A stretch of 64,000 bases of DNA from contig DUUT01000013.1 of the NCBI GenBank assembly GCA_012841405.1, positions 1 through 64,000 of the forward strand, in the 5' to 3' direction. The DNA is from Chloroflexota bacterium (GTDB taxonomy: Bacteria > Chloroflexota > Anaerolineae > UBA1429). The translations under genes and the position numbers were made by a program. Under the pieces are notes generated by a model, which searched no databases, was not told the DNA's origin, and was given only the letters and a program-made list of their open reading frames with translations. Shown here one piece after another: positions 1 to 64,000 of the stretch (positions are counted from its first letter, which is position 1; the number at the start of each line of letters is the position of its first letter).

Positions 1-98
1 CGGGAGGTCGCCGGGTGCGCAGAATGCTCCGTGGACCGCGCGGCCCAGGCCTGGGCCGCGCGGTCCACGGAGCATTCTGCGCACCCGGCGACCTCCCG
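1..98. repeat. Perfect 98-bp palindrome (two 49-nt arms, no loop)
   Basis: CGGGAGGTCGCCGGGTGCGCAGAATGCTCCGTGGACCGCGCGGCCCAGG followed immediately by its exact reverse complement; begins at base 1 of the window. Confidence 0.97.
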
Positions 99-150
99 CC
101 GGAAGACCCGATCCGTCGGGCGCTCGGATCAACCGCCCGCCAGGCCACGG

Positions 151-1401
151 CTACGCCGCGGCGTCAAACAGCTTGCGGTCGCGGTCGCGCCGATTGCGGA
201 CGTCATCCGCCGTGACAGTATACTTGCGGATCTCGGGGTGCGACGGCAACTCGTACATGATGTCGAGCAGCGTCTCCTCGATGATGGTACGCAGCCCACG
301 GGCGCCCATGCGATACGAGATTGCTTCCCGGGCGGCCACACGCAGCGCCTCATTGGTAAAGACGAGCTCTACGTGATCCAACGCAAAGAGCTTTTTGTAC
401 TGGCGCACCAGCGAGTTCTTGGGCTGCGTGAGGATGTTGACCAACGCCTCCTCGTCGAGGGGCTCAACACTGGCCACCACCGGCAAGCGCCCCACGAACT
501 CGGGAATCAGACCGTACTGCAGAAGATCATCCGAGTGCACCTGGCGCAAGAGCTCGGCCGAATCGAGCTTGGGCTTCTCCTCCTGGCCTACGGCAAAGCC
601 CAGCATCCCCTTGGTGCGGGTACGCTCCCGGACGATGTCCTCCAGCCCCTGGAACGCCCCGCCACAGATGAACAGGATGTTCGTCGTGTCGAGCTGGATA
701 AACTCCTGATGCGGGTGCTTGCGTCCTCCCTGGGGAGGAACGTTAGCCACCGTCCCCTCGAGGATCTTGAGCAGGGCCTGCTGCACCCCCTCCCCCGAGA
801 CATCGCGGGTGATCGAGGGGTTGTCACCACTCTTGCGCGCCGTCTTGTCGATCTCGTCGATATAGATGATCCCGCGGGAGGCGCGCTCCACGTTATAGTC
901 CGCAGCCTGTACGAGGCGAAGCAGGATGTTCTCGACATCCTCACCGACATAGCCCGCCTCGGTAAGCGCCGTGGCATCGGCGATGCAGAAAGGTACCTGT
1001 AGCACCCTGGCGAGCGTCTGAGCGAGCAACGTCTTGCCACAGCCCGTCGGCCCAATGAGCAGGATGTTGCTCTTGGCAACCTCCACATCGTCGCCGCCCC
1101 GGTTGCCGGCCAGGATACGCTTGTAGTGGTTATAGACTGCTACCGACAGCGCCTTCTTGGCATGGTCCTGCCCCACCACATAGTCGTTCAGCGCCTCGCA
1201 GAGTTGACGCGGCGAGGGGATGTCGGCCAACGACATGATGTCCTGCTGGGCGGCGCCGTCGCCGGCGTCGAGGATCTTTTGGCACAGCAACACGCAGGCG
1301 TCGCAGATATAGACTGAATCCGGCCCCGAGATCAGGCGTCTCACCGCCTGCTCCGGCCTGCCACAGAACGAGCAGCGTGCCTCCCCGACGGGTGTCGTCA
1401 T
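151..1401 (-). CDS. clpX: ATP-dependent Clp protease ATP-binding subunit ClpX
   Basis: N-terminal zinc-binding CSFCGR...CDACVLLC, Walker [22 protein letters not shown]; adjacent to clpP. Confidence 0.97.
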
Positions 1402-2021
1402 TCCGCGCTTTCCTTTGTCGTGGTAGTCAGCTCGCGCGCCGGGATGACCTCATCGATCAGGCCATACTCCTTGGCGCGTTCGGCGTCCAGGAAAAAGTCG
1501 CGATCGGTGTCGCGCTCGATACGCTCCAGCGGCTGCCCGGTGTGCTTGGCGAGGATATCATTGACGCGCGTGCGCAGCCGGAGGATCTCCTCCGCCTGGA
1601 TCTGCAGGTCTGTCGCCTGGCCGCGCGCACCGCCCAGCGGCTGGTGCATGTGAATGGTGGCGTTGGGCAGCGCGTAACGCCTCCCCGGCGTGCCCGCCGC
1701 CAGTAGAATCGTCGCCATGCTGGCGGTGCTCCCCACGGCGATCGTCTCGATCGGGCAACTCACCACCTGCATGGTGTCATAGATCGCCATGCCAGCATAG
1801 ATGATGCCACCCGGAGAATGGATATACATCCGGATCTCGCGCTCCGGGTCCTCACGTGCCAAAAACAGGATCTGGGCCACGATGAGGTTGGCCACATTAT
1901 CGTCGATGGGCGTCCCTAGAAAGACGATGCGCTCCTTCAGCAGTAACGAATAGATATCATAGGCGCGCTCGCCACGCCCCGTGGATTCGATCACCATGGG
2001 GATCAGTGCTCTCGCGTCCAT
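1398..2021 (-). CDS. clpP: ATP-dependent Clp protease proteolytic subunit ClpP
   Basis: [14 protein letters not shown] (catalytic Ser) and MHQPLGG (His) motifs; ATGA overlap with clpX. Confidence 0.97.
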
Positions 2022-2129
2022 TGGTGCCTCCCTAGGACCATGCCGGGCATCGGGGCATAGGAACCACCCCAGCGCCCAGTAATACTACGACCTACGCGTT
2101 GCTCGCTCCGCGGCGCAACGCGCGGCTCA

Positions 2130-3527
2130 CTACTCCTTCGCTGACTCTTCGTCTTCAGCCTCGGCGGAGGGCTGTTCGGCCGTGGCCTCCTCAGGCGCCG
2201 CCTCTTCAGTTGCCGCCTCGTCGGATGAGGCCTCTTCGTCCTCGAGCTCCTCTTCTCGGCCCGTCAGCTTGGCCGTCAAGCGGCGGGCGGCCTTCTGGGT
2301 CATCAGATCCGCATAGATGGACAGCATGACGCCGCTATTGGTCATACTGCGCATCGCCTCTTCAGCGCGATCGCCATAGCTCGCGGCGATATCGCTCACG
2401 ATGTTGCCCACCTCGGCGGGATCGACCTTGATGTCCTCGGCGCGGGCATACTCGGTCAGCACCAGGCGCCGCACCAGGCGACGCTCAGCATCCTCACGCA
2501 CCTCGTCACGGAGCTCCTGCTCCGTCTTGCCCACCATACGGAGATAGTTCTCCCAGGTAAAGCCGATCTGCTGGAGCCGCGACCGCTGAGCGCCGAACAT
2601 GTCGCTGATCTCGTGCTGCAGGGCAGCGTCGGGATACTCGACGGTGGAAACGCTCACGAGTGCGTCGATGGCGGCCTCTGTCTCTTTGGCGCGGGCTTCA
2701 TTCTGCAGGCGCGTCTTGAGCTGTTGACCCAGCGCCTCACGCAGCTCAGCCAAGGTGTCATAGTCCCCAACCATCATGGCGAGGTCATCGTTCACCTCGG
2801 GGAGCGTGCGCTTGCGCACCGTATTGACGGTCACCTCAAAGTCCACGTTCTTCCCCGCGACATCCTCATCCTCAAAATCCTCAGGATAGGTCAGGGAGAA
2901 CGAACGCGTCTCGCCGGCGGCCTGCCCAACCAGTGCCTCGGCAAAGCCGGGGGGCTGCAGCTCATCGTCCAGGTCAAAGGTGGCCGAGGGACGATCGATG
3001 ACCTGTTCCTCGCCAGCAGTGCCCGTAATCGCAGCGACCAGCTGATCGCCGCGCTCAGCGCCGCGCTCGACCGTCTCGTACTCGGCGTGGGCCCGACGCA
3101 GGCGCTCGATCTCTTCATCGATCTGCTCTTCGGTGATCGCCACCTCGGGCTCAGGCTCGATGGAGAGCTCCTCCACGTTGCCGAGGGTAACGTCGGGAAC
3201 GAGAGGAACATTCGTCTTGAGGACAAGGGGATCCTGCGACTCGATCTCTAGCTGGCCGTGCTCGTACGGCTCGATGCCCGCCTCTGTGACGGCATCGTGG
3301 TAGAGGCTATCGGCCATGCCGTTCAACGCCTCGTTGAGGATGACGTCGCGACCAAAGATACGCTCCACCATGGCGTACGGAGCCCTGCCCGGGCGAAAAC
3401 CAGGCACCGGCCGATAGCGCGAAATCTGCCGCGCCGCGTCACGCATGGCTCTCTGCACCCGTTCCGGATCGGGCTCGATGGTCAGCGCGACCTCTCGCGT
3501 CGCTACGGTTTCTGTCGAGACCTTCAA
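2130..3527 (-). CDS. tig: Trigger factor
   Basis: KVSTETVATREVALTIEPDPERVQRA...PGFRPGRAP ribosome-binding region, FKBP-like domain, acidic C-terminus; probable TTG start at 3527 preceded by GGAGG (ORF track extends to 3611). Confidence 0.93.
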   Translation of the reverse strand: MKVSTETVATREVALTIEPDPERVQRAMRDAARQISRYRPVPGFRPGRAPYAMVERIFGRDVILNEALNGMADSLYHDAVTEAGIEPYEHGQLEIESQDPLVLKTNVPLVPDVTLGNVEELSIEPEPEVAITEEQIDEEIERLRRAHAEYETVERGAERGDQLVAAITGTAGEEQVIDRPSATFDLDDELQPPGFAEALVGQAAGETRSFSLTYPEDFEDEDVAGKNVDFEVTVNTVRKRTLPEVNDDLAMMVGDYDTLAELREALGQQLKTRLQNEARAKETEAAIDALVSVSTVEYPDAALQHEISDMFGAQRSRLQQIGFTWENYLRMVGKTEQELRDEVREDAERRLVRRLVLTEYARAEDIKVDPAEVGNIVSDIAASYGDRAEEAMRSMTNSGVMLSIYADLMTQKAARRLTAKLTGREEELEDEEASSDEAATEEAAPEEATAEQPSAEAEDEESAKE

Positions 3528-3661
3528 CGGTAGATCCTCCCTCCAGGCGATGATGGCATTATACCACAAGGCGACGCGCGCCGCAGCGTCCGACGCACGC
3601 CTCTGGCACACGAAAACGCTGGTCCGGGGGCCATGCCACCGCGAACCAGCGAGGTCGTAAA

Positions 3662-3732
3662 GCGGAAGACGGGATTTGAACCCGCGACCCTCTCCTTGGC
3701 AAGGAGATGCTCTACCGCTGAGCCACTTCCGC
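3662..3732 (-). tRNA. tRNA-Gly(GCC)
   Basis: Reverse strand GCGGAAGTGGCTCAGCGGTAGAGC...CTCCTTGCCAAGGAG...GGGTTCAAATCCCGTCTTCCGC folds as cloverleaf. Confidence 0.95.
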
Positions 3733-3768
3733 GCGATCGAGGCGAAACGAACATCGCCGGGCCAATAG

Positions 3769-3850
3769 TGGGGAAGGAGAGACTTGAACTCTCACGGATT
3801 GCTCCACGTGATCCTAAGTCACGCTCGTCTGCCAGTTCCGACACTTCCCC
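3769..3850 (-). tRNA. tRNA-Leu(UAG)
   Basis: Reverse strand GGGGAAGTGTCGGAACTGGCAGACGAGC...TTAGGAT...GTTCAAGTCTCTCCTTCCCCA; class II tRNA with variable arm. Confidence 0.93.
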
Positions 3851-3992
3851 AGGAGAACGAGGACCCAGGGAGACCGAACTGCAACCGATTGGAGATGGCC
3901 GCAGGCGGTGCGCCGTGCACCAGTATCGCGTGGAGGATTCAACTCTCTGGCCCACGAACGACTGAGGGTGCAAGGGCCCCCACACATCACGA

Positions 3993-4065
3993 TGAGCCGC
4001 CCAGGACTCGAACCTGGAACCGACTGATTAAGAGTCAGTTGCTCTGCCTGTTGAGCTAGCGGCCC
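3993..4065 (-). tRNA. tRNA-Lys(CUU)
   Basis: Reverse strand GGGCCGCTAGCTCAACAGGCAGAGC...CTGACTCTTAATCAG...GGTTCGAGTCCTGGGCGGCTCA. Confidence 0.95.
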
Positions 4066-4114
4066 ACGATTCGCTGTGCCCGGCTGGCCGCTACCAACCG
4101 GTCACAGTGTTACT

Positions 4115-4142
4115 ATTCTACTCAGATACCGATCCGTGTCAA
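4115..4142 (-). promoter_or_regulatory. Sigma70-type promoter for the tRNA cluster
   Basis: Reverse strand TTGACA-N16-TAGAAT immediately upstream of tRNA-Lys. Confidence 0.7.
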
Positions 4143-4185
4143 AATCCACGGGGTGTGCGCCGGCGCGGCCCTCGCCGCCCCCGGC

Positions 4186-4214
4186 TTGACCCATTCTGCC
4201 GATCATGCTAGGCT
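4186..4214 (+). promoter_or_regulatory. Candidate sigma70 promoter for ORF 4358
   Basis: TTGACC-N17-TAGGCT. Confidence 0.5.
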
Positions 4215-4357
4215 AGTGGTACCGTCTGGTCGCGTACCCGCATCGGCCCTGAGCCCGCATGGGAACCCGTCCCGTACCCCGTCGTTCGCGCGTCCCCCGT
4301 TTGTCATAGCGCACGAAAATCACACGTCCAACAACGCCACCGTAGGGAGCGCAGGCA

Positions 4358-5242
4358 ATGAACCACCCATTTTCTGTCAATTCCACCTATGCCAACAACT
4401 TGGGCGAGTACACCGTCCTCGAGATCAAGCCGCCGAACATGCGCATCCGCTACGCGGATGGCAGAGAGCAAACGGTCTCGATTGCGCTGCAGACGCGCAT
4501 CTGGCGTCGCCTCCAGGCGCCACCCCCTCCCCCACCTACCAAACGCGGCCGCTCGCGGGCAGCGTCCGATCGGCGCGGGGCGTCGTTCCTGGGATTGCTC
4601 GACTCGGATTTCAAGGACAATGTCACCGGAACGCATTGGCGCAGCCGTGAGGGGCTCGGAGGACTGGTCACCAAGAGGCTGTGCTCACTGACCGGCAAGG
4701 AGTACACCTCCTGGGCCATCTACCGGCGGCCCGAGTGCTTTATCTATGCCCCGCACCTCCCCATGAGGAACAGGGCCGAGGGCGTCAAACTCCCCAAGCT
4801 CCTCGTTGAGCTCAGCCCCCGTGACGTGCGCTATGGCCTGTACATCGAAAAGTCGGATGAGGCCATGGACGACACGTGGTACTGGCCCTGCTTCCTGGAG
4901 CTGCTGGCAGAGGAGCGCTGGCAGCAGAGCCTGGAGCGTGTCATGGACCAGCACCAGCTGCACTGGCGGGTCGACGTGGAACAGCAGGACGCTGACGGTA
5001 CTTACGCCCCCGCCGGCGAGCTCACCGTGTCAGCATTCACGCCCGAGGCGCCCTTCCCGACCTTTGCGGCATTCGTCGACTATTTGCGGACCCTGCCCGC
5101 CGATCAGTGGTGTAACCTGTTCCTCATCGCGACGCTGAGCAAACAGCAGGCGCTCATCCAGGGCATTGCCGTCGCCGAGACGATCGCCGAGACACTCGCT
5201 GCCCTGTCGCCCATGTACCTCGAGCTCGTGCGGCGGCGGTAG
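4358..5242 (+). CDS. Uncharacterised protein (294 aa)
   Basis: Intact ORF with own candidate promoter; N-terminus YTVLEIKPPNMRIRYADGREQTVSIALQTRIW suggests a small beta domain; no family recognised for the remainder. Confidence 0.8.
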   Translation: MNHPFSVNSTYANNLGEYTVLEIKPPNMRIRYADGREQTVSIALQTRIWRRLQAPPPPPPTKRGRSRAASDRRGASFLGLLDSDFKDNVTGTHWRSREGLGGLVTKRLCSLTGKEYTSWAIYRRPECFIYAPHLPMRNRAEGVKLPKLLVELSPRDVRYGLYIEKSDEAMDDTWYWPCFLELLAEERWQQSLERVMDQHQLHWRVDVEQQDADGTYAPAGELTVSAFTPEAPFPTFAAFVDYLRTLPADQWCNLFLIATLSKQQALIQGIAVAETIAETLAALSPMYLELVRRR

Positions 5243-5288
5243 GCATTCGCGGCGCCGCGCGCCGATGGGCACGCACCGCGGTGCCCCA

Positions 5289-5948
5289 TCACGCCTCCTT
5301 CGCCTCGCCGTTCCGCTCGACCTGCATGATCGCCAGTCCCGCCCGCCAATTCGCCAAGAAAGGACTGATGGGCCGGTGGGACGGCGTCAGGAGGACCTGT
5401 TCGGTGATTGCCAGCCCCTCCTGCTCGCACAGCTCGCAAAAGTCGAGGATCGTGCAGAGGTGCACGTTGGGCGTCTCATACCATGGATAGGGGAGCAGGT
5501 CGTGGCGCGGCATGCGCCCCGAGAGCAGCAGCTGCAGGCGGGTGCGCCAGTAGCCAAAGTTCGGAAAGCTGATGATGGCCCGCCTCCCAACGCGCAGCAT
5601 CTCGTGAAGCACGACCAGCGGGCGCATCGTCTGCTGCAGCGTCTGGCTGAGGATCACCACGTCGAACGCGCCATCGCTGAGAAAGCTCATCCCCTCGAGC
5701 ATGTCACCGTGGTAGACCGGCACCCCACGCTGGATGCAGGCCGTCGCGGCCTGCTCGAGGATCTCGATACCCTGCACGCGGCACCCCTTGGTCTCCTCGA
5801 GTAGAGCCAAGAGCTGACCATCCCCGCATCCCAGGTCGAGAACGCGCGCGCCCGCGGGAACCAGTGCGGCGATCATCTGATAGTCGGGCCGGCGACGAGC
5901 GGCACCCCCGTTGTCATGCGCCGTACGGCGCGCCATCACGCGCGCCAT
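5289..5948 (-). CDS. metW: Methionine biosynthesis protein MetW
   Basis: VLDLGCGDGQLLALL, VILSQTLQQ, SFPNFGYWRTRLQLLL; ATGA overlap with metX. Confidence 0.93.
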   Translation of the reverse strand: MARVMARRTAHDNGGAARRRPDYQMIAALVPAGARVLDLGCGDGQLLALLEETKGCRVQGIEILEQAATACIQRGVPVYHGDMLEGMSFLSDGAFDVVILSQTLQQTMRPLVVLHEMLRVGRRAIISFPNFGYWRTRLQLLLSGRMPRHDLLPYPWYETPNVHLCTILDFCELCEQEGLAITEQVLLTPSHRPISPFLANWRAGLAIMQVERNGEAKEA

Positions 5949-7144
5949 CACGCGTCCTCCCTGCGCGTCGCGGCCCACTCCCGCGCCGCAACCTGCCCCA
6001 AGAAAGCGGACACGGCACTCCCCAACTCGGGGTTGGGCAGCAAAAAGGTATCGTGCCCATAGTCCGAGGTGATCTCGAGGAACGTCGTGCGCACGCCATT
6101 GGCCTGCAGCGCCCGCACCAGCTCTTTCGACTGGTGCGTCGGGAACAGCCAGTCGCTCGTGAACGACACGACGAGAAACTCGGCCGTGACGCCGCTAAAG
6201 GCCTCGACAAGCGAGTGTCGCCCCGCCGCCAGATCAAAGTAGTCGATAGCTTTAGTGATGTACAGGTACGAGTTGGGGTCAAAGCGCTGCACAAAGCTGT
6301 TCCCCTGGTGATCCAGGTAGCTCTCCACCTGGAACTCGACCGCCATGTCATAGCCGTAGGACTCGCGGCTCTGCAGGCGCCGGCCAAACTTGGTCGTCAT
6401 CTGCTCTTCAGAGAGATAGGTGATGTGGCCGATCATACGGGCGATCGAAAGGCCCGATGCCGGCGGTTGGCCGCCATAGTAATCGCCCTGACGCCAGTTC
6501 GGGTCGGACATGATGGCGTGCCGCGCGATGGCATCAAAGGCGATACCCTGCGTGCTCATGCGCGCCGCCGTGGCGATGGCCAGCACCGAGGCCACGCGTT
6601 CGGGGAACTGCACCACAAACTCGAGGGCCTGCATCCCGCCCATACTGGCGCCCACCACCGCCAACAAGCGCTCGATGCCGAGGTGCGAGAGGAGCCTCTC
6701 CTGGGCACGCACCATGTCGCCGATGGTGACCAGCGGGAACGAGAGCCCGTACGGCCGCCCCGTCTCGGGGTTGATGCTCGAGGGGCCCGTGCTCCCCTTG
6801 CAGCCCGCGAGGACGTTCGCGCAGATCACAAAGTAGCGATTCGTGTCCATCGGCTTGCCAGGGCCGATCATCAGGTCCCACCACCCCGGCTTGGTGTCGG
6901 TGGGCGTGTGATAGCCGGCCACGTGCGCATCGCCCGACAGCGCGTGAAAGATGAGGATCACGTTATCGCGCTGGGGGCTCAGCTCGCCGTACGTTTCGTA
7001 GGCAAGGGTATAGGGTGTCAGGCGGCGGCCGCATTCCAGGTCCAGGGGCTCATCCTGACATGTCCAGTATTGGGTTTCTACGATCCCTACGCTGTTCGGG
7101 TCCTTCCCGCGCTCAGCATAGAGAGCGGCGATCTCGTCGTCCAA
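5948..7144 (-). CDS. metX: Homoserine O-acetyltransferase
   Basis: Alpha/beta hydrolase with VVGASMGGMQALEF nucleophile elbow, ALSGDAHVAGYH, C-terminal YGHDTFLL. Confidence 0.95.
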   Translation of the reverse strand: MDDEIAALYAERGKDPNSVGIVETQYWTCQDEPLDLECGRRLTPYTLAYETYGELSPQRDNVILIFHALSGDAHVAGYHTPTDTKPGWWDLMIGPGKPMDTNRYFVICANVLAGCKGSTGPSSINPETGRPYGLSFPLVTIGDMVRAQERLLSHLGIERLLAVVGASMGGMQALEFVVQFPERVASVLAIATAARMSTQGIAFDAIARHAIMSDPNWRQGDYYGGQPPASGLSIARMIGHITYLSEEQMTTKFGRRLQSRESYGYDMAVEFQVESYLDHQGNSFVQRFDPNSYLYITKAIDYFDLAAGRHSLVEAFSGVTAEFLVVSFTSDWLFPTHQSKELVRALQANGVRTTFLEITSDYGHDTFLLPNPELGSAVSAFLGQVAAREWAATRREDA

Positions 7145-7171
7145 TGCATCCTCCCAACGATCACCGAGTGC

Positions 7172-8452
7172 TTAGCACCCCGCCAGGGCCTGCTCGAGGT
7201 CTGCCAGGATATCGTCGATGGCCTCGATTCCCACCGACAGACGGATAAAGTCGGGCGTCACGCCGGCACGCAGCTGCTCCTCGGGAGAGAGCTGCTGATG
7301 CGTCGTGGATGCCGGATGGATGGCCAGGCTGCGCACATCGCCGATGTTGGCCAGGTGGCTGAACAGCTGCAAGCGTTCGATGAACCGCCGGCCCTCCTCG
7401 ACGCCACCCTGCACACCGAACCCCACCAACCCGCTGGCGCCATCGGGCAGGTAGCGCTGCGCCTGGGCATACGACGGATGCGAGGGCAACCCCGGATAGA
7501 GCACCCAGCCCGCCTTGGGATGCCCCTCCAAAAAGCGCGCCACCGCCATGGCGTTCTCGGAATGGCGCGCCATGCGGAGGCTCAGCGTCTCCACGCCCTG
7601 CAGGATGAGAAAGGCGTTAAAGGGGCTGATGCACGCGCCCTGATCGCGCAACGTCCGTGCGCGAGCGCGTTGGGCGAAGGAGGCGCTGCCGAACGTCTCC
7701 CAGAAGCGCAGCCCATGATAGCTGGCATCCGGCTCGGTGAACTCGGGAAAGCGCCCGTTGTCCCATGGGAAGCTGCCGCCGTCAACGATGATCCCGCCGA
7801 TGGAGCTGCCATGGCCGCCCAGGTACTTGGTGAGGCTGTGCACCACAATGTCGGCACCGTGCTCGAAGGGCCGACATAGCGCGGGGGACGGCGTGGTGTT
7901 GTCCACCATCACGGGCACTCCGTGGGCGTGAGCCACCTCGGCGATCCCCTGCAGATCCGGCACGGTCAGCTTGGGGTTGCCGATGGTCTCCAGCAGCACC
8001 ACCTTGGTACGATCGGTGATCGCCTCGGTAAAGGCGGTCGGCTCGTCACTATCGACCCAACGGGTGCTGATGCCCGCACGCGCCAGCGTCGCGGTGAGAA
8101 GGGTGACGGTACCTCCGTAGAGGCGCGTCGAGGCGACCACCTCATCCCCCACGGCGCACAGCGTGCTCAGCGCTCCAGCGATGGCCGCCATCCCGCTGGC
8201 GAATGCCACCCCGGCCACGCCCCCCTCCAGCGCGGCGACGCGCTGCTCGAGCACATCGGTGGTCGGATTCCCGATGCGCGTATAGATGTTGCCCGGCTCT
8301 TGCAGGGCAAAGAGACGGCCGGCGTGATCCGTATCCTTGAACACATAGCTCGACGTCTGCCAGATGGGAACCGCCATCGCGCCCGTGTCAGGGCTAGGCG
8401 TATAGCCCGCGTGCAGCGCCTTGGTGTCAAACCCGTCAAACGTGTGCGTCAT
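7172..8452 (-). CDS. metY: O-acetylhomoserine sulfhydrylase (Cys/Met metabolism PLP enzyme)
   Basis: [33 protein letters not shown]..., PLP lysine [12 protein letters not shown]; start ATG 8452 with GGAGGAAGAG upstream. Confidence 0.93.
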
Positions 8453-8574
8453 CTCTTCCTCCACGCCATCCTCATCGGAGCAGCGTAGCCCTGAGACCGG
8501 CCACGCCGCGCCATGGGCTCCGCCCGTCCGCTCCCGTCTCTCGTCGGCCATCGCAGGTGCGATTAGCCGCCGCC

Positions 8575-9552
8575 TCACTCCCCCGAGGGCACGATCTGGG
8601 GCGATCGCGCCCTCGCACTCACAGCCCGCTCGCTCAACTGGCGAAAACTTGAGGAGACGCCCTGCAACTGGGCGTACAGGTCGACGGCGGGCGTCTGCCC
8701 GGCGATGGCCTTGTTGTACGTCACCACCATGGCCACCGTCGCCAGGGGATCGACCAGCAGCCACTGAAAGATGCTCGCCAAAAACAACGCGGGCAGCGCC
8801 ACGATCAAACCATAGGCCAGGCGATCCATCTCGGCAGGCCCACCGAACACTGGGTAGGTGGCCAACCCCGCCAGCAAGAACAGCACGAACCCCACCACCC
8901 ACACGGCGCTCACCAGCGCGGCCAGCACGGCGGCTGTCGTCAGCAACCGCTTCCAACTCTGCGCATAGAGCACCACGCCGTCAGCGGCCGCCTGCCACAC
9001 GTTCTCATCGCCGCGCTGCAGGATGTAGCTCATCACCGCCTCATCGATATAGTTGGCAGCGATGGACAGGACGCGCCGAGCGATGGCGCCCAACGCCTGC
9101 AGACCTGGCACGCGAATCAGGCACCCACCCCCGAGGGATGTCAGCCAGCTCAGGATCTGCTGCACACTCGCGGACAGGACCTGGTCAACGGCAAAGAGCG
9201 CACTGGCGCCGCCAAAATGGCGCACCACTTTATCCTTGCCGTACGTGAACTGGTTCGCGCCCTCCGGGAGGGTACCGTTTACCACCAGTTCGGTCACCAC
9301 GGCGACGTGGCCGATCTTGACGAGGTACAGAAGGTACCGTTTGGCGAGCTTGGCCAACCCCCACAGGCCACCCAGCGCCACGAGCGCGACGATGACCAGT
9401 ACGCCTCCCGCACCACCGGCAAGCGACGAGGCCAGAAATCCGATACCGAGCATCACGGCCACGAACAGGATGGACGCCATGCCAAAGGCGAGGAACACCA
9501 GCGCCCGCATGGCGACGTACGGCAGCGTCCGGGTAAAGAGGCGGAAGGTCAT
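8575..9552 (-). CDS. Uncharacterised multi-pass membrane protein
   Basis: Several hydrophobic segments; intact 325-aa ORF; no family recognised. Confidence 0.75.
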
Positions 9553-9618
9553 AGCGTCTCCTCACCGAAGAGGATGAGGGCGTGAGGCCCTGGCCTGGCG
9601 TCTCGACACGGGGCCGTT

Positions 9619-10947
9619 TCACGCGCCTAGTGTAATCGCGTCCATGCCGGTGTCAACCGGAGCCCAGTCGCTTGCAGGCCACCCGCGCCGCGACGAGCGT
9701 GCGCGTGCCACCGGCCCACGATGGCCGCGCGGCGCAAAGCTCCGTCGTCGGACGGTTGGCGCCTGGCGAGGGGCAGTATCGGGTGAGAAACCACCATAGT
9801 CAAAGCCAGGCACCGTGCGCCGCTCAACGCGTGCACCCAGCGCCCGCTCAATATCGTGCACGATGGGCTCATCCTTGTAGGTCACCAGCGTGTACGCCTC
9901 ACCCGTCAGCTGGGCGCGCCCCGTGCGTCCGATGCGGTGGGTGTAGGCGTCCACCGTGTCGGGCATGTCATAGTTGATCACGTGCGAGATCTCGGGAACG
10001 TCGATGCCGCGCGCGGCAATGCCGGTAGCAACGAGGATATCGTACCTGCCCCTGCGAAACCCATCGATGGCCTGCTGCCGCCGATTCTGTGCCATGTTCC
10101 CCTGCAGCGCGGCCACGCGATAGTCATGGCGGGCCAGCTCGAGGGCCAGGCTCCGCGCCCGTCGCTTGGTGCGCGTGAACACAAGCACGCGCCCCGTTGC
10201 AGTGTCCTGAAGAAGAGCGAGCAGGAGCCGCGTCTTGAGCCGATCCGTCGTCGGGTACAGCGCATGGGTCACGGTCTCTACCGGCGCGATGTCACCGATC
10301 TGCACCGTGATCGGGTCGCGCAGCATTCGGCCCGCGAGCGCTCGGATGTCGTCGGGCATGGTCGCGGAGAAGAACAGCGTCTGCCGCTCCGTCGGCAGCT
10401 CGTCCAGGATGCGGCGGATGTCGGGCAAGAATCCCATGTCGCACATGCGGTCTGCCTCGTCCAGCACCAACACCTCGATGTCGGACAGGTTGATGTCGCC
10501 GTGGCGCATGTGATCGAGCAACCGGCCCGGGCACGCCACGACGACATCGACGCCCCGGCGCAGGGCCGCGATATCCGGCGCCTTGCTCACGCCGCCATAG
10601 ATGGAGACGCTGCGCACGCTGGTGTGCTTGCCCAGGTCTCTGGTAGCCTGCTGCGTCTGCTCGGCCAACTCGCGAGTGGGCGACAGCACGAGGGCCCGCA
10701 CGCGGCGTCGCCCGCCATCGGACGGTCGCTGCGAAGTGAGGCGCTGCAGGATGGGCAGGACAAAGGCCGCGGTCTTGCCCGTTCCGGTCTGGGCTACACC
10801 GAGGAGGTCGCGCCCCTGAAGCACGACGGGGATCGCCTCTGCCTGGATGGGGGTAGGGGTATGGTAGCCAGCGCCTTTGATGCCGGCCGCGATGCGCGGG
10901 TCGAACTGGAAACGATCGAAACTCACAGAAATGCTCCTTGGCTGCAT
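9619..10947 (-). CDS. DEAD-box RNA helicase
   Basis: QTGTGKT, VLDEADRM, FFSATM, HRIGRTGR motifs; ATG at 10947 fits the conserved start (ORF track extends to 11844). Confidence 0.93.
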   Translation of the reverse strand: MQPRSISVSFDRFQFDPRIAAGIKGAGYHTPTPIQAEAIPVVLQGRDLLGVAQTGTGKTAAFVLPILQRLTSQRPSDGGRRRVRALVLSPTRELAEQTQQATRDLGKHTSVRSVSIYGGVSKAPDIAALRRGVDVVVACPGRLLDHMRHGDINLSDIEVLVLDEADRMCDMGFLPDIRRILDELPTERQTLFFSATMPDDIRALAGRMLRDPITVQIGDIAPVETVTHALYPTTDRLKTRLLLALLQDTATGRVLVFTRTKRRARSLALELARHDYRVAALQGNMAQNRRQQAIDGFRRGRYDILVATGIAARGIDVPEISHVINYDMPDTVDAYTHRIGRTGRAQLTGEAYTLVTYKDEPIVHDIERALGARVERRTVPGFDYGGFSPDTAPRQAPTVRRRSFAPRGHRGPVARARSSRRGWPASDWAPVDTGMDAITLGA

Positions 10948-11223
10948 GGAGCCAAGTCGCACTCTTAGCTCGATGTCGCGGTGCCGTCTTGCGGCTCGTA
11001 GCCCCGAGCCCGATGCTCGTGGGCACAGGGCGTGATTATAGCGGATCCGGCGCGATTGTGCGAATGCCCGAGGTCGGGCCGGATGGCGCCGTCTCACGGC
11101 CCATTCACCTGCGTGCCACGGGCTTGCCTTAGACCCCGTGTGTCGGCTACAGTGTGCCCGCAGCGCATCGCGCTGCGCGATAGCCCCAAGGTAGGCCGGT
11201 CCACACACAAGGGAAGGACGACA

Positions 11224-12048
11224 GTGAACCCAGAGACCATGTTCGATATCCGTGGGCTGCGCGTCGTGGTCACGGGGGGTGGAGGCGTCCTCTGTGGCGC
11301 CATGGCGCGCGGTCTCGCCACGCTCGGAGCACACGTGGCGGTCGTCGACCTCATTGAGGAGAAGGCGCAGGCGGTGGCCGACGACATCGTTGCCGCTGGA
11401 GGTGAGACGTTCGCCGTGGCCTGTGATGCAACGGTCCCCGATTCCATCAGCGCCTTGCGCGATGCCGTCCTGGCCCGTTGGGGCACCGTCGATGCGCTGG
11501 TCAACGGCGCCGGCGGGAACCACCCCAAAGCGACGACGACGCCCGAGATGCCTTTCTTTGCCCTCGCCCCGGACGCGTTCCGCCAGGTGTTCGACACGAA
11601 CTTTTTCGGGACGCTCCTCGCTTCGCAGGCGTTTGGCGAGGTGATGGCTCGCCAGGGGCGCGGTGCCATCGTCAACATTGCCTCCATGAACGCCATTCGT
11701 CCGCTGACGCGCATTCCCGCATACTCGTCTGCCAAGGCCGCCGTAGCAAACTTGACCCAGTGGTTGGCGGTGTATATGGCCCAGGAGTACAGCCCCGACA
11801 TCCGGGTGAACGCCATCGCCCCCGGGTTCTTTCTCACCGAGCAAACGCGCTACCTACACATCGACCCCCAGACGGGCGCGTATACGGCGCGGGGGCAGCA
11901 GATCGTGGCCCACACCCCGGCAGGGCGTATGGGGTCGCCCGACGAGTTGCTCAGCACCCTCGTATGGCTCATCTGTCCAGGATCGAGTTTCGTCACCGGC
12001 ATCGTCGTGCCGGTCGATGGTGGTTTTTCCGCGTACAGCGGCGTGTAG
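11224..12048 (+). CDS. SDR-family oxidoreductase (D-mannonate/fructuronate reductase-like)
   Basis: VVTGGGGVLCGAMARGLA cofactor motif, NGAGGNHPKATT, YSSAK catalytic motif, NAIAPGFFLTEQ; GTG start with upstream GGAAGGA. Confidence 0.85.
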   Translation: MNPETMFDIRGLRVVVTGGGGVLCGAMARGLATLGAHVAVVDLIEEKAQAVADDIVAAGGETFAVACDATVPDSISALRDAVLARWGTVDALVNGAGGNHPKATTTPEMPFFALAPDAFRQVFDTNFFGTLLASQAFGEVMARQGRGAIVNIASMNAIRPLTRIPAYSSAKAAVANLTQWLAVYMAQEYSPDIRVNAIAPGFFLTEQTRYLHIDPQTGAYTARGQQIVAHTPAGRMGSPDELLSTLVWLICPGSSFVTGIVVPVDGGFSAYSGV

Positions 12049-12060
12049 GAGAGTAGCACG

Positions 12061-13149
12061 ATGGCCTTTTCCCCAACCATGTCCCCCCTCCTCGCAACCG
12101 TCACGACGACCAAGACGGATGTGTGGAACGATTCCTGCTCCATCCGCGAGCTCACCTATGCTATCGAGAACGGTGCCGTTGGTGCGACAACGAATCCGAC
12201 GATCGTGCTGAACGTGCTGCGCCAAGAGCTCCCCCTGTGGCGCGAGCGCATCCAGGCCCTCATTGACGAGAACCCCACCTGGAGCGAGGTAGAGATCGCC
12301 TGGAGGCTCATCGAGGAGCTGGGCTGCAAGGGCGCCGAGCTGCTCATGCCGGTGTTCGAGCGTGAGGGGGGCGAGAAGGGGCGCCTGTCGATCCAGACGA
12401 ACCCTCAGTGGTACCGCAACACCGCTGCGCTCGTCGAGCAGGCCGTCCACTTTTCCGGGCTGGCGCCGAACATCCAGGTCAAGATCCCTGTGACCAGTGC
12501 CGGCGTGGCAGCCATCGAGGAGGCCACCTATCGTGGCGTGAATATCAACGCGACCGTCTGCTTCACCGTGCCTCAGGCGCTAGCTGTCGCCGAGGCCGTG
12601 GAGCGCGGGTTGTGCCGCCGCGAAGCGGCGGGTCACGATACCGCATCCATGACGCCGGTATGTACCATCATGATCGGCCGCCTGGATGACTGGCTCAAAG
12701 TCACGGCCGCCCGGGAGGGTATCCTCACCAACCCCGGCTACCTGGAGTGGGCCGGCATCGCCACCATCAAGAAGGCGTATGCCCTGTACCAGGAGGGGGG
12801 CTACCGCACCCGGCTGCTCGCCGCCGCCTACCGCAACCATATGCACTGGTCGGAGCTGATCGGTGGCGACATTATTCTCACCATCCCCTACGAGTGGCAG
12901 CGGCTGTTCAACGCCTCGGGCATCGCCGTGCGCGAGCGCTTTCGCGACCCGGTGGACGCCGCGATCGTCGATGACCTCTACCGTCGCTTCGCCGAGTTTC
13001 GTCGCGCCTATGACGCCGACGGACTCACGGTCGACGCGTTCGACACGTACGGAGCCTGCGTGCGCACCCTGCGCGCGTTCATCAGCTCCTACCACGAGCT
13101 CCTGGCGTTCGTGCGGGACTTTATGCTGCCCGATCCGGACAAGGCATAA
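12061..13149 (+). CDS. Transaldolase-family protein
   Basis: GATTNPTIV, NIQVKIPVTSAGVAAIEEATYRGVNINATVCFTVPQA. Confidence 0.85.
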   Translation: MAFSPTMSPLLATVTTTKTDVWNDSCSIRELTYAIENGAVGATTNPTIVLNVLRQELPLWRERIQALIDENPTWSEVEIAWRLIEELGCKGAELLMPVFEREGGEKGRLSIQTNPQWYRNTAALVEQAVHFSGLAPNIQVKIPVTSAGVAAIEEATYRGVNINATVCFTVPQALAVAEAVERGLCRREAAGHDTASMTPVCTIMIGRLDDWLKVTAAREGILTNPGYLEWAGIATIKKAYALYQEGGYRTRLLAAAYRNHMHWSELIGGDIILTIPYEWQRLFNASGIAVRERFRDPVDAAIVDDLYRRFAEFRRAYDADGLTVDAFDTYGACVRTLRAFISSYHELLAFVRDFMLPDPDKA

Positions 13150-13188
13150 GGCTGCCACACACCGGCCGCGGTGGCCTATCCCCGTCGT

Positions 13189-13232
13189 CAGTGCATCGCA
13201 CAGCGGCGCCGGGGTGCGCCGTCGATGCACTG
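13189..13232. repeat. Inverted repeat / hairpin, 10-bp perfect arms with inner 5-bp stem
   Basis: CAGTGCATCG...GGCGC-cggggt-GCGCC...CGATGCACTG. Confidence 0.85.
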
Positions 13233-13262
13233 GCGCTCGGAAGCCTGACACTGGTAGGAGCC

Positions 13263-13291
13263 TTGACGCGACGGCCCAGCCCTGGTAATAT
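13263..13291 (+). promoter_or_regulatory. Promoter of arsR-like gene
   Basis: TTGACG-N17-TAATAT; the -10 lies inside the candidate operator. Confidence 0.75.
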
Positions 13292-13308
13292 ATTCCGTGT
13301 CTTGAATG
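13287..13308. promoter_or_regulatory. Candidate ArsR/SmtB operator 1
   Basis: AATATATTCCGTGTCTTGAATG; ATTC-N8-GAAT, 18 of 22 positions shared with 13735..13756. Confidence 0.65.
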
Positions 13309-13322
13309 GAACAGGGTGCACA

Positions 13323-13700
13323 ATGGCACTGCGGAACGAACCTTACAAGAGACAGGCCGCTTTGATTAAGGCGCTGGCGCATCCGACGCGCCTACAACTC
13401 CTGGATATCCTCGCCAGCGATGAGGCGTGCGTCTGCCACTTGACCGCGATCCTGAAGCGGCGGCAGCCCTACATCTCGCAGCAGCTCATGATCCTGCGCG
13501 AAGCGGGCTTGGTGACGGACCGCAAGGACGGTGTCATGGTCTACTACCGTCTCGCTGATCCCACGATCGCTGACGTGGTACGCGCCACCCGCGGCCTTTT
13601 GCGCACCGTCGGCGAAGCGGCGGCGTTCCCTCCCATTCCCACATCTCCCGTGGAGGGCTGCCCTTGCCCTCACTGTGGTGGGGAGGGTCCATGTACCTAG
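13323..13700 (+). CDS. ArsR/SmtB-family transcriptional regulator
   Basis: ALAHPTRLQLLDILASDEACVCHLTAIL...YISQQLMILREAGLVTDRKDGVMVYYRL winged helix; C-terminal CPCPHCGGEGPC. Confidence 0.93.
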   Translation: MALRNEPYKRQAALIKALAHPTRLQLLDILASDEACVCHLTAILKRRQPYISQQLMILREAGLVTDRKDGVMVYYRLADPTIADVVRATRGLLRTVGEAAAFPPIPTSPVEGCPCPHCGGEGPCT

Positions 13701-13705
13701 CCTGG

Positions 13706-13729
13706 AAAGGGTGTGCATCCCTTTTTTTT
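13706..13729 (+). terminator. Rho-independent terminator after arsR-like gene
   Basis: AAAGGG-tgtgcat-CCCTTT followed by continuous T tract. Confidence 0.8.
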
Positions 13730-13734
13730 GTACC

Positions 13735-13756
13735 AATATATTCGTTGTTATGAATG
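13735..13756. promoter_or_regulatory. Candidate ArsR/SmtB operator 2 upstream of permease
   Basis: AATATATTCGTTGTTATGAATG; same ATTC-N8-GAAT arrangement as operator 1. Confidence 0.65.
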
Positions 13757-13788
13757 TCCGCCCGCATCCGCGAGCCGATGGAGGCGCG

Positions 13789-15264
13789 ATGCGCATGAGC
13801 ATTCTGCAGATCATCGGTAGGCTCACCCAGGAAGGCCTGGGAAGCTTGGCCGCCTACTTGGCGGCCCACGTGTTGCTGTGCTTGCTGCCCGCCTTTTTCA
13901 TAGCCGGCGCTCTCTCCGCCCTGGTCCCTCGGGAAGCGGTAACGCGCTACCTCGGGCGCACGGCGCCCAAGACTGTTTCCTATCCCGCCGCGGCGCTCGG
14001 AGGGTTCGTCCTCGCCGTCTGTTCGTGCACCATCTTGCCCCTCTTTGCCGGCATCTACAAGAAGGGTGCCGGGCTGGGCCCAGCCATCACCTTTCTCTTC
14101 GTGGGTCCAGCCATCAGTATTTTGGCCTTCTCCTACACCGGCGTCGCCTTGGGGATGGACATCGCCGTGGCGCGCCTCGCCTTATCCATTATGTTCGGTA
14201 TCGGCATCGGGCTCATCATGGCCACCATCTTTCGCGATGACGACGTCGCTCGAGAGAGCCCCGTCGAGGCCGGCTCGGTCCCCGGCGCCCGCGTGCCGGG
14301 CAAAGTGTTCCTCTTCTTGGGGCTACTCCTCGCACTGCTTATCGTCGGCACACTCCAGGTCGATGTGTTGACCAAGGCGTATGCCCATGTCACTCTGCCG
14401 ATCCCTGGCATGGACGACCTCCAAGCGGCCTTGGATCGGCTGGTACCCTTTGACGCGGCGCGCGGCGAGGAGGGGGTCAGCGTCCAGGGGGCCTTTCTCA
14501 TCGGGCTACTCGGCCTCATCGGCGTCACCGCCTGGAAGGGACTCACCCGCATCGATGAGGGGTACAACCGCTGGACGTGGGTCTCGCTGAGTCTCATCGC
14601 CCTGACGTTGGTCGTAGCGGCCACCCGTATGGTGCCGTACGACGGACGGTTGCAGATCGAGCTCACGGGCAAGATGCTCGGTGTCATCATCGCTATGGCA
14701 GGCCTGTGGTGGTCCGCAAGCCGGCTCTTTGACCCTTACGAGATCCAAGAGTTTCTCTGGGAGACGTGGCGGTTCGTGCGGCAGATTTTTCCCCTGCTCG
14801 TCGTGGGAGTGTTTGTCGTGGGCGTCATCCACGGACTCGTTCGGCCGGAGTGGATCCAGGCGCTCGCAGGCACCAACAGCGTGATCGCCAACGCCGTCGG
14901 CGTACTCTTTGGTGTGTTCATGTATTTCCCTACGCTGGTTGAGGTTCCTATCGCCAACCTCTTTTTGAGCCTGGGGATGCACCGCGGCCCACTCCTGGCA
15001 TACCTCATAGCTGACCCAGTGCTGAGCCTGCAGAGCACCCTCGTTACCGCCAGCATCATCGGCAAGCTCAAGGCGTGGATGTACGTCGCCTGGGTGGCCG
15101 TGTTCAGTGTCGTGGCCGGGCTGCTGTACGGCGCCTGGGTCGACGGTGCCAGCATCCTGGCGCTACTCAGCTACCTTGCTGCCGCCAGTGCCCTGCTGAC
15201 CGTGTCCCTCGTAGTGCTCCGCAAGAGAGAAGCACAGCGCCCCGCTCGTCTAGCGAAGGAGTGA
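13789..15264 (+). CDS. DUF318 / ArsP-type permease
   Basis: Polytopic; CSCTILPLFAGIYKKGAGLGPAITFLFVGPAISI and FPTLVEVPIANLFLSLGMHRGPLLAYLIADPVLSLQ duplicated-half motifs; ATG at 13789 preceded by GGAGG. Confidence 0.87.
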   Translation: MRMSILQIIGRLTQEGLGSLAAYLAAHVLLCLLPAFFIAGALSALVPREAVTRYLGRTAPKTVSYPAAALGGFVLAVCSCTILPLFAGIYKKGAGLGPAITFLFVGPAISILAFSYTGVALGMDIAVARLALSIMFGIGIGLIMATIFRDDDVARESPVEAGSVPGARVPGKVFLFLGLLLALLIVGTLQVDVLTKAYAHVTLPIPGMDDLQAALDRLVPFDAARGEEGVSVQGAFLIGLLGLIGVTAWKGLTRIDEGYNRWTWVSLSLIALTLVVAATRMVPYDGRLQIELTGKMLGVIIAMAGLWWSASRLFDPYEIQEFLWETWRFVRQIFPLLVVGVFVVGVIHGLVRPEWIQALAGTNSVIANAVGVLFGVFMYFPTLVEVPIANLFLSLGMHRGPLLAYLIADPVLSLQSTLVTASIIGKLKAWMYVAWVAVFSVVAGLLYGAWVDGASILALLSYLAAASALLTVSLVVLRKREAQRPARLAKE

Positions 15265-15269
15265 ACCGG

Positions 15270-15503
15270 ATGTAGGCCCTAGGAACTGGCTGCAAAGTGC
15301 AACCGTCTCAAGCAACTCGCCCTCGCAGCGATGACCGAGGCGGGGGTCGACGCGACCATCAACAAGCTCACCGACAGCTCGGCCATCATGGCCTATCCCG
15401 TCGCCAGCATGCAGGGCCTGGTGATCGACAAGGTCGTGAAGACGTCGGGCGACCCCAGCAGAAGGGCGAGATCATCTAGCGGATCCAGGAGGCCGCGAGG
15501 TAA
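15270..15503 (+). pseudogene. Decayed small thioredoxin-fold (redox-active disulfide protein 2-like) gene
   Basis: Split across frames: ATG-TAG-ALGTGC / KCNRLKQLALAAMTEAGVDATINKLTDSSAIMAYPVASMQGLVIDKVVKTSG / QKGEII-TAG-RIQEAAR-TAA; two in-frame stops and at least two frameshifts. Confidence 0.8.
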
Positions 15504-15507
15504 CCCC

Positions 15508-15765
15508 ATGCTGACCATCAAGGTGTTCGGAACGACTCCCCCTTGTGCCAAGTGCAAACGCGCCGAACGCGAGGCGCTATTGGCCGCCGCACGCTTCCCC
15601 GGCCAGGCCGAGGTCATCAAACTCGACGCTCTCGGCCCAGAGGCCGAACGGTACGGGTTGATAGTGACGCCCACCATCGTCGTTGGCGACGAGATCGTGG
15701 CGTCGGGCAGGGTCCTAATGGCGGATCAACTCGCCGCGCTCATCGCATCCAAACTCGGAGGCTGA
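15508..15765 (+). CDS. Small thioredoxin-fold protein (PPCAKC)
   Basis: MLTIKVFGTTPPCAKCKRAE...GLIVTPTIVVGDEIVASGRV. Confidence 0.85.
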   Translation: MLTIKVFGTTPPCAKCKRAEREALLAAARFPGQAEVIKLDALGPEAERYGLIVTPTIVVGDEIVASGRVLMADQLAALIASKLGG

Positions 15766-15769
15766 CGCC

Positions 15770-16042
15770 ATGGTAACGCTGGAAGTGTTCTCTGGTGACC
15801 CACCATGCCCCGGCTGTGTAGCCATTATCGCGCTGGCCAAGCGGGTCAAAGCCAAGTACAGCGACGACGAACTGCAGCTGACGATCTACTCTGGCGAAGA
15901 GGCGATGGCCAAGTTTGACGAGTACGGCTTGTTCTGCGTGCCTGCTGCGGTGGTGAACGGCTCTATCCGCATCGAGGGGATATGCCCCAGCGAGGCCACG
16001 CTTAACAACGCTCTACGGGAGGGTGGCTTATGTCTCCGGTAA
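15770..16042 (+). CDS. Small thioredoxin-fold protein (PPCPGC)
   Basis: MVTLEVFSGDPPCPGCVAII...YGLFCVPAAVVNGSIRIEG. Confidence 0.83.
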   Translation: MVTLEVFSGDPPCPGCVAIIALAKRVKAKYSDDELQLTIYSGEEAMAKFDEYGLFCVPAAVVNGSIRIEGICPSEATLNNALREGGLCLR

Positions 16043-16293
16043 AGATCGAAGCGTTTCTGTCGATCCCCCCGTGCTCGGGGGGCGTCGCTGTGCGTCGGAT
16101 CTTGCAGCGCGCGCAGAACGAGTTCGGCGACCGCATAGAGGTGATCGTCCACACGGGCCGCGATGCCGTTTGGGATGAGAACCGCATCACCACGGCTCCG
16201 GCGCTCGTTATCGGCGACCTCGCCAGGTTCGTGGGGCTGGCACCTAGCTATCAGAGTCTCGTCGCGGCACTGCGCGAGGCAGGTCTCGAGTAG
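16030..16293 (+). CDS. Small thioredoxin-fold protein, single-Cys variant (PPCSGG)
   Basis: MSPVKIEAFLSIPPCSGGVAVRRIL...ITTAPALVIGDLARFVG; overlaps preceding ORF by 13 nt. Confidence 0.78.
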   Translation: MSPVKIEAFLSIPPCSGGVAVRRILQRAQNEFGDRIEVIVHTGRDAVWDENRITTAPALVIGDLARFVGLAPSYQSLVAALREAGLE

Positions 16294-16443
16294 TCGCACC
16301 TGCCCCGCCGCACAGCGGTCACGCGGCATCGATTTGCCGCTCGGTGGTCACCGTGCTACCATCATGGGGCATGCTCGTCGTTACGCGGCGAGACCGCTCG
16401 CGTCCGGTCTCGCCATACCACCCTGTCGCAGAAAGAGCCAGCC

Positions 16444-18138
16444 ATGCACCGTGCGATCGCCGTCCGGGGCCGCCGCCGAGCGGGTCTGCTCGTGGCGCTG
16501 CTCGCGCTGATCATGCTCATCGGCGTGCCGGCCGTCGCAGCCGCAGACAGCCGCGTCGACGCGACTCCGTCCGCCGAGTGCGCCAAGTGCGACGCGATCC
16601 ACGCCGCCGCCAGGGCCGCTGTGCGTGAGCTGAGGGCCACCGACGACGCGGCCGCGGATTCGGCCGTGGTGTACGGCATCCTCTTCTGGTCCGAATCGTG
16701 CCCTCACTGCCACACCGTGCTCAGCGAGTCATTGCCGCCCATCCTCGAGCGATACGGCCACCAGTTGCAGATCGTGCTGGCGAATGTGTCCCAGCAGGCG
16801 CCGTATGAGGTCTGGATTGCGGCGATGGAGGAGCGCGACATCCCGACAGAGGGCCAGGTCGTCCCGATGCTCATCATCGGCGATCACGCGCTGACGGGAT
16901 CTATCCAGATCCCTGAGGAACTGCCGGGCCTCGTCGATCGCTACCTGGCGGAGGGCGGCGTCGCCCTTCCAGATGATGTGCAGGCGGCCATGGCCACAGC
17001 CGAGGCCGCGCAAACCGTCACCCCCCGCCCTCCCGTCGATTCCCAGGGCAGTGCGGCAGCACCTCCCATCCACGCCGTCTACTTTTACCAGACGGGCTGT
17101 GACGTGTGCACCCGTGCCGATCACGAGCTGCGCAACCTCACGGAAAGGTACCCGCAGGTCGTCATTGAGCGCTACGATGTGCGCGATAGCGCCGCGCTGA
17201 ACCAGTATCTCTGTGACCGCTACGGGGTACCTGCCGACAAGCATCTGACGGCGCCAGCCCTTTTCGTGGGCAACGGCTACCTGCTCGACGTCGATATCCG
17301 CGCCTCGACGATCGAGGCCTTGGTGGCGCCCCTCCTCGAGACCGGCGCTCCCGACCCCTCCGAGGGTTTTGACGCCGCACGCCACGTAGCGGAGCAGTCC
17401 ATCGTGGAGCGCTTTCAATCGTTCGGGCTGTTCACGGTGCTAGGGGCTGGCCTGCTGGATGGCATCAACCCGTGCGCCTTTGCCACCATGATCTTTTTGG
17501 TCTCGTACCTCTCGGTGCGCAGGCGCCATGGCAGAGCCCTTCTCGCCACAGGAGCGGCCTTTACCCTCGGCGTGTTCATCACCTACTTGGCCGTCGGGTT
17601 GGGGCTGGTGCGCTTTCTCGGATCCCTTCCCTTCTTGAACACTATCGCCCGCTGGCTGTACGTGGCCACGGCGCTCCTCTGTCTGGCCTTGGCCGTGGGG
17701 AGCTTTTTGGATTACCGCAAGGCCCGCGAGGGGCGTCTCGAGGACATGAGCCTCAAGCTCCCCGCGCGACTGCGGGGATGGTCGCGCCGTTTGATCCGTG
17801 AGGGCGTCAGCTCGCAGCGCTTTGTGCTCAGCGCCTTCGCGCTGGGCCTAGGCGTATCGGTGATCGAGCTCGCCTGCACGGGGCAGGTCTACCTGCCCAC
17901 CATCGTGTTTGTGCTCAACCTGCCCGAATGGCGCACCCAGGCCAGCCTGCTCTTGGTGCTGTACAACCTCATGTTCGTCCTGCCCCTCGTGGGGGTGTTC
18001 GCCCTGGTGTACTTGGGCACCACCTCCCAGCAACTCATTCGCTGGATGAACAGACACACCGCCACCGTCAAGCTCGGCACGACGGCCCTCTTCCTGCTGT
18101 TGGCAGGATGGCTGGTGCGCAGCGCCGTCGCCCTGTAG
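16444..18138 (+). CDS. Fusion protein: two thioredoxin-like domains plus CcdA/DsbD-type membrane domain
   Basis: N-terminal hydrophobic signal; ESCPHCHTV and TGCDVCTRAD active sites; C-terminal DGINPCAFATMIFLVSYL...ELACTGQVYLPTIVFVL CcdA half motifs. Confidence 0.9.
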   Translation: MHRAIAVRGRRRAGLLVALLALIMLIGVPAVAAADSRVDATPSAECAKCDAIHAAARAAVRELRATDDAAADSAVVYGILFWSESCPHCHTVLSESLPPILERYGHQLQIVLANVSQQAPYEVWIAAMEERDIPTEGQVVPMLIIGDHALTGSIQIPEELPGLVDRYLAEGGVALPDDVQAAMATAEAAQTVTPRPPVDSQGSAAAPPIHAVYFYQTGCDVCTRADHELRNLTERYPQVVIERYDVRDSAALNQYLCDRYGVPADKHLTAPALFVGNGYLLDVDIRASTIEALVAPLLETGAPDPSEGFDAARHVAEQSIVERFQSFGLFTVLGAGLLDGINPCAFATMIFLVSYLSVRRRHGRALLATGAAFTLGVFITYLAVGLGLVRFLGSLPFLNTIARWLYVATALLCLALAVGSFLDYRKAREGRLEDMSLKLPARLRGWSRRLIREGVSSQRFVLSAFALGLGVSVIELACTGQVYLPTIVFVLNLPEWRTQASLLLVLYNLMFVLPLVGVFALVYLGTTSQQLIRWMNRHTATVKLGTTALFLLLAGWLVRSAVAL

Positions 18139-18190
18139 GCGCGCGTGGAGGGGCGTTGGCCGGGCGTACCCGAGGAGAGATACGTGAACG

Positions 18191-18763
18191 ATGGCTGAAT
18201 CCACGCGCAGCTACTGCCAGATCCTGATTGGCCGGGCCATGACGGGCCTCATCGGCCTGCGCGAGATCTTTGATGCCCTCGCCGAGGAGGGTGTACAGCT
18301 CGATGCGACCAACCTCGGCCCCCGGCTCCTTGCCGAGCTGAAGCAGCACAACTATGTCCCACCGCCGGCGATAGCGACCTACGAGACGGCGTTGGTGCGT
18401 GAGTACCGCAAGTACCTGGAGGCCCGCGCTTCGGGCTCTGTCGGGCGCCGCTGGCGTGATCCCCGCAAAGAGCTCCTCTCCTGGTATCCGACCATCTTTG
18501 AGGCCAAGTGCGATGGCTGCGGCGAGTGCCTCGAGGTCTGCCCCCGCGACGTTCTGGGGTGGGACCCCGATCACGCCAGGGTGTTGGTGCTCGAGCCGTA
18601 CGAGTGCGCTCCCGGGTGCCAGCTGTGCTTCCGCGCCTGCACGCGAGGCGCCATCGTCATGCCGGCCCGCGAGAGCCTGCATCAGCGCGTCGAGACCCCG
18701 GGGCAAGGTCACGCTGCTTCTGGCTGCGCTGGCTGTCGCGGCGACTGCAAGACGTGTGGATAG
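18191..18763 (+). CDS. 4Fe-4S ferredoxin-domain protein with Cys-rich tail
   Basis: CDGCGECLEVCPRDVLGW and CAPGCQLCFRACTRGAI clusters; tail GCAGCRGDCKTCG. Confidence 0.87.
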   Translation: MAESTRSYCQILIGRAMTGLIGLREIFDALAEEGVQLDATNLGPRLLAELKQHNYVPPPAIATYETALVREYRKYLEARASGSVGRRWRDPRKELLSWYPTIFEAKCDGCGECLEVCPRDVLGWDPDHARVLVLEPYECAPGCQLCFRACTRGAIVMPARESLHQRVETPGQGHAASGCAGCRGDCKTCG

Positions 18764-18850
18764 GTGTGTGGAAGCTACTTCAAGGGGAGACTACAGCGGA
18801 GTCTCAGGAGTAGGCAGTACGCGCACAACGGGAGAATCGCCGGCGCGGTG

Positions 18851-18988
18851 CTAGGTAGTGCATGGAAAAAGGGTTACAGAGTCGTTCTGAGCGTGGCGAG
18901 AAGCCTTGTCAATGGGCGTGAAGGCCCCTCGCTGACGCTCGGGGCGACATCGTTTCTCCGTCGGGTGCGTTTTCAAGACACGGCCTAG
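18851..18988. repeat. Dispersed intergenic repeat copy A
   Basis: CTAGGTAGT...GACACGGCCTAG; about 80% identical by hand alignment to 22178..22314. Confidence 0.9.
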
Positions 18989-19650
18989 CGCGGCATGGGG
19001 CTCGTGGCCAGCACGACCTCGACCGGCAGCCCCCAGAGGGACGCCGCTGCGACGTCCACGATGGCAAAGCCGGCGCTCACGAGGAGGGTGCGGGGGTGGA
19101 TGGGGCGGCCGTTCACCCGCATAGGGTAGCGTGTGCGCGCCCAGCGGTACAACCGCACCGCGGGATGGCGCCGCCTGCCCTCGACCATCGCCGCCACCAC
19201 CAGCCGCCCCCCTGGGCGCAGCACGCGGCGCAGCTCGGCCAGCGCCAGCGGAACGCGATCAGGAGGCAGCACTTCGAGCTTTAGGATGCACAGTGCCGCA
19301 TCGGCACTGCTGTCGCGCAACGGGAGCTGGGCCGCGTCTCCGCACAGGAGGGCCACCCGCCGCCGCTGCGCCGCCCCCATCAACCGCTGTTGCGAGCGGC
19401 GCAGCACGCCCATGGACAGATCGACGCCCCACACACGGCCGGGCGCCCCCACTGCCCCGACGAGGGCCGTTAGGGCGCGCCCGGATCCGGAACCCACGTT
19501 GACGATATCCTCTCCCTCACGGGCAGACAGCATGACCAGGGCCTGACGCTCGACCGCCGCCCCCCAATCGGTCAGCCGGTCGTACCAACCGCTCATCGCA
19601 TGGTGAGCGTCCCGCGTCGCGCTGGGCTTGGGTCGTTCCTCATCCATCAT
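18985..19650 (-). CDS. Class I SAM-dependent methyltransferase
   Basis: IVNVGSGSGRALTAL, VWGVDLSMGVLRRS, LRPGGRLVVAAM. Confidence 0.87.
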   Translation of the reverse strand: MMDEERPKPSATRDAHHAMSGWYDRLTDWGAAVERQALVMLSAREGEDIVNVGSGSGRALTALVGAVGAPGRVWGVDLSMGVLRRSQQRLMGAAQRRRVALLCGDAAQLPLRDSSADAALCILKLEVLPPDRVPLALAELRRVLRPGGRLVVAAMVEGRRRHPAVRLYRWARTRYPMRVNGRPIHPRTLLVSAGFAIVDVAAASLWGLPVEVVLATSPMPR

Positions 19651-19698
19651 GGTGCCCCCTGAAGCTGGGTGAGGAGAGGATGCCGTCGGCTAAGAGGC

Positions 19699-19923
19699 TC
19701 AGCTCACATGGATGATCTCGACGGGGCAGCCGTCGGCGGCATCTTGCACACAGTCCTCGAGATCATCGGGTGCCTCGCCCCGAGCGGGGTCGCCGCTCGT
19801 CATATACTCGTCGACCACCTTGCTATAGCCGTCCTCTGGGCTCTCTTCAAAGAACTCGGGGCACGATGTCCAGCACACGCCACAGCTGATGCAGTCGTCT
19901 CGATCGATCGTCACGCTCGGCAT
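19699..19923 (-). CDS. Ferredoxin
   Basis: MPSVTIDRDDCISCGVCWTSCPEFF...CVQDAADGCPVEIIHV. Confidence 0.92.
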   Translation of the reverse strand: MPSVTIDRDDCISCGVCWTSCPEFFEESPEDGYSKVVDEYMTSGDPARGEAPDDLEDCVQDAADGCPVEIIHVS

Positions 19924-20568
19924 ACCCCTGCTCCCTTCTCGTTTTTCGGCCAACCCTTGGCGAATCGGCACGACACTCTACCGAGCGAGTATATCGCTCT
20001 GCTTTCACAGCGTCAACGCGGTGGGCAAGTGAGACCACTCGCCTGCCCTGGCGCCCCCTGTGAGAACCCCCTCGCCCAGCCAGCGCCCTCGGCTCCTGGC
20101 GCACGCCGGCACGCTCGCCACGGCGGGCGCGAAGGCGCCGCGCGGACGGGCGCTGCCCTTCCAGATGCACCGCTATTCCATTTGCATATTTCTGTCATAC
20201 TCGCTAAGATTCTTTCGTAAGTGCAGAACCGCATCTGAGCTGACTCTCGGTTCGTTCCCGCGGCACGCCCCCCGCGTGCCGACGTGGGATCCCGAAACCC
20301 ACTATCGCTCCATCGCGAGTCGTGGTACAATAGAGCATCAGCCTCGCTGACCTGGTTCGAACGCAGTCCTCTCGTACCCCCACCATGCCCTGAGACCCCA
20401 CCAGGTCCTCAACCTAGTCGTGCTCACCAACCGAAATCAACGTGGCACGCCCACCGGGCGCTGGCCGTGTTGCCGCGCCACGGCTCACCTGGCGTGCTGG
20501 AAACGTGCGTGTGTTGCGTCGGCACACCGTAGAGCATTCGCGCCTGGCGAGCATTCGGGGGCATTGGC

Positions 20569-21558
20569 ATGATCATCTCACGTACTCCACTGCGCATCAG
20601 CTTTGCGGGCGGTGGCACCGATTTTGCAGCTTACTACCGTCGAAACCCTGGCACGGTCATCAGCACGGCCATCGACAAGTACATCTATATCACCGTCAAC
20701 AAAAAGTTCGACCACCGTATTCGCGCCAGCTATTCCATCACCGAGATCGTGGATCGCGTCGAAGACCTGCGTCACGAGTTGATCCGCGAGGGCCTGCGCA
20801 CCGTCGGGCTCGACGGCGGCATCGAGGTCACGTCGATCTCGGATATCCCATCGGGAGGCACCGGGCTGGGCTCTTCGAGCACCTACACCGTGGGCCTGCT
20901 CAACGCGCTGTACGCCTTTAAGGGGCTGCATGTGAGCGCCGAACGGCTCGCGCAGGAAGCCTGCGCCATCGAGATCGATGTCTGCGGCAAGCCCATCGGC
21001 AAACAGGATCAGTACATTGCCGCCTATGGCGGCCTACGCCGCATCTGCTTCCACCCCGACGAGTCGGTCTTTGTGGATCCCATCATCTGCCTGCCAGAGA
21101 CGCGCGCCACGCTGCAGGCGCGGCTGCTGCTGCTCTATACCGGCCTCACACGCTCATCCTCATCCATTCTCGCCGAACAGAGCCACAACACCGAGCATGA
21201 CGCCACCAAGCGCCAGATTCTCGCCAGGATGGCCGTCCTCGCCGAGGAGCTCGGTCAGGCCCTCGAGGCGAACGACCTGGACTGCTTTGGCGAGATCCTC
21301 CACCAGAGCTGGTTGGCCAAGCGCGAGATGGCCAGCGGCATCACCAGCCGCACGATCGACGACTGGTACGAACGTGCCCGTGCGCATGGCGCCATTGGTG
21401 GCAAGATCACCGGGGCGGGGGGCGGCGGTTTTTTGCTGCTCTATGCTCCGCAGGAGCGCCATGAGGAGATCAAGCAGAGTCTTCCCGAGCTGCGGCCCGT
21501 ATCGTTCCGCTTCGAGCCGCAGGGAAGCAAGATCATCTATGTGGAGGAGAATTCATAA
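20569..21558 (+). CDS. hddA: GHMP kinase, D-glycero-D-manno-heptose 7-phosphate kinase
   Basis: MIISRTPLRISFAGGGTDFAAYYR, PSGGTGLGSSSTYTVGLL, GKQDQYIAAYGG, GKITGAGGGGFLLLY. Confidence 0.92.
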   Translation: MIISRTPLRISFAGGGTDFAAYYRRNPGTVISTAIDKYIYITVNKKFDHRIRASYSITEIVDRVEDLRHELIREGLRTVGLDGGIEVTSISDIPSGGTGLGSSSTYTVGLLNALYAFKGLHVSAERLAQEACAIEIDVCGKPIGKQDQYIAAYGGLRRICFHPDESVFVDPIICLPETRATLQARLLLLYTGLTRSSSSILAEQSHNTEHDATKRQILARMAVLAEELGQALEANDLDCFGEILHQSWLAKREMASGITSRTIDDWYERARAHGAIGGKITGAGGGGFLLLYAPQERHEEIKQSLPELRPVSFRFEPQGSKIIYVEENS

Positions 21559-22181
21559 TGGCGGTGTCGCTTGCCACGGAGAGTCGTGTGCCGTGTATCG
21601 ACTATGCCCGTGCCTACCTCGACGGGCTGCACGACTGCCTTAACGCGCTGGACCTGGACGAGGTGGCCGAGGTGATCGCCTACATCGAGGAGGCCTACGA
21701 CCAGGGCAGGCAGGTGCTCATCATCGGCAATGGGGGTAGCGCCGGAACAGCCACCCACATGGCAGCTGATCTCGCCAAGAATATCCTCCCTGAGGATCAC
21801 CCCGATGGGGCCCGCAGATTGCGCGCCCTCTCCCTGACGGACAATGTCGCCTGGATCACTGCTCTGGCCAACGACATCGGCTACGAGCACATCTTTTCTG
21901 AGCAGCTCAAGAACCTCGTCCAGAAGGATGACCTGGTCATCGCCATCAGCGGCAGCGGGCGCTCACCGAACATCGTGGAGGGCATGCGCGCCGCCCGAGA
22001 TGCCGGCGCCAAGGTGGTGGCACTGCTGGGTTTTGACGGCGGCCCCGCCAGAGATCTGGCGGATGCCTCTGTGCTCGTCTGCACCAATCGATACGGGCAC
22101 ATTGAGGACCTGCACGTGGTGCTGATTCACCTCATTACCAGCTATTTGGCCCTGTGCAATGCCGCCGCTGGGCGCGTCTAG
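21558..22181 (+). CDS. gmhA: Sedoheptulose 7-phosphate isomerase (SIS domain)
   Basis: IIGNGGSAGTATHMAADLAKNI, ISGSGRSPNIVEGM. Confidence 0.9.
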   Translation: MAVSLATESRVPCIDYARAYLDGLHDCLNALDLDEVAEVIAYIEEAYDQGRQVLIIGNGGSAGTATHMAADLAKNILPEDHPDGARRLRALSLTDNVAWITALANDIGYEHIFSEQLKNLVQKDDLVIAISGSGRSPNIVEGMRAARDAGAKVVALLGFDGGPARDLADASVLVCTNRYGHIEDLHVVLIHLITSYLALCNAAAGRV

Positions 22182-22314
22182 GTAGTAAGTGGAGAAAGGA
22201 TCACAGCGTCGTTCTGAGCATGGCGAGAAACCGTGTCGATGGGTATCAAGGCCTCTCACTTACGCTCGGGCGAATTCGTTTCTCCATCGGGTGCATTCTT
22301 GAGACACGGCCTAG
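22178..22314. repeat. Dispersed intergenic repeat copy B
   Basis: CTAGGTAGTAAGTGG...GAGACACGGCCTAG; homologous to 18851..18988. Confidence 0.9.
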
Positions 22315-22351
22315 CAGCGAGCGGCGCGATGCGTCGATGGTTTAAGCGAAC

Positions 22352-22395
22352 GTTAACGGGATCGTTACTTGGCGTTAACCTAAGCATGCTATAAT
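22352..22395 (+). promoter_or_regulatory. Promoter with phased GTTAAC direct repeats and TATAAT -10
   Basis: GTTAAC (22352), GTTACT (22364), GTTAAC (22374), then TATAAT at 22390-22395 with no good -35. Confidence 0.6.
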
Positions 22396-22522
22396 CGACA
22401 CGGCTGCGCGAGCCTCAAGCTCCACCGAACGCACTGCTTCAGTACCCTCCCCTGCTCTGATACCCCACCGTTGCTCTCACGCGCAGCGCCTAGCCCAAAG
22501 AGCACGCGAGCGAGCAGTTGAC

Positions 22523-23197
22523 ATGACCCTTGAGCAGTCCGCCAGCAACCGCCCCCCATCGCGAACCGCTGTGTTCGTCGATCGTGACGGCGTGATCAAC
22601 CGTGAGCGCCGTGACTATGTGACCCGTTGGGACGACTTTTGCTTCCTTCCCGGCGCCGTCGAGGCGCTGGTGGCGCTCACGCGCGCCGGGCTCGATGTGA
22701 TCGTCATCACCAACCAGTCCGCCATCCACCGGGGCATCGTCACCGCTGCGACGGTGGATGGGTTGCACCAGCGAATGGTGGAGGTCCTGCGCCGAGCGGG
22801 CGGTTGCGTGCTGGCGATCTATGTCTGCCCCCACACACCCGACGAAGGGTGCGCCTGTCGCAAGCCGCAGCCCGGCTTACTGCTACAGGCAGCGCGGGAA
22901 CACGGCCTCGACCTGGCACGGTGCTACCTCATCGGCGACAAGCTCTCGGACATGGAAGCCGGCATGGCGGTCGGATGCCGGTGCCTGCTCGTGCGCACCG
23001 GCCTCGATGCCCCACCCGCAGACACTATCGTGACGGAACGCTATCGCGTCTTTCCGAGCATTCGCGAAGCAGTCGACGCGATACTGGTGGACGCGTTTCC
23101 CGTAGGGTCCGAACGACCCCTTGAGATGGCCCAGTGGCGGCTGGAGGCGCGCACGGTGCCGCCCGCCGCACCGCCGATCGAGCCGGCTCGCAACTGA
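22523..23197 (+). CDS. gmhB: HAD-family D-glycero-D-manno-heptose 1,7-bisphosphate phosphatase
   Basis: VFVDRDGVINRERRDYV, TNQSAIHRGI, CPHTPDEGCACRKPQPGLL zinc loop, LIGDKLSDMEAG. Confidence 0.92.
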   Translation: MTLEQSASNRPPSRTAVFVDRDGVINRERRDYVTRWDDFCFLPGAVEALVALTRAGLDVIVITNQSAIHRGIVTAATVDGLHQRMVEVLRRAGGCVLAIYVCPHTPDEGCACRKPQPGLLLQAAREHGLDLARCYLIGDKLSDMEAGMAVGCRCLLVRTGLDAPPADTIVTERYRVFPSIREAVDAILVDAFPVGSERPLEMAQWRLEARTVPPAAPPIEPARN

Positions 23198-23348
23198 CGC
23201 CCAACCTCCCCACACCCCCGCTCACGACACGCCACGCCACAGATCACCGCCGCTTTCTGACATCGCACGGTTCATCGCCCGATCGCCTTCCATCGCACAT
23301 CGCCACTGTGCATCGGCGGCTTGGCCCGTCAGAGGATAGAGGATCGCA

Positions 23349-24131
23349 GTGACGCAACGGATGGATGCCTACCGAGCGTGGGCCGCGCAGCGAAACCCGC
23401 CGCGGACGGCGCAGCGTTTGCGCTGCTATCTCGACCGCCAGGCGTCGGGTCTGGGCCGCTACGTCCTCGAGCAGACGCTCTTTAGCGCCCTCGGTTGGGT
23501 GCCGGGGATTCTCGGTGTGGGGCTACGCGCCCTGGCCTACCGGCCCATCCTGCGAAGCCACGGGCTGCCCGCCATCGAGGCGGGGGTGCGGCTGGTGCAG
23601 GCGAACAGCATCACCCTCCATCGCGGGGTGTACCTCGATGTGGGTGTCTACCTCCACGCCTGCCCCGGTGGCATCGAGATCGGTGAGAACAGCATGGTGA
23701 TGCACCATGCCGAGCTGCACGTGTACAACTTTCGCGACCTGCCCCACGCTGGCATCCGCATCGGACATGACAGCCTCATCGGCGAGTTTAACGTGGTGCG
23801 TGGGCAGGGAGGGGTCACCATCGGCAATCGCGTATTCACGTCGCCAATGGTACAGATCTTGGCGGTGAACCACGTCTTTAGCGACCCCACCTGCTCCTTC
23901 GTTGATCAGGGGATCACCGCTGAGGGAATCGTCATCGAGGACGACGTGTGGATCGGAGCGGGGGCCATCATCACTGACGGCGTCCGTATTGGTCGGGGCG
24001 CGGTCATCGGCGCTGGCGCCGTGGTCACCCGCGATGTCCCCCCCCACACCGTGGCGGCGGGCGTCCCCGCGTGCGTCATCCGCGAGGTCGGAGACTGTCC
24101 GCCGCCAACCGGAGTACCGGTTTACTATTAG
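23349..24131 (+). CDS. Left-handed beta-helix (hexapeptide) acyltransferase
   Basis: Repeated IxIG hexads; [51 protein letters not shown]. Confidence 0.87.
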
Positions 24132-24140
24132 GGAGAGAGC

Positions 24141-25442
24141 ATGTCGGAGACACTATCAGTCGTCATCCCAGCTCTCAACGAAGAAGACGGTATCGGCGAT
24201 ATCGTGCGGCGCGTCTTGGCCGTGAAGCCGCGGTTGCACGAACTGGGCGTTACGGGTTTGGAAGTCATCGTGGTGGACGATGGCTCGGTGGATCGTACCG
24301 CCGAGGTAGTGGCCGGCTTTGGCCAGGTGCGGCTGGTCCGTCATGCTGCCAATCGCGGGTATGGCGCCGCCCTCAAGACGGGGTTCTCGGTGGCCCAAGG
24401 GAGTCTCCTGGCGTTCCTGGACGCCGACGGCACCTACCCCGCCGAGCATCTCCCCGACCTGTGTCGCGCCGCCATCGCAGAGGGCGCCGACCTGGTCATC
24501 GGTTCGCGTATGCTGCCTCCCCCCAAGGACGCCTCGGCGCCTGGCGACGCCGATGCATGGGGTGAGTCAGGAATGCCCATGGTGCGACGCATCGGCAACC
24601 GGCTCTTTGCCGGGCTGCTGAGCGTGGTGGGCAACGCGCGCGTCAGCGACTCGGCCAGCGGCATGCGCGTGCTCCGGCGTGGGGCGCTGGACTATCTCTA
24701 TCCCCTGCCGGACGGGCTCCACTTTACCCCCACCATGAGCACCCGCGCCCTCCACGAGCAGCTCCGCATGGTCGAGGTCCCCATCCCCTACCGCGAGCGC
24801 GTGGGGCGCTCCAAGCTGAGCGCGGTGCGCGACGGCGCCCGCTTCTTGCGCACCATCCTCTGGACCGCCCTGGGCTACAACCCGGTGCGCGTCCTGGGGC
24901 TGGTGGGGCTCGGCGCCCTGGGAATCGCTGGCGTGATCGGTGCGGCCCTGGTGACCGCGCGACTCCAGGGGATCGATACCCTCGGGCCATGGGGTATCTT
25001 TGGCGTGTTCGCTGCGCTGGTGCTAGCCGTTGCTGGCGTCAGCACCTTTGCCCTCGGCGCAACCTTTGGCCACCTCGTCGGGCTCTTTCACAAGCACCCC
25101 GTGCGCCAGGGCCTATTGGGCCGCCCCATCTTTGATCCACCCCTCGAGCGGCACTTTGGCTGGTTTGGACTGGCAACGGGTGCCGCAGGCGCGCTGCTGG
25201 GCTTCGTCACCCTCTTCCTGGGCGTGGGCGGCTGGCCCGTGTCGCGGTTGTGGCTCTACCAGCTGGGCAGCGCTCTCCTCCTCCTGGTGGGCCTCCAGCT
25301 CACCACCTCGTGGCTACTGATGCGCGTATTGGAGGAGCTCAGCCATCGAGAGGAGATGGCAATTCGCGACCGCGCAGGGCAACAAGCTCAAGAGGCGCCA
25401 CTTCGCCCGAATGTCGTCCGTGGCGCCCGCCATGGGGGTTGA
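24141..25442 (+). CDS. GT2 glycosyltransferase (DPM/polyprenyl-phosphate sugar synthase-like) with C-terminal TM segments
   Basis: LSVVIPALNEEDGIGDIV, VDDGSVDRT, LDADGTYP. Confidence 0.9.
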   Translation: MSETLSVVIPALNEEDGIGDIVRRVLAVKPRLHELGVTGLEVIVVDDGSVDRTAEVVAGFGQVRLVRHAANRGYGAALKTGFSVAQGSLLAFLDADGTYPAEHLPDLCRAAIAEGADLVIGSRMLPPPKDASAPGDADAWGESGMPMVRRIGNRLFAGLLSVVGNARVSDSASGMRVLRRGALDYLYPLPDGLHFTPTMSTRALHEQLRMVEVPIPYRERVGRSKLSAVRDGARFLRTILWTALGYNPVRVLGLVGLGALGIAGVIGAALVTARLQGIDTLGPWGIFGVFAALVLAVAGVSTFALGATFGHLVGLFHKHPVRQGLLGRPIFDPPLERHFGWFGLATGAAGALLGFVTLFLGVGGWPVSRLWLYQLGSALLLLVGLQLTTSWLLMRVLEELSHREEMAIRDRAGQQAQEAPLRPNVVRGARHGG

Positions 25443-25450
25443 GAGCGACG

Positions 25451-27007
25451 ATGAACGCTCAGCGATCCGTACAGCCGATGACCGCCAGCAATGAGCCAGG
25501 CCACGCACTGGACGTGCTCCTGGTGAACCCGCCTGCGCCCGACGGCGGCATTTGGATCCGCTCGCAGCACCGCGTGGGCCGGCGCTCGCGTGAGGGCATG
25601 CTCTGGGCCCAGGTAGAGCTCGCGCAGCTGGCGGCGCTTTTACACCCCTACTACTCGGTCGAGATCATTGACGCCATCGCCGACCACGTCGACTGGCCCA
25701 CCTTTGCCGCCACGCTCCGCCGCCTGCGCCCGCGATACTATGTCACGCAGGCCACAGCGCCCACACTGACGAATGACATGTATGGCGTGTTCCTCGCCCG
25801 GTCGCTCGGAGCGCGCACCATCGCCTTTGGCACCCACGTGACGCCCATGGCCCAGGAGACGATGGAGGCCTTTCCCGCCCTCGACTTTGTTCTGCAAGGG
25901 GAGCCCGAGCTGACACTCCGTGAGCTGGTCGACGTGCTGGAGGAGCGTGAAACACCGCGTTGGGTGCAGACGCTCCTGCGCACGACCGATCCCGAGTGGT
26001 CCGCGGCAGACGGCCCCGTGCCCTTGGCCCACGTCAAGGGCCTCGTCTGGCGCCGCGACGGTGAGATCACGACGAACGCGCCGCGCCCGCTTATCGCCAA
26101 CCTCGACGCCCTTCCTCTCCCCCTGCACCGCTTGCTTCCCCTCGAGCGCTACCGCATGCCCTTGCTGGGTGGCCCGTACTCCTTTGTCGTCACCAGCCGT
26201 GGCTGCCCGGCGGGGTGTCGCTTCTGTATCAAGCACGTCACCTACGGGCAGTGTGTTCGCGTGCGCTCGGCCGACAATATCGTGCAAGAGCTCCGCGAGC
26301 TCGACCGGCTCGGCGTGCAGACCGTGCACATGTACGCGGACCTCTTTACGGTGAACCGCGAACAGGTGATGGCGCTGTGCCAGCGTATGCGCGAGGCGAA
26401 CCTGCGCATGCGCTGGACATGTAACAGCCGTGTCGACTTTGTGGACCCCGAGTTGCTGGCGACCATGGCACAGGCGGGCTGCTGGCTCATCTCCTGGGGG
26501 ATCGAGTCGGCCAACGAGGGGATCCTCCGTCGCATTCACAAGGGATACCGACCGGAGCAGGCCGAGCAGGCCCTCCGTTGGGCGCGTGAGGCGGGGATCA
26601 AGAACTGGGGCTACTTTATCATCGGCCTGCCCGGCGAGACGGAAGAGACCATCGACCAGACCATCGCGCTGGCCAAGCGCCTACCTCTCGACCTTGCCCT
26701 GTTCCACATCGCCGCGCCGCACCCCGGCACCCCGTTCTACCGCGAAGTGATCGAGCAGGGCTGGATTCGGCCGGGAGCCGCGTGGGAGGACGTGGACATG
26801 GACCGCTCCACCGTCCTGGCGTATCCGCACCTCTCGGCCGAGCAGTTGGAGAGCCATGCGCAACGTGCCTTCCGAGAATGGGCGTTGCGCCCGGGGCCGA
26901 TCTGGACCTTTATCAAGAGCATCAACAGCCTGAGCGTCGTGCGCTCGGCACTCGATATCGGCTTGCAGCAACTCGCATGGATTACCACTCGCCACCCGGG
27001 CCAGTAG
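25451..27007 (+). CDS. B12-binding radical SAM protein
   Basis: GCPAGCRFCIKHVTYG (CxxxCxxC), N-terminal cobalamin-binding-like domain, WGIESANEGILRRIHKGY. Confidence 0.9.
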   Translation: MNAQRSVQPMTASNEPGHALDVLLVNPPAPDGGIWIRSQHRVGRRSREGMLWAQVELAQLAALLHPYYSVEIIDAIADHVDWPTFAATLRRLRPRYYVTQATAPTLTNDMYGVFLARSLGARTIAFGTHVTPMAQETMEAFPALDFVLQGEPELTLRELVDVLEERETPRWVQTLLRTTDPEWSAADGPVPLAHVKGLVWRRDGEITTNAPRPLIANLDALPLPLHRLLPLERYRMPLLGGPYSFVVTSRGCPAGCRFCIKHVTYGQCVRVRSADNIVQELRELDRLGVQTVHMYADLFTVNREQVMALCQRMREANLRMRWTCNSRVDFVDPELLATMAQAGCWLISWGIESANEGILRRIHKGYRPEQAEQALRWAREAGIKNWGYFIIGLPGETEETIDQTIALAKRLPLDLALFHIAAPHPGTPFYREVIEQGWIRPGAAWEDVDMDRSTVLAYPHLSAEQLESHAQRAFREWALRPGPIWTFIKSINSLSVVRSALDIGLQQLAWITTRHPGQ

Positions 27008-27065
27008 CACTACGAGGCGTCGCGCGCTAGATACCTGTTGCGAACGGTGTTCGCCTGGAGGAGAG

Positions 27066-28553
27066 ATGGATCGTATTGCTGGTCGTAGACCCTCGATGCC
27101 CGCGGCCCGGGCGTCGCAGTCGTTGAGCCCCTCTCAGGAGGGCATCTCGCTGACATTGGTGCTCCTCGGCGCAGATACCCTGGCGATAACGGTGGGGTTC
27201 ATCCTGGCATACGTGGTGCGCTTTTCGACCGGCTGGGAGATCTTTTACGAGGACGCCGCCATGGCCGTCGACATCTATCGCAACCTGGCCCTGTGGATGT
27301 TGCCATGCTGGTTGGCCATCTTTGCCCTCTTTCGCCTCTACGATCGCCAGAGCACCCTTCGGGGCACACAGGAGTATGCGGGCGTGGTCAATGCCTCGAC
27401 GATGGGCATGATGGTCGTCGTGTTCACCAGCTTTGTCGAGCCGGGCCTCGTCGTAGCCCGAGGATGGCTGCTGCTCTCTTGGTTCTTTGTCATCGTGCTC
27501 GATATTCTGGCGCGCTTTGGCGTGCGCCGCGTCATCGCGCTCTTGCGAGCGCGCGGCCACCTGATGCGCCCGACGGTGATTGTGGGCGCGGGGCCCGAGG
27601 GACGCGCCATCGCCGAGCAGCTCGCCTGCGCCCCCAGCAGCGGCCTGGCCATCATCGGGTTCCTCGACGACGCCCTGCCCCCGCACGCTGAGGTGGTGGC
27701 AGGACTCCGCGTCCTTGGGCCCATCGATGCCTTGAGCACGCTGGTTTCCGACCAGGAGGTGAGCGAGGTCATCCTGGTGCCCGACGCCATCCCGCGAGAC
27801 CGTCTGGTGGCGATCTTTCAGACGTATGGCACCTCGCCAAGCATCAGCATGCGCCTGGCGTCGGGTATCTATGAGATCATGACGACAGGGATGCGCGTTC
27901 GCGAGTTCGGCAACGTCCCGCTGTTGAGCCTCGATCGCGTACGCCTGACCGGCTTGAGCGCCTTCCTCAAAGGGGCGCTGGACTATGCCCTCGCCCTGAC
28001 GGCGCTCACCATCCTGGCACCGCTGCTGCTACTCACGGCACTCCTGGTCAAGCTCGACTCCCCGGGGCCGGTGATCTACCGACGGCGGGTGATCGGCCTG
28101 GGCGGCAAGGCCTTTGACGCCTACAAGTTCCGGACGATGGTGACCGACGCCGATGCCGTCCTCACCAACGATGCCGAGCTGCGACAGCGCTTTGATGAGC
28201 AGTTCAAGCTCAAGGATGACCCGCGCGTCACGCGCATCGGTCGCTTCTTGCGACGATCGAGCCTCGACGAGTTGCCACAGCTCGTGAACGTGCTTCGCGG
28301 CGAGATGGGCATCGTCGGCCCCCGAATGATCACCCAGGAAGAGCTCGCGCGCTACGGCAAGTGGGGCATGAACCTTCTCACCGTCAAGCCGGGCATTACC
28401 GGCCTGTGGCAGGTCAGCGGGCGATGCGATCTATCGTATGATGAAAGGGTAAGCCTTGATATGTACTATATCCGCAACTACTCCATCTGGCTCGACCTCC
28501 AGCTCTTGTTCCGCACCATTCCAGCGGTGATACGCGGCCATGGCGCTTACTAG
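27066..28553 (+). CDS. Polyprenyl glycosylphosphotransferase (undecaprenyl-phosphate sugar phosphotransferase)
   Basis: N-terminal TM region; KLDSPGPVIYRRRVIGLGGKAFDAYKFRTM, RRSSLDELPQLVNVLRGEMGIVGPR, KPGITGLWQVSGR. Confidence 0.94.
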   Translation: MDRIAGRRPSMPAARASQSLSPSQEGISLTLVLLGADTLAITVGFILAYVVRFSTGWEIFYEDAAMAVDIYRNLALWMLPCWLAIFALFRLYDRQSTLRGTQEYAGVVNASTMGMMVVVFTSFVEPGLVVARGWLLLSWFFVIVLDILARFGVRRVIALLRARGHLMRPTVIVGAGPEGRAIAEQLACAPSSGLAIIGFLDDALPPHAEVVAGLRVLGPIDALSTLVSDQEVSEVILVPDAIPRDRLVAIFQTYGTSPSISMRLASGIYEIMTTGMRVREFGNVPLLSLDRVRLTGLSAFLKGALDYALALTALTILAPLLLLTALLVKLDSPGPVIYRRRVIGLGGKAFDAYKFRTMVTDADAVLTNDAELRQRFDEQFKLKDDPRVTRIGRFLRRSSLDELPQLVNVLRGEMGIVGPRMITQEELARYGKWGMNLLTVKPGITGLWQVSGRCDLSYDERVSLDMYYIRNYSIWLDLQLLFRTIPAVIRGHGAY

Positions 28554-28578
28554 AGTGCGCAGGCAATGGGAGCGGACC

Positions 28579-30156
28579 ATGCCCACGAGGCGCCCCGCGG
28601 AGCAGGTGGCGACGCCGGAGGCCAATCCCATCGGCCAGTACCTCGGCGTCGCCAAAAAGTGGTGGTGGCTGCTGGTCTTGGGCGTCATCGTGCCGAGCCT
28701 GCTGAGCTACCGACTGGCCTCACAACAGCCCACGCTCTACCAGGCACAAGCCACGCTGATGGTCGGCGGCAGCATCTGGACGGCGAACCCGAACCCCAAT
28801 GCGGTGGCCATCAGTACCATGCTGGCCCAGTCCTACGCCCAGCTGGTCAAGCGGCAACCCGTCACCCGCGCCGTCATCGACAAGCTCGGCCTGTCGACAA
28901 CGCCAGAGGCTCTAGCAGAGCAGATCACCGCACGGGTTCAGCCGCAGTCGCAGCTGCTCGAGATCGAGGTCACCGATCTCCACCCCGAGTGGGCGTCGGC
29001 CATCGCCAACGCCTTGGCGAATGAGCTCATCATCCAGAGTCCTGGCGCCCGGCAGGATGCGGAGGAGCGCAGCTTTAACGAGAAGCAGCTCATCGACCTG
29101 CGGGCGCGTATCGAGACGGTAACCCGAGATCTCGAGGCCGAGCGTGCCCGTCTGGCCGAGCTGACGTCGGCCGCCGAGATCGCAGAGGGTGAGGAGCGGA
29201 TCGCCGCCCTCGAGCGCGTGTGGATCCTGTACCAGTCGGCCTACTCCACCCTCTACCAGTCCATCGTGAGCGAGCAGAGCCCCAACACCCTGACCATCGT
29301 CGAGGAGGCACCGTTGGGCACTCCGGTGCCCAGCCGCTTGCCCCTGGTGGTTGGCGTGGCCGGGCTCGCGGGCCTGGGCCTCGCCTTTGGCGGCGTCCTA
29401 CTGATCGAGCTGACGGACGACCGGCTCAAGTGGGAGGGACCGGGGCACTCGCGCGCCCTTGGGGTGCCGGTGCTGGGTGCCGTCAGCCGGATGCGGCCAT
29501 CCGACGGGCCCCTCATTCTCCAATCGCGCCCCGGCTCCCGAGAGGCCGAATGCTTTCGGGGGTTGCGCACGTCGATCCTACTCTCCGGCGGTCGCAACGC
29601 TCCCCAGGTGCTCCTGTGCACCAGCGCCGCCCCACAGGAGGGCAAGAGCCTCGTGGTGGCCAACTTGGGCGTGGCCATGGCCGCATTGGGGCGGCGGACC
29701 CTGATTATCGATGGCGACCTGCGCAAGCGGCAGCTGCACCGCATGTTCAACCTGGCGAACGGCCAAGGGTTGTCCGAGCTCTTGTGCAGCGGCGAGAGCG
29801 CCAAGGGCTACATCCAGCCCACATCCATACCGAACCTCAGCGTGCTACGTGCCGGTGGACCGGCCAGCGACCCCACGTCTCTGCTCGCGTCGACGCACTT
29901 TCGCGTCGTGCTTGAAGACCTCCGGCGTGATTATGACGTGCTCCTGCTCGACAGCCCGGCCGCGCTCGTCGTGCCCGATGCCGCCATTCTCGCATCCCAT
30001 GCGGATGGCGTTCTGCTCCTCGTGGATGCACAGACCACCAGCCGACGGGCGGCACTGCGCGTGCGCCGGACGATGGAGGAGCAGGCCGGAGCGCATATTC
30101 TGGGAACGGTCTTTAACCGTGTGCGGCTCAAGCGGCACCAGTACTACTACCACTGA
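28579..30156 (+). CDS. Polysaccharide co-polymerase / tyrosine autokinase (Wzz plus CpsD-like)
   Basis: Wzz-like N-terminus, then CTSAAPQEGKSLVVANLGVAMAALGRRTLIIDGDLRKRQLH; ORF track start 28540. Confidence 0.92.
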   Translation: MPTRRPAEQVATPEANPIGQYLGVAKKWWWLLVLGVIVPSLLSYRLASQQPTLYQAQATLMVGGSIWTANPNPNAVAISTMLAQSYAQLVKRQPVTRAVIDKLGLSTTPEALAEQITARVQPQSQLLEIEVTDLHPEWASAIANALANELIIQSPGARQDAEERSFNEKQLIDLRARIETVTRDLEAERARLAELTSAAEIAEGEERIAALERVWILYQSAYSTLYQSIVSEQSPNTLTIVEEAPLGTPVPSRLPLVVGVAGLAGLGLAFGGVLLIELTDDRLKWEGPGHSRALGVPVLGAVSRMRPSDGPLILQSRPGSREAECFRGLRTSILLSGGRNAPQVLLCTSAAPQEGKSLVVANLGVAMAALGRRTLIIDGDLRKRQLHRMFNLANGQGLSELLCSGESAKGYIQPTSIPNLSVLRAGGPASDPTSLLASTHFRVVLEDLRRDYDVLLLDSPAALVVPDAAILASHADGVLLLVDAQTTSRRAALRVRRTMEEQAGAHILGTVFNRVRLKRHQYYYH

Positions 30157-30202
30157 CACGTTCCCGGCTGCGGAAAAACCCTCTGAGGAGGCTGGATTGA
30201 GG

Positions 30203-31999
30203 ATGTCCGAGTTGATCGCACCGTACGGACAGATGCTGGTGGATCTCATGGTGCCGCACGAAGAGCGCAGCACCCTCCACAGCTATGCCTCCCAGTTGCC
30301 TTCCATCCAAGTCTCGACACGCACCGAGTGTGACCTGGAGTTGCTCGCGACGGGGGCGTTTTCGCCACTGGACGGGTTCATGGGGAGCGCCGACTATGCG
30401 TGTGTTCTGGAAACGATGCGCCTCACCAACGGCTTTCTATTTCCCATCCCCATCACGCTGCCCGTCCCCTCGCTCCACGGCATCACCCTCGATGCGGATG
30501 TGGCTCTGCGCGATGCGAGGAACGACATCCTCGCCGTTCTCACCGTCCAAGAGGTCTATTGCTGGAGCCTCGATGAGGAGGCGTGCGCCGTATACGGGAC
30601 GTTGGACACCCGCCACCCGCTGGTGGCCGAGATGCACGGCTGGGGGCGGTACAACATCGCCGGACGCCTGCGTGTGCTGCGGCTCCCGCGACACTATGAC
30701 TTTATCGAGCTCCGGCTGACCCCCACGCAGACACGCCAGCGTTTGGCGCGCCTCGGTCGATCCAACGTGGTGGCCTTTCAGACGCGGAACCCGATGCACC
30801 GCGTCCATGAAGAGCTGACCAAACGCGCCTGCGAGGCCGTCGACGGCTCCCTCCTACTGCATCCCGCCGTCGGCATGACGAAACCTGGAGACGTGGACCA
30901 CTTTACCCGCGTGCGCAGCTACCGCGCCTTGGTGCGCCACTACTATGACCGGCGACGCGTCCTGCTGGCGTTGCTGCCCCTGGCAATGCGCATGGCTGGC
31001 CCGCGCGAGGCGTTGTGGCACGCCCTGATCCGCCGCAGCTATGGCGCCAATCACCTCATCATGGGGCGCGATCACGCCGGCCCGGGCCTCGATTCGCAGG
31101 GCGTCCCCTTCTATGGCCCCTACGATGCCCAGGAGCTCGTTTGTCGCCACGCGGAAGAGCTGGGTGTCGCCGTGATCCCGTTTGGCTCCCTCGTCTACCT
31201 ACCCGATGAGGATCGCTATGAAGAGGCCGACAAGGTGCCCGACGGCACGCGCACGGCCGAGATCTCGGGCACCCAGGTGCGCGAGCAGTATCTCGATACG
31301 GGGCGCCTGCTGCCTGAATGGTTCACACGCCCCGAGGTCGCTGATATCCTCGCGGAAGCATACCCGCCACGCCACCGTCAGGGCGTGTGCATCTGGTTCA
31401 CCGGCCTCAGCGGCTCGGGCAAGTCCACCACCGCCGCCGTACTGACGGTACGCTTGCAGGAGCGCGGTCGGCAGGTAACGGTCCTCGACGGTGATGTGGT
31501 GCGCACGCACCTGTCACGCGGCCTCGGCTTTAGCCGCGAGGATCGCGACATCAACATCCGTCGCATCGGGTATGTGGCATCCGAGATCGTACGCCACGGC
31601 GGTGTCGCCGTGTGCGCCGCCATCAGCCCGTACCGGTCTACCCGCAACGATGTGCGCAACATGGTCGGCCCGGAGCATTTCGTGGAGGTCTATGCCGACA
31701 CTCCCCTCGAGGTGTGTGAACGCCGCGATGCCAAGGGCTTGTACGCTCGCGCCCGTCGGGGCGAAATTCGGGGATTCACCGGGATCGACGATCCGTACGA
31801 GCCTCCCACCGAGCCCGATATCGTCCTGAATACCGTCGCACACAGCCCCTATGAGAACGCCGCGCGCATCATCGACCTCTTGGCGCAACGTGGCTTTGTC
31901 GAGGGTGAGGCCATCGCCGTTCCCCTCCCCGATATGGTTGCCTCACACATGACGGATGAAGGAGAGAGTCGTGCGGACTCGGATGCGATCGGCATTTGA
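30203..31999 (+). CDS. Bifunctional sulfate adenylyltransferase / adenylylsulfate kinase
   Basis: QTRNPMHRVHEEL and GRDHAGPG (ATP sulfurylase); GLSGSGKSTTAAVL, LDGDVVRTHLSRGLGFSREDRDINIRRI (APS kinase). Confidence 0.95.
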   Translation: MSELIAPYGQMLVDLMVPHEERSTLHSYASQLPSIQVSTRTECDLELLATGAFSPLDGFMGSADYACVLETMRLTNGFLFPIPITLPVPSLHGITLDADVALRDARNDILAVLTVQEVYCWSLDEEACAVYGTLDTRHPLVAEMHGWGRYNIAGRLRVLRLPRHYDFIELRLTPTQTRQRLARLGRSNVVAFQTRNPMHRVHEELTKRACEAVDGSLLLHPAVGMTKPGDVDHFTRVRSYRALVRHYYDRRRVLLALLPLAMRMAGPREALWHALIRRSYGANHLIMGRDHAGPGLDSQGVPFYGPYDAQELVCRHAEELGVAVIPFGSLVYLPDEDRYEEADKVPDGTRTAEISGTQVREQYLDTGRLLPEWFTRPEVADILAEAYPPRHRQGVCIWFTGLSGSGKSTTAAVLTVRLQERGRQVTVLDGDVVRTHLSRGLGFSREDRDINIRRIGYVASEIVRHGGVAVCAAISPYRSTRNDVRNMVGPEHFVEVYADTPLEVCERRDAKGLYARARRGEIRGFTGIDDPYEPPTEPDIVLNTVAHSPYENAARIIDLLAQRGFVEGEAIAVPLPDMVASHMTDEGESRADSDAIGI

Positions 32000-32867
32000 G
32001 GGTTTGCCCACCACGAGGGTGTTTGACGTCCCCATGCGGCGGCAGCACATCATCAAGCCAAGCCGTGGTCTGCCATCTCTGGATCTCGGCACCTTGTGGG
32101 AGTACCGCGAACTGCTCTATTTCCTCGTGTGGCGTGACGTCAAGGTGCGCTACAAGCAAACGGCACTCGGGATCATGTGGATCGTGCTCCAACCCGTCGT
32201 CAGCATGATGATCTTTACCGTGCTGTTCGGCATCCTCCTGCAGGTACCCTCTGAGGAGGCTCCCTATCCTGTGTTCGTGCTATCCGCCCTCATCCCCTGG
32301 AACTATTTCGCCTCGTCGCTGAACCGCAGCTCAACGAGCCTGGTTTACAGCTCGAATCTCGTCACCAAGGTGTACTTTCCGCGCATGCTGATCCCGCTGT
32401 CGGGTGTGCTCTCGGGACTGATCGACCTGGTGATCGCCTCCGTGTTGCTGCTCATCCTGATGGTAGCCTATCGCATCTCGCCCACACCCGCGGCCATCTT
32501 TCTGCCCGGGCTCGTCCTGCTAGCCTCGGCGACGGCGCTGGGGTTTGGGCTGTGGCTCTCGGCACTGAACGTCCGCTACCGCGACATCAACTACATCGTT
32601 CCCTTCCTGCTACAGATCTGGATGTACGCAACACCCGTCGTGTACGGCAGCACCCTGGTAGGGGACCGCTTTCACTTGCTGTTGGGCCTGAACCCGATGA
32701 CGGGCGTCGTGGAGGGATTCCGGAAGGCGCTGCTGGGCAACGTGATGGCGAGCACGCATCTGAGCCTCCCGCTCGTCGCCGTGTCCGCCTCCATCACGGC
32801 GGTCGTGCTCATCAGCGGGGCGTACTTTTTCCGCTACACCGAGCGTAGCTTTGCAGACATTATCTAG
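31971..32867 (+). CDS. Polysaccharide ABC-2 transporter permease (Wzm/TagG type)
   Basis: LVWRDVKVRYKQTALGIMWIVLQPVVSMMIFTVLFG, LNVRYRDINYIVPFLLQIWMYATPVVY; GTG start with AAGGAGAG. Confidence 0.92.
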   Translation: MRTRMRSAFEGLPTTRVFDVPMRRQHIIKPSRGLPSLDLGTLWEYRELLYFLVWRDVKVRYKQTALGIMWIVLQPVVSMMIFTVLFGILLQVPSEEAPYPVFVLSALIPWNYFASSLNRSSTSLVYSSNLVTKVYFPRMLIPLSGVLSGLIDLVIASVLLLILMVAYRISPTPAAIFLPGLVLLASATALGFGLWLSALNVRYRDINYIVPFLLQIWMYATPVVYGSTLVGDRFHLLLGLNPMTGVVEGFRKALLGNVMASTHLSLPLVAVSASITAVVLISGAYFFRYTERSFADII

Positions 32868-32883
32868 GGATGGGTGAAATCAC

Positions 32884-34212
32884 GTGAGTCGCGTGGCTGT
32901 ATCCGTTGAGGGTCTCGGCAAGCGGTATCACATCGGGCATACGCGGGAGCGCAAGGACACCCTACGCGAAGCGCTCACGGCGGCGTTGCGCGCACCCCAT
33001 GCGTGGCTGCGAACCCGGCGGCGAGGCCGAGAGGCCCGGGACGAGACCCTGTGGGCCCTGCGCAACCTGACGTTCCAGGTAGAACAGGGTGAGGTTATCG
33101 GCATCATCGGCAGCAACGGATCGGGCAAGAGCACGCTCCTCAAGATACTTTCGCGGATCACCGAGCCCACAGAGGGGCGCGCCATCATTGAGGGGCGCGT
33201 GGGGTCGCTCCTAGAGGTGGGTACCGGCTTTCACCCGGAGCTTACCGGCAGGGAGAACATCTATCTCAACGGCGCCATCCTCGGCATGCGCCGCCACGAG
33301 ATCGACCTGCGCTTTGACGAGATTGTCGCCTTTGCCGAGATCGAACGCTTCCTCGACATGCCCGTCAAGCGCTACTCCAGCGGCATGTACGTCCGCCTGG
33401 CGTTCGCCGTGGCGGCACACCTCGAGCCCGAGATCCTGCTGGTCGACGAGGTGCTCGCCGTGGGTGATGCCGCCTTTCAGAAAAAGTGCCTCGGCAAGAT
33501 GGGCAGCGTGGCCCGGGAGGGGCGAACCGTTCTCTTTATCAGCCATGACATGGACGCCATCCTGAACCTCTGTCCCAAGGCGCTCTTCCTCTCCAACGGC
33601 ACCTGTGCCTATATGGGGCCCGCAAGCGAGGCGATCCACCACTATCTGCAGTCGGTACGGCCGGCAGAGTCGGGGGTGGTCGATCTGCGAAATGCCCCCG
33701 GGCGCGATTCCGAGGAGTACCCGATTCTGACGTCCATCTCGACGCACCGTCCCGACGGGTCGGTGTCCTCCGAGTTTCGCACCGGCGATACGCTCATCCT
33801 GCGCGTGGGGTATGCCGTCAGGGAGCCCATCAAGGCCCCCTACTGCATGATCCACTTTTTGAACGACGTGGGGCACCGCATCATGTCGGTGAGCAGCACC
33901 CATGATCACTGTGACCTCAGCCTGGAGCGCGAAGGGACGCTGGAGTGTCGCATCCGCGACATCCGCCTGCGTGAGGGAACCTACTCCATCGACCTGGCCA
34001 TCGGCCGCTCTTCACCGGTGTCGGAATGCATGGATTATGTCGAAAGCGCCACGACGATCAACGTGCAGCTCGGCGACTACTTGGGGGGAGGCCGGCTCCT
34101 CGACCACCAGGGCGTCGTGGCGCAAAAGTCCGAGTGGTCATCGCTGAACAACGCGATGGCCGTCGTGGGTGACTCGATTGTTGGGCCCAGTCGATACGTG
34201 GGCCTACGCTAG
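32884..34212 (+). CDS. Polysaccharide ABC transporter ATP-binding protein (Wzt type with C-terminal domain)
   Basis: GSNGSGKSTLLKILSRITEPTEG, YSSGMYVRLAFAVAAHLEPEILLVDEVLAVGD; extra C-terminal domain. Confidence 0.93.
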   Translation: MSRVAVSVEGLGKRYHIGHTRERKDTLREALTAALRAPHAWLRTRRRGREARDETLWALRNLTFQVEQGEVIGIIGSNGSGKSTLLKILSRITEPTEGRAIIEGRVGSLLEVGTGFHPELTGRENIYLNGAILGMRRHEIDLRFDEIVAFAEIERFLDMPVKRYSSGMYVRLAFAVAAHLEPEILLVDEVLAVGDAAFQKKCLGKMGSVAREGRTVLFISHDMDAILNLCPKALFLSNGTCAYMGPASEAIHHYLQSVRPAESGVVDLRNAPGRDSEEYPILTSISTHRPDGSVSSEFRTGDTLILRVGYAVREPIKAPYCMIHFLNDVGHRIMSVSSTHDHCDLSLEREGTLECRIRDIRLREGTYSIDLAIGRSSPVSECMDYVESATTINVQLGDYLGGGRLLDHQGVVAQKSEWSSLNNAMAVVGDSIVGPSRYVGLR

Positions 34213-34220
34213 CCAAAGGA

Positions 34221-35222
34221 GTGGAACGCGTGAGGCAACCGAAGGACAAGGCTGCAACACGCACGACACTTTCTTCCCTCGTCAACCGAGCGGTAGAGCG
34301 CATCGGGCCGCCTCCTTCCCGTGGTGGCGAACGCGCTGCGGCGACCAGAGCGCGCCTACGGCGCCTGCTCGCTCGCAACACGGTCGTGTGGCCGCACCGT
34401 GACGCCTACGTCGTCGGCTATCCAAAGGTGGGCAACACGTGGTTTCAGGTGATGCTGCGCATGGCGCTGGTGCGCTACTACAACCTTGACGAGGCGTGGC
34501 TCTCCCAGGTACTCCACCCTCAGAGAGAGGGGGACGAGCCGCCGCCGGCGCACGTCCCGCATATCGAGGTGACCTACGACATGACGTCCTTCCCGGAAGG
34601 GGACTATCCCCGGGTACAGCGCGATCACCGGCGCTATGCGGGCAAGCGCGTCGTGCTCCTGATCCGTGACCCCAAAGACACGTTGGTCTCGCTCTACATG
34701 CACTATGCGTACCGGGATGAGGCGACGCCGTACTGGGGAACGGTGGACGAGCTGGTCTATGACCGCGAGTTCGGGCTGACCAAGTACCTGCAGTTCTACC
34801 GCGCCTGGCACCGGGACAGGCGCCGGCCCAGCGGCATCCATCTCGTTCGTTACGAGGACATGCAGGCAGACACGGCCGGCGTGTTCCGCAGAGCCGCCGA
34901 GTTTCTGGGGATGCGGGGCATCAGCGACGCCATCATCGACGAATGCATCGCCTTTGGTAGCTTTGACAACATGCGGCGCATGGAGAGGGAGAACACGCTA
35001 GGGATCGTAGCATTGGCGCCATCGCCTCGCGGAATCGAAAAAGCCTACAAGGTGCGCCGGGGCGTGGTCGGCGGCTACAGAGATCACCTCTCAGAGGCAA
35101 CCATCGCCTACATCGACCGTCGCGTGCGCCGCGAGTTGCCACCGGTGTACGGCTATCCGCGCGCCGCAGCGGTTGCCCCCGTGGCCCCGACCCAGGCGCG
35201 TCGAGGGTTGGGGGGCTCATGA
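34221..35222 (+). CDS. Sulfotransferase-domain protein
   Basis: VVGYPKVGNTWFQVMLRMAL (5'-PSB-like), LIRDPKDTLVSLYMHY, RYEDM. Confidence 0.88.
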   Translation: MERVRQPKDKAATRTTLSSLVNRAVERIGPPPSRGGERAAATRARLRRLLARNTVVWPHRDAYVVGYPKVGNTWFQVMLRMALVRYYNLDEAWLSQVLHPQREGDEPPPAHVPHIEVTYDMTSFPEGDYPRVQRDHRRYAGKRVVLLIRDPKDTLVSLYMHYAYRDEATPYWGTVDELVYDREFGLTKYLQFYRAWHRDRRRPSGIHLVRYEDMQADTAGVFRRAAEFLGMRGISDAIIDECIAFGSFDNMRRMERENTLGIVALAPSPRGIEKAYKVRRGVVGGYRDHLSEATIAYIDRRVRRELPPVYGYPRAAAVAPVAPTQARRGLGGS

Positions 35223-36409
35223 TTGAGGAGAGCGGCTTTGCCTCCATCACGCCGGAGGGCTTGCGCCTGGTGGTGGTACCGACGGACCCCATCAGCGACT
35301 ATGAGCGTGACGGCCTCGATTGGATCGAGCAGTACTTTAACCCAGGGGGCATGTTTGCCGAGGTGTTCGCCGCGAGTCCGCGAGAGACGGGCCAGCGCCG
35401 CGCCCACGGGATGACGATCATGGGCGTGACGGAGCGAGGCTTCCGCGCCACCCTGCGGGAGCTACGTCCGCACATAGTGCGCGCCTACGGCGGCTTTTGG
35501 CCGGCCGATCTCGTCGTCGGGAATCGCGTTCCCGGCGTGCCCGTGGTGGTCAGTGTCCACGACACCAATCCCAAGCTCCTGCACAGATCCGTAGCACACG
35601 CCGACCTCGTCGTATGCGTCTCTCAGGCAGTGGCCACATGCGTGCAAGGCATCGGCACCGCGCCGCGGCGCATCCGCATCCTGCCGAATCGGGTCGATCT
35701 CGACGTGTTCCGCCCCATTCGCGAGCCCGATCGCTTGTGCACTGTAGCGGAACGCTTTCCGCCCGGGCGGCACATCCTGTTGGTGGGGCGCGTCGACGCG
35801 CAAAAGAACCAGGATACCCTCATCCGCGCCCTCGCACTGCTCCCGGAGGACTATGCGGCCGTGCTCGTCGGGCGTGGTGACTGGGGACCATACCTAGAGC
35901 TGGCTGAGGAGGTGGGCGTTTCCCAGCGCTGTTTCTGGGTAGAGAGCGTGCCCAACTCGGAGCTGCCACTCTGGTATTCGTGGTGCGACTGCATGTGTAC
36001 GCCCAGCCGTTGGGAGGGGTTTGGGATCGTCTTCCTCGAGGCGGCCGCCTGCGGCGCCCCCATCGTCACCTCTGACATCGCCCCGATGAACGAGTTTCTC
36101 ACCCATGGTGTCAGCGCATACCTCGTGCGGGATTATGAGGACCCACGCGCCATCGCGCGGGCCATCCGCAGGGTATGCGAGGACGAGGCCTATCGACGCG
36201 CGCTGTCGCAGGGAGCCATCCAAGCCGCTCAGCCCTTTGACCGACGCGCCGTCGACCGCCTCGAGATGGCCATCTACGCGGAGGCGCTGCGCCTCCGCCG
36301 GTGGCCCATGTCCTGGATCCGGTTATCGTCAGCGGCGCACCTGGCGCGCCGCGCCAAGTCCGTACCGTCGCGTGTGGCGCGACGGGTGAAACGTATCGTG
36401 TCCGCGTAG
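35219..36409 (+). CDS. GT4 glycosyltransferase
   Basis: VGRVDAQKNQDTLIRAL, PSRWEGFGIVFLEAAACGAPIVTSD. Confidence 0.9.
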   Translation: MIEESGFASITPEGLRLVVVPTDPISDYERDGLDWIEQYFNPGGMFAEVFAASPRETGQRRAHGMTIMGVTERGFRATLRELRPHIVRAYGGFWPADLVVGNRVPGVPVVVSVHDTNPKLLHRSVAHADLVVCVSQAVATCVQGIGTAPRRIRILPNRVDLDVFRPIREPDRLCTVAERFPPGRHILLVGRVDAQKNQDTLIRALALLPEDYAAVLVGRGDWGPYLELAEEVGVSQRCFWVESVPNSELPLWYSWCDCMCTPSRWEGFGIVFLEAAACGAPIVTSDIAPMNEFLTHGVSAYLVRDYEDPRAIARAIRRVCEDEAYRRALSQGAIQAAQPFDRRAVDRLEMAIYAEALRLRRWPMSWIRLSSAAHLARRAKSVPSRVARRVKRIVSA

Positions 36410-36674
36410 GGCGCCGTTGCCATCAGCGGCTCCACCATCCCACCTCGCAGCAACAGCTCGCTCGCATTCCGGCCACACATCAGCCACATCCAGGCCCACC
36501 GCTCATCAGACCATGCCTCGGACATAGCATCGCGAGTATCCGCAACGATCTCTTCACGGCGCTAGACGAGTGATGCCGGTCTGTACACGCCACTACGGCT
36601 CAGGTCGGCAGTGCCCGAAACAGCCTCCCGTGGCCTGGGATCGTCGGGTGCCCCGCCACATGGAGGCTCGAACG

Positions 36675-37826
36675 ATGGGAAGGATGAAGCGCTTTGTGTC
36701 CAGAACACTCTCTGACAGCATTACCACCGCCACCCAATGGCTAGGCGGTGCGGGGCCGAACACGCCCCCAGACATCGCACCACACCCACGTGTTCGGTTC
36801 GTCTATCCGACGCAGACCGTCGAATGTGCGGCGTTTACTTCCGATGGCATCGGCTTTGGGGGTAAAGGCTCGGTATTGTACCGCACACGCGACTTTTTCA
36901 GGACCATGGAGCCCGTCGACCGCCTACCTTCCGGTGAGACGTGCTATCTGGTCTTTGTGGATTCCCGCGACTATGTCTACTGGAACGCCATGGGCAGCGG
37001 CAGGCTGCGGCGCAGCACTGACGGCGGGAACACCTGGACCACCGTCCTGCACCTGGGCGCCAATCCCGATCGTGGCTTCTGGCGCATGTGTGAGCAGCCC
37101 ACGACGGGGTATCTGTTTGCTGGCGAGTACACGAGCAAGCACGCCATCTCGTGTCGCGTGCACCGCAGCCGTGACTGGGGCGAGACGTGGGAGGAGGTGC
37201 TGTACGTCCCGGGCGAGCGGCACGTCCATGCCGTTCACAGCACCGACGAGGGCACCGTCTATGCCGCCACCGGAGATTCGCTAAGCATTCTGTACCGCTC
37301 CACGGACAACGGAGACAGCTGGCGCATCGTCCGTGCGGGCCGCAACCTCACGGCCATCGCCTCCTACGGGTCCACACTGCTCCTCGGTTCGGATGCCGGA
37401 TGGTCCAGCGATGTGTGGAAGTCACGCGACGGCGGAGTGACCTGGGAGTCGCGCCTTCACCTCAAGCCCCGCCGCAACATCGTCTGGATTCGTCACTTTG
37501 GGTACGGCGTGTTCCTTGCCAGCCATAGCCTCGATGTCAACCCGCCACAGGGCCTGCTGCCCGAGTTGTTGCTCAGTGAGGACTATGGAGATACGTGGAC
37601 GCCGGTGTACCGCTGGAACACCACCGCCGATTGGGCGGGGAGCTGGCGTGAGTCGAACGTGTACCAGGGGTGGCTGCACCTGAGCGATGAGTATGGGTTC
37701 AACATGATGGTGACCGCGGTGGGTGCTCCCTCCTCGCATCTGAATCCCTTGCCCGACGGTGCCATGCCGGGGGTGCGGCATCCCGAGTCGATCACCGTCC
37801 GAAACAAGGTACGAGAGGAGGCGTGA
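36675..37826 (+). CDS. BNR/Asp-box repeat (beta-propeller) protein
   Basis: Repeats STDGGNTWTTV, SRDWGETWEEV, STDNGDSWRIV, SRDGGVTWESR, SEDYGDTWTPV; start uncertain (ORF from 36570). Confidence 0.83.
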   Translation: MGRMKRFVSRTLSDSITTATQWLGGAGPNTPPDIAPHPRVRFVYPTQTVECAAFTSDGIGFGGKGSVLYRTRDFFRTMEPVDRLPSGETCYLVFVDSRDYVYWNAMGSGRLRRSTDGGNTWTTVLHLGANPDRGFWRMCEQPTTGYLFAGEYTSKHAISCRVHRSRDWGETWEEVLYVPGERHVHAVHSTDEGTVYAATGDSLSILYRSTDNGDSWRIVRAGRNLTAIASYGSTLLLGSDAGWSSDVWKSRDGGVTWESRLHLKPRRNIVWIRHFGYGVFLASHSLDVNPPQGLLPELLLSEDYGDTWTPVYRWNTTADWAGSWRESNVYQGWLHLSDEYGFNMMVTAVGAPSSHLNPLPDGAMPGVRHPESITVRNKVREEA

Positions 37827-40315
37827 CTGTGAGTGCGACGATTGGTCCCCTCGCTCTGCGAGGCCTCGCTCGCCGAGGCGCAGTCCGTGCTACGTCGGTG
37901 GCGCGCCGCGTACCACGGTTGGTCCAGCGTGCCGTGCACCCTCCCCTCAAAGCCGTAGTGATCGGGTGCGGCGCCATCGCGCCCACGCACATCAACGGCT
38001 ATCGCGACTCGGGCGTCGTAGAGGTGGTCGCCGTGAGTGACGCGCGCGTGTCCCCCCTGGCCGACGCCCTCGATCGTTGGCCGGGCATCAAGGCATACCG
38101 TAGCTACCGGCAAATGCTCGCCGACATGCACCCCGACCTCGTCAGTGTCTGCATCTGGCCGGATGACCATGCCGAGGCGGTGGTGGCGGCCGCCGAAGCG
38201 GGCGCGCGAGGCATCCTGTGCGAAAAGCCGCTCGCGCTGCAGCTCGATGATATCGAGCGTATGCTCGCCGCCTGCCGCCCTCGCGGCATCAAGCTGGCGG
38301 GTGGCCATCAGTACCGCTTTCACCCCTGCTTTGTGGCCGCCGCGCGCGCCATTCAAGCGGGAGAGATCGGCACTGTGCAGCGCGTGCGGGGGCACGTGGT
38401 AGGCGCATTGGCCGACAATGGCCCGCATCTCGTCGACGCCGCGCGCATGCTCATCGGCGACCCGGTGCCCGTGAGCGCCGAGTGTCGCTGCACGCGCGGC
38501 CGCGGCGGCGTGTACCAGGGGCTCCCCGTGGAAGACAGCGCCGCGGGCAAGATTACCTTCTCGGGAGGCGTCGAGTTCTGGTTCCGCACGGGCGATCTCG
38601 CGCCGGCATTCTTTGGCCTGACCGTGGACGGCGACCAGGGCGCCATCGAGGTCACACCAACCCACTGGACACTCAACGGAGAGGTGCAGCGCGAGGGCCA
38701 GGACGTGCCGGAGGCTCACTACCGCGCGCGGCAGTTCCACCAGTTCGCCGACTGGGTGTGTGGGCACCAGCTGCGGTACGCCAGCAATACCGACCAGGCG
38801 GTCCAAGCGGTCGAGATGATCCTTGCCCTGTACGAGTCGGCGCGCACCGGCGAGCCGGTCGCGTTCCCCGTGGAGAACCGTGGGGACGTGATCCGACAGC
38901 TCTACAGCGACGCACCGCGACGCGACGCCCCGCGTCAGGGCGTGCCGCGTCGGGATGCGTTCATCCAGCCGGCCTTATCGGTGGGAGAAGCGTCGTCTCA
39001 GGCGGCGCGGCTCGCCGTAGACGGTGGCGAGCGCGCCGCCATCCGCTGGTTCTCGTCCGATCCGTGCGTCGGCCTGCCCGAGCTCGCCCGCCTGACGCGC
39101 GTGATCGCCAGCAAGAACATAAGTCGCACCTATGGTTACCAGGTCGAGGCCCTGGAGGCCGAGTTCGCCCGCGCGTACGGCAGCCTCGGCGCCGTCGCAT
39201 CGACGTCGGGGACGGCGGCCATTCACGTGGCCCTGGGCGCCATCAATCCTGAGCCACTGGATGAGATCATCACCACCCCCATCACCGATCTCGGCACGAT
39301 CATCCCCATCCTGGCGTGCCACTGCATCCCCGTGTACGCCGATGTGGACCCCACCACGGGGAATATGACCGCGGAGACCATCGCCGCGCGCATCACACCG
39401 CGCACGCGCGCGGTCATCCTGGTGCACCTCTTTGGGCGCCCGGCAGAGATGGATCCCATTGTCGAGCTGCTGCGACAGCACGACATCGCGCTGATCGAGG
39501 ATTGCTCGCAGGCCCACATGGCCGAGTACCACGGTCGCAAGGTTGGCACCTTTGGCGATCTCGGGTGCTTCAGCCTGCAGCAATCGAAGCAGATCACCTG
39601 CGGGGACGGTGGCGTGACCATCGTGAACCGAGACGACCTCCTGCGGCGGGCGGCGCTGTTCGCCGACAAGGGGTGGAGCCGCGACCTGGGGCGCGAGCAC
39701 CTCTTCCTGGGGATGAACTATCGCATGACCGAGCTCCAGGCGGCGGTGGCGCGCTCCCAGCTGCGACGCATGCCCAAGCTGTTGGCCAGGCGCCGCGCCA
39801 GCGCCGAGGCGCTGTCCACCGCACTCAAGCAGATCGATGGCATCGTCCCGCCGCCCGATCTCGTCGACGGCAACCACTCCTGGTGGGTCTATGCCTTTGG
39901 GATCGACCCCACCGTCCTTGGCCTGAGCCTTGATGACATGGCAGAAGCACTACGTGCCGAAGGGGTGCGCCTCATGCGGCGCTACCTCCCGTGTGCCGTC
40001 TTTGAGTACGAGGTTTTCCGCCATCTGCGCACCTATGGGAGCAGTGGCTATCCCTTTACGGCGGTGGATTACGTGGCGCCCAAGCGCGAGGACTATCCCG
40101 GGTTCATGGCGTTCCAGGATGAGCACCTGTTCATCCCCTGGAGCAACCGCGCCGAAGCTGAGCACGCCAAGGCGATCGCCCACGCCATCGCCAAGGTTGC
40201 GCGCGGGTTCCAGCCGTGGGTGCTGGATCTCGGTGCCTTGCGGCCCGCCGCTGTGGCAGCAGAGCCGGAAGCAACCGCCCGGAGCACCGATGCGGGCAGT
40301 GCCGACGTCGGGTAA
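37823..40315 (+). CDS. Fusion of Gfo/Idh/MocA oxidoreductase and DegT/DnrJ/EryC1 aminotransferase
   Basis: N-term VVIGCGAIAPTHINGYRDSG...EKPLALQ...GGHQYRFHP; C-term GYQVEALEAEFARAYG, SGTAAIHVALGA, EDCSQAHMAEYHGRKVGTFGDLGCFSLQQSKQITCGDGG; one uninterrupted 830-aa ORF. Confidence 0.92.
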   Translation: MTVSATIGPLALRGLARRGAVRATSVARRVPRLVQRAVHPPLKAVVIGCGAIAPTHINGYRDSGVVEVVAVSDARVSPLADALDRWPGIKAYRSYRQMLADMHPDLVSVCIWPDDHAEAVVAAAEAGARGILCEKPLALQLDDIERMLAACRPRGIKLAGGHQYRFHPCFVAAARAIQAGEIGTVQRVRGHVVGALADNGPHLVDAARMLIGDPVPVSAECRCTRGRGGVYQGLPVEDSAAGKITFSGGVEFWFRTGDLAPAFFGLTVDGDQGAIEVTPTHWTLNGEVQREGQDVPEAHYRARQFHQFADWVCGHQLRYASNTDQAVQAVEMILALYESARTGEPVAFPVENRGDVIRQLYSDAPRRDAPRQGVPRRDAFIQPALSVGEASSQAARLAVDGGERAAIRWFSSDPCVGLPELARLTRVIASKNISRTYGYQVEALEAEFARAYGSLGAVASTSGTAAIHVALGAINPEPLDEIITTPITDLGTIIPILACHCIPVYADVDPTTGNMTAETIAARITPRTRAVILVHLFGRPAEMDPIVELLRQHDIALIEDCSQAHMAEYHGRKVGTFGDLGCFSLQQSKQITCGDGGVTIVNRDDLLRRAALFADKGWSRDLGREHLFLGMNYRMTELQAAVARSQLRRMPKLLARRRASAEALSTALKQIDGIVPPPDLVDGNHSWWVYAFGIDPTVLGLSLDDMAEALRAEGVRLMRRYLPCAVFEYEVFRHLRTYGSSGYPFTAVDYVAPKREDYPGFMAFQDEHLFIPWSNRAEAEHAKAIAHAIAKVARGFQPWVLDLGALRPAAVAAEPEATARSTDAGSADVG

Positions 40316-40346
40316 TCCGACTCGTTCTCATGAGCAAGGAGTGATA

Positions 40347-41888
40347 GTGGCGACACGAATGCGCAGCGTTGTGAGGCAGGCCCTGGACAGGGTCAGGGAG
40401 ATCGGCCCGACAACCAGGGAGCACCCCGTCGAGGGGGCAATCCGCTGGATTCGCACGAACCGCCTTCCTGGGCAGGGCATCGTCCCGTACCCGGGAGCAT
40501 CTGTAGCGACGCAGGAGGTTACCGGATACACCATACCGAGTCTCTATCGCATGGGTGAAAAGGCCTTGGCCCGCGAGTTCGCGCGGTGGGAGGCAGCGGT
40601 ACAGCGTAGCGATGGCGCCGTGGCCGCTATTGATGGCGTGGCCTACACCTTTGATACCGCCCAGGCCGCCCGCGGGTTCTTGGCGGTGCTCGACGACTTG
40701 CCCGAAATGGAGGACAACCTCCGCCGCGCCTGTGATTTCGTCGCCGGGCAGATCGACGCCCAGGGCGTGGTGCACACCCCCTCCTACGATACGTGGAAGT
40801 TCGAGGACGGCACCATGCTCTCCGAGTACGGCAACCTGTACGTGCTGCCACCCCTCGTGGAGGCGGGGGAGCGGTTGGGCGAGAAGCGGTGGATCGACGC
40901 CGCGCGCCGGGCGATGGACCGCTACCGCCGCCTGCCCGACCTCGTCGAGTTCAAGCCAGATATCAGCACCCTGTCCCACTACTTTGGGTACATGATGGAA
41001 GCCCTGGTGGATCTCGGCGAGCTCGATCTCGCCGCACGAGGGCTCGAGCAGGCGGAGGCGATTCAGCGGCCAGATGGCGCCATCCCCGCGTACCCCGGCG
41101 TCGACTGGGTCTGTTCGACGGGTCTGGCTCAGCTCGCGATCGCCTGGTACAAGCTGGGCAGGCCGGATCCGGCGGACCGCGCTATGGACTATCTCGAAGG
41201 GCTGCAGAACCGCAGCGGCGGCTTCTATGGGAGCTATGGCGCCGGGGCACGCTACTTCCCCACGCAAGAGATCAGTTGGGCGGCCAAGTTCTTTATCGAT
41301 GCCTATGCGCTGCGCGTCGCCGCCGACTTTGACCGCGAAAGGGCCCTGTACGCGAAGCAGATCGCAGAGACGGATGGGCGCGTGCGAGCCCTCCTCGAGC
41401 ATCTGAGCAACCTCGACGGCAAGCGCGTGCTGGACGTCGGCTGTGGGAAGGGGCGTTACCTGCTGGTATTGCAGCGGCGCTGGCCCACCGCGCACCTCTA
41501 TGGCGTCGACGTCTCGCGCGAGCTGCTGGCCTCGTGCCCCCAGGGAGTGGAGACGCGCCGGGGAACGATGCTGGACCTGCGCTACCCCGATGGCAGCTTT
41601 GACGCCGTCTACACGGTGGAGGCGCTCGAGCACGCCATCCTCATCGAGAACGCCGTACGCGAGCTCGTCCGCGTGCTGAGGCCCGGTGGTGCCCTGGTGA
41701 TCATTGACAAGAACGCCGCCCAGCTCGGGCGCCTCTCCATCAAGCGCTGGGAGCGCTGGTTCCGCGTGCGCGAGATGAGCCGGCTACTCGAGCGGTACGG
41801 GGTGAGCGTGACCCACGAGATGGTCGCCCATGACGAGGACACCACGCCGGACGGCCTGTTCGTGGCCTGGAAGGGGATCAAGCAGTGA
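40347..41888 (+). CDS. Fusion of alpha/alpha-toroid domain and SAM-dependent methyltransferase
   Basis: N-term repeated helical segments (LSEYGNLYVLPPLVEAGERLG, QRPDGAIPAYPGVDWVCSTGLAQLAIAWYKLG); C-term VLDVGCGKGRYLLVL, LRPGGALVIIDKN. Confidence 0.83.
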   Translation: MATRMRSVVRQALDRVREIGPTTREHPVEGAIRWIRTNRLPGQGIVPYPGASVATQEVTGYTIPSLYRMGEKALAREFARWEAAVQRSDGAVAAIDGVAYTFDTAQAARGFLAVLDDLPEMEDNLRRACDFVAGQIDAQGVVHTPSYDTWKFEDGTMLSEYGNLYVLPPLVEAGERLGEKRWIDAARRAMDRYRRLPDLVEFKPDISTLSHYFGYMMEALVDLGELDLAARGLEQAEAIQRPDGAIPAYPGVDWVCSTGLAQLAIAWYKLGRPDPADRAMDYLEGLQNRSGGFYGSYGAGARYFPTQEISWAAKFFIDAYALRVAADFDRERALYAKQIAETDGRVRALLEHLSNLDGKRVLDVGCGKGRYLLVLQRRWPTAHLYGVDVSRELLASCPQGVETRRGTMLDLRYPDGSFDAVYTVEALEHAILIENAVRELVRVLRPGGALVIIDKNAAQLGRLSIKRWERWFRVREMSRLLERYGVSVTHEMVAHDEDTTPDGLFVAWKGIKQ

Positions 41889-42027
41889 GCCTCTGTACCT
41901 CGCCCCCAGCGCATCGTCCAGGAGCGCAGCAGCGCGCCGGGTTTGGGCATCCCGAGCATCCCGTGGGATCTCGGCGTGCGCAGCCTCCATCCATCGCCCC
42001 GTTTCGGGCAGGAGGGAGCATGGCGCC

Positions 42028-43146
42028 ATGCTGACCGTGCTGAGCGTCATCGGGACGCGGCCCGAGGCCATCAAGATGGCGCCCGTCATCCGTGCCTTGG
42101 AGACTCACGCTGACAAGGTGCGCTCGGTGGTCTGCGTCACCGCCCAGCACCGTGAGATGCTCGACCAGGTACTGCGCCTCTTTGCCATCCGCCCCGACAT
42201 TGATCTCGACCTGATGACGCCGGATCAGTCGCTGGCGTCGCTCACATCGACCCTGTTCAGCGCCTTGGATCCGGTGGTCGCCGGCATCCAGCCCGATTGG
42301 GTGCTGGCGCAGGGCGACACCACCACCGTACTGGTGGCATCGCTAGTGTCCTTCTACCGACGCGTGGCGTTTGGCCACGTGGAGGCGGGCTTGCGCACCG
42401 GCGACTGCCTGCAGCCGTTCCCTGAGGAGGTGAATCGGCGCATCGCCGACATGGTGGCCACCCGGTACTTTGCGCCCACGGCACGGTGTCGCGAGACGTT
42501 GCTCGCCGAGGGAGTGCCCGACGCTCGCATTCACGTCACAGGAAATACGGTGATCGATGCCCTGCTGGCCACAGTGGCGCAGCCCTACGACGAGACCGAG
42601 GGGCCACTGGCGGGGTTGCCTCCCGCCGAGAGGTTGGTGCTGGTAACGGCACACCGACGCGAGAACCTGGGCGCCCCGCTGCGCGAGATCTGCTATGCGC
42701 TCCGCGAGCTGGCCGACGGATTCGCTGACGGGGAGCTGCAGCTGGTCTACCCCGTCCATCTCAACCCCAACGTACGCCAGCCCGTGTTCGAGCTGCTGGG
42801 AGCTGTGCCCAACGTGAGCCTCATCGAGCCCTTGGGCTATCGCGACATGGCGCACCTCATGCGCCGCGCCACCCTCATTCTGACCGATTCGGGCGGAATC
42901 CAGGAGGAGGCGCCCACCTTTGGTGTGCCCGTACTCGTACTGCGCGATACCACCGAGCGCCCCGAGGGGGTCGATGCCGGCGTGGTGCGCCTTGTAGGGA
43001 CGAATCGCAAGCGGATCGTTGCCGAGGCCCTGCGCCTGCTGCGCGATCCACAGGCGTATGCCGCCATGGCGGCACGCATCAACCCGTACGGTGACGGACG
43101 AGCGGCGGAACGCATCACCAGCATACTATTGGAGGCAACAGAATGA
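42028..43146 (+). CDS. wecB: UDP-GlcNAc 2-epimerase (non-hydrolysing)
   Basis: SVIGTRPEAIKMAPVI, AQGDTTTVLV, GHVEAGLRTGD, LTDSGGIQEEAP. Confidence 0.95.
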   Translation: MLTVLSVIGTRPEAIKMAPVIRALETHADKVRSVVCVTAQHREMLDQVLRLFAIRPDIDLDLMTPDQSLASLTSTLFSALDPVVAGIQPDWVLAQGDTTTVLVASLVSFYRRVAFGHVEAGLRTGDCLQPFPEEVNRRIADMVATRYFAPTARCRETLLAEGVPDARIHVTGNTVIDALLATVAQPYDETEGPLAGLPPAERLVLVTAHRRENLGAPLREICYALRELADGFADGELQLVYPVHLNPNVRQPVFELLGAVPNVSLIEPLGYRDMAHLMRRATLILTDSGGIQEEAPTFGVPVLVLRDTTERPEGVDAGVVRLVGTNRKRIVAEALRLLRDPQAYAAMAARINPYGDGRAAERITSILLEATE

Positions 43147-44255
43147 CGCACACCCCACTCGTGTCGATCGTGCTCCCTACGCACAACGGAGGCGCCTATC
43201 TCGATCAAGCCGTGCAGAGTTGCCTGGATCAAACGTGGACCAACTGGGAACTCGTCATCGTCGACGATGCCTCGACGGACGATACGCCCGAACGAATCGC
43301 ACGCTGGATCAAGGCCGACCGGCGCATCCGTTGCGCTCGCCATTTCCGCAACCGACGCCTCCCCGCGGCGCTCAACACGGGCTTTACCCGCGTCAGCGGC
43401 GACCTGCTCACCTGGACATCCGACGACAACCTCTTTCGTCCCCATGCGCTCGCCGAGATGGTGGCCTTTCTCCAGGCGCATCCCGACGTTGACGTCGTCT
43501 ATACCGACTATTCCGAGATCAACGACGCGGGGCAGGTGGTGCGCCATTGCCGGGTGTCGCCGGTGGAGGAGTTGGCCGTGCAGAACTGCATCGGCCCCTC
43601 CTTCCTCTACCGCCGGGCGGTCCACGAGCGCGTGGGGGGCTATGCGGAGGACCTCTTCCTGGCGGAGGACTATGACTTTTGGCTCCGGGCCTCCGAGCAC
43701 CACCAGTTGGAGCGCTTGGCCGTGGATTGCTACCTGTATCGCGTGCACGCGGGCAGCTTGACAGCGCGTCGGGCGCGCGACATCGAGGCCGCGCGGGCGC
43801 AGGCCCAGTTCCGCAACCTGGCTCGCCTCCACTGGATGGGCACCACCACCAAGGCCCATGCCTACCTGTCGCTGGGTCTCCGTCTCTGCCGCACGGATCA
43901 GGTGTACCTGGGGCGATTCTACCTGCGCCGTGCCTTTGGCGAGTTTCGCATCCTCGAGCACGACCCCGAGTTCGCCATGCGCGAGCTGCTCTACGAGCGC
44001 CCCGGCGTGCTGCGCAACTCCCGAGAGCTCGCCGAGATGGTCGAGGCCCTCCCCCAGGACTTGCCGCGCGTCAAGGGGCTCATCAAGCGCGTGTGGGGCC
44101 GCTACCACCAGGTCTGCTGCTTCGAGGGGTACCGGGACAAGCGTCCGGAGGTTGTCCGTCGCCACCTGCCGCGGGCCGTCTGGCTCGTTCCCCAGGGGTT
44201 GGGTAATCGGGGCCTGTTGCGCATCGGGTTGTGGGGCTACACGCATCGGGATTAA
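43143..44255 (+). CDS. GT2 glycosyltransferase
   Basis: VSIVLPTHNGGAYLDQAVQSCLDQTWTNWELVIVDDASTDDT. Confidence 0.92.
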   Translation: MTHTPLVSIVLPTHNGGAYLDQAVQSCLDQTWTNWELVIVDDASTDDTPERIARWIKADRRIRCARHFRNRRLPAALNTGFTRVSGDLLTWTSDDNLFRPHALAEMVAFLQAHPDVDVVYTDYSEINDAGQVVRHCRVSPVEELAVQNCIGPSFLYRRAVHERVGGYAEDLFLAEDYDFWLRASEHHQLERLAVDCYLYRVHAGSLTARRARDIEAARAQAQFRNLARLHWMGTTTKAHAYLSLGLRLCRTDQVYLGRFYLRRAFGEFRILEHDPEFAMRELLYERPGVLRNSRELAEMVEALPQDLPRVKGLIKRVWGRYHQVCCFEGYRDKRPEVVRRHLPRAVWLVPQGLGNRGLLRIGLWGYTHRD

Positions 44256-44285
44256 CGGCCAACACATCGGCATGGGGGAGCTTTT

Positions 44286-45671
44286 GTGAGCAACCACATC
44301 GAACGGGTGTATCTACTCGTAGAAAAGCTCGAGCCCGTGGGCGGCGTGGCTGAACAGGTAACGCTGCTGGCCACGGAGCTGAAACGCCGCGACGTCGACG
44401 TCTGGGTGTTCGCGCGGCGCCTCTTGGGCCGCGACAACCAGTATGCCCTGCGCCTCCGGGGGGCGGGCGTGCACCTGTTCACCTGCCCGGCCAGGCTGTA
44501 CGCCCTCGATCCGCGCCCAACGTGGGCCGCGCGCAGCGTCCTCATCCGGGTTCTGAGCTGGTTCACCTATCCGCTGCTTGCTCCTATCTCCCTACTCGAT
44601 GCCGTGCGGCGCCGCCGGACGCTCTCAGCCTCTTGGGCGGGGGCCGTGGGCCGCGTGCGCGGTCGCCTTGCAGCCCACATCCTGCGAGATGGGTTGGAGG
44701 ACGCCTTCGCCGCGCTGCTGAACCGTCACGCCGCCGAGGCGCCGCCGGATGTGGTAGATGTCTCGGGCGTCGACTGTCTGCAAGGCGTCGCCTGGGCCCA
44801 CCGTCGTGGCTACCCCGTCGTATTTCGGCAGACCAGCCTGCCCAACGTCGAGGAGCCCCTGACGACGCGACAGATCGCCGATCTCCACCGCGCCACGTGC
44901 CTCATGGCCGTCTCCCGTGCCGTGGCGAGTCGCATGCGCCCCCTCCTTCGCGATGATCGGCCGATATGGGTCGTGCCGAACGCCGTGCCCGATCCCGGTC
45001 ACGAGGGAGATCGCAGCAACGGGTTCCACGGCCACGGCAGGGATGGCGCCCTGGTGGTGTGTCTGAGCCGTCTGAGCAGCGAAAAGGGGGTGCAGTACAT
45101 CCCCGAGGTCGCACGCCGGGTGCTGCACGTCGCTCCCCGTACGCAGTTCGTCGTCGCCGGGGACGGGCCACTCCGCCGACACCTGGAGGAGCGCTGTATC
45201 GCGCTAGGGCTCGGCGATGCCGTACGCTTTCTCGGCGACCTGCCCCACGACCGGGCCCTCGACCTCTTGCGCCGCGCCGATATCATGTTCCTCCCGTCAC
45301 GACGCGAAGGAATGCCTGTCGCAGCAATCGAGGCGATGGCCCTGGCCCGCGCGATGGTCGTCACCTCGGTGGGGGGCACTCCCGAGCTCGTGCAGGATGG
45401 CGTCTCGGCGCTCCTGATCCCCCCCGACCACGTAGGCACCATGGTGCAGGCCATCCTGCGGCTGATCGCCGATGCGGCCCTGCGCCAGCGTCTCGGGCAC
45501 CACGCGCGGCTGGCATACGAGCGCGGCCCCTATCGCCCCCATGCCATGGCGGAGCTCACGCTAGCCGTGTACCGCCAAAGCCTGGAGGCCGTCGCTGCGA
45601 CGGCCACCTCGTCGGTGGCAGCTATCGCCGTATCGGACGCCACCCAGCCCGCTGAGGGAAGGAGGACGTGA
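44286..45671 (+). CDS. GT4 glycosyltransferase
   Basis: GGVAEQVTLLA, FLPSRREGMPVAAIEAMALARAMVVTSVGGTPELVQDG. Confidence 0.9.
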   Translation: MSNHIERVYLLVEKLEPVGGVAEQVTLLATELKRRDVDVWVFARRLLGRDNQYALRLRGAGVHLFTCPARLYALDPRPTWAARSVLIRVLSWFTYPLLAPISLLDAVRRRRTLSASWAGAVGRVRGRLAAHILRDGLEDAFAALLNRHAAEAPPDVVDVSGVDCLQGVAWAHRRGYPVVFRQTSLPNVEEPLTTRQIADLHRATCLMAVSRAVASRMRPLLRDDRPIWVVPNAVPDPGHEGDRSNGFHGHGRDGALVVCLSRLSSEKGVQYIPEVARRVLHVAPRTQFVVAGDGPLRRHLEERCIALGLGDAVRFLGDLPHDRALDLLRRADIMFLPSRREGMPVAAIEAMALARAMVVTSVGGTPELVQDGVSALLIPPDHVGTMVQAILRLIADAALRQRLGHHARLAYERGPYRPHAMAELTLAVYRQSLEAVAATATSSVAAIAVSDATQPAEGRRT

Positions 45672-46861
45672 CTGTGCTTCGCGAGGGGACATTGCGCAAG
45701 GCCCGCGCTGCTGCCAGCGCGGCCAACGATCCCCCCACCGTCTGTGTCGTTTCGCCGCGACGCGGCGCATACTCGGAGACGTTCGTGCGCGCCCACATCG
45801 AGCGCCTCCCCACGCGCGTCGAGGTGCTGTACGGAGGCGGGTATCCCTTTCGTATGGCCAACGGTGCCCCGCTGTTGCCGCCTCCTCCGCTGCCCCTGCG
45901 GCTCACGCGCGGCGCGCTGCGCCATGCTGCAGGATGGCCCTGGTATTGCTACGAGCAACGCGCGCTGGCGCGCTTTCTGCGCTCCCGGCAGGTCGGCGTC
46001 GTGCTGGCCGAGTTCGGCCCCACTGGCGTCAACCTCATGGACGTGTGTCAACAGGTGGGCGTCCCGCTGGTGGTGTATTTCCACGGCTTTGACGCCTACA
46101 AACGCGAGACGCTGGAGGAGGTCGCGGGGCGCTACGCGCGCATGTTTCGCATCGCCGCGGGCGTCATTGCCGTCTCACGCGAAATGGTCGACCAACTGCA
46201 GAGACTCGGTGCGCCCCTGGCCAAGGTGCACTATAACCCGTGTGGCGCTGACACGGACCTCTTTCAGCAGACTGATCCGGGAGCGGCTCCCCCACATTTC
46301 GTCGCCATTGGTCGGTTCGTGGATATGAAGGCGCCACAGCTCACGCTGCTCGCCTTTCGCCAGGTCCTCGAGCACGTTCCCGATGCCGAGCTGACCATGG
46401 TGGGCGATGGCCCCCTCTGGGAGTGCTGCCTGCGCCTCGCCAAGGCGCTGGGCATCGCCCACTCGGTGCACCTCCCCGGCGTCCTGCCGCACAGCGAGGT
46501 CGCCGAAACCTTGAGCGGCGCCCGGGCCTTTGTCCAGCACTCGGTGCGCACCTTCCAGGACGAGGTCGAGGGCACGCCGGTAGCGGTGCTCGAGGCCGGC
46601 GCGATGGGCATTCCGGTGGTGGCCACGCGGCACGCTGGCATCCGTGACGTGGTGATCGATGGCGAGACGGGCGCCCTGGTCGACGAGGGCGACGTGGCCG
46701 GCATGGCCGCCGCGATGGTGCGCCTGGCAACAGACCCCGACCTGGCGCGCCGCTGGGGCTGTGCCGGCCGGCAGCTCATCGTGTCCGAGTTCTCGATGGA
46801 GAGGAGTATCGGTCATCTGTGGGAAATTCTGGTTGCGATAGCAAGGGATGCAAGAACGTGA
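45668..46861 (+). CDS. GT4 glycosyltransferase
   Basis: GRFVDMKAPQLTLLAF, GDGPLWE, EGTPVAVLEAGAMGIPVVATRHAGIRDVV. Confidence 0.9.
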   Translation: MTVLREGTLRKARAAASAANDPPTVCVVSPRRGAYSETFVRAHIERLPTRVEVLYGGGYPFRMANGAPLLPPPPLPLRLTRGALRHAAGWPWYCYEQRALARFLRSRQVGVVLAEFGPTGVNLMDVCQQVGVPLVVYFHGFDAYKRETLEEVAGRYARMFRIAAGVIAVSREMVDQLQRLGAPLAKVHYNPCGADTDLFQQTDPGAAPPHFVAIGRFVDMKAPQLTLLAFRQVLEHVPDAELTMVGDGPLWECCLRLAKALGIAHSVHLPGVLPHSEVAETLSGARAFVQHSVRTFQDEVEGTPVAVLEAGAMGIPVVATRHAGIRDVVIDGETGALVDEGDVAGMAAAMVRLATDPDLARRWGCAGRQLIVSEFSMERSIGHLWEILVAIARDART

Positions 46862-47874
46862 GCGCCTTGAGCGATAGTTGCAGTCTCCCGACGATCTCGG
46901 TCGTCGTACCTGTGTACAACGGGGAGCAGACGGTAGCGACCTGTATCGAAAGCCTCCTGGAGCAGACCTACCCAACAGAGCGCTATGAAGTGATTGTCGT
47001 CGAGAACGGCTCCACGGATGCGACGAGCGACGTCATCAGCCGCTACCCCGTCTCGCTGCTGCACAGCCCCGTCCGGGGCCCTGCGGCCGCGCGGAATCTG
47101 GGGCTCTCCCAGAGCCAGGCTGATATCGTTGCCTTTACCGATGCCGACTGTGTCGCCCATCCGCGTTGGTTGGCGGAACTCGCGCGCCTCTACGTCGACG
47201 ATCCGGACGTAGCCGGCGTCGGCGGGGCGATCCTCGCCTATACCCACAGCGAGCGCACCGCCGTGGAGCGCTTTTTGGACGAGCATCCCCCGCTCATCAA
47301 CTGGGTGAGCAGCGCAGACCAGTACCTGCCCCACCTGCTCACCGCCAACGCCTCGTACCGGCGCCCGTTCCTCTACCGCGCCGGCGGCTTTAACCCGCAC
47401 CACCTGGCCGCCGACGACGTGGACCTCTCGTGGCGTCTCCAGGTCGAGTTTGGGGCCAAGCTCGCCTACGCGCCCAAGGCCGTCGTGTACCACCACCACC
47501 GGGCAACGCAGGGTGGGCTGGCGCGCATGTACCGGCGCACCGGCTTTGTAGAGATCCTGCTCGACACCATGTTCTGGGACGCTCCGGGCTTTCGCCGACG
47601 GCGGGGCTACCACCTGCGGCGGCTGTTCGAGCAGAGCGCGCGGCTGCCCCTCTACCTCATGGCAGCGGTGATCCGGCGCGTGCGCCTGGCTCGTGGCGCC
47701 ATCACCCCGTACGAGGCGATGGTGCCGCTCCTGGCGCTGCTGCGAGAGAGCAGCAACATCTATGGCAAACTCGAGGGCCTGTGGGCCACCCGCTTTATGT
47801 CGGACGCGGAGCAAGCCTTGGCTCTGGAACCAGGCCGCATGATCGGGCGCCTGTTCTCATCACACAAGGAGTGA
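46858..47874 (+). CDS. GT2 glycosyltransferase
   Basis: ISVVVPVYNGEQTVATCIESLLEQTYP, FTDADCVAHPRWL, DDVDLSWRL; GTG start inferred. Confidence 0.9.
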   Translation: MSALSDSCSLPTISVVVPVYNGEQTVATCIESLLEQTYPTERYEVIVVENGSTDATSDVISRYPVSLLHSPVRGPAAARNLGLSQSQADIVAFTDADCVAHPRWLAELARLYVDDPDVAGVGGAILAYTHSERTAVERFLDEHPPLINWVSSADQYLPHLLTANASYRRPFLYRAGGFNPHHLAADDVDLSWRLQVEFGAKLAYAPKAVVYHHHRATQGGLARMYRRTGFVEILLDTMFWDAPGFRRRRGYHLRRLFEQSARLPLYLMAAVIRRVRLARGAITPYEAMVPLLALLRESSNIYGKLEGLWATRFMSDAEQALALEPGRMIGRLFSSHKE

Positions 47875-47940
47875 GCGATCCATGCCACCGACCCGTAAGG
47901 GCCACACGCGCTGCCCGAATAGCGATATCGAGAACCGCAC

Positions 47941-49368
47941 ATGAAGGTGATTCTGGTCAGCCACCACTTTCCGCCGGGGCGGCTCGGCGGCGTCGAGCTC
48001 GTGACGCTGCGGACGGCGCACTGGCTCCAGCGCTGCGGCCACGCCGTCCAGGTGGTGGCCGTCGAGCGGGCCACCGAGGGCGCGCCCGATCGCGTAGAGG
48101 CGCGGATGGACGTCTACCAGGGTGTTCCGGTCGTGCGTCTGACCATTGACCTCTTTGCGCCGGGGACGCCATGGGAGTGGCGCTACCGCCACCCCGTCCT
48201 CGAAGCGTGGTTTCGCAACCACCTGGAGAAGGAGCGTCCGGATGTGGCCCACATCCAGAGTTGCTATCTCCTCACGGTGGGAGCCATCCACGCCGCCTGC
48301 GATGTCGGCTGCACGACGGTGGCAAGCCTGCACGACTACTGGTTCCTCTGCCCACGCCTCACCATGCTACGGCCCGACGATACCTGCTGTGACGGTCCCG
48401 ACGATCCCCAGGCCTGTGCGTGGTGCCTGATGATGGAGCGCCGCCGCTACCGCTACCTAGAGGCGGCCACCCATGGTCTGAGTGGCGCCGTCATGACCCG
48501 TGCCCTGCGCTGGATCGGCCCGGCTCGGCGGCTCGCCGCGCCCACGGATCCCGCTACCCTCCAGCGACGCCGCGTGGTGGTACGGGAGGCGCTGGCGCGC
48601 GCTGACGCCCTGGTGACGCCATCGCCGTATGTGCGCTACCTACTCCAGGATCAAGGACTGGCGCCCGAACGCGTGCGCCTTGTGCAGCACGGTTTGGTCC
48701 TGCCCGCCGAGGCGGCGGCCGCGCGGAGCGACCCGCCTCCCCCCTACGCGAGACGCTTTGCCTACCTAGGCCAGGTGATCGCGCCCAAGGGGTTGCACCT
48801 GCTCCTCCGAGCCTTTCGCCGCCTCCACGCCGAACAGGGCGAGGTGACGCTCGACGTATACGGCGACGGGCTCGGCCTACCCTACGAGCAGCGCGTGCGC
48901 GCACTGGCGGGCGCGCGTGAGGGGGTCACCTGGCATGGACGGTACGCCCCCGAGGACGTGTGGCGCATCCTCCGGGGGGTCGATGTGGTCGTGGTGCCGT
49001 CCCTGTGGCGCGAGATCGGCCCGCTGGTCATGTTCGAGGCGCTAGCGGCAGGCCGCCCCGTGGTGGCCTCCGACCTGCCGAACATGCACTTTGCCGTGCA
49101 TCACGACGAGAACGGGCTCCTCTTCGCCCCCGGCGACGTCGGCGGCTTGGAGCGACAGCTCCGCCGGTTGACCAGAGAGGAGGGCCTCATGGCGCGCCTC
49201 CATGACGGCATCCGGCCGCCACGCACCGAGGAGCGCGCCATGGCCGAGCTGATGACCGTGTATCGGCAGGCGATGGCGCGCGGGGGACGCCCGGCGCGCA
49301 CCGGCACCGCCCCGCGTGCCGAGCTCGGCACGGGGAGCATCGCTACGCGCCGTAATGGAAACGTGTAA
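47941..49368 (+). CDS. GT4 glycosyltransferase
   Basis: MKVILVSHHFPPGRLGGVELVTLRTA, VVPSLWREIGPLVMFEALAAGRPVVASD. Confidence 0.92.
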   Translation: MKVILVSHHFPPGRLGGVELVTLRTAHWLQRCGHAVQVVAVERATEGAPDRVEARMDVYQGVPVVRLTIDLFAPGTPWEWRYRHPVLEAWFRNHLEKERPDVAHIQSCYLLTVGAIHAACDVGCTTVASLHDYWFLCPRLTMLRPDDTCCDGPDDPQACAWCLMMERRRYRYLEAATHGLSGAVMTRALRWIGPARRLAAPTDPATLQRRRVVVREALARADALVTPSPYVRYLLQDQGLAPERVRLVQHGLVLPAEAAAARSDPPPPYARRFAYLGQVIAPKGLHLLLRAFRRLHAEQGEVTLDVYGDGLGLPYEQRVRALAGAREGVTWHGRYAPEDVWRILRGVDVVVVPSLWREIGPLVMFEALAAGRPVVASDLPNMHFAVHHDENGLLFAPGDVGGLERQLRRLTREEGLMARLHDGIRPPRTEERAMAELMTVYRQAMARGGRPARTGTAPRAELGTGSIATRRNGNV

Positions 49369-49387
49369 CGGGAGGGGAGAGATATCC

Positions 49388-49585
49388 ATGTGCGATGCGG
49401 GCGGCGTTGCCGCCATCATTGCGGCATCAGCGGAGGCGCCCAGTGCGCGCAACCGCGTATTTAACGTGGGCGCCGAGACACCTTCTAGCGTGGACTATCT
49501 CTCGACGGCGGCAGCGATGGGCATGGGGATCGCGATCGCCCCGATGGCTGGTGGCAAGGCGGCCACTGGGAGGCGGGCCGCATGA
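49388..49585 (+). pseudogene. Possible C-terminal remnant of NAD-dependent sugar epimerase/dehydratase
   Basis: Short ORF reads MCDAGGVAAIIAASAEAPSARNRVFNVGAETPSSVDYL, resembling the DDVVxAIxAAxxAPxAxxRVFNVGxGxxxSV segment of extended SDRs; no N-terminal Rossmann part. Confidence 0.5.
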
Positions 49586-50502
49586 TGCCCTTGGTGTGCA
49601 TCGTGGTGCTGAACTGGAACAACGCCCCCGAGACGCTGAGCTGCCTCGCGTCGCTCCAATGGGTGGACTATCCCCGCTTTGACGTCGTCATCGTCGATAA
49701 TGGGTCCACCGACGCGTCGGTCACGACCATACGGCAGCACCATCCCGAGGTGACCGTCCTCGAGGCGGGTGCAAATCTCGGCTTTACTGGCGGCAACAAC
49801 CTGGGGCTGCGGTGGGCCCTGGACCGGGGCGCTGCCTATGCGCTGCTGCTGAACAACGACACTGCCCTCGAGCCCTCGTTCCTACGTCGCACCGTCGAAG
49901 CGGCCGAGGCGGACCCCCGCGTGGGCATCGCCAGCCCTCTGATCCTGTATCACTCCCAGCCAGATACCATCTGGTCTGCGGGGGGCACCATCGACTGGCG
50001 CCGCGGCACCGCGACGATGATCGGGCTCGATGCACGGCATGCGGGGCAGTTCGGCCACACACCGTACCAGGTGGATTTTGTCACCGGTTGCGCCCTCCTC
50101 ATCAAGGCGGGCGTCATGCGGCGCGTGGGGCTCCTCGACGATCGCTTCTTCCTCTACTACGAGGACACCGAGTGGTGCGTTCGCGCGCGGCGCGCCGGCT
50201 ACCGCATCATCGTCGTGCCGCAGGCGCGCATCTGGCACAAGATATCGCCCGCGGCGCGCGAAGCCTCCGCTCAGGTGCACTATTTCATGACGCGCAACCG
50301 CCTGCTCTTTCTGCGGGCGGCGCGCGCTGGGGCCAGTGCCTGGCTGTATACGTTACTAGCCGACTATGCCCGCACGCTGCTGAGCTGGTCGGTACGCCCG
50401 CGCTGGCGCTCCAAGCGGCGGCAGCGGCGGGCGATGATGCGGGCCATCGTGGACGCTGGGCGCGGCAGGTGGGGCACCTACGCCGGCCTCGCCGGCCTCT
50501 GA
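49582..50502 (+). CDS. GT2 glycosyltransferase (rhamnosyltransferase-like)
   Basis: VCIVVLNWNNAPETLSCLASL, VDNGSTDAS, NLGFTGGNNLGL, LLLNNDT. Confidence 0.92.
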   Translation: MMPLVCIVVLNWNNAPETLSCLASLQWVDYPRFDVVIVDNGSTDASVTTIRQHHPEVTVLEAGANLGFTGGNNLGLRWALDRGAAYALLLNNDTALEPSFLRRTVEAAEADPRVGIASPLILYHSQPDTIWSAGGTIDWRRGTATMIGLDARHAGQFGHTPYQVDFVTGCALLIKAGVMRRVGLLDDRFFLYYEDTEWCVRARRAGYRIIVVPQARIWHKISPAAREASAQVHYFMTRNRLLFLRAARAGASAWLYTLLADYARTLLSWSVRPRWRSKRRQRRAMMRAIVDAGRGRWGTYAGLAGL

Positions 50503-50523
50503 GCGCCCAGCGTATGGACATCG

Positions 50524-50826
50524 ATGGACAACGGGACGGGAAACGGAGCAGAAATGGACGAAAGAACCTGCATTCGCGAGTTCCTGCGTGATTGCTTCAT
50601 CCTCGATGGCGGATTCGACGCGCTGGGGGACGACGCCTCCTTCCTTGAGAACGGTATCGTCGACTCGACCGGCGTCCTCGAGCTCGTCGTGTTCGTCGAG
50701 GAAACCTTTGGCATTGAGGTAGCCGATCACGAGGTAGTCCCCGAGAACTTTGACTCAGTAAACCGTATTGTGGCCTATATCACCGCCAAGGAGAACGAGG
50801 GCGGTACCATCTCTGGTGGGAGCTAG
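50524..50826 (+). CDS. Acyl carrier protein
   Basis: DDASFLENGIVDSTGVLELVVFVEETFGIEVADHEVVPENFDSVNRIVAYI. Confidence 0.9.
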   Translation: MDNGTGNGAEMDERTCIREFLRDCFILDGGFDALGDDASFLENGIVDSTGVLELVVFVEETFGIEVADHEVVPENFDSVNRIVAYITAKENEGGTISGGS

Positions 50827-50830
50827 CCGG

Positions 50831-52375
50831 ATGCTGGTGCACGACTATCTGGAGCGTAGCGCCGACCGCCTTCCCGACAAGACCGCCCTAGTGTGCGGTA
50901 CACGGCGGCTGAGCTATGCTGAGATCGACACCATGGCCGATCGATTGGCGACCACGCTGCGCCGGGCGGGCGTCTGCCGGGGAGACCGCGTCGTCATCAC
51001 CCTGCCCAACACACCCGAGGCCGTGGTCAGTCTCTTTGCTACGCTCAAGGCGGATGCGGCCTTTGTGATGGTCAACCCCACCACCAAGGCCGACAAGCTG
51101 GCGTACATCGTCCAGAACTGCCGCCCCTCCGCCCTCATCACCGAGGCGGGGCAGGCCGTGGCGGTGGAGGAGGCCAAGGCCGCCTGCCCCTCGGTGCGCT
51201 GTCACCTCGTGGTCGGCGACGGCTACGCAGAGCAGGCCGCCATGTCCTGGGAGGATGGCGTCGCGGCCGGCGACCCCAAGCGACCTGCACGGCACGCCAT
51301 CGACCTCGACCTCGCTGCCCTGATCTATACCTCGGGCAGTACCGGCCGACCCAAGGGAGTGATGGCGACACACCTCAACATGGTGACCGCCGCCATCTCG
51401 ATTACGACGTACCTCGAGAGCAGGCCGGACGACGTGGTTCTCAATGTGCTCCCCCTTTCCTTCGACTATGGCCTCTACCAGGTCCTCATGGCCGCCCGCG
51501 TGGGTGCCACCCTGGTGCTGGAACGCAACGTCGCCTACCCGCAGATGCTGGTAGACCGCATGGCGAGCGAGGCCGTTACCGGCCTCCCCGGCGTGCCCAC
51601 GCTGTTTGCCCTCCTCCTGCAACTCAGCGGCTTTGAACGGCACCCTCTGCCACATCTGCGCTACATGACCAACACCGGCGCCGCCCTGCCCGTGGAGCAC
51701 ATCCGCCGGTTGCGCGCGGCCTTTCCCCATGCCAGGCTCTACTCCATGTACGGCCTCACCGAGTGCAAGCGGGTGAGCTACTTGCCACCCGAGGAGGTGG
51801 ACCGCCGTCCGCGCTCCGTGGGCATCGCCATACCGAACACCGAGGTATGGATCGAGGACGCGCAGGGGAACCGCCTCGGTCCGGGGCAGGTGGGCGAGCT
51901 GGTCGTGCGGGGCGCCCACGTGACGCGCGGCTACTGGGAGGATCCCGAAGCCACGATGCGCACCTTTGGGCCCGGCCCCCTCCCCGGGGAGACGGTGCTG
52001 TATACGGGTGACCTCTTTACCATGGATGCCGAGGGCTACCTGTACTTTGTGGGCCGCCAGGATGACATCATCAAGACGCGCGGCGAAAAGGTAAGCCCCC
52101 GCGAGGTGGAGAACGTGCTCTATGCCCTCCCCGAGACCGTCGAGGCCGCCGTGATCGGCGTCCCCGACCCCATCCTGGGACAGGCGATCAAAGCGTACAT
52201 CGTGCCACGGGATGGCAGCCGCCTGACGCCGCAGGACGTCATCCGCCACTGTCGCCGCCATCTGGAGGATCACATGATCCCCAGCCAGATCACGTTCTGC
52301 GCGACGCTGCCCAAGACCGAGTCGGGCAAGATTCACATGGCAAGGCTGCGAGAGGAGGCGCAGCAGAACGACTGA
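50831..52375 (+). CDS. AMP-forming acyl-CoA/acyl-ACP synthetase
   Basis: LIYTSGSTGRPKGVMATH, MYGLTECKR, YTGDLFTMDAEGYLYFVGRQDDIIKTRGEKVSP, PKTESGKIHM. Confidence 0.93.
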   Translation: MLVHDYLERSADRLPDKTALVCGTRRLSYAEIDTMADRLATTLRRAGVCRGDRVVITLPNTPEAVVSLFATLKADAAFVMVNPTTKADKLAYIVQNCRPSALITEAGQAVAVEEAKAACPSVRCHLVVGDGYAEQAAMSWEDGVAAGDPKRPARHAIDLDLAALIYTSGSTGRPKGVMATHLNMVTAAISITTYLESRPDDVVLNVLPLSFDYGLYQVLMAARVGATLVLERNVAYPQMLVDRMASEAVTGLPGVPTLFALLLQLSGFERHPLPHLRYMTNTGAALPVEHIRRLRAAFPHARLYSMYGLTECKRVSYLPPEEVDRRPRSVGIAIPNTEVWIEDAQGNRLGPGQVGELVVRGAHVTRGYWEDPEATMRTFGPGPLPGETVLYTGDLFTMDAEGYLYFVGRQDDIIKTRGEKVSPREVENVLYALPETVEAAVIGVPDPILGQAIKAYIVPRDGSRLTPQDVIRHCRRHLEDHMIPSQITFCATLPKTESGKIHMARLREEAQQND

Positions 52376-54411
52376 TGTGCGGCATTGTGGGCTGGGTGAA
52401 TACAGGGAGAGATACCCCCGTGTGCGTCGAGACGCTGCGGCGGATGCTGGCCATGATCCGCCACCGTGGGCCCGACGCCTTTGGCGTCTACATCGGCGCC
52501 GGCGTGGGGCTGGGCAGCGCCCGGCTGAGTATCATCGACCTGGAGGGCGGACAGCAACCCATCCACAACGAGGATCACACGGCCTGGGTCATCAGCAATG
52601 GCGAGATCTATAACTATGTCGAGCTGCGCGCCGCGCTCGAGGCCGCCGGCCACGCCTTTGCCACGCAGTCGGACACGGAGGTGATCGTGCACCTGTACGA
52701 GGAGTACGGCCCCTCGTTCATCGATCACCTCAATGGGCCCTTTGCCCTCGCGCTGTGGGATGAGCGCTCGCGTGCGCTCCTCTTGGCCCGCGATCGTCTC
52801 GGCATCCGGCCGCTGTACTACACCACGCTGGGCGATAGGTTCCTGTTCGCCTCCGAGATCAAGGCCCTGTTCGCCGCACCCGGCGTGACCGCCGAGATCG
52901 ACCCGCGGGCGCTGGTGCAGGTCCTCACGTTCTGGACGACGCTATCGCCGTATACGGCATTCCGAGGGGTGCGCTCCGTCCCTCCGGGGCACACGTTGCG
53001 CCTCGCCGATGGGCGCGCGACGCTGCGCCGCTACTGGGCGCTCGACCTCGCCGAGGAGGAGCGGCCCGAGCGTTCGCTGGACGATGCCGCCTATGAGCTG
53101 CTCGCCCTGTTGGTGGATGCGATCCGCCTTCGCCTGCGCGCCGACGTTCCCGTGGGCGCCTATCTCAGTGGTGGGTTGGACTCATCCACCACCGCTGCCC
53201 TGGCACAGATGCTCACCACCCGACGCCTACGCACCTTTGGCATCGGCTTTAGTGATCCTGCCTTTGACGAGACGCCGCACCAAGAACGCATGAGCGCCTT
53301 TCTCGGCACCGAGCACCGGGCGTACCGCTGTACGCCGGATGATCTCGCCGCCACCCTCGCGGAAGTCGTATGGCACAGCGAGATGCCGCTCGTGCGCACG
53401 GCTCCGGCCCCCATGTTCCTCCTCTCGCGTCTGGTCCGTGGGGAGGGCTATCGCGTGGTGCTCACCGGAGAGGGCGCCGACGAGATTCTGGGCGGGTACG
53501 ACATCTACAAGGAGGCCAAGGTGCGCCGCTTCTGGGCGCAATGCCCCGGTTCAGCCTGGCGATCGCTCCCACTCCGTCGCCTCTACCCCTACGTGGCCCC
53601 CCTGGCGAGCGAGACCGACGCCTACCTGCGGGGCGTGTTTGGTCGCCATCTGGAGGACACCGATGACGCGCTGTATTCGCACCGCCTCCGCTGGGCGAAC
53701 ACGGCGCGTTGCCGTCGCTTCCTGGCCGCCGATCTGCGCCAGCACCTGGAGGACTATGATCCGCTGGAGGAGCTGCGCGATGCGCTCCCCGCGGCGTTCA
53801 CCGCGTGGCCACCGCTGGGGCGCGCCCAGTACCTCGAGATGACGATCTTTATGTCCGAGTACCTCCTCTCCTCTCAGGGGGATCGCATGATGATGGCGCA
53901 CTCGGTTGAGGGGCGCTACCCCTTCCTCGACCACCGGGTGGTCGAGTTCTGCTCGCGCCTGCCGAGTCGCTACCGGCTGGCGGGCCTGAAGGAAAAGTGG
54001 GTGCTCCGGCGGGCGGTGGCGCCACTCCTGCCGCCCGAGGTCATCAAACGGCGCAAGCAACCCTACCGAGCGCCCATCGCCGGCGCGCTCGCCGGCGCCA
54101 GTCGTCCCGAAGCGCTGTCGGCAGCGCTGGCGCCAGACGCCCTTGCCGACGGCGGCTTGTTCCACAGCGACATGGTCCAGCGCCTCGTGGCCAAGTGCGA
54201 TCGCGTCGGTTCGCTCGGCGAGGTAGACGAGATGGCCCTCGTGGCGGTGCTGTCCACCCAGTTGCTCCACCAGCAGTTCATCGCCGCGTTCCCGGCAGTT
54301 CAGCCGGTCGACCTCGACACGCTGATCGACCGCAGCGCACTCCCTGCGAGAGCCGCAACGCCGCGGCAGGGGCCGACACCTGCACGGTCGCCTCAGATGG
54401 TGGGAGGATGA
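52375..54411 (+). CDS. Asparagine synthase (glutamine-hydrolysing) family amidotransferase
   Basis: MCGIVGWVN (Cys2 nucleophile), RHRGPDAFG, PVGAYLSGGLDSSTTAAL PP-loop. Confidence 0.93.
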   Translation: MCGIVGWVNTGRDTPVCVETLRRMLAMIRHRGPDAFGVYIGAGVGLGSARLSIIDLEGGQQPIHNEDHTAWVISNGEIYNYVELRAALEAAGHAFATQSDTEVIVHLYEEYGPSFIDHLNGPFALALWDERSRALLLARDRLGIRPLYYTTLGDRFLFASEIKALFAAPGVTAEIDPRALVQVLTFWTTLSPYTAFRGVRSVPPGHTLRLADGRATLRRYWALDLAEEERPERSLDDAAYELLALLVDAIRLRLRADVPVGAYLSGGLDSSTTAALAQMLTTRRLRTFGIGFSDPAFDETPHQERMSAFLGTEHRAYRCTPDDLAATLAEVVWHSEMPLVRTAPAPMFLLSRLVRGEGYRVVLTGEGADEILGGYDIYKEAKVRRFWAQCPGSAWRSLPLRRLYPYVAPLASETDAYLRGVFGRHLEDTDDALYSHRLRWANTARCRRFLAADLRQHLEDYDPLEELRDALPAAFTAWPPLGRAQYLEMTIFMSEYLLSSQGDRMMMAHSVEGRYPFLDHRVVEFCSRLPSRYRLAGLKEKWVLRRAVAPLLPPEVIKRRKQPYRAPIAGALAGASRPEALSAALAPDALADGGLFHSDMVQRLVAKCDRVGSLGEVDEMALVAVLSTQLLHQQFIAAFPAVQPVDLDTLIDRSALPARAATPRQGPTPARSPQMVGG

Positions 54412-55505
54412 TGATGGCGCAATCACAGCACGATGTGTACTGCCGACAGTGCGTGCTTCCCAGGGCGTTCCCCGGGGCCGATGTCGACGCTAGCGGCCTG
54501 TGTACCTTCTGCCGTCGCCCAGGGGCCTCTGGGGCCGATCACGAACGCCAGCAGGCCCGCATGCGCGCACGCTTCACAGCGTTCTGCGACACGCACCGCG
54601 GCCGCCAGCCATACGATTGCCTGCTCGCGTGGAGCGGCGGCAAGGATAGCACCTACACCCTCGCCCTCCTCCGCCAACGCTACGACCTGCGCGTGCTGGC
54701 CTACACCTTTGACAACGGCTTTGTCTCCCCGCGCGCCCTGGACAACATGCGGCAGGTGGCCGACGCCCTCGACGTCGATCACATCATCGTCCGGCCGCGG
54801 TTCGATGTGCTGCGCACCATCTTTCGCCAGGCAGCGGAGCGACCCGATGTCTACCCGGTGAAGGCACTGACGCGAACGAGCAGTGTGTGCAACGCCTGCA
54901 TGGGGCTGGCCAAGGGAATCGGCGCCCAGTTGGCGCTCCGCCATGGCGTGCCCATGGTGGCGTACGGCTGGTCGCCGGGCCAGGCGCCCCTGGCGTCCGC
55001 ACTCTTTGCGCGCCCGATCCGATTGTACCGCCCGATGGTCGAGGCCTTGGCCTCGCCACTGCGCCGCCTCACCTCTGTCGACATCGCCCCCTACTTCCCA
55101 ACGGCGGAAGACTGGGCGCGCGTCGAGACGCCACCGTGTGATGTGGCGCCGCTCCTTTTGCATCCTTATGACGAGCCGAGCGTCGTCGCAGCGATCGAAG
55201 CGCTCGGGTGGCGTCGGCCGACGGATACGGATCCGAACTCGTCCAATTGCCTGCTGAACGCGTACGGCAACGCCACACACCGGGCGCGCTATGGGTTCCA
55301 CCCCTACGCCCTCGAGATGGCCAACCTGGTACGGCAGGGCATCATGGAGCGTTCGGAGGCTCTGGCGCGGCTCGAGGCCCCTGAGGACCCGGCGGTGTTG
55401 ACCATGGTGCAGGATCGCCTAGGGGTCGAACGCTTCGCATCCTGCCAGATCGGCGCCGTGGGAGCGCCGCACACGTCGGTAGGAACAGGGGGGCATCGCC
55501 AATGA
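54408..55505 (+). CDS. PP-loop ATPase, N-acetyl sugar amidotransferase-like
   Basis: YCRQCVLPRAFPGADVDASGLCTFCR zinc-ribbon-like start, LLAWSGGKDSTYTLALL PP-loop, second Cys pair CNAC. Confidence 0.85.
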   Translation: MMMAQSQHDVYCRQCVLPRAFPGADVDASGLCTFCRRPGASGADHERQQARMRARFTAFCDTHRGRQPYDCLLAWSGGKDSTYTLALLRQRYDLRVLAYTFDNGFVSPRALDNMRQVADALDVDHIIVRPRFDVLRTIFRQAAERPDVYPVKALTRTSSVCNACMGLAKGIGAQLALRHGVPMVAYGWSPGQAPLASALFARPIRLYRPMVEALASPLRRLTSVDIAPYFPTAEDWARVETPPCDVAPLLLHPYDEPSVVAAIEALGWRRPTDTDPNSSNCLLNAYGNATHRARYGFHPYALEMANLVRQGIMERSEALARLEAPEDPAVLTMVQDRLGVERFASCQIGAVGAPHTSVGTGGHRQ

Positions 55506-56788
55506 ACCGGCTATCGCGTCGTACGCTGCTCACAGCATCCGCGGCGAGCGCGGGTCTGGTGTTGGCACGGACCTTCCGCCGCCTCACCCCCCTCGCCCAG
55601 ACGGTATCCTCGCCGCTCCACCTCCCCCTCATCGTCGCACAACGCACGCCGAGCGCAACGCCGATCCCCGAGCCGAGCCCCGGCCCATCACCGACGGCTG
55701 CGCCGCATCCACCGTCGGGGCCAGTATCAAACCACGGACACGTGGTGCACCTGCACGCCCGGGAGGCCACCCACTGGGACTATGGCAGCAACTACTACGG
55801 CGACTATGTCGACCAAGAGGTGGTCACGGCAATGATGGACGCCGGCGTCATGGCGCTCACGGGCCTCGGTACCGTGGCCGAGGCATGGCGCACCATCGTG
55901 CCCGGCTATGCGCCGGGCCGAGCCATCGCCATCAAGATCAACATGAACAACTGCTACCACTGCGAGCTGCCGCGCCTGGGCTGTGAGGATTGGCAACTCG
56001 CCCTGAATGCCGTGATTCACCCGGTGAACGCCCTGGTCGATGGGCTGCGCCGCGCGTACCCCGAGTTCGACGCGCGCGACGTGTGGGTGTACGAGGGTAC
56101 CGTCGGCGCCTCTCCACCGGTGAGCCAGCGCCGCATCCCCTCGCGGTTCGTGGCCGGCTGCCGCTTTCCAGGGGTGCGCTTTTTCGATACGGGCTGTGCC
56201 GAGCCCGCCACCTATGACAGCACCGCTGCGAGCGCCATCGTCCGCTGGCAGCCGCCCGCCGGCATCCCGGCGCCGCCCTCCACTCAGGTGACCGATCTGC
56301 TCGTCCATGCCACCTACGTCATCAACATGCCCATCATGCGGCGTCACGGGGCGGCGGGGGTCACCCTCGGCTTTAAGAACCATTTCGGCTCGGTGGCGGA
56401 CTGCAGTGGCCTGCACGAGTGGCTCTACCGCGAGGTGGACGGCGCGGCGTACAGCGCCCTCGCCGACCTGTACACGAACCCCAACATCGCCGCCAAGACG
56501 GTGCTGACCATAGGCGACGGCCTGTTCGGTAACTGGGAGAGCAACACCACCAAGGCCAAGCCATGGCGCACCTTCGGTGGGCAAGCGGCCAACAGCCTGC
56601 TCCTATCCACCGACCCCGTCGCCATCGATTGCGTGATGACTGACCTGCTGCACGCGGAGGAGCCCGTGGGTCCCACGGCCGACGCCTACCTTCAGCTCGC
56701 CACCCAAGCCAACCTGGGCGTCTATGAGCGCGGCGACCCCTGGGGCGGAGGCTATCGCCAGATCCACTACGAACGGAAGGAGTGGTAA
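55502..56788 (+). CDS. DUF362-domain protein with Tat-like signal
   Basis: MNRLSRRTLLTASAASAGLVLA twin-arginine-like; Pro/Ser/Thr linker; INMPIMRRHGAAGVTLGFKNHFGSV. Confidence 0.83.
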   Translation: MNRLSRRTLLTASAASAGLVLARTFRRLTPLAQTVSSPLHLPLIVAQRTPSATPIPEPSPGPSPTAAPHPPSGPVSNHGHVVHLHAREATHWDYGSNYYGDYVDQEVVTAMMDAGVMALTGLGTVAEAWRTIVPGYAPGRAIAIKINMNNCYHCELPRLGCEDWQLALNAVIHPVNALVDGLRRAYPEFDARDVWVYEGTVGASPPVSQRRIPSRFVAGCRFPGVRFFDTGCAEPATYDSTAASAIVRWQPPAGIPAPPSTQVTDLLVHATYVINMPIMRRHGAAGVTLGFKNHFGSVADCSGLHEWLYREVDGAAYSALADLYTNPNIAAKTVLTIGDGLFGNWESNTTKAKPWRTFGGQAANSLLLSTDPVAIDCVMTDLLHAEEPVGPTADAYLQLATQANLGVYERGDPWGGGYRQIHYERKEW

Positions 56789-56830
56789 CGAGTTGGTGCG
56801 CGGCATGACCCGAACGTTGCGGTGCGAACC

Positions 56831-57943
56831 ATGAGGCGTCAGCTCTTGCTGCTGCGCGGCTTGGCGATCCTCGCGGTCGTGGCCAATCACGCCACGGCGT
56901 GGGGCTTTATCGCCATGTTCTGGTGGACGCACCGCTATGCGCCAGGATCAGTGGTGCCCGACTACTCTGCGATGGGCGGCGCGGCGTATTGGCTGCTGAT
57001 GGCGCTCAATCAGGCCGCCCTCTTTTCGGTGCCTGCCTTTTTGTTCATCTCGGGAATGTCGGCGGCCTACGGCGTGGGGTCCGGCTCGCTGGAGAGTGAT
57101 TGGCGTGTGATGCGCGCACGCCTCGGCGCACTCATTGGCCCCTACCTCCTCTGGTCGCTCGTCGTGTTTGGCATTGACGCCACCCTCGGGGTCGTGCTAA
57201 CGCCTGTCGAGTATGCCCTACGGCTGCTGGAGGGGCGGGCCACCGATGCGTACTATTTCGTGCCGCTGCTCGTCCAGTTCTACGTGCTCTCTCCCCTCAT
57301 CGTACGCGGAGTCCGCGCGAGGCCGCGGCTGCTGCTCGGACTGGCGGCGGCGATCCAAGTCCTGACGAGCGCCCTGCCCTACATCCTGACCGCCCTCGAC
57401 CTCCCCCTGGAGACGCGCCAGGCACTCCAACTCCCGGCAGCAAGCTTTGTCCAGTGGTCGCTGTACTATGTGCTGGGCGTCCTCCTTGGCACCCACTCGC
57501 GGCGTATGGTGCGATCGCTGTCCCGCTATCGCAGCACGCTGCTCGCTTGTTCGGTAGCGCTGGCCTTCCTGATGCTCGTCGAATCGCAGGTTCTGTGGCA
57601 GTGGAGCGCTGACTGGGACTGGGCGCATGGCCCGGGCCGTATCCCGGCCACCTTGTTCTCTCTCGCCTTTTTGCTCTATGCCATGACGTGGCGCGTGCCC
57701 ACGAGCAATCTGGCGCGCACCATTGAGCGGGGGGGCACCCTCTCGTACGGCATCTACCTGATACACCCGAAAGCGCTCGAGATCGGTGCGCGCGCCATCT
57801 ATCACCTCGCGCCCGGCTTGCTGGCGCGTCAGGTACCGCTGGCGCTATTGCTCTTTGCCATGACGCTGACGGGCTGCTGGCTCGTCATGGCGCTCGTCGC
57901 CCGATCGCCGGCGCGACGCGTGTATCACCTTGTGTTCGGTTGA
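56831..57943 (+). CDS. Membrane acyltransferase (acyltransferase 3 type)
   Basis: LLLLRGLAILAVVANHA, FSVPAFLFISGMSAAYG, multi-pass. Confidence 0.87.
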   Translation: MRRQLLLLRGLAILAVVANHATAWGFIAMFWWTHRYAPGSVVPDYSAMGGAAYWLLMALNQAALFSVPAFLFISGMSAAYGVGSGSLESDWRVMRARLGALIGPYLLWSLVVFGIDATLGVVLTPVEYALRLLEGRATDAYYFVPLLVQFYVLSPLIVRGVRARPRLLLGLAAAIQVLTSALPYILTALDLPLETRQALQLPAASFVQWSLYYVLGVLLGTHSRRMVRSLSRYRSTLLACSVALAFLMLVESQVLWQWSADWDWAHGPGRIPATLFSLAFLLYAMTWRVPTSNLARTIERGGTLSYGIYLIHPKALEIGARAIYHLAPGLLARQVPLALLLFAMTLTGCWLVMALVARSPARRVYHLVFG

Positions 57944-58031
57944 GCACTACACCAGGCCGGCCGCCATCGCTCACCCACCGGACGTGTCGCCCCACCATCC
58001 ACCCCAGCGCCGGCCCCATCAGGGGGTTTGC

Positions 58032-59228
58032 GTGCGTGTTCTCTTTTTGTCAGCATGGTATCCATATCCGGCGGACAATGGTGTTCGCATTCGCATCCTG
58101 AATGTCCTCCGGCAGCTGGCCGCCGATAACCACGAGATCACCCTGCTGAGCTTTGCCCGACGCCCACTCACGGGGGATGCGCTCGCCGCCGTGCGGTGTC
58201 TGTGCAGCGATGTCCGGGTTGTGCCCTATGTCGCCTTTCAGCCGGGTCGGCTGCGGGCGGTGGTCGGGCTGTTTTCGGCACAACCCCGCTCCTTCATCGA
58301 CACCTATAGCCCGTCCATGGCCGATCTCGTACGTGCGGAGTGTGCCGCCAAACGCTACGACCTGATCATCGCCTCCACCATCGAGATGGCGCCCTATGCG
58401 CTGCTCGCGAAAGGCGTTCCCCGCATCCTCGAAGAGGTCGAGCTGGCCACCATTCGTGAGCAAGCGCTGCAGGGGCCCTTTGTACGCCGCGCGCGGTATG
58501 GCCTCACTTGGTACAAGACCGCCCGTTTCGTCCGGCAGTTGGTCGAGCGGTTCGATGCCTGCACCGTCGTATCGCCCCAGGAGCACCGCCTGCTGGCCGG
58601 TGTCGCGCCCGAGTACCGTCACATCGCTGTCGTTCCCAATGGCGTCGATCTGGAGGGCTATCCCGCCAATCTCGGCATCCCCGAGCCGGATACCCTCATC
58701 CACAGTGGGGCACTGAGCTATCGCCCGAACTATGACGCCGTGGACCATTTCCTCCGCGAGGTGTTTCCCCTCATCCGTCGTCAACGCCCCACGGTCACCG
58801 TGCGCATCACCGGCTCCACCGACGGCCTCGACCTACGCGCGCTACCCGACGCGCCCGGCACGATCTTTACCGGGTACCTCCCCGATATCCGCCCCGCCGT
58901 GGCACAAAGCTGGGTGTCGGTGGTCCCCCTGCGCATTGGCGGCGGCACGCGTCTCAAGATCCTCGAGGCGATGGCCCTGGGTACGCCGGTGGTGTCGACG
59001 CCCAAGGGGGCGGAGGGGCTCGACGTGCGTCACGGCGAGCACCTCCTCATCGCCGATACGCCCGAGGCATTCGCCGCTGCCGTTCTGCAGGTGTTGGCCG
59101 ATCCCTCCCTGCGGGCGCAACTGGCGGCTGGGGGGCGGCGCCTCGTCGAGGAGCGGTACGGCTGGCAGCGCATCGGGCAGGGGCTCCGCGCTCTGGTGCG
59201 CAAGACCGCTGGGGAGGCCGCCCAATGA
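58032..59228 (+). CDS. GT4 glycosyltransferase
   Basis: VRVLFLSAWYPYPADNGVRIRILNVLRQL, VVPLRIGGGTRLKILEAMALGTPVVSTPKGAEGL. Confidence 0.9.
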   Translation: MRVLFLSAWYPYPADNGVRIRILNVLRQLAADNHEITLLSFARRPLTGDALAAVRCLCSDVRVVPYVAFQPGRLRAVVGLFSAQPRSFIDTYSPSMADLVRAECAAKRYDLIIASTIEMAPYALLAKGVPRILEEVELATIREQALQGPFVRRARYGLTWYKTARFVRQLVERFDACTVVSPQEHRLLAGVAPEYRHIAVVPNGVDLEGYPANLGIPEPDTLIHSGALSYRPNYDAVDHFLREVFPLIRRQRPTVTVRITGSTDGLDLRALPDAPGTIFTGYLPDIRPAVAQSWVSVVPLRIGGGTRLKILEAMALGTPVVSTPKGAEGLDVRHGEHLLIADTPEAFAAAVLQVLADPSLRAQLAAGGRRLVEERYGWQRIGQGLRALVRKTAGEAAQ

Positions 59229-60616
59229 TGACCACGGTCCGACGCACTGCCCTGCGCACGCGTCGTAATGCGGGGCGCTGGCTCCTCACCCTCGGCGTGC
59301 TGGTCGCCGCAGCCGGTCTTGGATATGTGGCGCTACGCCTCGATGCCACGTACGTCCTGGCGGCCGCCGTCGGGATACCGGCGGTGATCATGTTGGCCAC
59401 CACCACGGCCCTCGGTGTGCCCGCCATGGTGCTCGCCGCTCTGGTGGTGCGCTTCTCGCTGCCCACCGGTACCGAGAGCCGCATCGTGGCCAGCCTCCTG
59501 TTCACGGCGGTGATGGTGGTGCTCTGGATAATGCGAATGGTGCTCGTGGAGCGGCGGCTGTCACTGCGCCCCTCCCGCGCTAACGCCCCTCTGGCCGCCT
59601 TTGTCGGTGTGACCATCGTATCCTACGTGTGGAGCAACGCCTTTCGCGACCCCATGGTGGTGGCCTGGCGTACCTGGCCACTGGTGCAGCTTGCTGCCCT
59701 CGCGGTGATCGTCCTGCTGCCGGGCGCCTTCTGGCTTACGGCGAACCTCCTACCCAACCGGCGCTGGATCGAGGCGCTGGTCGTCCTGTTCATCGTGGCG
59801 GGCATCGTGACCATCATCAAGGACTATGCCGCGCTGCCCCTCGGCTTTCTTCAGGTGCGACCACTCTTCCCGACGTGGTTCGCGGCGTTGGCGGCCGGCC
59901 AGGGGCTGTACAATCGCCGGCTGCCCATCGCCGTGCGCGGGCTGCTGCTCTTTGCCGTCGCCGCCCACCTTTACTACCTGGTGTTTGGCATCATGAGCTG
60001 GGTCTCGGCGTGGCTGCCCACCGCGCTGGCGCTCATGGTGGTCGTCGCACTGCGCTCGCGCCCCCTCCTCATCCTCACCATCATCATCGCGCTGCTCTTT
60101 GTCGCCACGAACATTGACTACTTACAGATCGCCCTGGCCGAGGAGCAGGAGACTAGTCTCTTTACTCGTCTGGACGCCTATGGCACGAACTGGCGCGTTA
60201 CCGGCAAGCATCTCCTGTTCGGCACGGGGCCGGCCGGTTACGCCGTGTACTACATGTCGTATTTTCCCGAGATGGCCATGGCCACCCACAGCAACTACCT
60301 CGACATCATCTCGCAAACCGGCATTCTCGGCCTGCTCGCGTTCCTCGCCTTCCTCGTCGCCATGGGCAGGCTCGCCGTCGACCTCGGTCGCGATACCCAT
60401 CACCGACGCGACTTTGCCGAGGGGTTCACCGCCGCGTTCGCTGGAGGGCTCGCCGGGACGGTGGTGGCCGCCGCCTTGGGGGACTGGGTGCTGCCCTTTG
60501 TCTACACGCAGACCATCGCCGGATTCGACTATGCCCTGTACACATGGGTCATGCTCGGGGCCGCCCAGGCGTTGCGCTACTTTGTTCCCACACGGAACCA
60601 CGAGAGGTCATCATGA
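59225..60616 (+). CDS. O-antigen ligase/polymerase-like (Wzy-type) membrane protein
   Basis: Multi-pass; GTGPAGYAVYY...MATHSNYLDIISQTGILGLLAFLAFLV. Confidence 0.82.
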   Translation: MMTTVRRTALRTRRNAGRWLLTLGVLVAAAGLGYVALRLDATYVLAAAVGIPAVIMLATTTALGVPAMVLAALVVRFSLPTGTESRIVASLLFTAVMVVLWIMRMVLVERRLSLRPSRANAPLAAFVGVTIVSYVWSNAFRDPMVVAWRTWPLVQLAALAVIVLLPGAFWLTANLLPNRRWIEALVVLFIVAGIVTIIKDYAALPLGFLQVRPLFPTWFAALAAGQGLYNRRLPIAVRGLLLFAVAAHLYYLVFGIMSWVSAWLPTALALMVVVALRSRPLLILTIIIALLFVATNIDYLQIALAEEQETSLFTRLDAYGTNWRVTGKHLLFGTGPAGYAVYYMSYFPEMAMATHSNYLDIISQTGILGLLAFLAFLVAMGRLAVDLGRDTHHRRDFAEGFTAAFAGGLAGTVVAAALGDWVLPFVYTQTIAGFDYALYTWVMLGAAQALRYFVPTRNHERSS

Positions 60617-61527
60617 CAGCAGGCATATCGGTCGTCATCGTGAACTGGAACACGCGGAACCTGCTCGAGTGCTGCCTACGGTCCATCATGGCGGTGGGCG
60701 AGGGGCTCATACGGGAGTTCATTGTGGTGGACAACGGTTCCACCGATGACAGCGTCGCCATGGTGCGGCAGCGCTTTCCGCGGGTACGCCTCGTGGAGAA
60801 CGCTACGAACGAGGGGTTTGCCCGGGCGAACAACCGCGGCGTCGACCTAGCGCAGGCCGACTGGGTCCTGTTGCTGAACACCGACGCCTATCTCGCTCCG
60901 GGCGCGTTGCGCGCCATGGTCGAGCTGGCGGCATCCAAGCCCAACGCCGGCCTCGTGGGCGCCCACTTGCGTAATCCCGACGGCACGTTTCAGGCGTCAC
61001 ACACGGCCTTTCCCACCCTCCGCCAAGAGCTCCTCATCCTCACCGGTCTGGGGCGTGCCCTCTACGGGCGCTGGTACCCAAGCCACGGTCCCAATGACAT
61101 CGCCGGCCCGCGCATCGCCGATTATGTCGAGGGGGCGTGCATGCTCGTGCGGCGCGTCGCCTACCGCGCCGTGGGGGGCTTTGATGAGGGCTATTTCATG
61201 TACGCGGAGGATGTGGATCTGTGCCGCGCCCTCCGTGATGCCGGCTGGAGCGTGTGGTACCAGCCCGCCGCTGTCGTCACCCACCTCGGAGGGGGCAGCA
61301 GTCAGCGGCGCCGCCCGGAGCGCGAGAGGGATCTGTACCGCAGCCGGGTGCGCTACTTTCGCAAGCACCATGGTGATGCCGCCGCGCGCACCCTGAAGGT
61401 GATGATCCTGGCAACAACCGTGGTAAAGGGCGTCGTGCACGGCGTGCTACGACGCGCCACCGGAGGGCAGCGCGGCCGGCTGGTCCCCTCGTGGCATGAC
61501 CTCGCACTACACCTGAGGGAGGTGTGA
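60613..61527 (+). CDS. GT2 glycosyltransferase
   Basis: ISVVIVNWNTRNLLECCLRSI, VDNGSTDDS, NNRGVDLA, LLLNTDAYL. Confidence 0.92.
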   Translation: MTAGISVVIVNWNTRNLLECCLRSIMAVGEGLIREFIVVDNGSTDDSVAMVRQRFPRVRLVENATNEGFARANNRGVDLAQADWVLLLNTDAYLAPGALRAMVELAASKPNAGLVGAHLRNPDGTFQASHTAFPTLRQELLILTGLGRALYGRWYPSHGPNDIAGPRIADYVEGACMLVRRVAYRAVGGFDEGYFMYAEDVDLCRALRDAGWSVWYQPAAVVTHLGGGSSQRRRPERERDLYRSRVRYFRKHHGDAAARTLKVMILATTVVKGVVHGVLRRATGGQRGRLVPSWHDLALHLREV

Positions 61528-62760
61528 ATGCGCACCCTGTTCCTTACCCAGGTCCTGCCCTACCCGCCCGACAGCGGGCCCAAGGTCAAGACGTGGAACG
61601 TCATCAAATATCTGGCGCGCGACCATGCCATCACCCTCGTTTCCTTCACCCGGGGCGATCAGAGCGCCGATGTGGCCCAGCTCTTGCGCTACTGTGAGGC
61701 CGTGCATACGGTGCCCATGGAGCGCGGCTTGATGCCCGATGGCCTCGCGATGGCGCGCAGCCTGGCCAGCGGGCAACCGTGGATGATGCTTCGCGACCAT
61801 CGCTCGGCCATGGCGCAGCTCGTGGATCGCCTCGCGCGTGCGAGCCACTTTGACATCGCCCACGCCGATCAGCTGAACATGGCCCAGTACGCCCTGCGCG
61901 TGTCCGCGCGACGGGTGCTCGATGCCCACAACGCCCTGTGGACCCTCTACCGACGCCTGGCCGACACCATGCCCCACGGCCCCAAGCGCTGGATGCTGGA
62001 GCGCGATTGGCGATTGCTGCGCGCCTATGAGGGACGCATGGTGCGCCTCTTTGATGCCGTCCTGGCGGTGAGCGACGAGGATCGTGCCGCCCTCCTCGAC
62101 GCCGCCGACGCGCGCCGCGAGATCTCGGTCATCCCCATCGCGGTGGATACGGACGAGGTCGTGCCCATCGCTCGCCGTGCCGACGCCGATCACATCCTCC
62201 ATGTGGGCACCATGTACTGGCCGCCCAACATCGACGGTATCCGCTGGTTCATCGACGAGGTGTTGCCCCTCATCCGCACGCAACGCCCCGGCGTCGTCGT
62301 GGACCTCGTCGGAGCGCGCCCTCCGGAGTGGCTCGTACAGCTCGCCACCCGCGACCCGAGCATTCGCGTCCATGGCTATGTGCCGGACCTCACCCCCTAC
62401 TTGGAGACGGCCGGCGCCTTTGTCGTGCCGTTGCGCGCGGGGGGCGGAATGCGCGTCAAGATCCTCAATGCCATGGCGCAGGGCATCCCCATGGTGTCCA
62501 CCCGCCTTGGCGCGGAGGGGATTCGCGTCGAGCACGAGAAGCACATCCTCCTGGCGGACGCGCCAGAGGCCTTTGCCCAGGCCACCCTGCGACTGCTCAG
62601 CAGCCCCCAGTATGGTGCCACCCTGGCCGCCGCGGCGCGTCGGCTCGTCGAGGAGTGCTACGACGCCACCGCGGTGGGCCGACACATCAGCGACGTCTAT
62701 GCGCGCCTGGTGATGGCCAACGCGGTGCCCCTGCGCACCGCCACCGGAGGAGTCCACTGA
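61528..62760 (+). CDS. GT4 glycosyltransferase
   Basis: MRTLFLTQVLPYPPDSGPKVKTWNVIKYLA, VVPLRAGGGMRVKILNAMAQGIPMVSTRLGAEGI. Confidence 0.9.
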   Translation: MRTLFLTQVLPYPPDSGPKVKTWNVIKYLARDHAITLVSFTRGDQSADVAQLLRYCEAVHTVPMERGLMPDGLAMARSLASGQPWMMLRDHRSAMAQLVDRLARASHFDIAHADQLNMAQYALRVSARRVLDAHNALWTLYRRLADTMPHGPKRWMLERDWRLLRAYEGRMVRLFDAVLAVSDEDRAALLDAADARREISVIPIAVDTDEVVPIARRADADHILHVGTMYWPPNIDGIRWFIDEVLPLIRTQRPGVVVDLVGARPPEWLVQLATRDPSIRVHGYVPDLTPYLETAGAFVVPLRAGGGMRVKILNAMAQGIPMVSTRLGAEGIRVEHEKHILLADAPEAFAQATLRLLSSPQYGATLAAAARRLVEECYDATAVGRHISDVYARLVMANAVPLRTATGGVH

Positions 62761-62761
62761 A

Positions 62762-64000
62762 ATGCGTCACGATGCGTTGCATCGTCGTCGGGGCGCTGCG
62801 CCCACGATCTCCGTGCCGCTGGCGCTGTCGCGGCGCGAAACGGCGATCGGTGTGCTCCTGTTCCTCATCCTACTCGTCTGCTACACCTACACCTTTCCGC
62901 GGTGGGCCGACTGGAACCAGAACTCGCGCCTCAATCTGACGATGGCCATCGTCGATCGCGGGGTGCTGTACATCGACGATTATTACCAGGGGCACACGCA
63001 AACCGGCGACTATGCCGAGTACGATGGGCACGTCTACAGCGACAAGGCGCCCGGAGCAGCGCTCCTTGGTGTGCCGTTCTACTGGGTGTTCCGCACCGTC
63101 ACCGGCACCGAAGCCTTTCGCTGGCTTGTGGGGCACCTCCAGGGGAATGCGGCTATCAGTGCCACCCTCACGGCGGGTGGCACCGGAGTGCTACCTGCCA
63201 AGGTGCACGCCGCCGCGGCGCTGGCCACGGTAACCCTCGGAGTGGTAGCCATCCCCTCGGCGCTCCTCGGGGTTCTGCTCTACCGCTACACCCGAGACCT
63301 CACAACGGCCATCGCCCCACGGGTGGCCGCCGTGCTACTCTATGGCCTGGCGACAAGCGCCTACCCCTACTCTGGATCGTTCTATGGCCATCAGATGGTG
63401 GCAGCGACGCTCTTTGCCGCCTTTTTCCTCGCCTACCGCTTGCGCCGTGGCCCGGGGGGACCGCCCTCCGTGTTCGGAGTCGGCTTGCTCCTCGCCTGGG
63501 CCGTGATCAGTGAGTACCCGGCCGCGCTCATCGCTGCCGTAATCGGCGTCTATCTGGCAGTGCACCTGCGCAACAGGGCGCGTCTCGCCTGGGCCCTGGC
63601 CGGCGCAGCCCTGCCCATTGCCCTGTGGATGGCCCACAATATGGCCATCTTTGGACGGCCGATGATGCTTGGGTACAGCTACTCCACGCTCTACCTGGAC
63701 AAGCACAACGTCGGCTTTATGAGCCTCACCTACCCATCGCTCGCCTCCCTCTGGGGCATCACCTTTGGCTCCTTCCGCGGCCTCTTTTACCTCTCGCCCA
63801 TCCTACTGATCGCGTTACCGGGGTTCGTGCTCATGGCCCGGCAAGCGCACGTCCGCGCGGAGGCGCTCGTATGCCTCGCGGCGTTCATCGCTTTCATGGC
63901 CTTTAACGCCTCCTCGGTGATGTGGGAGGGCGGGTTTGCCGTCGGACCGCGCTACCTCGTGCCGATGCTGCCCTTCATGGTACCGCCACTGCTCGTGGCC
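62762..64000 (+). CDS. Multi-pass membrane glycosyltransferase-like protein, truncated by window end
   Basis: No stop before window end (absent from ORF track); reads MRHDALHRRRGAAPTISVPLALSRRETAIGVLLFLILLVCYTYTF...YDGHVYSDKAPGAALLGVPFYWVF... Confidence 0.8.
   Translation, partial: MRHDALHRRRGAAPTISVPLALSRRETAIGVLLFLILLVCYTYTFPRWADWNQNSRLNLTMAIVDRGVLYIDDYYQGHTQTGDYAEYDGHVYSDKAPGAALLGVPFYWVFRTVTGTEAFRWLVGHLQGNAAISATLTAGGTGVLPAKVHAAAALATVTLGVVAIPSALLGVLLYRYTRDLTTAIAPRVAAVLLYGLATSAYPYSGSFYGHQMVAATLFAAFFLAYRLRRGPGGPPSVFGVGLLLAWAVISEYPAALIAAVIGVYLAVHLRNRARLAWALAGAALPIALWMAHNMAIFGRPMMLGYSYSTLYLDKHNVGFMSLTYPSLASLWGITFGSFRGLFYLSPILLIALPGFVLMARQAHVRAEALVCLAAFIAFMAFNASSVMWEGGFAVGPRYLVPMLPFMVPPLLVA

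Follow-up and report, generated by a model that had tools for sequence, protein, structure and literature searches.

Two ATTC-N8-GAAT operators around arsR in a Chloroflexota bacterium: evidence for arsR autoregulation and candidate control of an ArsP_1-type permease

How might a single ArsR-type regulator control both its own gene and a permease gene that lies beyond a terminator-like hairpin? This question is raised by a locus of a Chloroflexota bacterium, which we analysed within a window of 64,000 nucleotides (assembly GCA_012841405.1, contig DUUT01000013.1). The features of the locus are as follows.

13263..13291, plus strand: sigma-70-type arsR promoter with 9/12 matches; the site-1 operators of relatives have the same geometry.
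13287..13308, no strand assigned: operator 1; its core directly abuts the -10 box; ATKC-N8-GMAT precedes arsR in 119/158 relatives.
13323..13700, plus strand: arsR, 125 aa, ArsR/SmtB winged helix (PF01022, NF033788).
13706..13729, plus strand: terminator-like hairpin, AAAGGG-TGTGCAT-CCCTTT with T8; its last T lies 10 nt before the core of operator 2.
13735..13756, no strand assigned: operator 2; 33 nt separate its core from the ATG of the permease; -35 and -10 boxes are not recognisable.
13789..15264, plus strand: ArsP_1/DUF318 permease, 491 aa, preceded by GGAGG (13780-13784); operator 2 presumably acts on it.
15508-15765, 15770-16042 and 16030-16293, plus strand: three small thioredoxin-like genes (PF13192).

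We consider it probable that an ArsR dimer represses arsR and the permease from two ATTC-N8-GAAT operators and that a thiophilic metalloid releases both. The dimeric ArsR/SmtB-family repressor would bind two copies of this imperfect palindrome, of which operator 1 is predicted to span the -10 box and start site of the arsR promoter, a position that implies self-repression. Through operator 2, the same ArsR would also silence the permease gene along with the thioredoxin-like genes that follow it. The ligand of this repressor is probably soft and thiophilic, with As(III), a related trivalent arsenical or Sb(III) as the best candidates; C36-V-C38 of helix 3 and the conserved tail C113-x-C115-P-x-C118 may capture it jointly, and the ligand-bound repressor would then leave operators 1 and 2.

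Operators of the locus and the arsR promoter

Operator 1, AATATATTCCGTGTCTTGAATG, occupies 13287-13308 with its ATTC-N8-GAAT core at 13292-13307, and operator 2, AATATATTCGTTGTTATGAATG, occupies 13735-13756 with its core at 13740-13755. They are identical at 18 of 22 positions. Coordinates, identity and cores had been reported for this pair in the first-pass annotation and were all exact. Allowing up to three mismatches, the 22-bp motif matched twice in the window, where 0.01 matches were expected, and twice in the whole genome of 4,006,803 bases, in which the reversed control pattern gave none. The genome scan proposed earlier to define the regulon was thus run over 4.0 Mb, and the regulon apparently consists of these two sites alone. 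The bare core occurs in eight genomic copies, and the six besides the two sites all lie within long ORFs; the core by itself is therefore unspecific, and the two longer sites are specific. A broader regulon in this genome was rejected on the same grounds, and a chance resemblance of the two operators was ruled out by their uniqueness in the genome and the comparison of relatives. Moreover, four further ArsR/HTH_5-like genes of this genome carry no such operator. The annotation had also named a motif that is common and unlinked to ArsR homologues as a possible objection; the 22-bp pair is unique, and in relatives the motif tracks the arsR type.

For this comparison, a first set of relatives was followed by a replication set of 102 new non-duplicate loci of the same class, in which the operator finding was repeated. 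The pooled upstream counts cover 158 loci that encode an ArsR with a CVCH motif and C-terminal cysteine tail and have sufficient upstream DNA; many are metagenome-assembled, and their start codons were picked by rule. ATKC-N8-GMAT was present within 120 bp of the arsR start in 119 of the 158 loci compared with 2.8 in shuffled upstream sequences, although such shuffle comparisons overstate significance since the loci share ancestry and are not independent. The exact ATTC-N8-GAAT was found within the same distance in 78/158 loci. Of these loci, 52 carried a site no more than 500 bp behind arsR (7.6 in shuffles), and about 8 of these downstream sites may be due to chance; sites both before and behind arsR were found in 43 of the 158. 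By protein type, the exact operator accompanied 39/63 CVCH+tail proteins vs 5/22 others (p 0.0025). The third half-site position changes together with its mirror position (ATTC/GAAT 92, ATGC/GCAT 26, mixed 20), as expected of the target of a symmetric dimer. As far as sequence comparison can tell, the two-operator layout around arsR is kept across the phylum Chloroflexota. There were also loci that lack it: 30/158 relatives had no ATKC-N8-GMAT-type site near arsR, and the closest relative of the first search (L003, 70% identical) had the operator at neither place. The arsR of this locus (L003:3971-4357) has no ATG, GTG or TTG start, possibly due to an assembly error or an unusual start. In another clade, tandem operators stand 30-31 bp apart before arsR, and a gene for a permease or ACR3 follows arsR at a short distance (L016, L070, L075, L076, L079-L081, L084, L086, L087).

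The arsR promoter consists of TTGACG (13263-13268), a 17-nt spacer and TAATAT (13286-13291), with TG preceding the -10 box. That operator 1 sits on this promoter had been claimed before; the promoter is present, and its TAATAT adjoins the ATTC of the operator core. Similar results were obtained for the operators before arsR in relatives (site 1), where 84/138 have TANNNT at -9 to -5 relative to ATKC and 59/138 have a -35 box with at least 5/6 matches. When the 12 operator-adjacent bases were kept fixed and the rest was shuffled, the -35 signal of site 1 persisted and was reached by 0/300 shuffles. As operator 1 is placed on a normal -35/-10 promoter, autoregulation of arsR is well supported by the sequence comparison, and so is the ArsR-type nature of the operators; here the sites upstream of arsR in relatives supplied comparative evidence for the earlier proposal.

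Cysteine layout of ArsR, its neighbours and the candidate ligand

ArsR belongs to the ArsR/SmtB family, since its HTH_5 domain scored above the curated cut-off (PF01022, 48.5 bits, cut-off 22) and its fold matches agree; NF033788 gave 93.5 bits (cut-off 55). The AlphaFold2 monomer is a confident winged helix (pLDDT 90.5; tail region about 84-85), and the nearest PDB folds are SqrR, HlyU, SmtB and Rv0081. The protein contains C36 and C38 in helix 3 (CVCH), C113, C115 and C118 in a CPCPHC tail, and C124. CVCH is invariant in the alignment of relatives (A1), and the C-terminal CxCPxC tail is found in 161/165 CVCH proteins and absent from 22/24 others. We found no description of an ArsR subfamily with CVCH and CxCPxC in the open-access literature.

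Three As(III) site types of ArsR (R773, ArArsR and AfArsR) are listed in PMC11868830. The R773 type (C32-C34-C37) is likewise a winged helix with a helix-3 CVC that is autoregulated from a promoter-overlapping operator. C36 and C38 correspond to two of its three As(III) ligands, whereas the third position is T41; in addition, R773 has CVCD instead of CVCH and is not described with a CxCPxC tail (PMC11868830). ArArsR of Arsenicibacter rosenii (C41, C80, C82; PMC11868830) also has a CVC-type pair that lacks the third R773 cysteine and is completed elsewhere. However, its partner cysteines lie in the beta-wing, whereas here there are zero cysteines between C38 and C113, the extra ones are in the C-terminal tail and the operator sequence differs. 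The AfArsR type (C95, C96, C102) shares a cysteine triad near the C-terminus, but there the spacing is CC-N5-C, while the present tail reads C113-P-C115-P-H-C118 and a CVC pair exists in addition. Judged from its sequence, our ArsR has a cysteine layout that differs from each of the As(III) site types considered above.

The operator points in another direction, as ATTC-N8-GAAT is the consensus described for SqrR (PMC9774250) and occurs at both sites. In the sulfide-responsive repressors SqrR, BigR and YgaV the same core overlaps the promoter, and SqrR structures are the best solved neighbours of our ArsR in both sequence and fold. Together with the thioredoxins of the cluster and a BigR equivalog match of 61.5 bits, this would suit a sulfide or persulfide sensor of the SqrR/BigR/YgaV kind. 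We regard such a sensor as quite improbable nonetheless, because the helix-2 and helix-5 cysteine pair is missing: the helix-2 cysteine of SqrR aligns to D28, and there is no cysteine near helix 5. Moreover, the BigR match falls far short of the model's cut-off (155), the cysteines conserved without exception correspond to a metalloid site, and both cysteine chemistry and gene neighbours, among them ACR3 in relatives, differ.

The permease is a member of ArsP_1 (DUF318), with 221.2 bits against PF03773 (cut-off 32.3), and is the only copy in this genome. PF13192 matches all three thioredoxin-like genes, the third below cut-off, and matches of these genes to the MTH895/ArsE-like model are below cut-off as well. 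The genes at 15508..16293 likely belong to the permease transcription unit. In relatives, an ArsP_1-type permease lies behind the CVCH+tail ArsR in 85/161 loci, and thioredoxin-like genes are near arsR in many; the most frequent neighbours are ArsP_1 permeases and thioredoxins of the ArsE-like kind. ACR3 arsenite pump genes follow in 27/161 loci, and two of them were checked against TIGR00832 (464 and 412 bits, cut-off 283). A search for ACR3 in the genome studied here found none, so that the link to arsenic runs via relatives. The ACR3 linkage and the ArsP_1 and ArsE-like neighbours point to As(III)/Sb(III) or to an organoarsenical in trivalent form rather than to sulfide or other metals, and on these sequence-based grounds arsenic appears to be the likeliest ligand signal of ArsR. 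Given the lack of ACR3 and the sole ArsP_1 gene, the permease would be the exporter under ArsR.

CVC with extra cysteines is also found in Cd/Pb sensors of the ArsR/SmtB family. ArsR might thus respond to a different soft metal (Cu, Zn, Cd or Hg) or to an oxidant of thiols, with export of that ion by the permease, whose best curated match is the SO_0444 Cu/Zn exporter model. This match, however, reaches 83 bits with a cut-off of 300, the SaoE model is also below cut-off, and arsenite efflux genes of the ACR3 type recur beside the same ArsR type, which makes another metal or an oxidant an improbable signal.

Several further observations concern the genes downstream of the permease. Between the permease and the first intact thioredoxin-like gene, 15265-15507 holds a remnant of such a gene (MTH895/ArsE-type) with a TAG straight after the ATG and a frame shift past the CxxC region, which represents a pseudogene or an assembly error. 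The third thioredoxin-like protein (16030-16293) has CSGG at the CxxC position and has lost the second active-site cysteine. The gene at 16444-18138 fuses thioredoxin-like CxxC motifs to a CcdA/ArsG-like membrane part and is followed by a ferredoxin-like protein gene at 18191-18763; relatives of both proteins (about 53% and 64% identical, respectively) are encoded behind an operator-bearing CVCH arsR in locus L006. On the minus strand, 18985-19650 encodes a class I methyltransferase that is probably not an arsenite methyltransferase, as the ArsM models gave 60 and 53 bits, far under their cut-offs. Besides, a GcvH-like lipoyl-domain gene lies behind a CVCH-type arsR in about 17 relatives (L190, L176, L155, L173, L186 and others), in some directly behind the operator; a dithiol-carrying protein beside an arsenical sensor was unexpected.

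Operator 2, the terminator-like hairpin and permease transcription

Between arsR and operator 2 lies AAAGGG-TGTGCAT-CCCTTTTTTTT (13706-13729), a hairpin with an AAAGGG/CCCTTT stem, a 7-nt loop and T8. It had been called a clear terminator. The hairpin exists, but the word clear is too strong since its energy is modest (-7.9 kcal/mol, z -0.61) and a terminator pattern scanner run on the window did not list it. An Rfam search of the spacer for an RNA element gave zero matches. The assignment of the permease as a target of the same regulator gained support, as dozens of relatives have a further operator in the interval from arsR to the following gene. The gene next to this site 2 was permease-like in 37 of 59 cases; in several others thioredoxin-like genes came next, and in two it was ACR3.

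The proposal of the first-pass annotation that the permease operon is transcribed separately was not supported. No sigma-70-type promoter was recognisable at operator 2 in the window, nor as a rule at site 2 of relatives. A -10 box was found at 4/59 site-2 vs 84/138 site-1 operators (Fisher p 1.7e-13) and a -35 box with at least 5/6 matches at 1/59 vs 59/138. With the 12 operator-adjacent bases fixed and the rest shuffled, site 2 showed no -35 signal above the shuffles, and all searches for a second sigma-70 promoter there with controls preserving the operator arm came up empty. By eye, we also considered a -35 box placed in the T-run and paired with a -10 box within operator 2, an extended -10 and a sigma-54-like GG-N10-GC; for each, hexamers or spacings misfit. 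As the site-2 operators lack promoter boxes, separate transcription of the permease operon is unproven.

What precedes site 2 instead is a T-run; in 39/60 loci it ends at a distance of 8-14 nt from the operator. The distance was exactly 10 nt in 15 loci including the window, which is the mode, and 11 nt in 11. In the replication set alone, a T-run was found before site 2 in 11/16 compared with 1.05 in shuffled sequences and 1/43 at site 1. A genome-wide search for the combined T-run and operator pattern was too noisy for use alone. Locus L039 carries three operators: one at the arsR promoter, one behind a terminator and lacking a promoter (+47), and one with a good promoter 80 bp on (+127). 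It represents a natural construct for separating operator roles.

From the sequence, operator 2 may mark a -35-less promoter, or it may be an operator linked to read-through. In the latter case it would govern read-through from arsR, not initiation, by a roadblock or conditional attenuation, with induced arsR transcripts leaking past the weak terminator. The missing promoter boxes, the T-run at its preferred distance, its recurrence in the replication set and the promoterless, terminator-linked operator of L039 with a separate promoter-borne operator 80 bp on all speak for this. There are also precedents, as ArsR is able to act as a roadblock (PMC10310618) and a terminator-like attenuator lies inside the ars1 operon of Bacillus CDB3 (PMC4562236). 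There too a terminator-like hairpin lies within an ArsR-controlled cluster, but the passages on it describe no second operator behind it. Neither a terminator-linked ArsR operator nor roadblock plus attenuation at a fixed spacing was found in the open-access literature. On the other side, although hairpins precede the T-run in excess of the control, a stable one is not present at every T-run (z below -1 in 18/39, control 21%), the distance from the site-2 operator to ATG (28-36 nt in many) is like that of site 1, as in a promoter-operator cassette, and the terminator would still reduce permease expression when induced. We judge control of read-through to be rather unlikely and slightly favour a weak -35-less promoter that overlaps operator 2 and drives the permease. 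Such a promoter would use TAYATT supplied by the operator arm itself.

Operator 2 could also be an auxiliary site that boosts arsR repression by DNA looping and has no direct role for the permease. Two operators per locus are common, also in tandem 30-31 bp apart (L016, L070, L075 and others). However, the distance between operators varies with inserted genes (about 450 to 800 bp), site 2 is near the start of the next gene, and no oligomer larger than the dimer is expected in the ArsR/SmtB family. Looping is accordingly very improbable, and direct repression of arsR and the permease from the two operators is the reading we prefer.

Implications for the ArsR family

Our analysis provides a palindromic operator motif (ATKC-N8-GMAT) together with probable target genes for an ArsR subfamily that is widespread in Chloroflexota, and its ligand thereby becomes accessible to experiment. 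A further question is why site-2 operators keep an almost constant distance of 10-11 nt from the T-tract before them and lack promoter boxes. It is conceivable, though doubtful, that the Chloroflexota ArsR with CVCH and CxCPxC controls terminator read-through and not initiation, via a promoterless operator fixed 10-11 nt behind the arsR U-tract. If read-through were controlled in this way, termination would be the step at which a one-component metalloid sensor intervenes. Moreover, the operator core is shared with sulfide sensors despite different sensing cysteines, which suggests that the family evolves its DNA specificity independently of its ligand specificity.
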